Below are positions 1 through 34,708 of a stretch of DNA of 34,708 nucleotides, piece by piece. The stretch is from a virus, in the IMG/VR virus record IMGVR_UViG_3300031727_000004, positions 1-34,708 of that record; one strand, written 5' to 3'. How positions within the stretch are numbered: the stretch's first letter is position 1; the number at the start of each line of letters is the position of its first letter. The notes beneath the pieces were generated by a model. It searched no databases, was not told the origin of the DNA, and worked only from the letters and a program-made list of their open reading frames with translations. The position numbers and the translations under genes are program-made.

Positions 1-145
1 CACCCGCACCGGCATGACAGAACGGACCATCGAGGTAGCGTTGCGGGCCCGGCAGCGGGCGTGCAAGGCAACCCACCAGCAGGGCAGACGCTGCGGGGAG
101 TGCGGCATCCTGGTGTCACCTGAACCAACCACCGAAGACCTGTAG
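1..145 (+). CDS. 3' part of RHH regulator gene (wraps round the contig ends)
   Basis: The reading frame is open from base 2 and ends at TAG 143-145. It encodes the last 47 residues of the protein whose full copy lies at 34477-34701. It holds the second half of the RHH fold (TERTIEVALRARQ) and a short cysteine-rich tail (C-x8-C-x2-C) ending in PEPTTEDL. Both differences from the right-hand copy are silent third-position changes (CCA/CCG Pro, GAC/GAT Asp), so the gene is under coding constraint. In the circular genome this is one gene, not two. Confidence 0.9.
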   Translation, partial: TRTGMTERTIEVALRARQRACKATHQQGRRCGECGILVSPEPTTEDL

Positions 146-152
146 AGGGAGC
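1..152. repeat. Left copy of imperfect terminal direct repeat
   Basis: These 152 bases match 34557-34708 base for base except at two positions: 127 (A here, G at 34683) and 139 (C here, T at 34695). The repeat carries the 3' part of an RHH gene and its downstream ribosome-binding site. An end-to-end overlap of this kind is usual when a circular or circularly permuted phage genome is assembled as a linear contig. The two differences mean the ends were not copied from one identical molecule. Confidence 0.95.
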
Positions 153-160
153 AACCCATC

Positions 161-565
161 ATGAGCAACATCGACGATTGCGGAGCCACGCGGACTGTTG
201 ATGGACAGTCGGCCGTGTGCATCCGGCCGCCCGGCCACGACGGCGTCCACCTGGGCGACATCAACTACTCGGGCATCGTCATGCCGGTGCAGTGGAGCAA
301 CACTGGCGACGACCCCGAACCCGACGTGCACGGCGACGAGATGCCCCTGTGGTACAGCGTCCTCCCCCTCGGGGAGCAGGTCACCATCGACTTCAAGGAC
401 ACACTCACCTGCGCCCTGAAGGGCGAACTGACCGGGCTCGTCCTCGACGACCACGAGCAGCCTGCCGCGATCACCACGCGTGAAGAGGCAGACGGGGAAG
501 TGGTTCGCCGAGTCGTCCCCTGGGTGAACGTCAACGCGATCTCGTGGTTTGAGGGCGACCAGTGA
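161..565 (+). CDS. Zinc-knuckle-like hypothetical protein (134 aa)
   Basis: No function is recognised. Near the N terminus (about residues 20-33) it has a C-x4-GHDGVHLG motif. The same cysteine plus GHxGxH pattern occurs twice in the 116-residue protein at 5071, and I read it as a small metal-binding knuckle. The rest is acidic and probably beta-rich, with a conserved-looking DFKDTLTCALKGELTG stretch. The ATG follows GAGGGAGC at 146-152, the commonest ribosome-binding sequence in this genome. It overlaps the next gene by four bases (GTGA), suggesting translational coupling. Confidence 0.75.
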   Translation: MSNIDDCGATRTVDGQSAVCIRPPGHDGVHLGDINYSGIVMPVQWSNTGDDPEPDVHGDEMPLWYSVLPLGEQVTIDFKDTLTCALKGELTGLVLDDHEQPAAITTREEADGEVVRRVVPWVNVNAISWFEGDQ

Positions 566-867
566 ACGCCGGGCCGCAGTACGCGCACCAGGTCGTCGTA
601 CCCGCCTACGTGTGGGCCGACGTCGAGCAACGCAAAGCGCTGCTCGTGCACATCGGTGCCATGATGCGCCGCCACGGACAGCAGACCGGGGAACCCGTCG
701 ACGTCGACAACGCCACCGTCACACCCCACGGCATGACCGCCACAGTCGGGCACGCCACGATCGCGGAGGGTGCGGAGCCGACCGCGTTCGTCGCCTACGA
801 CCAGTGCAGCGTCGAACACGCCGACCTCGTCCTCGTGGTGGTCACGGCGTCGGTGATCCTGTCATGA
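562..867 (+). CDS. Hypothetical protein (101 aa)
   Basis: This is a short protein of unknown role, started from the GTG that overlaps the upstream stop codon. It has an N-terminal helical part (residues 15-40) followed by beta-like segments and ends in a hydrophobic run (LVLVVVTASVILS), which looks too irregular to be a clear membrane segment. It sits in a tightly coupled run of accessory genes, and its own TGA overlaps the ATG of the next gene. Confidence 0.65.
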   Translation: MNAGPQYAHQVVVPAYVWADVEQRKALLVHIGAMMRRHGQQTGEPVDVDNATVTPHGMTATVGHATIAEGAEPTAFVAYDQCSVEHADLVLVVVTASVILS

Positions 868-1247
868 CCACTGACGCCCTTGAAGGCGGAAGGTGGGTCA
901 CGACCCACAGCGGAGTGCAGGTATGGGAGCAGGGAGAACCAGACGCTCCCGCCTTGGATCTGCCAACACTGCCGCAGCGCCAGCATCGTGACATGCATGA
1001 GTTGTACGCCTGCCTATCGTGTCCGGCGAGGGTGGACGAGCCATGCCGTACGTCGAACGGCAACCGGGCCGAAGGGTGGCAGCATGTCGGCCGACTCGTG
1101 CCGCGGCTGTGTCGGTGTGGCAACGCCCTGAAGGGTGCAGCGCGTATGTGCCCGCCGTGCGCACGAGACTCACACCGTCGGTCAAAGCGGATCAGCAAGG
1201 CCAAGCAGCGCCGCATACACTCGCAGAGTGAGCCACTGAGCGCGTAG
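864..1247 (+). CDS. Double zinc-ribbon protein, basic C terminus (127 aa)
   Basis: The first half carries CLSCPARVDEPCRT, GW and QHVGR. This is the C-x2-C / C / H zinc-finger pattern common in small actinophage proteins and shared here with the protein at 11056. A second ribbon follows (CRCGNALKGAARMCPPC) with a lysine/arginine-rich tail (RRSKRISKAKQRR) that could contact nucleic acid. The ATG at 864 overlaps the upstream TGA. The frame extends further upstream, but that part is an out-of-phase shadow of the previous gene. A nucleic-acid-binding role is inferred only. Confidence 0.7.
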   Translation: MTTDALEGGRWVTTHSGVQVWEQGEPDAPALDLPTLPQRQHRDMHELYACLSCPARVDEPCRTSNGNRAEGWQHVGRLVPRLCRCGNALKGAARMCPPCARDSHRRSKRISKAKQRRIHSQSEPLSA

Positions 1248-1265
1248 TGAGGAGGGGCGAGCAGA

Positions 1266-1775
1266 ATGGGTGAGCAGACCGACACCGCCACGCCCAGGCA
1301 GAAGGCTGTCGCGAAGAGCCGGAAGGGCGCCGCGTCCCGCCGGCAACGCCGCGACCCCCTCGTGAAAGCCGAACAGCAGGCCCGCATCCTCGAGATGTGG
1401 ATCAAGGGCGAGTCGTCAGACACGATCGCCGAAGAGGTGGGGTTGAGTAAGTCGACGGTCTACCGGGTCCGCAAGGAAGCGCTGCAGGAGGCGGTGCCGT
1501 TGCGGGACGCGAAGGCCGAGGAGTTGCGTGAGCTCGAGCTGCAGCGGCTTGACGAGCTCCAGGCTGCGCATTGGGAGCGGGCGTTGTCGGGGTCGATCTT
1601 GGTGAGCGAGAAGGCCGCGAAGGTGGTGCTGTCGTGTATCGATCGGCGGGTGAAGATGCTGGGGCTGGATGCGCCGGTGAGGGTGGATGCGCGGGTGCAG
1701 TCGCAGCTTGACGCTGAGATTGAGGCGTTGGTGGAGCAGTTGCAGTCGGAGGGGTTGGTGAGGTTGGTGGAGTGA
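1266..1775 (+). CDS. Helix-turn-helix protein, probable terminase small subunit
   Basis: Residues about 40-72 form a clear helix-turn-helix (MWIKGESSDTIAEEVGLSKS, then TVYRVRKEAL). After it comes a charged helix and the segment RLDELQAAHWERALSGSILV leading to VVLSCIDRRVKMLGLDAP. Actinophage proteins with this layout, in particular the closing RRxxxLGLDAP, are often annotated as terminase small subunits that recognise packaging sites. Against this, the gene lies about 4.8 kb upstream of TerL with accessory genes between, so a transcription regulator is possible. GAGGGGCGAG precedes the ATG. The last codon overlaps a possible GTG start at 1772. Confidence 0.6.
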   Translation: MGEQTDTATPRQKAVAKSRKGAASRRQRRDPLVKAEQQARILEMWIKGESSDTIAEEVGLSKSTVYRVRKEALQEAVPLRDAKAEELRELELQRLDELQAAHWERALSGSILVSEKAAKVVLSCIDRRVKMLGLDAPVRVDARVQSQLDAEIEALVEQLQSEGLVRLVE

Positions 1776-1780
1776 ACCGC

Positions 1781-1823
1781 TTGACGTGTCATGACGGTGG
1801 GCGTAACGTACGTGTCATGACAC
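1781..1823 (+). promoter_or_regulatory. Promoter with paired TGTCATGAC operator
   Basis: TTGACG (1781-1786), a 17-base spacer and TAACGT (1804-1809) form a good actinobacterial-type promoter. GTGTCATGAC occurs at 1786-1795, just behind the -35 box, and the perfect palindrome GTGTCATGACAC at 1812-1823, over the expected transcription start. The ATG of the next gene is inside the second palindrome. The same arrangement recurs at 28157-28190 and 34024-34066. The -10 to ATG distance of seven bases predicts a leaderless transcript. Confidence 0.7.
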
Positions 1824-2035
1824 AGATCAGCGAGGCGGACGCCCAACTCAGTGCAACCTCAACCCCCGCGCTGCTGCGGGCCGCGTACAGCCTCACCCAC
1901 CAGATGCACATCGCTCGCGGACGCTTCGCCACAGAGTCAGACACGCGTTGCGTAGCCGACGACCTCGAAGACCTACGCGGTCAGCGGAACCTCATCGACG
2001 CCGAGATCATCCGACGCACCAACCAGGGAGCCTGA
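1817..2035 (+). CDS. Small helical hypothetical protein (72 aa)
   Basis: The protein is predicted to be mostly helical (ALLRAAYSLTHQMHIARGRF, then DDLEDLRGQRNLIDAEIIRR). It resembles small phage proteins of unknown role. I chose the ATG at 1817, which follows a -10 box by seven bases and has no Shine-Dalgarno sequence. The alternative is GTG 1772, which overlaps the upstream stop and would add 15 residues read through the promoter. The gene may be made both ways. Confidence 0.6.
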   Translation: MTQISEADAQLSATSTPALLRAAYSLTHQMHIARGRFATESDTRCVADDLEDLRGQRNLIDAEIIRRTNQGA

Positions 2036-2038
2036 ACC

Positions 2039-2335
2039 ATGTACGACATCACCCACGAATCTAAGCTCGACGCCGCAATCACCCGCGGCTACGACCCCCA
2101 CGAACCCCCCAACCCCGCCGAAGACGACCGCGTCCGCACCGAGATCGCCGACGCCCTCGCCCAGGGCCGCGACCTCCGCGCCGAGTTCGTCGACATCGTC
2201 CACGCCCACCGTGCCGCGACCGACCGCCGCCGCACCCTCGACCGCGTCCACACGGTGCGGGCCCACCGCGCCGCCGTGCGTCGTGACGGCGAGGTCGCCG
2301 CGCAGGTCGAACGGGACCAGGAGTGGTGGTCATGA
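2039..2335 (+). CDS. Charged helical hypothetical protein (98 aa)
   Basis: No family is recognised. The sequence is arginine-, aspartate- and alanine-rich, with a long predicted helix from about residue 28 to the end, finishing EVAAQVERDQEWWS. It follows the preceding gene with a three-base gap and overlaps the next by ATGA, so the run 1817-3190 is probably one operon driven from 1781. Confidence 0.65.
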   Translation: MYDITHESKLDAAITRGYDPHEPPNPAEDDRVRTEIADALAQGRDLRAEFVDIVHAHRAATDRRRTLDRVHTVRAHRAAVRRDGEVAAQVERDQEWWS

Positions 2336-2559
2336 GCAGCAGCGACCGGTTGGAGAAGATCGCCGCGAAGATCGACGAGGCGGCACGAGAGTTGAACCCC
2401 CTCCTCCTCGTGCGCGACCTCGACCGCGAACCCGCCGGCGCGGTGACGCGTGCGTCGGTGGCGGCCCGCCGGGCACACGACGCGTTGAACGCCCTCGCAG
2501 CCGCACGGCTCGAGGTCGGGCTGTTGCAGCTCGATGACACCGAGGAGAGCAAGTCATGA
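2332..2559 (+). CDS. Helical hypothetical protein (75 aa)
   Basis: Two alpha-helical stretches are visible (SDRLEKIAAKIDEAARELN and VAARRAHDALNALAAARLEV). No catalytic or metal-binding residues stand out. I prefer the ATG at 2332, which overlaps the upstream TGA. Upstream in-frame starts (GTG at 2323) would only read further into the previous gene. It is coupled to the next gene by ATGA at 2556. Confidence 0.65.
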   Translation: MSSSDRLEKIAAKIDEAARELNPLLLVRDLDREPAGAVTRASVAARRAHDALNALAAARLEVGLLQLDDTEESKS

Positions 2560-3059
2560 CTGATATTGACCGCAGCATGTGGGTGCCCGGCATGGTCGCC
2601 GACATCACCCTCACCACCAGGGACGGCGTGAAGTGCGTCTACGGGGGTTGCTACTACGACGGCGACGCCGGGGAGTGGGTGACCCCGAAGTATGGCCGAA
2701 TCCGCGAGGAAGACGGGCCGATCACGGGGGTGCGTCCGTGGGCGAAGATCGACCCCGAGAACGACTACGCGCTCGATCGGCTGTCTGAACTGATCGACGC
2801 CGCCCTCGGGGCATTCACACACGACCGACTGCGGGCGGCGTTGCGGGCGTACGTTGAGGAGACGTGGCCGCAGAAGCCCGCCCGCATCGACGAGCCCGGA
2901 CAATGGGGCATCGTCGAAGCCAGCCTCACAGGGGGCGGCCCCGTCTTCAGGTGGGTGCACGACGGTGACAGGTGGCTCCAGATCGGAGGCGGCGGCGTCC
3001 GCACCGGCTGGGACACGCTGGTCGACCCGACCCTCAAGCGGGACGGGGTGGAGTCGTGA
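2556..3059 (+). CDS. Hypothetical protein (167 aa)
   Basis: The protein is not recognised. The N-terminal half has a beta-rich, tryptophan-containing pattern (ADITLTTRDGVKCVYGGCYY, GEWVTPKYG) and the middle is helical (LSELIDAALGAFTHDRLRAA). A C-terminal part has FRWVHDGDRWLQIGGGGV. Its start overlaps the upstream stop (ATGA) and its stop overlaps the GTG of a small membrane protein gene. Confidence 0.65.
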   Translation: MTDIDRSMWVPGMVADITLTTRDGVKCVYGGCYYDGDAGEWVTPKYGRIREEDGPITGVRPWAKIDPENDYALDRLSELIDAALGAFTHDRLRAALRAYVEETWPQKPARIDEPGQWGIVEASLTGGGPVFRWVHDGDRWLQIGGGGVRTGWDTLVDPTLKRDGVES

Positions 3060-3190
3060 GCGGCGTGAACCGGCACCCCCGCCTCGCCCGCCCACGACAG
3101 CCGGCGCCGCGACCCAGCGCGGTCCCGGCCGTGCTGATCCTCGCAGTCGCCTGCGCGGTGGCTGTCCTGGCTGCCCTGACCATCCGATAA
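3056..3190 (+). CDS. Small single-pass membrane protein (44 aa)
   Basis: The GTG at 3056 overlaps the upstream TGA. The product has a basic, proline-rich N terminus (HPRLARPRQPAPRP) followed by one hydrophobic segment of about 20 residues (VPAVLILAVACAVAVLAALT) that runs almost to the C terminus. The function is unknown. Its stop codon lies inside the left copy of a 20-base direct repeat that also occurs at the end of the next gene. Confidence 0.6.
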   Translation: MSGVNRHPRLARPRQPAPRPSAVPAVLILAVACAVAVLAALTIR

Positions 3191-3200
3191 CCCGACAGGA
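3181..3200. repeat. 20-bp direct repeat, left copy
   Basis: CATCCGATAACCCGACAGGA is found exactly here and again at 3893-3912. This copy spans the last codons and TAA of the upstream membrane-protein gene and the ribosome-binding site (ACAGGA) of the mom-like gene. The pair flanks the mom-like gene, as a duplication at an insertion or recombination junction would. Confidence 0.9.
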
Positions 3201-3210
3201 CCACACCGGC

Positions 3211-3924
3211 ATGTCCCCGCTATCGACGCGTGCCCCCTCGGTCACCGACCGGGCGGGCTTGACGTGGGCTGTCGCCGAAGCAGCCGACATCAGTGCTCTT
3301 CTTCGCAGAGAGCACTACCTAGGTCCCCTCAAGGGAGGACGGTTGATAATGGCTGCCCGTGACCAGTCCGGTGACCCGGTGGCCGCCCTCGTCTGGCGCT
3401 CCCCCACGTCGCGCCGTATGCCCAGCGATGGAACCTTTCTGGAACTCTCCCGCTGGTGTCTCACCCCCGCGGCAGGTGTCAATGCTGGTAGTCGATCCCA
3501 CGGAGCCGCCGTCAGACTCATCCGGCAACTCTTCCCCGGGGTCACAACCCTCCTGTCGTACAGCGACCCAAGCGCTGGCCATCGCGGCGAGCTCTACCGA
3601 GCGTGCAACTACCTGTGGGCGCCGACATGGCACCGACTCCGCCCGCCGCCGACCGGCCTCGGGTCGTGGGACGGCGTCACCAGACAGGCCGTCAAAGACA
3701 GGTGGGTCTATCCGGTCCGCCGCGACGAGCGACTAGCGGACATCGTCGCCATCCGAGACGCCGGGGCTATCCGTCGATGGACAGAGGGCCCACCAACTGA
3801 CCTCGAACTCAGGCTCGCCCTTCGGGCCCCCGCATCCGACCTCGCCGCGGCGGCGCGTGTCCTACAAGAGGACCGCAATGCGTTCCTACGATCATCCGAT
3901 AACCCGACAGGAGCACCAGCATGA
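3211..3924 (+). CDS. Mom-like DNA-modification protein
   Basis: The closest family by eye is that of phage Mu Mom, GNAT-related proteins that modify adenine in phage DNA to N6-methylcarbamoyladenine and so block host restriction. Visible landmarks are H35-Y36, FLELSRW (E78), a small-residue loop NAGSRSHGA (91-99), and the signature LSYSDPSAGHRGELYRACNY (115-134), with D119, H124, Y129 and N133. The weak RBS ACAGGA precedes ATG 3211. At 237 residues it fits the family. The last ten or so codons are read from the right copy of the 20-base repeat, out of frame with the repeat's first use. A generic GNAT acetyltransferase is the alternative. Confidence 0.7.
   Translation: MSPLSTRAPSVTDRAGLTWAVAEAADISALLRREHYLGPLKGGRLIMAARDQSGDPVAALVWRSPTSRRMPSDGTFLELSRWCLTPAAGVNAGSRSHGAAVRLIRQLFPGVTTLLSYSDPSAGHRGELYRACNYLWAPTWHRLRPPPTGLGSWDGVTRQAVKDRWVYPVRRDERLADIVAIRDAGAIRRWTEGPPTDLELRLALRAPASDLAAAARVLQEDRNAFLRSSDNPTGAPA
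3893..3912. repeat. 20-bp direct repeat, right copy
   Basis: This copy is identical to 3181-3200. It forms the 3' end of the mom-like gene and supplies the ribosome-binding site (ACAGGAGCACC) of the gene at 3921. Recombination between the copies would remove the whole mom-like gene and leave the 44-residue gene joined neatly to the gene at 3921. Confidence 0.9.
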
Positions 3925-4574
3925 ACGAGATGGCCGAGCCCGCGTCGCCGGGCCTGCGAGAGGCCGTGGAGCGCGCCCGTCGCGTGTTCGGGTGGCAGCA
4001 CCTCGTCCGCTACTCCCAGCAAACCCCGGAGTGGTTGGACCGGACTCTGACGGCGATTGTCCTCGCCGCTCATCCTGCCGACCCCACGCCCGACAGCGCC
4101 GCCGACGACACCAGGGTAGACGAGCGGCTCCACGCGCCGCCCATCAACCCATCGGGGCCACTCCCGTTCGCTCCGCCAATACCTCCCGTCGCCCCGGACG
4201 CCGAGGTCACGCCCCCGCCCGCCGAGGGTGACGCAGAGACGCGGGCTCGACTCGTAGACCATCCAGCCCAAGGCAAGGCGTGGGTGCAGATACCCCACCG
4301 CAACGACATCGGGAGCGACTGGATCGCGGTAGACGTCTCGAACTGGCTTGCTGACCGCCTCGCGTCGGTGCAGGCCGAGCGTGACCGGCTGGCCGTCGAG
4401 GTCGAGCGCCTCCAGGCGACCGCGGAGGCCGTGGAGGCGCTCTGCTCGGAGTGGGAAAGCCCTCGCCCCAAGGTTCAGGGGACGCCCGACGATGCCGCCG
4501 CCGCTATCCGAGCCGTCCTCGACAGCACACCTCCGCTCGCTCTCGGCGACACCCCTCAGGAGCAGAAACCATGA
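3921..4574 (+). CDS. Proline-rich coiled-coil hypothetical protein (217 aa)
   Basis: Three regions can be seen: a helical N terminus (LREAVERARRVFGW), a proline-rich linker around residues 70-100, and a coiled coil around 145-180 (ERDRLAVEVERLQATAEAVE). No enzyme motif is present. It has the strong RBS ACAGGAGCACC. Its ATGA overlaps join it to the genes on both sides, so it belongs to the mom/DUF1643 operon. Proteins of this shape are common and poorly defined in actinophages. Confidence 0.6.
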   Translation: MNEMAEPASPGLREAVERARRVFGWQHLVRYSQQTPEWLDRTLTAIVLAAHPADPTPDSAADDTRVDERLHAPPINPSGPLPFAPPIPPVAPDAEVTPPPAEGDAETRARLVDHPAQGKAWVQIPHRNDIGSDWIAVDVSNWLADRLASVQAERDRLAVEVERLQATAEAVEALCSEWESPRPKVQGTPDDAAAAIRAVLDSTPPLALGDTPQEQKP

Positions 4575-5074
4575 TGTCGAGCTGGGCGGTGCTGTCCGAC
4601 GACGGCCGATACCGCTACCGCCTCGGGCGGCTGTGGCGCGAGAGCGGCCTGATCCTCCCGTTCGTGATGCTCAACCCGTCCACCGCTGACGCAGAGCAGG
4701 ACGACCCGACGATCAGGCGCTGCATCGGGTTCGCCGAGAAACTCGGCTACGCCGGCCTGGTGGTGGTCAACCTGTACGCCTTCCGGGCGACCGACCCTCG
4801 CGTCCTGTGGCAGGTCGACGACCCGGTCGGTCCGGACAACGACCGCCACCTGTTCGACGTGATGGAAAGCAGGCGCATCGTCATCGCAGCGTGGGGAGGG
4901 AACGCCAAGCCCGACAGGGTCGACGTAACAGTCCGGATGGCCACCGCCGCGGGAGCCAATCTGTGCGCGCTCGGGGAGACGAAGGACGGCCATCCTCGAC
5001 ACCCGCTGTACCTGAAGAAGACCGCCCGACCGGAGCCGTGGGCACCACGATGCCCTCAGGAGGAGACACCATGA
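4571..5074 (+). CDS. DUF1643 family protein (167 aa)
   Basis: The family hallmarks are present in order: FVMLNPSTAD (31-40), DPTIRRCIGFAEKLGY (45-60), VVVNLYAFRATDP (64-76), PVGPDND (85-91), VIAAWG (104-109), LGETKDGHPRHPLYL (134-148). The length is typical. DUF1643 proteins are widespread in bacteria and phages and have no established biochemical function that I can state. Proximity to the mom-like gene makes a role in DNA or nucleotide modification conceivable, but this is only context. ATG 4571 overlaps the upstream TGA; the second ATG is the next codon. Confidence 0.85.
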   Translation: MMSSWAVLSDDGRYRYRLGRLWRESGLILPFVMLNPSTADAEQDDPTIRRCIGFAEKLGYAGLVVVNLYAFRATDPRVLWQVDDPVGPDNDRHLFDVMESRRIVIAAWGGNAKPDRVDVTVRMATAAGANLCALGETKDGHPRHPLYLKKTARPEPWAPRCPQEETP

Positions 5075-5421
5075 ACGACGAGTGCGGATCGACACCCGAC
5101 CACATCACCACGAACGGCGTGCCCTGCACACTGCCAGCCGGACACGACGGCTTCCACCTAGGCAGGCTCGACGGCCACGAGTTCGGGTGGCCCGTCGAAC
5201 GCTGCGAGGCCCTACGCCGCTTCATGATCTACGGCTTCCAGAGCGGCCGTAACGTCTACCGGCGCCCGATCAACCTCGAGACCCTGCTGCGCTGCACCCG
5301 CGAGCTCGGACATCCGGGCGCCCACCGACACCGGTCTGTCCGCGAGTGGGGCGAGGAGTACACCACCGGATGGTTCGACCCGCCGTCACACGACGACACC
5401 AGTCAAGAGCAGGCGCCATGA
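5071..5421 (+). CDS. Tandem GHxGxH zinc-knuckle protein (116 aa)
   Basis: Two copies of one small motif are visible: CTLPAGHDGFHLG (about residues 17-29) and CTRELGHPGAHRH (about 76-88). Both fit C-x4-GHxGxH. The first strongly resembles the motif in the protein at 161. The cysteine and two histidines could bind a metal, perhaps with other cysteines (C5, C47). The AGGAGA ribosome-binding site and ATGA overlap couple it to DUF1643. The function is unknown; nucleic-acid or protein binding are both possible. Confidence 0.7.
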   Translation: MNDECGSTPDHITTNGVPCTLPAGHDGFHLGRLDGHEFGWPVERCEALRRFMIYGFQSGRNVYRRPINLETLLRCTRELGHPGAHRHRSVREWGEEYTTGWFDPPSHDDTSQEQAP

Positions 5422-5693
5422 CACGACACGAGCCGAGCACGGTCGGAAACCCGGACGTGACCCTGTGTCAAGAGTGGACGATGCGACGCGGCGAGTACGA
5501 CGACGACGCGCTCGTGTTCCTTCCTGGCAGCAAGCCCGGCGCCGTCGCTTTCGCTGCGCTCGTCGCCGACATCGGACTCGAACGGGCGATCGCGGGCTGC
5601 TCGTGCTGTTGGCTCAGCACGTCCGAGCTCAACAACCGCGGGACAGACCAGACCCTGGTGTGCTTGGACTGTCAGGAGATCCAGCACGGGTAA
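5418..5693 (+). CDS. Cysteine-rich hypothetical protein (91 aa)
   Basis: The N-terminal half is unremarkable. The C-terminal half has CSCCWLSTSE followed by LVCLDCQE, giving two CxxC pairs about 20 residues apart, a likely zinc ribbon. The start overlaps the upstream stop (ATGA). It is the last gene of the accessory operon: the next 85 bases are non-coding and hold a hairpin and a promoter. Confidence 0.65.
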   Translation: MTRHEPSTVGNPDVTLCQEWTMRRGEYDDDALVFLPGSKPGAVAFAALVADIGLERAIAGCSCCWLSTSELNNRGTDQTLVCLDCQEIQHG

Positions 5694-5706
5694 CCCCACG
5701 CCACCC

Positions 5707-5758
5707 GTCACACGAAACGTGACACAAGCCCCGGTGTGTGACAGCCCGTAACACACCG
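5707..5758. terminator. Hairpins between accessory operon and packaging operon
   Basis: Two dyads lie in this gap. GTCAC-N7-GTGAC is at 5707-5723, and CGGTGTG-N13-CACACCG at 5732-5758. Neither is followed by a T run, so this is a weak terminator or a protein-binding site. The TGTGTGACAG inside resembles the repeat seen at 31812 and 34459. Confidence 0.4.
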
Positions 5759-5766
5759 AACGGGCG

Positions 5767-5778
5767 TACGATTACCCC
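5767..5778 (+). promoter_or_regulatory. -10 box six bases from a start codon (leaderless)
   Basis: TACGAT (5767-5772) fits the actinobacterial TANNNT box and is followed by only six bases before ATG 5779. There is no Shine-Dalgarno sequence. I see no good -35 at 17 bases, so it may be an extended or activated promoter. The same short spacing occurs at 1804, 28174 and, on the other strand, 10733-10738. Confidence 0.5.
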
Positions 5779-6090
5779 ATGACCGAGATCGTCAACACCA
5801 CCGACGTGGCGTGTCCTGACTGTGGGGGCACCGAAGCGGTGGTGCGCATCAACGGGAACGCGATGTCGAGTGTCTGCACGGGCTGCCGGCGTGCGGACGT
5901 GGGTCCGATCCTTGAGGGTGCGGACCTTCGGATGGTGCACCCGAACCTGGGTGTGGAGGCGGAGCTGTTCGAGTTGGAGGCGGTCAGGTCTGGTCAGGCG
6001 TCGCCGCTTGCGCAGGCGTTCGCCGATGTAGCAGACGGGTTCGCTGAGAGGCTCGAGGTTGAGCTGCGTCTACCGGTCCCGCCCCGATGA
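5779..6090 (+). CDS. Zinc-ribbon hypothetical protein (103 aa)
   Basis: The N terminus carries CPDCGGTE and CTGCRR about 20 residues apart, a classical zinc ribbon, followed by an acidic helical C-terminal half. It is the first gene of the packaging operon and appears to be read from a leaderless transcript. Its function is unknown. A regulatory or terminase-associated role would suit its position but has no direct support. Confidence 0.7.
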   Translation: MTEIVNTTDVACPDCGGTEAVVRINGNAMSSVCTGCRRADVGPILEGADLRMVHPNLGVEAELFELEAVRSGQASPLAQAFADVADGFAERLEVELRLPVPPR

Positions 6091-6326
6091 GCCGCGCCGA
6101 CATGGCGGTGCTCATCATCCTGAGCGCCCTGCTGGTCGCACTGTTCGTTCGGTGGCGGGTCGTCGTGCGTGACCGTCGAGAGGTCGAACGCGCCGCACGG
6201 CTTGACGCCGCTGTGCGGGCGCAGCAGATCGTCGAGCTGATCCCTGAGCGAGGTGTCACGGTGCGGGGTGCGTCGCGTGACCGGTCGCGCCCAGGGAAGC
6301 AACGCCGACGCGCGCGTAGGGTCTGA
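6087..6326 (+). CDS. Small membrane protein with basic tail (79 aa)
   Basis: One hydrophobic segment lies at residues 6-21 (MAVLIILSALLVALFV), followed by a charged helix (RDRREVERAARLDAAVRAQQ) and a very basic C terminus (SRPGKQRRRARRV). This suggests a single-pass protein with its C terminus inside the cell. It is coupled to the previous gene by ATGA. The function is not known. Confidence 0.6.
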   Translation: MSRADMAVLIILSALLVALFVRWRVVVRDRREVERAARLDAAVRAQQIVELIPERGVTVRGASRDRSRPGKQRRRARRV

Positions 6327-6329
6327 GCC

Positions 6330-6599
6330 GTGGGCATCCGACCGAAACGTCTCGCGCCGCTGCACCAGTGCGTACCCGTCGAAGTCAGACTCGTCATCAC
6401 CGACGAGCTCGTCGGGCACCTGTGTGAGACGTGCCTCGAGAGCGTGACCGTGCCACCCCGACCTCCGGCAAACCGAGACGGGTGCACGCATGGTCGCGGG
6501 GTCTGTGAGCGCTGCGACCCTTGGGGCCCCGTGATGGTCCCGCCGCCGCCGCCGCGCTCTGCCCCGCGGCCTGTGCCGGGTGTACGGAGCTGGCATTGA
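6330..6599 (+). CDS. Zinc-ribbon hypothetical protein upstream of TerL (89 aa)
   Basis: CETCLESVTV and GVCERCDPWG give two CxxC pairs about 27 residues apart, followed by a proline-rich C terminus (VMVPPPPPRSAPRP). The start is GTG 6330, three bases after the upstream stop. It overlaps the TerL start by TTGA. Small zinc proteins just before terminase are common in actinophages, but none has an assigned function that I can transfer. Confidence 0.6.
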   Translation: MGIRPKRLAPLHQCVPVEVRLVITDELVGHLCETCLESVTVPPRPPANRDGCTHGRGVCERCDPWGPVMVPPPPPRSAPRPVPGVRSWH

Positions 6600-8098
6600 C
6601 CGCCGAACCGGTCGAGCTCCCCGGCGACTGGCACGACCTCGACGACACCACCAAAGCCGACCTCGCCGCGAAACTCCGCCGCCTCGCCGACACCCAACGC
6701 CGCGTCGCGTGGAAGCCGTACCCGTGGCAGCGACCCCACGAACACCCAGACGGCGACCGCGTCTGTGACGAACGCTGCCACGGCCTCCCCCTTCGCGCCC
6801 TCGGACCACAGGAGCTGTGGCTCCTCATCGGCGGCCGAGGAACAGGGAAAACAGACGGCGCCGCCCAGTACGTCGCCGACCACGTCCGCGGCCCCGCCTG
6901 CGACCCACGGTTGCCCGGCGGCCACCGGATCGCGATCATCGGCCCCACACTCGGCGACACCGTCGAGTCGTGTGTGAACGGCCCATCCGGGCTCGCGACA
7001 CACTTCCCCGGCTGCAAGGTGTGGTCGTCTGCTGGTGGCACGTTCGTCCGGTTCCCGCCAGTACGCCCAGGTGAGCCGGGCGCGCTCGCGAAAGTGTTCG
7101 GCGCATCCACACCCGAAGACGTCGAACGGTTGCGTGCCGGCGGCAACCGGTGCCTCGCATGGTGGGAAGAGCTCGCTGCGTGGCGGCGACTCGACGAGTG
7201 CATGGAACACTCCCGCCTCGGGTTGCGTATCGGGCCCCGTGCCGCGGTCGTCGCGTCCACCACCCCGAAGGTGCGGAAGCCGATCCTGCAGCTCGTCGAC
7301 GACGACCCCGACGTGGTCGTCACCCGCGGCCGTACCCGAGACGCCATCCACCTCGACACCCGCACCCGCCAGAAGTACGAAGAGAAGTACGCCGGCACCC
7401 GCACCGGACGGCAGGAACTCGACGGTGAGATCCTCCGCGACACCGAAGGGGCGATGTGGACGTACAAGCTGTTAGAGCAGGCGCGGGCTCGTGCGGCGGA
7501 CCCGCTGCTCATCGCGAAGACGTTGGCGCGTGTTGTCGTCGCTGTCGACCCTGCGGTCACGAACACCGAAGAGTCCGACGAGACAGGGATCGTGGTCGCT
7601 GGCCGTACCCGCCGTGACGAGTGCCCGATTTGTGGGCCGGTGTCGTCGCCGCACGCGTTCGTCCTGGGCGACTACAGTGGCCGGTATTCGCCGCGCGGGT
7701 GGGCCGACAAGGCGTTGCAGGCGTTCGACCACTTCGACGCCGACGCGGTTGTCGCGGAGGTCAACAACGGCGGTGACCTCGTCGAAGACACTGTCGCGTC
7801 GGCGGTGGAGCGCAGCGAACGGGGGTCGGTCCCCTATCGTGCTGTACGTGCGAGCAGAGGGAAGAAGGTGCGAGCCGAGCCGGTGGCCGCGTTGTACGGC
7901 AACGTCGACACCGACCTCGGACCTTTGCGCCCGACACGCGTACACCACGTTGCTGGGCTCGTCGACCTCGAGGACCAGTTGACGACATGGACACCCGACG
8001 ACAAGGACTCACCCGACAGGATGGACGCGGCAGTGTGGGCGATCACCTACCTGCTCGTGAAGCGGACAGGCGGCGGCTGGTCGTCTGTCGCAGGCTGA
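6596..8098 (+). CDS. terL: Terminase large subunit
   Basis: This is the DNA-packaging motor, an ATPase plus nuclease that loads DNA through the portal into the prohead. Counting from TTG 6596, Walker A is GGRGTGKT (79-86) and Walker B is LAWWEE (187-192). The RNase-H-like nuclease acids are D318 (VAVDPA), E388 (VVAEVN) and D477 (DRMDAA). A CPIC pair (343-346) sits inside the nuclease domain. I chose the TTG because it overlaps the upstream TGA. The frame also extends to 6521, but that region is covered by the previous gene. At 500 residues it is of usual size. Confidence 0.93.
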   Translation: MTAEPVELPGDWHDLDDTTKADLAAKLRRLADTQRRVAWKPYPWQRPHEHPDGDRVCDERCHGLPLRALGPQELWLLIGGRGTGKTDGAAQYVADHVRGPACDPRLPGGHRIAIIGPTLGDTVESCVNGPSGLATHFPGCKVWSSAGGTFVRFPPVRPGEPGALAKVFGASTPEDVERLRAGGNRCLAWWEELAAWRRLDECMEHSRLGLRIGPRAAVVASTTPKVRKPILQLVDDDPDVVVTRGRTRDAIHLDTRTRQKYEEKYAGTRTGRQELDGEILRDTEGAMWTYKLLEQARARAADPLLIAKTLARVVVAVDPAVTNTEESDETGIVVAGRTRRDECPICGPVSSPHAFVLGDYSGRYSPRGWADKALQAFDHFDADAVVAEVNNGGDLVEDTVASAVERSERGSVPYRAVRASRGKKVRAEPVAALYGNVDTDLGPLRPTRVHHVAGLVDLEDQLTTWTPDDKDSPDRMDAAVWAITYLLVKRTGGGWSSVAG

Positions 8099-8111
8099 AA
8101 GGGAACATCAC

Positions 8112-10319
8112 ATGAGCGACGTCGCCGACCGCGTCAACGCGACCACGGGCGACACGCCCACCCCACCGCGACGCACCCTCGCTGAGCGGGTCATCGGGCG
8201 TCTCGCGAAGGCCGCCGTGCAGACCCGTATGACACGGCCGGTGTCGTTCACGTCGACGTCACAGACCACGATGCGGTTGACGCGCAGCGAGAAGGGCTGG
8301 TCGGCGTCGGCGTTGGCGTACCGGTCGATCACTGCGATCACGTCGAACGCGTCCAGTCTTCGGCTAGACGTACTCCTGGATAGCGACGAAGTCGTCGAGG
8401 GGCACTGGCTGTCGCGGCTGTGGGCCAACCCCAACCCGCTGCTGTCGGGTCGCACGTTCGGTGAGTACCTGTGGCAGCGCCTCGAAACGCGCGGCGAGAC
8501 GTTCGTGTACCTGGACCGCGGCGACAACGGCACCGCTGCGGAACCGGTGGGGATGTGGCCGATCTTCGGGGACGTGACCGTCGTCGTCGACAAGAACCTC
8601 GCCGGCGAGGTGGTCGGGTTCGTCGTCGACGTCGGCGGGCAGCGGGTTCCGTTGCTGGCGTCGGAGGTGCTGTGGCTTCGGTATCCCGACGCCGAGAACG
8701 AATGGGGCAGCCTGTCACCCCTCGCCGCCGCGGCGCATGCGGTGAAGCTTGACGCGTACGCGCGGGCGTGGCAGCTCGGGGAACTGGAGAACGGCGCCCG
8801 CCCCACCGCGGTCGTCTACCTCGGCGACCTCGAGGAGGAGCAGCACGAGGAGACGGTGGCCGCGTACCGGTCGCGGATCGAGGGTGCCCACAACGCCGGC
8901 CGGACGTTGTTCGTGTCGTCGGCGACCCCGGCGAAGGTGGAGCGGATGAGCCTCACCCCCGCAGAGCTGGGGTGGCTCGACACCCGCCGCACCGCATGGG
9001 AAGAGATCACCGTCGCGCTGGGTGTCCCGAAGGACTACCTGCTCGGTGGTGCGACGTACGAGAACCGTGCGGCCGCCCGCTCAACTCTGTGGTCGGACAC
9101 GATCATCCCGAAGTTGGAGATCGTCGCCGGGGAACTGGCCCGGCAACTGCTGGTGGTGGGGGAGCGGGCACGGTTCAACACCGACGACGTGCCGGCGTTG
9201 CAGGAGAACGAAGACAGCAAGGCGAAGCGCGTCAACGAGGCGACGGTCGTGGACGTGATGACGATCGACGAAGCCCGCGCACAGTACGGCCTTGACGCCC
9301 TCCCCGGTGGCGCGGGTGAGGTGACGTTGACGGCGTACCGGGCGATGGTGCACCTGCGGGCGCAGGCGGCGTTGTTGGCTGTTGACCCTGGGGCGCGGCA
9401 GCTCGAAGGCATCCGCCTCGGGCCCCTCACGGCTGGGGAGAAGACACCGCTGCTGGCGCTTCCTGTCGCGGCGCCGGCACGTCGTGCGGGGTTGTCGTTC
9501 GACGACGCCCAGCATGAGTACGACGTCCTGGAGCGGGTGGGTGTGCGTGCGGTGCGGCGTCTCGCGGGCCGTCAGGAGCAGATCGTGTTGCAGAACCTCC
9601 ACAAGCTGTACGGGCGCTCAGGGTCGTGGGCGGCGAAGCGAAAGACCCTTGACGACGCTGTCGCCGGGCTCGCGATCCTGCGCGCCGACCCCGACAACGT
9701 CGACGAGCGCGACCTACTCGGCGCCGTCGCCGCAGTGCGGGCCCAGGTCGACGACCTCCTCGACGCCGAACGCGGCGCCCAGCTCACCCGCGACACCGTC
9801 GAAGCGTTCCTCCACGACGTGTGGGTTCGTGGCGGCACCACCACCGCGCAGATGCTCGGCATCGGGTTCGACGTGTTCGAGCCCGCCGTGTTGGACCGCA
9901 TGGATGAACGTCTCGACGAGCTCGCCGGGCAGATCACCGACACCACCCGCACCGTGTTGGAGGATCGGGTGCTGCTCGAGGGTGTCGCGAACGGGGAGAG
10001 CGTCGACGAGCTGGCGGCGCGGGTGCGGTCGGTGTTCACTGACCTGTCGTCGTGGCGGGCGCAGACGATCGCCCGCACCGAAGTTGTCGGGGGTTTCAAT
10101 CGGTCATCCCTCATCACGGCTCAGGAGTCGGGCGTAGTCACCGCGAAGATCTGGCTCGCGACAGGGGATCAGCGGACTCGGGACTCACATGTCGCGGCAC
10201 ACGGCGAACGGCTCGTTGACCTAGGCGCGCGGTTCTCCAACGGCTGCCTTTGCCCAGGCGAAGGGCCCGCCGAAGAAACGATCTCGTGCCGCTGCTCGGT
10301 TCAGTTCGAGGTCGACTGA
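8112..10319 (+). CDS. Portal protein fused to MuF-like minor head domain
   Basis: Residues 1 to about 410 are an HK97-type portal (VEGHWLSRLW, LGVPKDYLLGG, then NRAAARSTLWSDTIIPKLE). The portal ring is the channel for DNA at one capsid vertex. The C-terminal part matches the Mu F minor-head type: ARTEVVGGFNRSSLITAQES, then WLATGDQRTRDSHVAAHGE and a closing C-x-CPGEGPAEE...SCRCS. Separate portal and MuF genes are more usual, but fusions are known in actinophages. At 735 residues there is no stop or frameshift between domains. RBS AAAGGGAAC precedes the ATG. Confidence 0.88.
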   Translation: MSDVADRVNATTGDTPTPPRRTLAERVIGRLAKAAVQTRMTRPVSFTSTSQTTMRLTRSEKGWSASALAYRSITAITSNASSLRLDVLLDSDEVVEGHWLSRLWANPNPLLSGRTFGEYLWQRLETRGETFVYLDRGDNGTAAEPVGMWPIFGDVTVVVDKNLAGEVVGFVVDVGGQRVPLLASEVLWLRYPDAENEWGSLSPLAAAAHAVKLDAYARAWQLGELENGARPTAVVYLGDLEEEQHEETVAAYRSRIEGAHNAGRTLFVSSATPAKVERMSLTPAELGWLDTRRTAWEEITVALGVPKDYLLGGATYENRAAARSTLWSDTIIPKLEIVAGELARQLLVVGERARFNTDDVPALQENEDSKAKRVNEATVVDVMTIDEARAQYGLDALPGGAGEVTLTAYRAMVHLRAQAALLAVDPGARQLEGIRLGPLTAGEKTPLLALPVAAPARRAGLSFDDAQHEYDVLERVGVRAVRRLAGRQEQIVLQNLHKLYGRSGSWAAKRKTLDDAVAGLAILRADPDNVDERDLLGAVAAVRAQVDDLLDAERGAQLTRDTVEAFLHDVWVRGGTTTAQMLGIGFDVFEPAVLDRMDERLDELAGQITDTTRTVLEDRVLLEGVANGESVDELAARVRSVFTDLSSWRAQTIARTEVVGGFNRSSLITAQESGVVTAKIWLATGDQRTRDSHVAAHGERLVDLGARFSNGCLCPGEGPAEETISCRCSVQFEVD

Positions 10320-10726
10320 CGAGACCGCCAGCGGCGTAGGCGTTCACGACGGCACTCGCTGCACTGGCGAGCCCCGTCGCTGGCGCGCTCGTCGTACGAC
10401 TCTGGATGACCCGGCTTGCCACACCCGACCTTTTTGCGGTTCTGGTTGGAGTGACGACCGCGTTCGCGGGTGCGGCGGTTGTTCTCAGCGGGCGTGACCG
10501 GCTCTAGGTGGTCGGGGTTTACGCAGCGCCGATTTGAACAGGTGTGATCGAGGTGGCTCGGAGTAGGTCCGACATGCAGTTCGTAGGAGAGTCGATGCGC
10601 AAGCATGGTCCGTCCGGACTCTCCCCGGATGACGCCGTAGCCGTGGGTGCCGATAGCGCCGGTCCATAGCCAGCATGTCGGTGTGCGGGAGACTTTGGAC
10701 TCCCACCTTTCGCGTATGTTAGACAT
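10301..10726 (-). CDS. HNH homing-type endonuclease, antisense
   Basis: It is the only clear minus-strand gene. The N terminus RERWESKV, the middle WLWTGAIGTHGYG and the core SHLDHTCSNRRCVNPDHLEP (H58, D60-H61, C63, C68, N70, H73) followed by TPAENNRR are typical of free-standing phage HNH endonucleases. A zinc-like tail follows (GCGKPGH, CSECRRERLRR). ATG 10726 follows TAACCT (10733-10738) by six bases, so it may be leaderless. The gene ends inside the portal stop region, overlapping it by 19 bases tail to tail, as an inserted mobile gene might. Confidence 0.85.
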   Translation of the reverse strand: MSNIRERWESKVSRTPTCWLWTGAIGTHGYGVIRGESGRTMLAHRLSYELHVGPTPSHLDHTCSNRRCVNPDHLEPVTPAENNRRTRERGRHSNQNRKKVGCGKPGHPESYDERASDGARQCSECRRERLRRWRSRQSTSN

Positions 10727-10732
10727 GGGCAA

Positions 10733-10798
10733 AGGTTACACCAGCGTGATACTGTGACACGGAACGTAACACGCCACAACTGAGTAGGGAGCAGATCC
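10733..10798. promoter_or_regulatory. Divergent promoter region
   Basis: This 66-base gap separates the leftward HNH gene from the rightward head operon. Leftward, the reverse strand has TAACCT six bases before the HNH ATG. Rightward, TACTGT (10750-10755) is a possible -10, and TAGGGAGCAG near 10785-10794 is the ribosome-binding site of the gene at 10799. TGTGACACGG (10753-10762) resembles GTGACACGG at 28133. Confidence 0.4.
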
Positions 10799-11059
10799 AT
10801 GCCGAAGACCCGCACACTCAAGACTCCAGCCGAGAAGGCCACCGCGGCGCTGGGGGTCGAGCAGCGCCGCGTCGACAAGCTGCAGGCGAAGCACGCCGCG
10901 TTGACCGCCGAGCTCGACGCGCTGCAGCCGATCATCGACGCTGCGGTGGCGCGGCGTGACTACCTCGCCCAGCACCCCGACCTCCCCGAGAACCACACCG
11001 AGACGATCCCCGAGATCGACGTCAGGCAGGCCGCCCGCGAGCGCGCCGAGAGGGCGTGA
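10799..11059 (+). CDS. Coiled-coil hypothetical protein (86 aa)
   Basis: Residues about 18-55 form a clear coiled coil (VEQRRVDKLQAKHAALTAEL, DALQPIIDAAVARRDYLAQ). This could be a scaffold-like or head-assembly helper, given its place at the start of the head operon, but it is short for a scaffold. Strong RBS GGGAGCAG. It ends in GTGA overlap with the next gene. Confidence 0.65.
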   Translation: MPKTRTLKTPAEKATAALGVEQRRVDKLQAKHAALTAELDALQPIIDAAVARRDYLAQHPDLPENHTETIPEIDVRQAARERAERA

Positions 11060-11328
11060 ACGACATGGCTGAGCTGACTCGAGTTGAGGCCGTCGCTGTC
11101 GCGACCATCGTCTGCCCGCGCTGCGAGGCGCGAGCGGGCGAACGATGCACCGCGCTCAGCGAGAGCGGTGGCACTCCACAGCCGACACCCCGCCCGCACG
11201 AGACGCGGCTGCTTGCCGTCCGCGCGGGCTACGCGATCGGATGGATGGACCGGCACTGTGAGGCCGACTACAACGGCGTGACTCTCGACCTGCTCGACAG
11301 CATCGAGACAGCGGGGCGCGAAGCATGA
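11056..11328 (+). CDS. Phage zinc-finger protein (90 aa)
   Basis: It contains VCPRCEARAGERCTALSESG and PHETRLLAVRAGYA, that is C-x2-C-x5-C followed by PHxxR. This arrangement recurs in small actinophage zinc-finger proteins and in the first half of the protein at 864. Its role is not established. The GTG at 11056 overlaps the previous stop; ATG 11065 is an alternative start three codons later. Confidence 0.7.
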   Translation: MNDMAELTRVEAVAVATIVCPRCEARAGERCTALSESGGTPQPTPRPHETRLLAVRAGYAIGWMDRHCEADYNGVTLDLLDSIETAGREA

Positions 11329-11750
11329 CCGGCGACACGTACGACGTGGTGTTGCCGATCGCCGCGAAGCTGTACCGCAACCAGGCGCAGCTCGACAGCC
11401 TGATCGCGCACACCCTGGACAGCCTCCCCGCCACCCTCGCCGCTCGGGGGTTGGAGCGTGACGGGGACGAGCACCGCGTGGCGTACGCGTTTGGGAAGAT
11501 CGTCCACGCACACGAACCGGCGGCCGTCTGCCGTGAGGCCTGCGATGTCGTGACGTGCGACGAGTGCGGCGCCGACCTTGTGCTCGTGCTCCTACAGGTC
11601 GACGTACGCCCGATCGATCGCGGCTCCCTGCTCGAGCAGGGACGGCGCCTCGCGTCGGAGCGCGACGACCTGATCGCCCGGGGGGTCGATCCCGGCGAAC
11701 TGCTCGTGCCGCTCGCGCCCTACCAAGAGGAAGGCGATACCGATGCCTGA
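11325..11750 (+). CDS. Hypothetical protein with CxxC motif (141 aa)
   Basis: No family is recognised. The N-terminal half is helical (PIAAKLYRNQAQLDSLIAHT). The middle has CREACDVVTCDECGADLVLV, with four closely spaced cysteines and a probable zinc site. The start is ATG 11325, overlapping the previous TGA. It overlaps the next gene by eight bases. Confidence 0.6.
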   Translation: MTGDTYDVVLPIAAKLYRNQAQLDSLIAHTLDSLPATLAARGLERDGDEHRVAYAFGKIVHAHEPAAVCREACDVVTCDECGADLVLVLLQVDVRPIDRGSLLEQGRRLASERDDLIARGVDPGELLVPLAPYQEEGDTDA

Positions 11751-12348
11751 GATCAGCGCCCAGCTCCTCGGGGGCCCCTGGACCGGCACCACCGGCCGCC
11801 TCGAGTTCAACGACGAACCACCCGCCACCCTCACCTTCAACCTCGACCGTAGCGGCGCAACCACCGGCGGGCTCATCATCCCCACCACGGGCAGCGTCAC
11901 CGACAAGCTCACCGCGATCTACCGCCTCGTGGTCGAGAAGCCCCGGAAGGTCGTCACCTACGACGACGCCGGCCGGGCCCGCAGTGAGAAGGGTGTCCGC
12001 TACCGGTACGACCCCGCGTCGCCGTGTGAGGAACTGTTCGCGGTCGCTGACGCCGAAGCGGTCCTCGAGACCGCGGCGCGGGAGCAGGTCGACGCGACCC
12101 GCCGGCTGCTGCTCGCTGACGCGTGGGAGACGGCCCGGGCACGTAGGCGGACGGTTGAGCGGGTCGGGGACCTGCAGCCGTCGCACGTCGGCAGGCTCGT
12201 GTCGCATGCTGGGGGGGAGCCGGTCAGGTACGGCGGGCATCGGCGTGACTTCACCCGCGACGGGGGTGTAGCGATCACGTTGGACGGGAGGGACGTCGCC
12301 GCGACAGTGGACGACGAGATCCTGCTACTCGACGAGAGGGAAGCGTGA
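11743..12348 (+). CDS. Hypothetical protein of head operon (201 aa)
   Basis: The N-terminal third looks beta-rich (AQLLGGPWTGTTGRLEFNDE). The middle has two long helices, including AVLETAAREQVDATRRLLLA. The end reads VAITLDGRDVAATVDDEILL. No enzyme motif is seen. The position between portal and protease suggests a head-related or accessory role. The ribosome-binding site AAGAGGAAGG precedes the ATG, inside the end of the upstream gene. Confidence 0.6.
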   Translation: MPEISAQLLGGPWTGTTGRLEFNDEPPATLTFNLDRSGATTGGLIIPTTGSVTDKLTAIYRLVVEKPRKVVTYDDAGRARSEKGVRYRYDPASPCEELFAVADAEAVLETAAREQVDATRRLLLADAWETARARRRTVERVGDLQPSHVGRLVSHAGGEPVRYGGHRRDFTRDGGVAITLDGRDVAATVDDEILLLDEREA

Positions 12349-12557
12349 TGGGTCGTCGGAGCGGTCACCTGTCGGCGCGCTACGAAAGCGGCTACGAAGG
12401 CGCGCGTGCTGCACTCAGCGGGGGGCCGGTCTCTCAGGTGTGCGAGTTCCCCGACACAGACGACGCTCCGCCGCGCCGGTCGTCGCTGCCGTTCGGGTTC
12501 GTCGTGGGACACTCGGAAGAGATCGAGCCGCTGCTGTACGAGAGGGATGCACGATGA
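12345..12557 (+). CDS. Hypothetical protein (70 aa)
   Basis: This is a short protein with no recognisable domain, started at GTG 12345 or at ATG 12348, the next codon. Its only notable sequence is a basic N terminus (RRSGHLSARYESGYEGARAA). Both ends overlap neighbouring genes, so it is translated in a coupled run leading into the prohead protease. Confidence 0.55.
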   Translation: MMGRRSGHLSARYESGYEGARAALSGGPVSQVCEFPDTDDAPPRRSSLPFGFVVGHSEEIEPLLYERDAR

Positions 12558-13141
12558 GCACACTGACCGGGACGTTCGCGACCCGCCTCGCGACACCGAC
12601 CACCGAAGGCGGCATCGACCTCCGCGCCGCCGCGACCACCTCAGGCGAGTTCGAGGGGTTCCTGTGCCGGTTCAACGTCCGCGACAGCTACGGCACCACA
12701 TTCGCCCCGGGCTGTTTCATCGAGGGCGGCCTCGACGAGCGGCTGTACGCGCTGCTCGACATGCACGACCCGACGAAGCCGATCGGGACGTTTACCGCCG
12801 AGGAGCGCGGCAACGAGGGGCTGTGGATCTCTGGCGCGTACGACGACACGCAGGCCGGGCAGGATGCTCGGGTGCGCGCGAAGAGCGGCAGCGCGTCCGA
12901 GTTGTCGAACGGGTTCGTGTGGCTGCAGTCCGACGTCGACGACGAAGACCTCATCACGGCGGCGCGGCTGGTGGAGGGTTCGCAGATCACTGCCCGCATG
13001 GCGTCGGTGCCGGGGTCGCAGCTCACTGCTGTGCGTGGGTGGGTGCCGGGCGCGCAGGGTGAGGCCGACCGCCGCAACGCTGAGGCGGACGCGTTGCAGC
13101 GGCGGATCGCCGCCGCCCGAGCGCGACTGCTGACGCTGTGA
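12554..13141 (+). CDS. Prohead maturation protease (HK97 type)
   Basis: This serine protease of the herpesvirus-assemblin/HK97 fold trims capsid and scaffold sequences during head maturation. The landmarks are EGFLCRFNVRDSYGTTFAPG (34-53), LLDMHDPTKPIG with H71, and SGSASELSNGFVW with S118, the expected His and Ser of the active site. A helical C terminus follows. At 195 residues it is typical. Start ATG 12554 overlaps the upstream stop. It lies 1.4 kb upstream of the capsid gene, separated by three unrelated small genes. Confidence 0.88.
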   Translation: MSTLTGTFATRLATPTTEGGIDLRAAATTSGEFEGFLCRFNVRDSYGTTFAPGCFIEGGLDERLYALLDMHDPTKPIGTFTAEERGNEGLWISGAYDDTQAGQDARVRAKSGSASELSNGFVWLQSDVDDEDLITAARLVEGSQITARMASVPGSQLTAVRGWVPGAQGEADRRNAEADALQRRIAAARARLLTL

Positions 13142-13506
13142 GCAGCCACGAGAACACCGGCGAAGTGCTCCCCCCGTTCCCTGTCGACGACGCCACACTG
13201 CTGGCGGTCGAACACGCGATGGGCGGAGCACTCACCTACGAACGCCCGGACAGCAAGCTCAGCGACTCAGCCGACGAAGGGCCTTGGCTGGTGGGGGCCG
13301 ACTACTCCCTGAGTGAGCTGCTCGACTTCCTGGCCGGCGCGGTAGGGCGCGACCCGAACGAGATTCTCATCAGGGAAGGCGACCCCGAACGCGGCGGATG
13401 GGAGGGCGCCGAGATCGTCGAGGACACCCGCCCGTGCTACCACGAGCGGGACGTGATCGCTGCGCTGATCGGTGAAGTTCGTCGACTTCGGGACGGCGTG
13501 TCGTGA
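13138..13506 (+). CDS. Acidic hypothetical protein (122 aa)
   Basis: This acidic protein is not recognised. Its middle, DEGPWLVGADYSLSELLDFL, and its end, CYHERDVIAALIGEVRRLRD, look like short helices. The start is GTG, coupled to the protease stop by GTGA, and its stop is coupled to the EEP-fold gene in the same way. It is not part of the canonical head gene set and may belong with its downstream neighbour. Confidence 0.6.
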   Translation: MSSHENTGEVLPPFPVDDATLLAVEHAMGGALTYERPDSKLSDSADEGPWLVGADYSLSELLDFLAGAVGRDPNEILIREGDPERGGWEGAEIVEDTRPCYHERDVIAALIGEVRRLRDGVS

Positions 13507-14177
13507 GGTTCAACCCGTTCGCTCTCACCGCCGCCCTGGCGGGCGTCCCGGGCGTCCGGGTTGTGGTCGTGCGGGTCGTCAACGCCCAGGGGGTCTCCGA
13601 ACGGCGCCCGCAGGACGAGATCGAGAAAGCAATCGTGCGGCGGTCGCGGTGGGGTTCCGTGGACGTGTGGCTGCTGTGCGAGATCGCGTGGGCCGACCTC
13701 GAACACATTGCCGCCCGCCGCGGCCTGTACGCCCTGCAGTACGGCGACCGCGGGTCCCCCGACGCTGGGGTGGGCATCCTGTCCCGCAAGCCGATCACGA
13801 AGGCCCGGAAGCTGCGGGGCACTGTCGCGACCCGTGAGGGTCGTGGGGTGCGTGACCGGCCGCTGGTGTCGGGGCGTACGTTCGGGGTCCGGTTCACCGC
13901 CGGCCACGCCCCACCGGCGTCGTCGCCGGTCGCGCGGGGACTGTTCATCGCGCGGGCCCGGCTGGCGCGCGGGGTGGTGGGGTGTGACTGGAACCGCGGG
14001 AAGGCGTGGATGCGTGCGTCGTCGCGGCGGCTGTACCGCGGTGTCGGTGTGCTGGGGGTGTTGGTGCCGCGGCGGCTGAGTCCGTCGCGTGCGTCGTCAC
14101 GGTATGTGGGTAGTGATCATCTGACGTGTGATGTGCGGCTGTTGGTGCCGGTCCGACGCAGGCGCGCGATCAGATGA
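13503..14177 (+). CDS. Endonuclease/exonuclease/phosphatase (EEP) fold protein
   Basis: The order of motifs matches the DNase I-like EEP superfamily of metal-dependent phosphodiesterases: N27 in RVVNAQG, E60 in LLCEIAW, DAGVGILSRKPI (87-98), H135 in FTAGHAPP, D162 and N164 in GCDWNRG, and S204-D205-H206 in YVGSDHLTCD. All residues expected for catalysis are present. At 224 residues it is compact. Members cut DNA, RNA or phosphoesters, so the substrate cannot be read from this sequence. Its position between prohead protease and capsid gene is unexpected for such an enzyme. The start is GTG 13503. Confidence 0.75.
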   Translation: MRFNPFALTAALAGVPGVRVVVVRVVNAQGVSERRPQDEIEKAIVRRSRWGSVDVWLLCEIAWADLEHIAARRGLYALQYGDRGSPDAGVGILSRKPITKARKLRGTVATREGRGVRDRPLVSGRTFGVRFTAGHAPPASSPVARGLFIARARLARGVVGCDWNRGKAWMRASSRRLYRGVGVLGVLVPRRLSPSRASSRYVGSDHLTCDVRLLVPVRRRRAIR

Positions 14178-14335
14178 GGCGCCGGTGCTGGTGGTGTGGC
14201 GTAGGGCTCAGGTGGTGGCAGCCCAACTCGTGTCGCGTCTGCAAGAAACGACTCGTCGCCGAGGGGGTAGGCCCACCGTGCGCGAGCGGGTCACGCTGGG
14301 ACTCGCGGCCCGACGCGAGACGGCGATTCCTGTGA
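14174..14335 (+). CDS. Small zinc-ribbon protein (53 aa)
   Basis: ATG 14174 overlaps the TGA of the EEP gene. The product begins MRRRCWWCGVGLRWW and continues CRVCKKRLV. The two CxxC pairs about 15 residues apart make a minimal zinc ribbon, with many arginines. The 3' half is low in recognisable features. It could be a nucleic-acid-binding partner of the EEP protein, but that is inference. It is the last gene before a 172-base gap. Confidence 0.55.
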   Translation: MRRRCWWCGVGLRWWQPNSCRVCKKRLVAEGVGPPCASGSRWDSRPDARRRFL

Positions 14336-14400
14336 CCTGGCAAGCGCGACAACGACAGCCAGGAGTGACCGCCACGCCGTAACGCAACCTGTGCCACGAC

Positions 14401-14443
14401 CGAGGCGGGTCACCTGCTGTACCCTCAACAGTGACCCGCCTCG
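14401..14443. terminator. Hairpin upstream of capsid gene
   Basis: A perfect 13-bp stem, CGAGGCGGGTCAC (14401-14413) with GTGACCCGCCTCG (14431-14443), has a 17-base loop that can pair further (TGT with ACA). There is no T run. It may be a terminator, or an mRNA-stabilising or processing element that sets off the capsid transcript. The rest of the gap 14336-14507 holds the capsid RBS (AGGAGAC) and no other gene I can support. Confidence 0.6.
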
Positions 14444-14507
14444 CTGCTCGTGCGGGAGAAGATCGGGCAGCATCACCCGTTCACCTCACGAACACAGGAG
14501 ACAGGTC

Positions 14508-15845
14508 ATGCTGACCCGCGAGCAGTACGAGGCGCTTCTTCTGCGCCTCACCAACGGCGAGACGCTCACCCGCAGCGAGCTCACCCAGATGCAGAACTAC
14601 CAGCGGTCCGAGGCTCAGGGCCTCGCGTCCCGCCTGACCGGCGCTGACGGCACCGCCGCCGACGCGACCCGTGTCGACGCCCTCGCCCAGGAGACGGGCC
14701 GCGTGAACACTGCGCTCGCTGCGGTCCCGGACCCGGACGAGGAGCGGCGTGCGATGGACGCCGCTCGTGCGCGGATCGCTGACCTCGTCGGAGCCGCGAC
14801 CGGCACCGGCGGCGGCTCGACGTCCGTCGACCCCGAGCAGCGCACCGGCAGCCGTGACACCGACGACCGGACCCACGACCGTCCGCAGCGGCGTGTCAGT
14901 GTCGGCGAGCAGTTCAGCCGACACGCCGACTGGCAGGCGTTCCTCGCCCGAGGAGCCCGGGGCACCACGTCCGTGGACTTCCCCGACCTCGACAGCCGTG
15001 CGCTGATCGACTCCACCGGCACCGCGTTCGACGGGGCACGGAACCCGTACGTCGGGATCGTCGACCCGACCCCCGACCGGGCGCTGCGTCTCGCTGACCT
15101 CCTCGACCGGCAGTCGACCGACCTGGGCAGCGTGCCGTACCTCATCGAGTCCGCCAACACCGGCGCCGCCGCTGAGGTCGCCGAAGGTGCCGCGAAGCCC
15201 GAGGCGACGTACACGTTCACCGAGGACTCCGCGCCCGTCCGCACCATCGCCCACTGGGTGCCGATCACCCGGCAGGCCGCGGAGGACAACAGCACCCTCG
15301 TCGGGTACATCAACGGGCGCCTGTCGTACGGCCTCGAGCTGCGTCTCGACGCGCAGATCCTCAACGGCAACGGCACCGCCCCCAACCTCCGCGGCATCCT
15401 GAACACGTCGGGGATCGGGACCTACACCCCCGGCGCCGCGGAAGCGCGAGTCATCACGATCCGCAAGGCCATCACGGTCGCGCAGATCTCGGAGTACATG
15501 CCCGACACGGCGGTGCTGCACCCCACGGACTGGCAGAACATCGAGCTCGACACCGACGACAACGGCATGTTCCGTGTCACCGTGAACCCGCAGAACGCCC
15601 TCACGCCGCGGCTGTGGGGCCTGACCGTGGTCGTCACGACCGCGATCGCGGTCGGGTCGTACCTCGTGGGCGCGTTCCGGATGGGCGCGACGCTGTGGGA
15701 GCGGCACGGTGTCCGCATCCTCATGTCCGACTCCCACGGCACGAACTTCACGGCGAACATCCTGGTGATGCTCGCCGAGATGCGTGCCGCGTTGACGGTG
15801 TGGCGGCCCGCCGCGTTCGTCAAGGGCGCGTTCGTCGACGCCTGA
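14508..15845 (+). CDS. Major capsid protein (HK97 fold)
   Basis: An N-terminal helical and linker part (residues 1 to about 140, with coiled-coil-like stretches) probably acts as a scaffold-like delta domain removed by the prohead protease. The capsid core follows: RNPYVGIVDPTPDRALRLAD, then VPYLIESANTGAAAEVAEGA, WVPITRQAAEDNSTLVGYIN, LHPTDWQNIEL and WGLTVVVTTAI...FRMGATLWERHGVRI. These are standard HK97-family features. The start ATG 14508 has AGGAGACAGGTC before it. The frame is open 39 codons further upstream, but that would run through the hairpin. The gene is bracketed by hairpins. Confidence 0.92.
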   Translation: MLTREQYEALLLRLTNGETLTRSELTQMQNYQRSEAQGLASRLTGADGTAADATRVDALAQETGRVNTALAAVPDPDEERRAMDAARARIADLVGAATGTGGGSTSVDPEQRTGSRDTDDRTHDRPQRRVSVGEQFSRHADWQAFLARGARGTTSVDFPDLDSRALIDSTGTAFDGARNPYVGIVDPTPDRALRLADLLDRQSTDLGSVPYLIESANTGAAAEVAEGAAKPEATYTFTEDSAPVRTIAHWVPITRQAAEDNSTLVGYINGRLSYGLELRLDAQILNGNGTAPNLRGILNTSGIGTYTPGAAEARVITIRKAITVAQISEYMPDTAVLHPTDWQNIELDTDDNGMFRVTVNPQNALTPRLWGLTVVVTTAIAVGSYLVGAFRMGATLWERHGVRILMSDSHGTNFTANILVMLAEMRAALTVWRPAAFVKGAFVDA

Positions 15846-15852
15846 CCCGCCT

Positions 15853-15891
15853 GACCGGCCCGGACCCGCTGCTATCGGGCCCGGGCCGGTC
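15853..15891. terminator. Hairpin downstream of capsid gene
   Basis: GACCGGCCCGG (15853-15863) pairs perfectly with CCGGGCCGGTC (15881-15891), with a 17-base loop that can form an inner CCCG/CGGG stem. It begins eight bases after the capsid stop codon. No T run follows. Confidence 0.6.
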
Positions 15892-15928
15892 GGGTATCCG
15901 AGCACAGCGAGAACAGGAGCACACACAC

Positions 15929-16189
15929 ATGGCACGATCCGAGAAGGTCCGAGGCGAGTACGCGAACGGCGTCGGCTGGGAAGCCGGCTGCATCGCCCCG
16001 TCGACGAAGTACGTCGACGACGCCGGCAACGTCACCGACACCATCCCGGTGGGGGCGTCGCATGTCCTCGTCGCTGAGGGTGACGTGGTCCGCCCCCACA
16101 TGGCCGCGGTCCTCGCCGGCAGCAAGACCACGCGGAGCGGTGGGAAGTCGAAGTCCCGCGAACCGCTCGACGACGACACGCGAGCCTGA
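15929..16189 (+). CDS. Small head-region protein (86 aa)
   Basis: The sequence includes VGWEAGCIAPSTKYVDDAGN and GASHVLVAEGDVVRPHMAAV, with a basic lysine/serine-rich C terminus. It has its own good RBS (CAGGAGCAC) and lies between two hairpins, directly after the capsid gene. This would suit a head decoration or stabilisation protein, but no family is recognised. Confidence 0.6.
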   Translation: MARSEKVRGEYANGVGWEAGCIAPSTKYVDDAGNVTDTIPVGASHVLVAEGDVVRPHMAAVLAGSKTTRSGGKSKSREPLDDDTRA

Positions 16190-16199
16190 CCATGACGTA

Positions 16200-16236
16200 C
16201 GAACGGCCCGGCGGGCGATCCCTGCCGGGCCGTTCG
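16200..16236. terminator. Hairpin between head protein and connector genes
   Basis: A perfect 13-bp stem is formed by CGAACGGCCCGGC (16200-16212) and GCCGGGCCGTTCG (16224-16236), with an 11-base loop. It starts 11 bases after the upstream stop. It lacks a T run, as is common for terminators in high-GC genomes. Confidence 0.65.
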
Positions 16237-16282
16237 TCGCGTCGCCGCCCCATCGACGACACCCGTAGGGGAGACTGACGGC

Positions 16283-16972
16283 ATGGCTGAGTACTGCACC
16301 CTCGATCAGGCGAAGAGCGCCGGCGCGACCGGGTCCGACACGGAGATCGGTGAAGCGATCGTGCAGGCGAGCGACCGTGTCACCCGGTACACCGGGGAAC
16401 TGTTCACCCCCACCACCCAGACACGGCAGGTGCGGGTCGACGGCGACGGCGTCGCCCGGGTCCGGCAACGCATCCAGGCGGTGACGTCGGTGACGTGGCT
16501 GGGCGCGTCGACACCCGTCGACCCGACCGCGTACATCGTGAGCTCATCGACAGTGATCGGCGGCGACGACACGATCACCCTGTACGGCAACCTCGCGTGG
16601 GCTGACATCACCGTGTACGGCGCCGAACCGTGGGTCGGGGGGTGGGCGAACCTGTCCCACAGCCGCGAACCGACCGTGGTGGTGGTCGGGTCGTTCGGGT
16701 GGACGTCCCCGCCTGTCGATGTTGCTCTTGCGACGGCGCTCATCGCCGCCCACATCCGGGCCTCCGACGCCGACACCGAAGCCGGTGCCGCCGCTGGCAC
16801 GGTCGCCGACCCTGAGGGGAACGTGGTCCCCACCGCGCCGCCGTTCACCGACAACGACACCGACGACGCCGTCGCACTGCAGGCGAGGGTGCGGTATCGC
16901 ACCACCGGTGTCCTCGAGGCTGACGCGATGCTCGCGCCGTTCGTCCGTGAACCGGTGAGGATCAGGGCATGA
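16283..16972 (+). CDS. Head-tail connector / adaptor protein
   Basis: The opening AEYCTLDQAKSAGATGSDTE and IVQASDRVTRYTGELF is the helical start usual for gp6-like connector proteins that sit under the portal. A beta-rich middle follows (VTSVTWLGASTPVDPTAYIV), then helical ALATALIAAHIRAS and a C-terminal arm. At 229 residues it is larger than the simplest connectors. The order connector, gp10-like, terminator, tube is the standard siphovirus sequence. Confidence 0.7.
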   Translation: MAEYCTLDQAKSAGATGSDTEIGEAIVQASDRVTRYTGELFTPTTQTRQVRVDGDGVARVRQRIQAVTSVTWLGASTPVDPTAYIVSSSTVIGGDDTITLYGNLAWADITVYGAEPWVGGWANLSHSREPTVVVVGSFGWTSPPVDVALATALIAAHIRASDADTEAGAAAGTVADPEGNVVPTAPPFTDNDTDDAVALQARVRYRTTGVLEADAMLAPFVREPVRIRA

Positions 16973-17367
16973 GCAGCCGGTCGTCGATCGCCGCCCAGGC
17001 GGCAGGGAACCGGGTCGCCGTGTCCGGGGTCACGCGAGCGATCGCGTTCGACGCCGACGCGTTCCTGCGGTCCCTGAAGACGGCGGTAGCGAAGATGCAG
17101 GTCGACACCGAAGACGACCTCGTACGCGTCGGGCTCCGTGTGCAGGGCACCGCCCGGGCGTTGTGTCCCGTCGACACCGGCCGGCTCCGCAGCTCGATCG
17201 TGATGCGGAAGGGCCGCGACGGGAAGGGGTTCTACGTCGAGGTCGGGACGTCGGTGAAGTACGCCCCGTACGTCGAGTTCGGGACCAGCAAGCAGCGGGC
17301 CCAACCGTTCCTCACACCCGCGGTCGCGCAGGCGGCGGGGATGCTCGCGCAGGAGGTGCAGCGGTGA
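16969..17367 (+). CDS. HK97 gp10-like neck/tail protein
   Basis: The signature TGRLRSSIVMRKG, then GTSVKYAPYVEFGTSKQRAQ and PFLTPAV is that of the HK97 gp10 family, which acts at the head-tail joint or in tail completion. At 132 residues it is the normal length. The start ATG overlaps the upstream stop. Confidence 0.8.
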   Translation: MSSRSSIAAQAAGNRVAVSGVTRAIAFDADAFLRSLKTAVAKMQVDTEDDLVRVGLRVQGTARALCPVDTGRLRSSIVMRKGRDGKGFYVEVGTSVKYAPYVEFGTSKQRAQPFLTPAVAQAAGMLAQEVQR

Positions 17368-17792
17368 GCGTGACAAGCAGCGGCGCCGTCAAGACGATCA
17401 TCGAGTCCGCTGGGTTGGGGGTCGCGGCGTACCGTGACGCGAAGCCTGTGAAGGACCGGCTGCCGGTGGTGACGATCGACGAGAACGTCGCAACCACGCA
17501 GGAACGTGACGGCGACACCGGCGACCCGACCGCCGACCACGGCGAATCCGAGCTGATGTTCGTGCACCTGTGGGAGCCGTGGCGTGCCGCGAACGGCCTG
17601 GCGGGGGAGAACTATGCTCTGGTCGTCGGGTTGAAGCGGGCGCTGCGTCTCGCCCCCCCGTTCGTGTACGGCCCGGACGGCGCGCCCGTCCGGGTGTACG
17701 GGATACGGATCGACGGGCATGTCAGAATCGTCGAAGACGAAGCGAACGTCGTGCACCACACGATCACGATCACCTTGCGGAGGGACGCCTGA
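17364..17792 (+). CDS. Tail terminator / completion protein
   Basis: The short helix at the start (SGAVKTIIESAGLGVAAYRD) and the closing beta strands (RIDGHVRIVEDEANVVHHTI, TITLRRD) have the shape of tail-terminator proteins, the hexameric ring that caps the tail tube. The position between the gp10-like gene and the tail tube supports it. The start is GTG 17364. It shares one base with the next gene (TGATG). Confidence 0.65.
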   Translation: MSVTSSGAVKTIIESAGLGVAAYRDAKPVKDRLPVVTIDENVATTQERDGDTGDPTADHGESELMFVHLWEPWRAANGLAGENYALVVGLKRALRLAPPFVYGPDGAPVRVYGIRIDGHVRIVEDEANVVHHTITITLRRDA

Positions 17793-18010
17793 TGGCACGA
17801 GACACGAAGACCGACCCGGAGCCCGACGACACCGGGAACGGCAGCCGGGTGAAGGTCCCCGACACGGTGGGCGGCGAGATCGTCTTCACCCGCGGTGTCG
17901 ACGTGGTCGCGAAGTTCAAGGTCAAGGACGGCCACGTCACCGTCAAGACCCCCGCCGAGCAGCGGCTGCTCCTCGGCAACGTTGCCGGCGCGGAGGTCGT
18001 CGACACCTGA
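17792..18010 (+). CDS. Small hypothetical tail-region protein (72 aa)
   Basis: The sequence is acidic and glycine-rich at the N terminus, then GGEIVFTRGVDVVAKFKVKD and TPAEQRLLLGN. It has no recognised domain. Its place before the tail-tube gene is often held by small head-tail-joining proteins. It is coupled to the tail terminator by a one-base overlap. Confidence 0.55.
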   Translation: MARDTKTDPEPDDTGNGSRVKVPDTVGGEIVFTRGVDVVAKFKVKDGHVTVKTPAEQRLLLGNVAGAEVVDT

Positions 18011-18096
18011 GTTCGCGAGTACGCAAGGGGAGCAACCGACGCGGCTGACCAGACGATGCGGCGACCACCGTCGCACGATCACCGAAGGGACCGGTC

Positions 18097-18663
18097 ATGG
18101 CGCTCAGCAAGATCACGAAGGTTTTCGCCGCGAAGGACGCGAAGATCTACCCCCTCACGGCGGACCCCTCCGGTGGTTCGCCGACCTACGGCGCGGGCGT
18201 CGACGTCCCGGGCCTGAAGACGGTCGCGATCACCGGCACCGTCAACACCGTCAGTCTCCGCGGTGACAACCGTCTCCTCGACAGCAACTCGACCCTCGGG
18301 GACGTGTCGGTGACGCTGACGTTCGCGAGGATGTCGCAGGAGATCCTCAGCGCCGTCACCGACGCTGCCGCCGCCGCGTCGGGCACCACCCCGAACGAGG
18401 TGTCATCGTGGACCCTCCTCGGTGACACCGAGCTCGCGTACGTCGGCCTGACCGCGCAGGCAGTGGCCGCGGACACCATCGGCGGCGACGTGACGTTCAG
18501 CGTCTACAAGATGGTCCCCTCGAGCTTCCCCGAGATGGGGCTCGAGGAGGAGGACTACAAGACGTCGTCGCTGGAGTTCAACGCGGTGCCGCTGCTGTCG
18601 ACCGGCCAGTGGGTCGGCAACGCGATCCGGGAGACGTCCGCGGCTCTCGCTGCGCCTGCCTGA
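18097..18663 (+). CDS. Major tail (tube) protein
   Basis: The sequence begins SKITKVFAAKDAKIYPLTAD and contains KTVAITGTVNTVSLRGDNRL and STLGDVSVTLTFARMSQE. This pattern of beta strands fits the tail-tube fold that stacks in hexameric rings round the DNA channel. The product is 188 residues, without an added Ig domain. The RBS is GAAGGGACC. A hairpin follows the gene, and the tail assembly chaperones are next. Confidence 0.78.
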   Translation: MALSKITKVFAAKDAKIYPLTADPSGGSPTYGAGVDVPGLKTVAITGTVNTVSLRGDNRLLDSNSTLGDVSVTLTFARMSQEILSAVTDAAAAASGTTPNEVSSWTLLGDTELAYVGLTAQAVAADTIGGDVTFSVYKMVPSSFPEMGLEEEDYKTSSLEFNAVPLLSTGQWVGNAIRETSAALAAPA

Positions 18664-18692
18664 GCCGTCGGCGCCTGACGGGTAATGTCGGG

Positions 18693-18732
18693 CACGTCGC
18701 CCCTACCTGCCCCATCGGGTGGGGGCGGCGTG
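18693..18732. terminator. Hairpin downstream of tail-tube gene
   Basis: CACGTCGCCCC (18693-18703) pairs with GGGGCGGCGTG (18722-18732), eleven pairs including one G-T. It lies 30 bases after the tube stop and upstream of the chaperone gene. It would suit stepping down transcription after the abundant tube protein. No T run is present. Confidence 0.6.
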
Positions 18733-18780
18733 ACCGGTACGCGGCGCAACCCGTCGCGCTCAACCCACCAGGAGCAGCCC

Positions 18781-19245
18781 ATGCCTCGACCCCACATCCC
18801 CGCCGCCGTGATCGCGCAGCGCGGGCGACCCATCACCCTCATCGACGGCACCGAAGTGACCGTCGTGTACACGTTCTCGTCGCTGATGCGGATCGAGGAC
18901 GACTTCGGCACCCTCGCCCGCGCGTTCGCCGAACTGGAGTCCGGCGAATACGGGGCCCTCATGAACACCGTGTCGAAGCTCCTCGCCGCCGGCCTGGAGC
19001 ATGTCGAACCGGCCGGCGACCGTGGCGCCCTGTCGGACGTTGACGTGCTGCGGGGGTGGCTCGACCCGAAGCACGTCAACGACTACACCGACCAGGTCAC
19101 CGCCGCGATCGCGCAGTCGTTCCCCGACGCATCCGCTGAGGCCGAGGGCGATGCCGTGGACCCTACGCAGGACTCCCCTGGGGAGTCTGGTACTACCTCG
19201 CCACCGTCACCTTCGGACGCACAGACGCCGAGTTCTGGCGCATGA
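18781..19245 (+). CDS. Tail assembly chaperone (G-type)
   Basis: The core ITLIDGTEVTVVYTFSSLMR, then IEDDFGTLARAFAELE and LLAAGLEHVEPAG resembles G-type tail chaperones, which bind the tape measure during assembly. The C terminus (EDSP-like, SGTTSPPSPSDAQTPSSGA) is low complexity, as usual where a frameshift gives a second, longer product. The RBS is CAGGAGCAG. The 154-residue form ends at TGA 19243-19245. Confidence 0.75.
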   Translation: MPRPHIPAAVIAQRGRPITLIDGTEVTVVYTFSSLMRIEDDFGTLARAFAELESGEYGALMNTVSKLLAAGLEHVEPAGDRGALSDVDVLRGWLDPKHVNDYTDQVTAAIAQSFPDASAEAEGDAVDPTQDSPGESGTTSPPSPSDAQTPSSGA

Positions 19246-19367
19246 CCCCCGCGAAGCTACACGCCCTCGGCGACATCCACGTCGACCTGAACAACCCCGA
19301 CCGGGCCGAGCAGCCGAAGACGTCCGGCAACCCTGCCGCCGACCTCGCGATGCTCGCGAACATGTGA
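19140..19367 (+). CDS. Tail assembly chaperone T-type extension (-1 frameshift product)
   Basis: In the -1 frame the sequence is open from 19140 to TGA 19367 and reads PWGVWYYLATVTFGRTDAEF, then WRMTPAKLHALGDIHVDLNN. The aromatic, protein-like text begins before any start codon, so it is probably reached by a -1 slip from the G-type frame, giving a GT fusion. ATG 19242 overlapping the upstream stop is an alternative start giving only 41 residues. The product would aid tail assembly but not enter the virion. Confidence 0.65.
   Translation, partial: GRGRCRGPYAGLPWGVWYYLATVTFGRTDAEFWRMTPAKLHALGDIHVDLNNPDRAEQPKTSGNPAADLAMLANM
19175..19183 (+). promoter_or_regulatory. Candidate -1 frameshift site
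   Basis: CCCCTGGGG lies where the two chaperone frames overlap. In the zero frame it is read tCC CCT GGG G. A Pro-tRNA on CCT can re-pair with CCC after slipping back one base. The classical X-XXY-YYZ heptamer is absent, so the exact site is uncertain. It is centred in a dyad (ACTCCCC T GGGGAGT) that might pause ribosomes. Confidence 0.4.
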
Positions 19368-19386
19368 CCTAGGAAGGACCGCCGCC

Positions 19387-22300
19387 GTGCCGCAGCTCGA
19401 AGACCTCGTCGCACGCATCCGGCTCGACGACACCGGTGTCGGGTCGACCCTCAACAGCCTGTCGGGGTCGTTGAAGAGCACGTCGCAGCGTCTCGACACG
19501 GCAGGGAAGACCCTCACTCGTGGGGTCACGTTGCCGATCATCGGGCTCGGTACGGCGGCGGTGTTGTCGTTCAAGCAGTTCAGCGAGGGCATGGCGAACG
19601 TCGCGACCCTGATCCCCGGCTCGCAGGCTCGGGTGCGGGATCTCGGCGAGGACGTGCAGGACCTTGCGATCAAGACGGGGAAGAGCACCGGCGACCTCAC
19701 GGACGGCCTGTATCAGGTGGTGTCTGCGTTCGGTGACACCGCCGACTCGACGAAGATCCTCGAGGTGAACGCCCGCGCCGCCCGGGCCGGGTTGGCGACA
19801 ACGACCGACGCCATCAACCTGACGTCGGCGGTCACGAAGGCGTACGGCGACACCAGCGCCAAGGCGGTGAAGAAGGCCAGCGACCTCGCGTTGACGACGG
19901 TGCGGCTCGGTCAGACCACGTTCCCTGAACTGGCTGCCAGCGTGGGCCGTGTCACCCCGTTGACGAAGGCCCTGAACGTGTCCCAGGAGGAACTGTTCGG
20001 GACGATGGCGACGTTCACCGGTGTCACCGGTGGCGCCGCTGAGGTGTCCACCCAACTCCGCGGGGTGCTGCAGGCCCTCGCGGCACCCACCACCGACGCC
20101 GCGGAAGCGTTGGAGGAAGCCGGCTACCAGAGCGGCGAAGCGCTCGTGAAGCAGAAGGGCCTCGCTGGGGCGGTCGGGTTCCTCACCGACGCCGCGAAGA
20201 AGAGCGACAAGCCGCTGCAGTCGATGATCGGGTCCATCGAGGGCCAGACGTTGGCGCTCGCCCTGACGGGCGCCCAGCAGGACGACTACCGCAAGAAGCT
20301 CAAGCAGATGAGCGACGTGCAGGGCACCACCCGGAAGGCGTTCAAGGAAGCGACGACCGGCGTCAATGAGGCCGGGTTCGCGATGGACCAGGCGAAGGCG
20401 AAGGCGCAGGTTCTCGCGGAACGCACCGGGGCAGGGTTGGCGCCCGCGCTGGTCGCGGTCCTCGACGCCGCCGAACCTCTCGTCGACGGCGTGATCAAGG
20501 TCGCGGACGCGTTCGCGGAAGCCGACCCGGCCACACAACGGCTCGTGTTGCAGCTCGTCGCTGCCGCCGCTGCTGCGGGGCCGCTGCTGTCTATCGGCGG
20601 CCGCCTCGTCGGCGTGTTCGGCACGTTGACCCGCGGCGCTGCGGTCGCGGCCGGGGGGATCAGTACCGCCGCCGTGAAGACCCGCCAGTTGCATGCTGAG
20701 ATGACGTACGCGGAGACCCGTAGTGCGGCGCTGCGGTCTGGTGTCGCACGCCTCGGTGGGGTCGCGAAGCAGGCGGCTGGGGTGGCGGGGATCGGGCTCC
20801 TCACGTCGGGGCTCATCGAAGCCCGCAACGAAGGGAACAGCCTCAGCAGCGCGTTGAAGAACACCGCCGGTGGTGCCGGTATCGGTGCGATGTTCGGGCC
20901 CATCGGCGCTCTCGTCGGCGCCGGTGCCGGGTTGGGGCTCGGGGCTGTGATCGGGGCGTTCAAGGAAACCCGCGAACAGGCCGCCGAAGCGCGTATCGAG
21001 CTGCTCCGGTCGAAGGGGTTCGAGGTCGCGAAGAGTGACGCCGAAGACCTCGCCGAGGCGTTGCAGGGTGTGATCAACGGGTACGGGCGTACCGCCCGCG
21101 CGGCCGTGGAGGCGTCGTTCATCGGCGAAGATGGGAAGCTCGACAAGGACGTTCAGGCGTTGCGTGACCTGGGTGTCAGTCTCGACACGATCGTGTCGGC
21201 CACGATGGGCCGCGCGAACGCACAGAAGATCGTCAACGACGCGTTGAGTGGCGGTATCCGTGCGGAGCAGCAGCGCGCCGACGCCGCGAAGGACGGCCTC
21301 GACCGCGCCCAGGCGGCGTACGCGGAGGCGGCGGCGGCGGCGTCGGACTACACGTCGAAGACGAAGAAGTCAGGCGAGTCGGTGTCGGAAGCGAACAAGC
21401 GGCTCGAGGAGGCACGGACCAGGTACCTTGCTGCGAAGAAGCCTCTCGACGAGCTCGGGGTTGCGGCGGACACGTTCGGGCAGCGGATCACGTCGAACAC
21501 TCGGGAGATCATCGACCACCGCCGCCAGATGCGGCAGCTCGCCGACGACCTGGGGTTGACGAACAAGCAGTACCGGGCGCTCCCGAAGGAAGTCCGCACC
21601 CGCGTCGAAGCGAACGGGCTCCCGCAGACCAACGCCGACGCGTTGCGTCTCATCGGCCGGTACAAGGAGCTGCAGAACTTCCGGCAGATCAAGGCCCTCA
21701 TCCAGGCCACCGACGCGCCGTTGACGATCCGACAGATCGAGACGTTGACGAAGCGGTACAACCTGACCCCGAAGCAGGTCCGCACCCTCGTCGACGCTGT
21801 CGGTGTGGAAGCGGAGACCGACAAGATCATCCGGTTGCGGCGCGAGTCGGAGGACGCGGCCGGCACCTATGAGATCCGCGTCCACACGGCGTACACGTAC
21901 AGCGGGTTGAAGAGTCCCACGAGGGGCCGGTCGTCTGGCGGGGGGCCGGACCCGTCGAGCTACAACCCGCGGCAGACCCTCGAGGGTGGGCGGGGGCCGC
22001 GTGACCTGGGGTACGACTACGGCGCCGAGCTGAGCGGCGGGATCGCGTCGGGCATCCTGGGTCGCGGGAAGGCGCCGTCTGAGTCGCCTGAGAAGGCGGT
22101 GCGAGAGAAGGCCGAGAAGACCGTCAAGGCGTTCGGTGACACGCGCGCTGGGGAACGGATCGCGCGGCTGTTGAACGGCCGGTTCGCGGACGGGATCGGC
22201 ACCAACAGCAAGAAGGTCCGTGAAGCGTTCGCCGCCCTGATGGGCCAGCTCGAGGACATCGGGGACCGGGGTGCGTTGAAGGCCGCGAAGGCGACCCGCC

Positions 22301-23181
22301 GGCGGCTGTTGCCGCTGTCGCGGGACTTCCAGCGGCTGGGGCGGGACCTCGCGGAAGCACGCCGGAACCTTGAAGCGTTCGAGGCTGCCCGCGCTGAGGT
22401 GGTGGCCCGGCAGGACGCCCTCGCCGGTGCGGGTGGCAGTCTCGCTGACATCGAGTTCGGTGACGACGTCGAAGCGAACAGCGCCGCCGTGATCGCCGCG
22501 TTGGAGGCAGCGAACAACGTCGCGGTCGGGTTCGACGCGACGATCTCCCAGCTCGCGGCGGCGGGGCTGTCGCAGGACGCGTTGGACCAGTTGATCGCCC
22601 GCGGCCCGGAAGCCGCAGCGCAGGTCGCAGCGGCGATCCTCGCGGGGGGGCCGGCGGCGATCGCACGGATCAACGCCCTGCAGGCGAACATCGCGACCGT
22701 GGGGTTGTCGATCCAGGCGAAGAGCTCGCAGACGATGTACGACGCCGGTGTGGCTGCGCAGCAGGGGCTCATCGACGGCCTCGAGTCGAAGATGGGCCAG
22801 CTTGAGAAGCAGATGCAGCGGATCGCGCGGCGGATGGTGCGGGCCATCAAGAAGGAGCTGAGGATCAAGAGCCCGTCGCAGGTGATGGATCAGGTGGGTG
22901 TGTTTACGGGTGTGGGGTTCGCGGAGGGGATCGAGTCGACGGCGTCGACGGTGTCGCGGGCGGCGTCGCGGATCAGCAAGGCGGCGTTGGTGGCGCCTCC
23001 TGTGTACGCGGACCCGTTGCTGTTGGGTGCGGCTGCACGACGGTCGACGTTGCCGCCGGGCGCGAACGCGGCGCCTTCGGTGCGGGTGTTCATCGGTGAG
23101 CGGGAGTTGACCGATATGGTTCGGGTGGAGATCGAGGGCGCGGTGGCGCCGCTCGCGACGGCTGTGCGTCAGGGGGTGTGA
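19387..23181 (+). CDS. Tape measure protein
   Basis: This is the longest gene, 1264 residues, directly after the chaperones and before tail-tip genes. The N-terminal domain has LDTAGKTLTRGVTLPIIGLG and the PhageMin-type core KTGKSTGDLTDGLYQVVSAF with RAARAGLATTTDAINLTSAV. Hydrophobic glycine/alanine segments occur around residues 490-530, followed by long helical and repeat-like stretches and a C-terminal IKSPSQVM-type motif (LRIKSPSQVMDQVGVFTGVG). It sets the tail length and is expelled with the DNA. The start is GTG 19387 after GGAAGGACC. At roughly 1.5 angstrom per residue the tail would be near 190 nm, an inference. Confidence 0.92.
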   Translation: MPQLEDLVARIRLDDTGVGSTLNSLSGSLKSTSQRLDTAGKTLTRGVTLPIIGLGTAAVLSFKQFSEGMANVATLIPGSQARVRDLGEDVQDLAIKTGKSTGDLTDGLYQVVSAFGDTADSTKILEVNARAARAGLATTTDAINLTSAVTKAYGDTSAKAVKKASDLALTTVRLGQTTFPELAASVGRVTPLTKALNVSQEELFGTMATFTGVTGGAAEVSTQLRGVLQALAAPTTDAAEALEEAGYQSGEALVKQKGLAGAVGFLTDAAKKSDKPLQSMIGSIEGQTLALALTGAQQDDYRKKLKQMSDVQGTTRKAFKEATTGVNEAGFAMDQAKAKAQVLAERTGAGLAPALVAVLDAAEPLVDGVIKVADAFAEADPATQRLVLQLVAAAAAAGPLLSIGGRLVGVFGTLTRGAAVAAGGISTAAVKTRQLHAEMTYAETRSAALRSGVARLGGVAKQAAGVAGIGLLTSGLIEARNEGNSLSSALKNTAGGAGIGAMFGPIGALVGAGAGLGLGAVIGAFKETREQAAEARIELLRSKGFEVAKSDAEDLAEALQGVINGYGRTARAAVEASFIGEDGKLDKDVQALRDLGVSLDTIVSATMGRANAQKIVNDALSGGIRAEQQRADAAKDGLDRAQAAYAEAAAAASDYTSKTKKSGESVSEANKRLEEARTRYLAAKKPLDELGVAADTFGQRITSNTREIIDHRRQMRQLADDLGLTNKQYRALPKEVRTRVEANGLPQTNADALRLIGRYKELQNFRQIKALIQATDAPLTIRQIETLTKRYNLTPKQVRTLVDAVGVEAETDKIIRLRRESEDAAGTYEIRVHTAYTYSGLKSPTRGRSSGGGPDPSSYNPRQTLEGGRGPRDLGYDYGAELSGGIASGILGRGKAPSESPEKAVREKAEKTVKAFGDTRAGERIARLLNGRFADGIGTNSKKVREAFAALMGQLEDIGDRGALKAAKATRRRLLPLSRDFQRLGRDLAEARRNLEAFEAARAEVVARQDALAGAGGSLADIEFGDDVEANSAAVIAALEAANNVAVGFDATISQLAAAGLSQDALDQLIARGPEAAAQVAAAILAGGPAAIARINALQANIATVGLSIQAKSSQTMYDAGVAAQQGLIDGLESKMGQLEKQMQRIARRMVRAIKKELRIKSPSQVMDQVGVFTGVGFAEGIESTASTVSRAASRISKAALVAPPVYADPLLLGAAARRSTLPPGANAAPSVRVFIGERELTDMVRVEIEGAVAPLATAVRQGV

Positions 23182-23184
23182 CCG

Positions 23185-24474
23185 GTGGCTGAGAGTGTGA
23201 CCATCACGTACCCGTTGGATGGTGCGTTGGTGGCGTCTGACCTGTCGTTGACGGTCACATGGTCGATCTCGGAGCCAGGGAGCCCTGCGGCTTCCTTGTG
23301 TCGGTTCCGGTATCGGCCCTACGGTGCGTCGACGTGGACCCACGACGAGTCCAACACGGACCTGAATCAGGCCACGATCGCGGCGAACACTCTCACTCCG
23401 GGGACGTGGGAGGTCGAGAGGACGTGGAGGCCGTTTAGCAGTACCCTGGTCTCGCCTGTTTCGGACAGTGTGGTCTTCTCGACTGGGCCGACGTCACCCA
23501 CTCCGACCGTGTCGGCACCCACGAGCCCCATCACCAACCCCGCCGAGACGGTCACATGGTCGACGTCGCCGACCGATCAGGTTGCCTACCAGGTGCAGGT
23601 ACTCGACGGGTCGACGGTCGTGTTCGACACCGGCGAAGTGTCGGGCACTGCGCAGACCCTCGCCGGTGTGCCGTTCCCCGACACCGGGGTGACGCGGGTG
23701 GTGCGGGTCAGGACACGCCGCTCAGCAGCGTACGTGTGGTCGCAGTGGGGGTCGACCGGGTCGCTGACCGTCACCCACCTGTCACCGCCGACCCCCACGC
23801 TGACCCTCGCCCCGGCAGACGTCGCCGCCGTGGGCCTCGACCATGCGCTGGTGGCGACCATCACCAACCCCGCCCCGTCCGGGGGGGAACCGTCCGTGGA
23901 CACCACCGAGGTGTACGTCCGCCGTGACGGCGACACTGGCGGCGGCGCCCTCGTCGCCACCACGGCAGGGACGCTGTCGTCGTACACGTACCGCAGCCCC
24001 GCGTCGGGGGTGCTGTACCAGATGCGGGTACGGGTCGTCACCGACGACGGCCGCAACGCGTCCAGCGCCTGGGTCACCGCGACCGGCGCCGTGACGTTGA
24101 AGGGTGTCGTGATGCACTCACTCGCCGCACCCGACGACGTCCACGTCTTCCGCCTCAACGGCGAAGAAGCGTCTGACGAGTACCAGCCCGAAGCGGACCT
24201 GATCCAGTACGACGGCCGCGCGTTCCCCGTGGTCGAGTTCGGGACGTCCGCGTCACAAGTGTTGAAGGTGCGGCTGTCATTGAAGTTCGACAGCGGCGAC
24301 GCCGACGCCCTCGTCACGATGCTCCGGTCACGGACACTGCTGCTGTACCGCGACCGCCGCGCCCGGAAGATGTACGCCTACGTGCAGGCGACGACCATCC
24401 AGGACACCGCCTACGGGTACGAGGTCGACCTCACCGTCACCCACGTCGACAACCCTGACGACCGGACCGACTGA
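23185..24474 (+). CDS. Minor tail protein with Ig/FN3-like repeats
   Basis: The first 300 residues read as three beta-sandwich repeats (VTITYPLDGALVASDLSLTV, VTWSTSPTDQVAYQVQVLDG, VYVRRDGDTGGGALVATTAG) of the fibronectin/Ig kind. The C-terminal part (FRLNGEEASDEYQPEADLIQ, then VVEFGTSASQVLKVRLSLKF) looks like a distal-tail-type domain. It is probably part of the tail tip. The start is GTG 23185. It shares one base with the next gene. Confidence 0.72.
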   Translation: MAESVTITYPLDGALVASDLSLTVTWSISEPGSPAASLCRFRYRPYGASTWTHDESNTDLNQATIAANTLTPGTWEVERTWRPFSSTLVSPVSDSVVFSTGPTSPTPTVSAPTSPITNPAETVTWSTSPTDQVAYQVQVLDGSTVVFDTGEVSGTAQTLAGVPFPDTGVTRVVRVRTRRSAAYVWSQWGSTGSLTVTHLSPPTPTLTLAPADVAAVGLDHALVATITNPAPSGGEPSVDTTEVYVRRDGDTGGGALVATTAGTLSSYTYRSPASGVLYQMRVRVVTDDGRNASSAWVTATGAVTLKGVVMHSLAAPDDVHVFRLNGEEASDEYQPEADLIQYDGRAFPVVEFGTSASQVLKVRLSLKFDSGDADALVTMLRSRTLLLYRDRRARKMYAYVQATTIQDTAYGYEVDLTVTHVDNPDDRTD

Positions 24475-25571
24475 TGGTGTACACGCAGACGGAGATCGTT
24501 GCCGCGTTGCAGGGCAGCGGCCGTACGTGGGAGTTCCGTTACGAACGCCTCTCCTCGGCCGGCGTGTCGCTAGGGGACGTGAACATGACCGGGGTGCGGG
24601 TCACCCACGCCGCGCTCGCCGACCAGATCAAACGGACCGTGCAGGGCGTTATCGCGCCCGCCACCCCGTTCGACTACCAGAGCGACCGGCTCCGCGCGCA
24701 CGCGCGGCTGCGGATGCCTGACGGCGGCTGGAACGAGTGGGCGTTGGGGACGTTCCTGCTGTCCACCACCCAAACCGCGCGCACCGCGTCGATGCCCGCC
24801 GACCCCACCCCCGTCACTGGATACGACCTCCTGCAGGTCGTGGTCGAGGACTCGGTCACCGACCGGTACATCGTTGCCGCCGCCACGAACTACAAGACCG
24901 CGATCGACACCGTCCTCGTCGGGGCCGGGTTCCCCACGAACACGGTCGCCGTGACGTCGAAGACCCTGCCCGCGGCGATGGAATGGGAGCCCGGCACCAC
25001 GAAGCTGCGGATCGTGAACGACCTCCTGTCGGCGATCAACTTCACCACGTTGAGCATGGACCCCACCGGGCAGCCCACCGCCGGCCCGTACGTCCCACCC
25101 GGCGACGCAGCCGTGTTGTGGTCGTACTCCCTGGACTCGGCGTCGCTGGTGCGTCCAGGGACGGTCACGAACCTCGACCTGTTCCGTGTCCCGAACGTGA
25201 TCGTCGGGTACGTGTCCCAGCCTGACCGGCCGCCGTTGCGGTCGGTCGCCGTGAACGACGACCCCCTGTCGCCGCTGTCGACCGTCCGCCGCGGCCGGTC
25301 CATCGTGGAAAGCCTCGACCAGACCACCCTCGGGGAGGTCGCCGACCAGACCACCCTCGACGAGAAGGTGGCGCAACGTCTCGACGCGACGTCGCAGCAA
25401 TACGAGACCATCGAGTTCTCCACCGGTGTGATGCCGCAACACGACGACTCCGACGTGGTGACGTTCGACTACGGTGACGGCCCGTACCGTTACCGGGAGA
25501 CCGGGTGGGAGATGGAGCTGCGGGCGGGAGGCGTCATGAAGCACACGGCACGGAGGGTGGTGACGGTGTGA
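24474..25571 (+). CDS. Tail tip / baseplate hub-like protein
   Basis: The sequence opens TWEFRYERLSSAGVSLGDV and has RAHARLRMPDGGWNEWALGT, TPVTGYDLLQVVVEDSVTDR and WEPGTTKLRIVNDLLSAINF. These are features of siphovirus tail proteins related to the gp27-like hub that anchors the tape measure. At 365 residues it is typical. The C terminus EMELRAGGVMKHTARRVVTV resembles the closing strand of such domains. Confidence 0.7.
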   Translation: MVYTQTEIVAALQGSGRTWEFRYERLSSAGVSLGDVNMTGVRVTHAALADQIKRTVQGVIAPATPFDYQSDRLRAHARLRMPDGGWNEWALGTFLLSTTQTARTASMPADPTPVTGYDLLQVVVEDSVTDRYIVAAATNYKTAIDTVLVGAGFPTNTVAVTSKTLPAAMEWEPGTTKLRIVNDLLSAINFTTLSMDPTGQPTAGPYVPPGDAAVLWSYSLDSASLVRPGTVTNLDLFRVPNVIVGYVSQPDRPPLRSVAVNDDPLSPLSTVRRGRSIVESLDQTTLGEVADQTTLDEKVAQRLDATSQQYETIEFSTGVMPQHDDSDVVTFDYGDGPYRYRETGWEMELRAGGVMKHTARRVVTV

Positions 25572-26113
25572 CCGACGTGGTCCGCACCATCGTCGACGCT
25601 GTCCGGGACCTGACGCCCGGTCAGGATGCGCCGACACGACTCGCGACGGTCACCGCGAAGACGACCGCCGGGTACACGGTGCATTTCGACGGGGAGGGTG
25701 CGGCGTCGCCGCGGGTGTACAAGGCGGTAGGGTCGGCGCTGGTCGGCGAACGGGTGCTGATGGTCGCTGCAGGCAGGTCGTGGGTGGTGGGGGGCGCGGT
25801 CGGTGAGGACTCGTGGACCGACCTCCCGCTCGTGAACGGGTGGGTGCACTACACCCCCGGTGGATACTCCACGCCGCAGTATCTGAAGAGAAACGGGGTC
25901 GTGTACCTGAAGGGACTGATCCGCTTCGGAACGGTTTCGGCGACGATGTTCACCCTCCCTTCGGGGTACCGGCCATCGGGGATCGAACACTATGTGGTTG
26001 CGAACAATGGGGCCGCGGTCGTTGTGCAGCTTCTTCCCGATGGGCGGATGATCGCTCCAGCGAACAACGCTTGGGTCGCGTTGGACGGGATCACGTTCCC
26101 GGCGGAGCAGTGA
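25568..26113 (+). CDS. Putative receptor-binding tail protein
   Basis: The N-terminal half (RLATVTAKTTAGYTVHFDGE...AVGSALVGERVLMVAAGRSW) looks like a small OB-like domain for attachment. The C-terminal half reads DLPLVNGWVHYTPGGYSTPQ, YLKRNGVVYLKGLIRFGTVS and FTLPSGYRPSGIEHYVVANN, a pattern typical of receptor-binding or fibre-tip domains in siphoviruses. At 181 residues it is short for a fibre. GTG overlaps the previous stop. Confidence 0.68.
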   Translation: MTDVVRTIVDAVRDLTPGQDAPTRLATVTAKTTAGYTVHFDGEGAASPRVYKAVGSALVGERVLMVAAGRSWVVGGAVGEDSWTDLPLVNGWVHYTPGGYSTPQYLKRNGVVYLKGLIRFGTVSATMFTLPSGYRPSGIEHYVVANNGAAVVVQLLPDGRMIAPANNAWVALDGITFPAEQ

Positions 26114-26226
26114 TGAGACGCCGTGCCGTGCTCGATGCCCGCATCGACAGACAGGGCGTGGCACCCTTGAAGAAGGTTCGGCGCGGCCCCTGCGCCGAAG
26201 AACAAGGAGTGAACGGTGAGCGCTGA
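26113..26226 (+). CDS. Possible tiny ORF (37 aa)
   Basis: ATG 26113 overlaps the upstream TGA and gives a basic product, RRRAVLDARIDRQGVAPLKK and a short tail, ending after the start of the next gene. The second half coincides with the hairpin at 26177-26199. It lacks a recognisable domain and may not be expressed. It is listed because otherwise the gap 26114-26215 is empty. Confidence 0.25.
   Translation: MRRRAVLDARIDRQGVAPLKKVRRGPCAEEQGVNGER
26177..26199. terminator. Short hairpin before membrane-protein gene
   Basis: TTCGGCGC (26177-26184) pairs with GCGCCGAA (26192-26199), with a seven-base loop, just before the RBS AAGGAGTG of the next gene. It could be a terminator, or could limit read-through into the lysis region. 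Confidence 0.45.
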
Positions 26227-26845
26227 CGCCCTCTCGGTGTACGCCACGTTGGCCCTGACCCTGATTGGCGTCACTGCCGCGTTGGCGGGGTGGTGGAAGT
26301 GGGTACGTCCACGGCTGCGGAACCTCGCCCTCGAGGCTGTCGCGATGCGTGACGCGATCCTGGGACGCGATCCCGTCGTGGATTCCATCACGGGCCGGGT
26401 AATCGGGCCGGCGTTGCCGGGGATCGGGGTACGGATGGCCCACCAGGAGGATCAGATGGTTCTCCTCACCGACGCCGTGTCGAAGATCGCGGATTCCTAC
26501 CAGCGGATCGAACGGGTCGAGTCGCGGGTCGGGAAGCTCGAGGACGACGTCGCGTCGTTGAAGGAAGGACAGCTCGAACGGATCATGGCGCACGCCGAGT
26601 CGGCGAGCGCATGGTCGGCGATGGAGGCCGCAGTAGGGACCCAACCCCCTCGAAAGACCAGGGTGAGGAGTGAGGTCGTGGACGTGCCGTTGTCTCGGCA
26701 GCCGTCGTGCAGGATGTGCGCGCACGAGGAGCACGTCTTCACGGCATGCCACGCCGAGCTCGGACGGTCAACCGATGAGGCGGGCCACTCGCTACCCTTG
26801 CTGTGTCCGTGCCCGCCGCACCGACCTACCGGGATCTACGACTAG
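26216..26845 (+). CDS. Membrane-anchored coiled-coil protein (209 aa)
   Basis: One N-terminal membrane segment (residues 8-28, YATLALTLIGVTAALAGWWK) is followed by basic residues, then a coiled coil around 78-125 (IADSYQRIERVESRVGKLED). A cysteine/histidine-rich tail (CRMCAHEEHVFTACH...CPCPPH) may bind zinc. This layout recalls DUF2746-like membrane proteins found near lysis genes in mycobacteriophages, though I cannot confirm the family. It could act in lysis or in tail-tip membrane passage. The start is GTG 26216 with RBS AAGGAGTG. Confidence 0.6.
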   Translation: MSADALSVYATLALTLIGVTAALAGWWKWVRPRLRNLALEAVAMRDAILGRDPVVDSITGRVIGPALPGIGVRMAHQEDQMVLLTDAVSKIADSYQRIERVESRVGKLEDDVASLKEGQLERIMAHAESASAWSAMEAAVGTQPPRKTRVRSEVVDVPLSRQPSCRMCAHEEHVFTACHAELGRSTDEAGHSLPLLCPCPPHRPTGIYD

Positions 26846-26854
26846 GGAGCATCC

Positions 26855-27553
26855 GTGAACGATCCGAGGCTTGCTCGCCCGTTGTGGCGTGGCCGCACCA
26901 ACGTCGACGCGTACACGATCGCGTGGATCGAGCACGCCGAAGACATCACCGTCAAGAGCTGGCCCGCGATAGCCCACACCTTCGACGTCACCCAGGGGTC
27001 CTACCAGGCTGGTGGCGGTGACCCGAACAGCGGCAACACCCACGCCCTGGGTGGGCCCGTCGACCTGCGATGGTGCGGCCACTTGGTGTGCCTGCTCGCG
27101 TTGCGTTTCGCAGGCGGTTTCGTGTGGCACCGCACGCCCGCGCAGGGGCCGTGGCCACACCACATCCACGGCGGCCCCCTCGGTCACCCGTACATGGACC
27201 CGTCTGCGCAACGCCAGGAGGTGGCGTACCTCGCCGGCCGCAACGGCCTCAAGAACAACGGACCCGACGACGGGCCCCGACTCAACCCCATCCCGCGGCC
27301 CGTGTGGCCCTACCCCCCGGAGGAAGACATGCCCACCGCCCAGGAGATCGCAGACGCCGTCTGGTCCGTCAAGGAGAACGACGGCCGCACCACCCGCAAG
27401 ATGCTCCGACAGGCGTCGAAGGCCGCCACGATCAGCGACGACGTCGCCGACCGGGTGGCCGACCTGCTGTCCCGCGACCCGGCCGACGTCACCACTGCCC
27501 GGGTCAAGGCTGCCGTCAAGCAGGCCATCCGCGAGCTCGTCGAGGACGACTGA
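26855..27553 (+). CDS. Endolysin, M15-type D-Ala-D-Ala peptidase
   Basis: It has the zinc-peptidase signature of the M15/LAS group: H63 and D70 in THALGGPVDLRWCGH (H-x6-D) and W100-x2-H103-x-H105 in GPWPHHIHGG. Such enzymes cut peptide cross-links in peptidoglycan. The C-terminal region after the proline linker (PIPRPVWPYPPEED, residues about 145-158) is helical (QEIADAVWSVKENDGR) and may bind the cell wall or target the enzyme. No signal peptide is seen. It has RBS TAGGGAGC, with the TAG also ending the previous gene, and start GTG 26855. The following small membrane genes agree with a lysis cassette. Confidence 0.82.
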   Translation: MNDPRLARPLWRGRTNVDAYTIAWIEHAEDITVKSWPAIAHTFDVTQGSYQAGGGDPNSGNTHALGGPVDLRWCGHLVCLLALRFAGGFVWHRTPAQGPWPHHIHGGPLGHPYMDPSAQRQEVAYLAGRNGLKNNGPDDGPRLNPIPRPVWPYPPEEDMPTAQEIADAVWSVKENDGRTTRKMLRQASKAATISDDVADRVADLLSRDPADVTTARVKAAVKQAIRELVEDD

Positions 27554-27556
27554 CCG

Positions 27557-27694
27557 ATGCGCGTCGAGGTCCCCGTCGAACCCCTGACAGCCCTCGCTGG
27601 CGGCCTCATCGGCGGCGCCCTCGTCGCCACTCTCGCGTGGCGCCACATCTGGCGCATCGCACACACCACCACACACAGAGGAGCCCACCCATGA
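27557..27694 (+). CDS. Small membrane protein of lysis cassette (45 aa)
   Basis: ATG 27557 gives a product with one membrane segment (LTALAGGLIGGALVATLAW) and a basic, histidine-rich C terminus (RHIWRIAHTTTHRGAHP). It lies between endolysin and holin genes and overlaps the next by ATGA. It could be a second holin or an antiholin. Confidence 0.55.
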   Translation: MRVEVPVEPLTALAGGLIGGALVATLAWRHIWRIAHTTTHRGAHP

Positions 27695-28011
27695 CCACCC
27701 CGCAGCCCAGCCCGGACACGGCAACCCAGACCCGCCGGCCGTGGCGCGCCACGATCCGCACCGCCGTCGCGGTCGGGATCTCCGCGATCGTCCTCCTCCC
27801 GACGATCATCCAGATCCTCGTCGACGAGCTCGGCCCGGTCCTGCCCGAGCGGTTCACGGGCTGGCTCGTCACGGCCGGCGTCATCGTCACCGCCTGCGCG
27901 GCCGCGATCACCCGCATCCTCGCGATCGAGAAGGTCGAGCAGGCCCTCCGTCGTCTCCCCGGGTCCGCGTTGGCGGCGCAGCCGGCACCGAAGCCCGAAC
28001 ATCGGGAGTAG
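27691..28011 (+). CDS. Putative holin (106 aa, two membrane segments)
   Basis: Two hydrophobic segments are visible: TAVAVGISAIVLLPTIIQIL and LVTAGVIVTACAAAITRIL. Between them lies a short loop (VDELGPVLPERFTGW), with a basic N terminus and a charged, proline-rich C terminus (KVEQALRRLP...KPEHRE). Size, topology and position next to the endolysin suit a holin that opens the membrane for the lysin. The RBS is GAGGAGCCC. Confidence 0.65.
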   Translation: MTTPQPSPDTATQTRRPWRATIRTAVAVGISAIVLLPTIIQILVDELGPVLPERFTGWLVTAGVIVTACAAAITRILAIEKVEQALRRLPGSALAAQPAPKPEHRE

Positions 28012-28033
28012 CCCGCCGACTCCTTGGACAGCA

Positions 28034-28070
28034 CGAACGCCCCACGACCTGGAGGTTGGTGGGGCGTTCG
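28034..28070. terminator. Terminator hairpin at end of late operon
   Basis: CGAACGCCCCAC (28034-28045) pairs perfectly with GTGGGGCGTTCG (28059-28070). The 13-base loop contains a further ACCT/AGGT pairing, so the structure is long. It begins 23 bases after the holin stop. No T run is present. It is the best candidate for the end of the structural and lysis transcript. Confidence 0.7.
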
Positions 28071-28156
28071 GCGCGAGTAGGGAGCAACCAACCCGACACG
28101 GGTGAGCATACCTGATGGTTGGGTGGTTTGGGGTGACACGGCGTGACGAAACCGTG

Positions 28157-28190
28157 GTGTCATGACGTTGTGCTACGGTTGTGTCATGAC
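28157..28190 (+). promoter_or_regulatory. Paired TGTCATGAC operator with -10 box
   Basis: GTGTCATGAC lies at 28157-28166 and again at 28181-28190. TACGGT (28174-28179) between them is a good TANNNT -10 box. The second copy contains the ATG of the RHH gene, seven bases after the box ends. No clear -35 is seen at 17 bases. Related elements are at 1781 and 34024. Tandem palindromes are the usual target of RHH repressors, so the gene just downstream may regulate itself here. Confidence 0.65.
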
Positions 28191-28359
28191 AACGAATCGA
28201 GGCACGACCCGCCGGTCACTGCGCGTCGCCGACTCCCTGTGGGAGCGGTTTGCCGCTTGGTGCAACGGCCGCGGCGTCAGCATGACCGAGCGGCTCATCG
28301 AACACATCAAGGAGGATCTCGCCCAGGGCGAGCACAGCGAAAGGAGCAAGGGAGCATGA
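28186..28359 (+). CDS. Ribbon-helix-helix regulator (57 aa)
   Basis: A short beta strand (TTRRSLRVAD, residues about 7-16) followed by two helices (SLWERFAAWCNGRG and SMTERLIEHIKEDLA) fits an Arc/CopG-type RHH DNA-binding dimer. The tail is charged. I chose ATG 28186 inside the operator; upstream ATG 28162 would add eight residues encoded by promoter sequence. It has no Shine-Dalgarno and is probably leaderless. It heads the recombination/replication operon and may repress it through the TGTCATGAC pairs. Confidence 0.72.
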   Translation: MTTNRGTTRRSLRVADSLWERFAAWCNGRGVSMTERLIEHIKEDLAQGEHSERSKGA

Positions 28360-29171
28360 CCGAGCAGGGAGCAACCACCGAGACCGACGACCGCAACATC
28401 GTGCAGCGGATGAGCGCCGTCATGCGGGACATGGACCACGTCGGGAAGACCGGCGACAACCGCGAACAGCACTACAAGTTCCGGCCCGTCGACGAGTTCA
28501 TGAACGCCCTACACGTCCCCCTCGTCCGACACGGCGTCATCATGACCCCGAAGGTCCTGACCCGCGACAGCTTCGAGCGTGACCGCCGCAACCGCCAGGG
28601 CGAGATCATCGGCGTGATGCGTGTCGTCGAGCTGCTCGTCGAGTTCACGTTCCACAGCCCGGACGGCACCACGATCGTCGCTGTCGCTGCCGGTGAAGGC
28701 GCCGACGTCGCCGACAAGGCCACCAACAAGGCGATGGCTGGGGCGTTCAAGTACGCGATCATGCAGACGTTCATGGTCCCCACCCGCGAGCTGCAGGACG
28801 GTGACGAAGACACCCCGGAGATCCCTAGCGGGTCACAGCAGCAGCACGCACAGAACGCCAACCACGACGCGACCGTCGACCTGATGGTGCAGCAGGCCCA
28901 GGAACTCGGACGGCCGGCGATCATGCACGAGCTCGACGAGGGGTGCGAGGCGCTCGGGCAGAGTCGCGCGCAGGTCACGAAGAAGTGGCGCGACGCGCAC
29001 GGTGTCGGCGCGGTCGCGGCCCTCGACGACGAGGACAAGGTCCCGACCGTCGAGCTGTACCGGTTCGTGTTGGCTCTGCGCCCGTACGTGCAGCAGGCTC
29101 GGGAGAAGGCGATGCTGGAGCAGCCGCTTGGCACGACCGCCGCGTCGAGCGACACCCCGGCTGGGGACTGA
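28356..29171 (+). CDS. ERF family single-strand annealing protein
   Basis: ERF proteins anneal complementary single strands in phage recombination. The family features are IVQRMSAVMRDMDHVGKTGD (residues 14-33), YKFRPVDEFMNALHVPLVRH, and GEGADVADKATNKAMAGAFK with YAIMQTFMVPT. The C-terminal third is helical and variable, as usual. RBS AAGGGAGC precedes the ATG, which overlaps the RHH stop. With the nuclease at 29277 it makes a two-component recombination system. Confidence 0.87.
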   Translation: MTEQGATTETDDRNIVQRMSAVMRDMDHVGKTGDNREQHYKFRPVDEFMNALHVPLVRHGVIMTPKVLTRDSFERDRRNRQGEIIGVMRVVELLVEFTFHSPDGTTIVAVAAGEGADVADKATNKAMAGAFKYAIMQTFMVPTRELQDGDEDTPEIPSGSQQQHAQNANHDATVDLMVQQAQELGRPAIMHELDEGCEALGQSRAQVTKKWRDAHGVGAVAALDDEDKVPTVELYRFVLALRPYVQQAREKAMLEQPLGTTAASSDTPAGD

Positions 29172-29172
29172 C

Positions 29173-29280
29173 GTGCACGGCTGGCTGGCGATCGGCGCGA
29201 TCATGGCGGCGATGTTCGTGACGATCCTCGTGGTCGCGTGGATCGAAGACGGAAGCGACGAGAAGGGAGCAGATCAGTGA
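29173..29280 (+). CDS. Tiny membrane protein (35 aa)
   Basis: GTG 29173 starts a product that is mostly one hydrophobic helix (WLAIGAIMAAMFVTILVVAW) followed by an acidic tail (EDGSDEKGADQ). It sits between the annealing protein and the nuclease, and overlaps the latter by GTGA. It is coupled to both and probably expressed. The function is unknown. Confidence 0.5.
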   Translation: MHGWLAIGAIMAAMFVTILVVAWIEDGSDEKGADQ

Positions 29281-30305
29281 AGAGCATCAGTGAGTTGATC
29301 GACGAGTACGAGGAGTCACGCAACGTGGGCCGTGACCCGCGGGTCGGGCCCAGCGACTACGGCAACTGCCCGCGACAGGTCGCGTACCGGGTCCGTGGCC
29401 ACGAGCCCGGCGAGCCCGTCGAACAGACCCGGGCCGCGACGATGGGCACCCTGTTCTGGCAGGGCCTCGGCGAGTGGATCGCCGCGAACTACCCTGACGC
29501 GTGGGTCGAGTCGCGGGTGAAGATCCCCGGCCTCGAACGTGACGGGTCAGCCGACCTCGTGTGGTCACAGGACGGGGTTCTCGTCGATGTGAAGACGGTC
29601 AGTGGGCGGGCGTTCGACTACGTCGTGAAGGTCGGCGGGAAGCCTGAGAATGTCGGGCAGGTCGAGACGTACGCCCTCGGCGTGAACCGCAGGCTCGAGG
29701 ACGCCGACCGGATGCGTGGCGACCTGGACTTGCCCCCCATCGGGTACAAGCCGATCACCCGCCTGCGCCTCGAATACGTCAACCGTGAGAACGGCGACGT
29801 CCACACCGTCGAATGGGCGTACGACGAACAGACCGCCCGCACCAAGGTGTCCGAACTCGCACAGCTCGAGCAGATGATCGACGGAGGGTTCGACATCCCC
29901 CGCGCCCCCGGCGCCCGGCTGGGTGCGTTCCCGTGCGACTGGTGCCCGTTCTGGCGTGAGTGCTGGGACGTCGACAACACCCCCGACGACCGGTCACACG
30001 AATCCAAGTTCACCACCGACGAGCAGGTCGAGGGTGTGATCGAGGACTACTTTCGCGCGCAGGCCGTCGAGGCTGCCGCGAAGCGCGACAAGGACGCGGC
30101 CCGGTCGCGCCTCGTCGGGATCAGATACGACTCCCCGACCGTCGCCCTGACGTGGTCGGGGAACAGGCCGAAGAGCGAAGACGTGATCGACGTCGACGAG
30201 CTGGTGGTGCAGGCGCAGCTCGCGGGCGTGTCGGTGCCGATGAAGACCGTCGACAGCCGCACCCCGTGGCGGATCAACTTGAAGCGGAAGGCGGCAACCG
30301 AATGA
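29277..30305 (+). CDS. Cas4/AddB-like iron-sulphur exonuclease
   Basis: This is a RecB-family PD-(D/E)XK nuclease with D93 (SADLVW), D104 and K106 (LVDVKT) and the QxxxY motif (Q128-VET-Y132). Four cysteines, C31 (YGNCPRQ) and C220-x2-C223-x5-C229 (CDWCPFWREC), are placed as in the 4Fe-4S cluster of Cas4 and AddB. It probably resects DNA ends to feed the ERF protein. No Cas1, Cas2 or CRISPR repeats are nearby, so no CRISPR role is claimed. The start is GTG 29277. Confidence 0.82.
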   Translation: MKSISELIDEYEESRNVGRDPRVGPSDYGNCPRQVAYRVRGHEPGEPVEQTRAATMGTLFWQGLGEWIAANYPDAWVESRVKIPGLERDGSADLVWSQDGVLVDVKTVSGRAFDYVVKVGGKPENVGQVETYALGVNRRLEDADRMRGDLDLPPIGYKPITRLRLEYVNRENGDVHTVEWAYDEQTARTKVSELAQLEQMIDGGFDIPRAPGARLGAFPCDWCPFWRECWDVDNTPDDRSHESKFTTDEQVEGVIEDYFRAQAVEAAAKRDKDAARSRLVGIRYDSPTVALTWSGNRPKSEDVIDVDELVVQAQLAGVSVPMKTVDSRTPWRINLKRKAATE

Positions 30306-30460
30306 GTCACCGGTTCAGCACGAAGGTTCAGGCGACGATCGCTCTAGAGCTACTCTTGGCGGTCGACGACGCGATCGACACTGCAGGGTGCGAGTCTGTC
30401 GCGGATGTCCACGAGTTGCTCGCGCGCCTTATCTTGGGGGCAGAGGAGGCGAGCCGGTGA
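30302..30460 (+). CDS. Small helical hypothetical protein (52 aa)
   Basis: ATG 30302 overlaps the upstream stop. The product (FSTKVQATIALELLLAVDDA, then DVHELLARLILGAEEASR) is helical. It lies between the nuclease and an HNH gene and overlaps the HNH start by GTGA. No function can be read. Confidence 0.5.
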   Translation: MSHRFSTKVQATIALELLLAVDDAIDTAGCESVADVHELLARLILGAEEASR

Positions 30461-30957
30461 GCCGCCCGGGGTACGTCGACCGGCGCGGCAGCAACGCAGA
30501 TCGCCGCCGCCGCCGTGCGTGGCTGCTCGCGAACTTCGACACCGACCTTGGCCCCGAACGGGCGAGGTGCCACCTACGTCTGTCGGTGCTGTGTGAACGC
30601 ACTGTCGACGCCGTGTCGTTGAGCGTGGACCGGATCGAGCGCGGCGGCAGCTACGCGCGGGAGAACATTCAGCCTGCGTGCAAGCCGTGCCAGGATCGGC
30701 AGGGTGGGCTCGCGACCGTCGCGACCATCGGCGCGCTGCTCGTCGAGTACCGTGCCGCCCGCGAGCGGTGGGAGGTCAGGTTCGAGGAAACGAACCGGTC
30801 CTACTACCCGGGTGTGATCGAGGCGGAGCGCCTAAAGGAACGCCGCGGCGGCCGGCGTGAGGTCACGGACTGGCTCGCAGACAACCCGCCGCCCGTGTTC
30901 CGGGATTGGCTGGTGGAGTGGCATGCCGCCCGCCGTGAGGCTGAGAGAACGGGGTAG
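30457..30957 (+). CDS. HNH endonuclease-like protein with altered site (166 aa)
   Basis: The core reads CHLRLSVLCERTVDAVSLSV, then DRIERGGSYARENIQPACKP and CQDRQGG. C38, C46, C75 and C78 could hold zinc. The motif is of the phage DRI...GG.Y..ENIQPAC type. In this family the residue after the second CxxC is usually Asn, but here it is Gln79, so activity is uncertain. Helical sequence follows. The start is GTG 30457. A large hairpin follows the stop. Confidence 0.7.
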   Translation: MSRPGYVDRRGSNADRRRRRAWLLANFDTDLGPERARCHLRLSVLCERTVDAVSLSVDRIERGGSYARENIQPACKPCQDRQGGLATVATIGALLVEYRAARERWEVRFEETNRSYYPGVIEAERLKERRGGRREVTDWLADNPPPVFRDWLVEWHAARREAERTG

Positions 30958-30963
30958 AGGACT

Positions 30964-31010
30964 CCGACGCGCTGTCCGTCGCTGAGAGACGGGAACGGAC
31001 AGCGCGTCGG
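30964..31010. terminator. Long perfect hairpin before initiator gene
   Basis: CCGACGCGCTGTCCGT (30964-30979) pairs along all 16 bases with ACGGACAGCGCGTCGG (30995-31010), with a 15-base loop. There is no T run. It starts six bases after the HNH stop. TACTCT (31014-31019) right after it may be the -10 of a promoter for the initiator gene. Confidence 0.7.
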
Positions 31011-31048
31011 GCGTACTCTGATCCGACGCACCACCCGAAGGGAGCACC

Positions 31049-31816
31049 ATGCAGTACGCAAGAGTGCCGATCGAGCTAGTCAGGCTCGTCGACGCGAACG
31101 CGGTCGCGGTCTACGTCGCGTTGTGCGACTACGCCCACCGCAAGACGGGCCGGTGTTGGCCGTCGAATCCCGAGCTGGTCGACGTGACGCTGCTGTCGCT
31201 GGCGACTGTGAAGCGCGCCCTGTCTCAGCTTGAGAATGTGGGCGCGATCGAGCGCGAGGGACGCCGGTCGCGCAAGATGCACGTCGTCCCACTTGATCGC
31301 CTTCGGCTCACTGGTGAGCCAAGAGCGAGAAGGTCTAAGGCTCACCCGCGAGCCACCCAAGGCTCACCCGTGAGCCACGGAACCAGAGCCAATGAACCAG
31401 AGAACACGACGTCGCTTCGCGACGCCGTGACCGAGCAGGAGGTCGAAGCCGTGAAGCCGTCAGCAGATGAGCCGATGTTCGAGGTCGAACGCATCCCCGA
31501 ACCGCCGAGGCCGACAGCGCAGGCGTGCGTCGCCGCGTTCTGTGAGGCGTACGGCACGGAGCCGATCGGACGGTCGGCGGTCGGGAGGCTCGCGCAACGG
31601 TTCAAGCAGCTCAGCGAGACGTACCCGCGAGACGAGCTGATTGCCGCCGCCCAGGAGTTGGGTGAGCAGCGGGTCGCGAACCCGAACGCGATCGAGCCGT
31701 TCGTGTTGCGGGCTCGGCAGCCGCGGCATGTGGCTGCGCGGCGGGCGCGGCAGTGGTCGGCGTTGGCGGCCGACACTTTCTCGGCGGCTGGTGACCCATT
31801 CGCCGCCGACGTGTGA
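31049..31816 (+). CDS. Winged-helix replication initiator
   Basis: Residues 1 to about 90 have the winged-helix form of phage replication initiators: YARVPIELVRLVDANAVAVY, RKTGRCWPSNPELVD, LSLATVKRALSQLENVGAIE and a basic wing (REGRRSRKMHVVPL). A disordered linker (87-125) is encoded by DNA carrying three palindromic iterons. The C-terminal domain (about 148-235) is helical (QACVAAFCEAYGTEPIGRSA) and may contact a helicase loader. A primosome role is inferred from analogy with lambda O and DnaD-like proteins. RBS AAGGGAGC precedes the ATG. At 255 residues it is a normal size. Confidence 0.75.
   Translation: MQYARVPIELVRLVDANAVAVYVALCDYAHRKTGRCWPSNPELVDVTLLSLATVKRALSQLENVGAIEREGRRSRKMHVVPLDRLRLTGEPRARRSKAHPRATQGSPVSHGTRANEPENTTSLRDAVTEQEVEAVKPSADEPMFEVERIPEPPRPTAQACVAAFCEAYGTEPIGRSAVGRLAQRFKQLSETYPRDELIAAAQELGEQRVANPNAIEPFVLRARQPRHVAARRARQWSALAADTFSAAGDPFAADV
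31305..31380. other. Candidate replication origin: three palindromic iterons
   Basis: Three 16-base sites of the form GGCTCAC-N2-GTGAGCC lie at 31305-31320 (perfect dyad), 31339-31354 (one base off) and 31361-31376 (perfect). The last two are adjacent 22-base direct repeats (AAGGCTCACCCG, C or T, GAGCCAC). They lie inside the initiator gene, in the segment for the linker, as the lambda iterons lie in gene O. A less GC-rich stretch follows (31381-31409). Confidence 0.65.
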
Positions 31817-31830
31817 CAGAATGTGTGACA
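31812..31830. promoter_or_regulatory. TGTGACAGA-type repeat element
   Basis: TGTGACAGAATGTGTGACA overlaps the stop of the initiator gene and precedes the gene at 31854. The same 19 bases, with two changes, are at 34459-34477, in front of the second RHH gene. It holds two TGTGACA direct repeats 12 bases apart. It is probably an operator; a clear -10 box was not found here. Confidence 0.45.
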
Positions 31831-31853
31831 CCAACTAGCGAGGGAGCAACCTC

Positions 31854-32159
31854 ATGGACACCGTGAACATCATCGAGAAGCCGTGCCACGTCGCCGAACC
31901 ACACGACATGCACATCCACCGCAGGCCCGGCGTGCCGGCCATGTGTGACGGTGCGGGAGATCGGGGTCCGACGCTCGCGGAGCAGGCGCCGCCGTACGGG
32001 ACCCACCTTGACGACGAGATCAGGATCGGGATCGAGCAGGCGCTCTGGTCCGCGCACGAGTTGGCTCGCAGGACCGGACGCCCGGTGATCGTCACGCGAT
32101 CGAAGTGGGCCTCCGACTCCTCGTGGGGTGTGCCGATGCTGGTGCAGGTGAGGCGATGA
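31854..32159 (+). CDS. His/Cys-rich hypothetical protein (101 aa)
   Basis: Near the N terminus, PCHVAEPHDMHIHRRPG is a histidine-rich stretch with a cysteine that loosely recalls the C...GHxGxH knuckles at 161 and 5071. The C-terminal half is helical then beta (DDEIRIGIEQALWSAHELAR). The function is unknown. The RBS is GAGGGAGCAACC. The gene is coupled to the next by ATGA. Confidence 0.6.
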   Translation: MDTVNIIEKPCHVAEPHDMHIHRRPGVPAMCDGAGDRGPTLAEQAPPYGTHLDDEIRIGIEQALWSAHELARRTGRPVIVTRSKWASDSSWGVPMLVQVRR

Positions 32160-32416
32160 GCACCACGAACAGCGTCGACCTGGGCGGCGTGCACGTCCGC
32201 GGCGCATGGCAGGCACTCGGCGGCGACGTCCGCGCCGAGCTCGTGGTGTACACGAAGACCGGGCAGGCGAGGATCGCGCAACTCGACGAGCGGCAGCTGC
32301 AGCGGCTCGTCGTCGAGTGCGGCGAGGCGCTGTCACAGCTGCGCGTGCACCGCGAGGTCACCGCCAAGGATGCTCGTCGACCCCGGTCCGACTTCGGAGA
32401 TGACCCGTCGCTATGA
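32156..32416 (+). CDS. Hypothetical protein (86 aa)
   Basis: The sequence GVHVRGAWQALGGDVRAELV, then VYTKTGQARIAQLDERQLQR looks like a small beta-plus-helix domain. The C terminus is basic. No family is recognised. Start ATG 32156 overlaps the previous TGA. It lies in the replication block between the initiator and the putative helicase loader. Confidence 0.55.
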   Translation: MSTTNSVDLGGVHVRGAWQALGGDVRAELVVYTKTGQARIAQLDERQLQRLVVECGEALSQLRVHREVTAKDARRPRSDFGDDPSL

Positions 32417-33015
32417 ACGCCGAAGACTGCGCCCGCCTCGTGTCCGTGGTCCGTACCCTGTACCCCGCTCAGCGGTTCGACGACAACCCCGAGAACGTCG
32501 TCAGGGCGTGGGGGCACGTCGTCGCGGACGTCGCCTACGACGAAGCACACGCCGCGGTCGTACGACTCGCACGCCGCGGCACCCCGTGGTGCTCACCGGG
32601 CGACGTCCGCCGTGTCGTCGCCGAACAACGCAACGTGCTCGCCCCCGACGCCGACACGCTACTCACCGACGTCCGCGAGGTCGCCCGCCGCGAAGGCGTC
32701 GGCCGCCGCGCACTGCACCCCGTCGCACAGCGTGTGTACGAGAGCGTCGGCGGCGCCCTGTCGATCGCCCGCATGGACGCCGGCAGGCTGCTGCAGTTGC
32801 GCCGCTCGCTCGTCGACGCGATCGAGGTGTACGACCGGCGGGTGCTCGACGACCCCCTGCCGCCACCCGCGCCGGCACACACCCCGATCTCAGCACGGCC
32901 CGTCCCGGCAGGCCCGTCGCAGCTCGCGGCGAGCGAGGCCGACCTCACGCCCGGCGAGGAGTACCGCGACCGAACCGAAGAGCTGCGCCGGTACACCGAA
33001 GGGGACCCGGCATGA
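32413..33015 (+). CDS. Putative helicase loader (200 aa)
   Basis: The first 75 residues are helical and read CARLVSVVRTLYPAQRFDDN, ENVVRAWGHVVADVAYDEAH and LARRGTPWCSPGDVRRVVAE. This shape is seen in G39P-type loaders that bring host or phage DnaB-like helicase to the initiator. A disordered proline-rich C terminus follows. The link is weak at sequence level but supported by the position after the initiator. No ATPase motif is present. ATG 32413 overlaps the previous stop. Confidence 0.5.
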   Translation: MNAEDCARLVSVVRTLYPAQRFDDNPENVVRAWGHVVADVAYDEAHAAVVRLARRGTPWCSPGDVRRVVAEQRNVLAPDADTLLTDVREVARREGVGRRALHPVAQRVYESVGGALSIARMDAGRLLQLRRSLVDAIEVYDRRVLDDPLPPPAPAHTPISARPVPAGPSQLAASEADLTPGEEYRDRTEELRRYTEGDPA

Positions 33016-33206
33016 CGTGGGCGTTGTCGATCGTCGCGCTCGTCCTCGCCGGGCAGGGCGACACCGACCGGGCGATGGTCGCCGCGGTCGTCGCGGTCGC
33101 GTACGCGGTCCTGCGCCTGCGACCGTCACGAGCCCGCACCCTGTGGGACCGTTCGATCGCCGAACACGAGGCGACGCTGTTCAGCGGTGAACGCCGTGAC
33201 GACTGA
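33012..33206 (+). CDS. Small hydrophobic protein (64 aa)
   Basis: The N-terminal half is hydrophobic (WALSIVALVLAG and then MVAAVVAVAYAVLRL), which may form two short membrane segments, followed by a charged tail. It is coupled to the genes on both sides. The function is unknown. Confidence 0.5.
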   Translation: MTWALSIVALVLAGQGDTDRAMVAAVVAVAYAVLRLRPSRARTLWDRSIAEHEATLFSGERRDD

Positions 33207-33624
33207 CGTGCGCGGCTGTTCGACGTGCGGCGCCCCGGGACGGCAGTACATGAACGTCTGGGCGTGCCCCGACCACACCCCCGCCCGGGTCGCCGGCCAC
33301 CCGGAACCACCGACCCCGACCTGCGGTCGCCCTCTCGCCTGCTACCTGCCGTGCTGCAAGACGCGGGTCGAACCGACCCCGGTGGAGAAACGCCACGAGC
33401 TCGACGAGCGGGTGGTGGCGTGGCAGGAGTACGCCCGCGGGGAGATCCTCACGTTGGCGTCACAGCCGTACCCGTTCGGGCCCGGCGACCTCGCCGCGTT
33501 GCTGCCGGTCAGGTTGGCGGGTGAGCACGCCCGGTCGTGGCTTGAGCGGCTGCTCGAGGAAGGCGAGAAGGCTGGCGCGATCACCCGTGTCGGCGACCAT
33601 CAGTGGAAGGGAGCACGGTCGTGA
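33187..33624 (+). CDS. Zinc-ribbon plus winged-helix-like protein (145 aa)
   Basis: The N-terminal part has CSTCGAPG, CPDH and later CGRPLACYLPCCK, at least two candidate zinc sites. The C-terminal part (DLAALLPVRLAGEHARSWLE, RLLEEGEKAGAITRVGD) looks like a small winged helix. Together they suggest DNA binding, and it may be a regulator. The start is GTG 33187, with GTG 33196 as an alternative. It overlaps the next gene by GTGA. Confidence 0.6.
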   Translation: MNAVTTDVRGCSTCGAPGRQYMNVWACPDHTPARVAGHPEPPTPTCGRPLACYLPCCKTRVEPTPVEKRHELDERVVAWQEYARGEILTLASQPYPFGPGDLAALLPVRLAGEHARSWLERLLEEGEKAGAITRVGDHQWKGARS

Positions 33625-34037
33625 AGCGTTCGACGGTGAGGCGGAAGCGTCCAGGGAACCGGCGTCGGGAGGCGCCACGGTTCGACCGGGAGGAGTGGGA
33701 CGAGGCGTCGATGCTGTTGTGGGCGCGGTCGCGGGGGCTGTGTGAGCGGTGCGGCGACCGGCCGCCGGCTGAGCGGCATCACCGGAAGCGTCGTCGTGAC
33801 GGCGGGGACCGGCTGTCGAACCTGCTGTTCCTGTGCACGCTGTGTCACGGGGAGATCACGGACCAGCCGGAGAGTGTTACTCGTGCTCGGGCGTTGGGGT
33901 ATGTGGTGCCTGCGTTGGGGATCGCGGAGCCGGACACGTATCCGGTGTTGTTGTGGGGGGCGACGTGGGTGTTGTTGGACGATGGGGGTGGGGCGGTGGC
34001 GTGTGATCCGCCGCGGGCCCCGCTTGACGTGTCATGA
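33621..34037 (+). CDS. HNH endonuclease (classical)
   Basis: C41-x2-C44, H53-H54 (ERHHRKRRRDGG), N67 (LSNLLFLC) and C72-x2-C75-H76 make a complete HNH/zinc active site. The N terminus is very basic. HNH proteins of this kind are often found beside terminase and help packaging. Here, in the circular genome, TerL is about 7 kb downstream, so packaging or homing are both possible. The start is GTG 33621. Its stop codon lies within a TGTCATGAC operator. Confidence 0.82.
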   Translation: MKRSTVRRKRPGNRRREAPRFDREEWDEASMLLWARSRGLCERCGDRPPAERHHRKRRRDGGDRLSNLLFLCTLCHGEITDQPESVTRARALGYVVPALGIAEPDTYPVLLWGATWVLLDDGGGAVACDPPRAPLDVS

Positions 34038-34066
34038 CACCGTGTGGTTGACTGCGTGTCATGACA
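34024..34066 (+). promoter_or_regulatory. Promoter with paired TGTCATGAC operator
   Basis: TTGACG (34024-34029) and TTGACT (34048-34053) are a -35 and a weak -10, 18 bases apart. GTGTCATGACAC (34029-34040) and GTGTCATGACA (34056-34066) are the operator pair, placed as at 1786 and 1812. The HNH stop codon is inside the first copy. The second contains ATG 34061, but a better start with a Shine-Dalgarno is at 34094. Confidence 0.6.
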
Positions 34067-34093
34067 AACCCCGACGAGACCAGGAGCACCACC

Positions 34094-34417
34094 ATGAACC
34101 GCACCATCGCCACCATCCTCGCCGCGCTCGCGCTCATCTTCACCACCATCCCCGCCGCCGGCGCCACCGACGACCACAGCCCCGACGACTCCACTCAGCC
34201 GTTCATCATGATCACCATCGACACCCCACCGTCCGAGCTCGTCGCCGTGGTCACCGACCTGTCCGCCGAGCTCGAGACCACGAAGACCAGCCTTGTCGCG
34301 GCGACCGCGGCGACGGCTGCCGCCCGTGACGAGAAGGTGAGGCTGGTGCGGAAGGTCGACAGGCAGCGCGCGAAGATCGCCGAGCTGCGCGCCAAGTTGC
34401 GGCGTGCACGTCGGTGA
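34094..34417 (+). CDS. Exported coiled-coil protein (107 aa)
   Basis: ATG 34094 follows AGGAGCACC at a normal distance and starts a clear signal peptide (MNRTIATILAALALIFTTIP then AAGA). This start is preferred over ATG 34061, which would hide the signal under eleven extra residues. After a short acidic part (TDDHSPDDSTQP) comes a coiled coil with a basic end (VRLVRKVDRQRAKIAELRAK). It is predicted to be secreted or membrane-attached. Its role is unknown; superinfection exclusion or cell-envelope interaction are guesses. Confidence 0.6.
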   Translation: MNRTIATILAALALIFTTIPAAGATDDHSPDDSTQPFIMITIDTPPSELVAVVTDLSAELETTKTSLVAATAATAAARDEKVRLVRKVDRQRAKIAELRAKLRRARR

Positions 34418-34449
34418 CCGCGGCTCGCTGCCGGGGGTGACGACAGCGC

Positions 34450-34477
34450 TACAGTTTGTGTGACAGACTGTGTGACG
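34450..34477. promoter_or_regulatory. -10 box and TGTGACAGA-type operator
   Basis: TACAGT (34450-34455) is a good -10. Directly after it, at 34459-34477, is TGTGACAGACTGTGTGACG, nearly the same as 31812-31830. The repeat would cover the transcription start, and ends on the GTG start codon, so binding there would block transcription. A convincing -35 was not found. Confidence 0.5.
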
Positions 34478-34701
34478 TGGCTAAGACACCTGTGAGCATG
34501 AGACTCGACGACGACGTCGTCGCATCACTCGACGCTATGGCCGACCACCGCGAACTCACCCGCACCGGCATGACAGAACGGACCATCGAGGTAGCGTTGC
34601 GGGCCCGGCAGCGGGCGTGCAAGGCAACCCACCAGCAGGGCAGACGCTGCGGGGAGTGCGGCATCCTGGTGTCACCTGAACCGACCACCGAAGATCTGTA
34701 G
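34477..34701 (+). CDS. Ribbon-helix-helix regulator with cysteine tail (74 aa)
   Basis: The strand TPVSMRLDDD and helices VVASLDAMADHRE and GMTERTIEVALRARQ are a standard RHH (Arc/CopG/MetJ) fold. A tail with C-x8-C-x2-C may bind zinc. GTG 34477 is preferred because it keeps the N-terminal strand. Upstream TTG 34456 would translate the operator. It probably regulates itself and the gene at 31854 through TGTGACAGA sites. The 3' part is repeated at 1-145. Confidence 0.72.
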   Translation: MAKTPVSMRLDDDVVASLDAMADHRELTRTGMTERTIEVALRARQRACKATHQQGRRCGECGILVSPEPTTEDL

Positions 34702-34708
34702 AGGGAGC
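34557..34708. repeat. Right copy of imperfect terminal direct repeat
   Basis: These bases repeat positions 1-152 with two silent differences (34683 G, 34695 T). When the ends are joined, the RHH gene is followed by the gene at 161 with its GAGGGAGC ribosome-binding site. Confidence 0.95.

Follow-up and report, generated by a model that had tools for sequence, protein, structure and literature searches.

The window, by which we mean the whole stretch of DNA analyzed here (a 34,708-base IMG/VR virus record), comes from an actinobacterial phage and carries terminase, portal, protease, capsid, tape measure and tail genes. Its recombination/replication operon opens with the gene of a 57-residue RHH protein. 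Because the frame of the following ERF gene overlaps the RHH stop, both genes belong to the same operon. The strong hairpin upstream of the operon is without a T run and is likely a terminator separating the late genes from the RHH operon. The relevant genes and features are:

28031-28075, plus strand: strong terminator-like hairpin (-33.9 kcal/mol, z -4.4), setting the RHH operon apart from the tail/lysis-side genes
28186-28359, plus strand: RHH protein gene (57 aa), opening the recombination/replication operon
28356-29171, plus strand: ERF-type single-strand annealing protein (Pfam ERF, E 3.6e-15; PHROG 155)
29238-30305, plus strand: PD-(D/E)XK / Cas4-like exonuclease (Pfam/PHROG-level matches)
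30388-30957, plus strand: HNH endonuclease (PHROG match)
31049-31816, plus strand: O-like replication initiation protein with a helix-turn-helix (profile matches)
1817-2035, plus strand: 72-aa orphan, first gene of operon 1, unmatched in PHROG and lacking a credible match in Pfam
34061-34417, plus strand: 118-aa orphan frame with a signal-peptide-like start and a coiled-coil-like C-terminus (alternative start 34094)

An HTH-like protein is encoded at 1266-1775. Neither an integrase nor a conventional immunity repressor was found among the window proteins scanned, which are a subset of the frames of a possibly incomplete record. We note a second RHH gene at 34477-34701, with a probable GTG start at 34477 and a weak match to Pfam RHH_1 (E 0.011). 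Ahead of it (34456-34476) stand a TACAGT box and two direct repeats of TGTGTGAC at a 12-bp distance, and the gene may have an operator of its own. Since the strand of this second protein differs and its gene has its own TGTGTGAC repeats, it is unlikely to read TGTCATGACA.

Three promoters of the window each carry a pair of palindromes. On the plus strand, TGTCATGAC starts at seven positions (860, 1787, 1813, 28158, 28182, 34030 and 34057), and both strands together give 11 matches against 0.29 expected, a count that none of 100 shuffles equalled. Six of the seven plus-strand copies form the three promoter pairs, with spacings of 26, 24 and 27 bp, while a TGTCATGAC pair at a distance of 20-30 bp arose in none of 300 exact dinucleotide shuffles. 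The copy at 860, located inside a reading frame, is the sole unpaired one. The preliminary description had placed the pairs at 1786/1812, 28157/28181 and 34029/34056 with a spacing of 24-27 bases; these positions are indeed exact matches to GTGTCATGAC, the measured spacings fall in that range, and the exact-motif search that it proposed yields the excess given above. When two mismatches are allowed, enrichment is absent (48 window matches versus 45 expected), and the palindrome sites are therefore sharp. The elements of the three promoters are:

1781-1786, plus strand: -35-like TTGACG of promoter 1, abutting copy 1 (read from sequence)
1787-1795, no strand assigned: putative operator copy 1 of promoter 1, TGTCATGAC (motif search)
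1804-1809, plus strand: -10-like TAACGT of promoter 1, 17 bp from the -35 (read from sequence)
1813-1822, no strand assigned: putative operator copy 2 of promoter 1, TGTCATGACA, containing ATG 1817
28158-28166, no strand assigned: putative operator copy 1 of promoter 2, TGTCATGAC (motif search)
28174-28179, plus strand: -10-like TACGGT of promoter 2, between the copies (read from sequence)
28182-28191, no strand assigned: putative operator copy 2 of promoter 2, TGTCATGACA, containing the RHH start codon 28186
34024-34029, plus strand: -35-like TTGACG of promoter 3, directly before copy 1 (read from sequence)
34030-34039, no strand assigned: putative operator copy 1 of promoter 3, TGTCATGACA (motif search)
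34057-34066, no strand assigned: putative operator copy 2 of promoter 3, TGTCATGACA, containing ATG 34061

The ATG previously noticed within the second copy is present at all three sites (1817, 28186 and 34061), each time in frame with an open frame. A -10-like box had been claimed for every pair, which holds at sites 1 (TAACGT) and 2 (TACGGT); between the copies of promoter 3 only a weak box is found (TTGACT), and promoter 2 lacks a good -35. The third-site frame, formerly given a start at 34094, opens at 34061. The ATG at 34094 lies later in the same frame and has a better ribosome site (AGGAG) than that at 34061, and either may be usable as a start. Some seven bases separate the end of the -10 box from the ATG at both site 1 and site 2, a distance suggestive of leaderless starts, and the 72-aa orphan at 1817 is probably leaderless.

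Profile and model comparisons support well the earlier assignment of the 57-residue protein encoded at 28186 as an RHH protein. It was found at E 5.6e-8 by a family profile built without it, and it matches PHROG 6506 at E 0.0037, a value that is weak alone; the best relative reaches 3.2e-19 and 21 of 32 family members match. PHROG 6506 comprises actinobacteriophage RHH proteins whose annotation, 'Arc-like repressor', was made by similarity. The window protein itself is without any Pfam match, falling short of the gathering cut-off of RHH_1 (PF01402), although that family is hit at E <= 0.01 by 9 of the 32 relatives. The AlphaFold2 model (pLDDT 82) shows an extended N-terminal stretch followed by two helices (residues 16-29 and 33-54), and the protein has the make-up of the RHH fold, namely a short N-terminal strand and two helices in about 45-55 residues; in the monomer model, a single-chain prediction, DSSP does not assign the strand. 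Fold matches of the model include MatP, MazE-mt9, AmrZ, ParG, Arc, CopA, CopG, NikR, PutA and TacA1. The top Foldseek matches are consistently RHH proteins, with E-values that are weak (0.04 and above), as expected because there are only 57 residues, and VIA-align gives Z values up to 6.7 between the model and RHH domains. The closest solved structure by family profile is that of AvtR, an RHH regulator from an archaeal virus (4hv0; E 3.4e-5 over 38 residues only).

Scanning from the palindromes outward, with the exact pair alone as input, gave 77 loci in IMG/VR and 65 loci with a full palindrome pair in GTDB, and recovered many actinobacterial phages, integrative elements and genomes. At the high-GC IMG/VR loci, the largest shared frame cluster is a small RHH protein beside the palindromes. 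A profile search finds an RHH relative at 44 of the 64 high-GC loci with two full palindromes, compared with 3 of 79 other loci; the 64 take in the window and some near-identical records, so that independent cases are fewer. All 44 genes are within 1.5 kb of the palindromes, and most overlap or abut them. Each of 26 related virus records has 2-5 exact copies of the palindrome, most of them at its RHH locus, and 0 matches to the reversed pattern. Most relatives have a single regulated region, and three pairs spread along one genome are unusual. No close relative of the window phage was retrieved via its capsid, exported protein or ERF, and the window protein as a single sequence retrieved no RHH relatives from IMG/VR; an alignment query retrieved nine, all on contigs already reached through the palindromes.

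Some pairs were judged unrelated. Those in Coriobacteriaceae, Granulosicoccaceae and Methylococcaceae MAGs, and on most low-GC contigs, are without such an RHH gene. Paired TGTCATGACA is present on many contigs of one Coriobacteriaceae MAG (L089, L095, L106, L115, L122, L123, L137), and similar recurrence is seen in the Granulosicoccaceae and Methylococcaceae MAGs; these recurrent pairs are possibly interspersed repeats. A separate observation concerns contig L078, where four TGTCATGACA stand in tandem at an exact 24-bp spacing (3529-3610), ~1.3 kb from a single copy that adjoins an RHH gene.

The reverse search began with RHH relatives identified by protein profile in actinobacterial genomes, and pairs were called de novo, without any motif, in the 300 bp upstream of the RHH genes. 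Such pairs were called at 51 of 127 RHH relatives, in genome draws centred on genomes first reached through the palindrome, versus 10 of 547 control stretches from the same loci away from the RHH gene and 0.45% of shuffles. At the other 76 of the 127 no pair was called, some sites being degenerate or distant and some absent. The called pairs share a layout, mostly GTG-six-CAC with copies 22-27 bp apart, while their cores differ. No operator was callable for the G-M-R group and some other profile-found RHH groups, and a clear pair is absent in three of the Mycobacterium phage or prophage RHH relatives examined. Among named phages, GMA1 and BritBrat lack clear palindrome pairs, and matches for most queries were weak or none. 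Arthrobacter phage MrSmee (L336 24295) has one near-palindrome and no pair: a single TGTATATACA stands before a gene run that ends in the RHH gene gp27 (H-T-R), near an integrase gene. In Gordonia phage Hedwig (L332), the 'Arc-like repressor' gp36 has the strand N-T-R and lies downstream of GTGCATGTGCAC and two GTGCCAATGCAC, sites that loosely resemble those of the N-V-R class. As an isolated phage, Hedwig offers a handy laboratory relative.

The relatives also share a promoter geometry. On the strand that leads away from the RHH gene, 44 of 66 related pairs have TTGN immediately ahead of one copy and TAnnnT in the interval between the two, versus 5 of 66 for the same geometry on the opposite strand. 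One copy therefore takes up the -35/-10 spacer and its partner lies over the start point, an arrangement also seen at window sites 1 and 3. Neighboring genes in relatives encode FtsK-type and HerA-type ATPases, a GntR-type HTH protein, an integrase, an HNH protein and an amidase, and are consistent with integrative elements as well as phages.

A strong connection between protein and palindrome comes from the residues of the predicted strand. Numbering by the window protein, whose strand residues are R9, S11 and R13, R-[T/S]-R triads go with the core TGTCATGACA, H-S-R with TGTACGTACA, A-Q-R and P-Q-R with TGTAGCTACA, and N-V-R with TGCATATGCA. Similarly, V-R-R, K-G-R and x-K-R go mostly with TGTGGCCACA or close variants, L-G-R and V-G-R with TGGTTAACCA types, Q-V-R(G) with TGGCTTGCCA, and P-P-R with TGTATCTACA. 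Among distant pairs, i.e., non-redundant proteins <40% identical outside the strand, with the core compared as the inner half-site, equal triads have equal cores in 62 of 62 cases (permutation mean 8.4, maximum 32). The protein-only set, which is small for distant pairs, gives 5 of 5 (permutation mean 0.29, maximum 4). In both sets relatedness is controlled by identity cut-offs alone. Unequal triads share a core in 30 of 705 pairs overall and in 6 of 340 in the protein-only set, so that the code is not strictly one-to-one (A-P-R, for example, occurs with TGTACGTACA). In leave-one-out prediction on the protein-only set, the triad recovers the core in 19 of 19 cases, compared with 11 of 19 for the most similar protein remainder. 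Positions 9 and 11 rank as the top two of all alignment columns in mutual information with the core, in line with RHH proteins in which alternate strand residues set DNA specificity. The window pair stands outside these counts, as its imperfect outer letters put it below the calling threshold; its R-S-R triad predicts TGTCATGACA, and TGTCATGACA is what the window has. These covariation tests argue against a bystander RHH gene and against ancestry as the only cause. Together with the co-occurrence in both directions, they give the proposal that the palindromes are RHH operators good support from sequence comparison, and the window protein is likely the reader of the TGTCATGACA palindrome.

We therefore consider it very likely that RHH dimers on paired TGTCATGACA block polymerase and limit both their own operon and the operons from 1817 and 34061. 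The dimer, through its two-stranded sheet, would read TGTCATGACA in the major groove, with the invariant R13 likely contacting the conserved outer letters and residues 9 and 11 setting the inner ones. At a target promoter, the start point would be covered by one palindrome and the interval from the -35 to the -10 box would hold its partner; with this placement, two bound dimers should exclude RNA polymerase. As the first gene of its recombination/replication operon, the RHH gene should limit that operon by negative autoregulation, and its product should also hold down the operons from 1817 and 34061. The window protein is thus probably an autoregulatory repressor, judged from promoter geometry. 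Repression of three operons had been proposed before; of that proposal, the RHH protein and its operators stand, and repression is argued from anatomy, that is, from the overlap with spacer and start. We infer dimer binding, repression and leaderless starts, as well as a role in timing.

Of the alternative explanations, the one that survives best, though we think it unlikely, has the RHH protein bind these sites mainly as an activator or as a partition or replication-control protein of the ParG, CopG or MatP kind, instead of as a promoter repressor. Plasmid RHH proteins have such roles, ParG, CopG and MatP are among the fold matches, and the pairs of relatives adjoin transfer-type genes of integrative elements. 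The copies nevertheless overlap the -35/-10 spacer and the start point, which are the usual repressor positions, and the window proteins searched include no ParA-like partner.

Less probable still is that another factor, either a helix-turn-helix phage repressor or a host regulator, reads the palindromes and that the RHH gene is merely adjacent. TGTCATGACA would suit a dimeric helix-turn-helix protein too, and the window encodes HTH-containing proteins (the O-like protein and the HTH-like protein at 1266-1775), but the core varies with RHH residues 9 and 11 among relatives, distant proteins included. In the phiC31 system, one actinophage repressor serves many identical promoter palindromes, and repressors of this type bind many scattered inverted repeats; a palindrome of 15 copies was found in the phiC31 genome. 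That palindrome is CTACTCACGTGAGTAG and not TGTCATGACA, TGTCATGAC is absent from phiC31, and the phiC31 repressor is a much larger protein, such that an identity of the window sites with phiC31-type conserved inverted repeats is ruled out.

We give very little credence to the idea that the RHH protein autoregulates its operon as the antitoxin in a type II toxin-antitoxin system: antitoxins are frequent among RHH proteins, and the best structural matches include TacA1 and an antitoxin of MazE type, yet no toxin gene is adjacent, the next gene being that of the ERF recombination protein overlapping the RHH stop, and the pairs recur at two remote promoters. Finally, chance or composition-driven repeats, for which only the two-mismatch matches at their expected frequency speak, are refuted by the counts, since exact copies and pairs far exceed shuffles and turn up again in unrelated records, next to members of the same protein family.

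The reading that we favor, an RHH repressor on paired palindromes, has partial precedents. Arc reads DNA through residues 9, 11 and 13 of its strand; the operators of Arc and MetJ consist of abutting boxes, and Arc dimers are direct neighbors on a single composite operator. The window protein resembles Arc of phage P22 as a small phage RHH protein with a matching fold (identity ~12% in the fold match), and its family covaries at positions 9 and 11. In contrast to the adjacent half-operators on which two Arc dimers bind, the window palindromes are separate, 10 bp long and placed around a -10 box, and those of the family lie mostly 22-27 bp apart. Since the copies do not abut, the analogy with Arc and MetJ is limited to fold and strand reading; the comparison with Arc/CopG-type repressors made in the preliminary description holds in this respect and fails for adjacent, cooperative boxes. 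A second likeness is to ArtA of plasmid pSK41, a single RHH protein at several promoters (PartA, PtraA and PtraL) of a Gram-positive mobile element (PMC6540685). The ArtA element is staphylococcal.

The RHH fold and the annotation 'Arc-like repressor' are already known. In the open literature searched, with subscription journals mostly outside its scope, we found no account of the paired operators, of their promoter layout or of the link between strand residues and operator letters, and no description of operators for PHROG 6506. Searches of the open literature for the motif strings, or for RHH proteins with actinobacterial elements, phages or a recognition code, returned no relevant papers.

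RHH repressors are common, and their protein-to-operator correspondences are usually known singly. In this family, at least eight cores occur under one layout (mostly GTG-nnnnnn-CAC, 22-27 bp apart, around a -10 box) that is repeated across actinobacterial mobile elements, and the residue-to-operator rule is therefore readable from sequence and directly testable. We tentatively suggest, at somewhat less than even confidence, that a single family of small RHH repressors is common to the phages and integrative elements of actinobacteria and that its paired promoter operators diversified via two strand residues, giving a readable natural recognition code and hence dividing mobile elements into distinct groups of immunity or incompatibility. 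Many actinophages and integrative elements carry an 'Arc-like repressor' gene to which no operator had been assigned, and for these genes the results supply a likely target together with its regulator.
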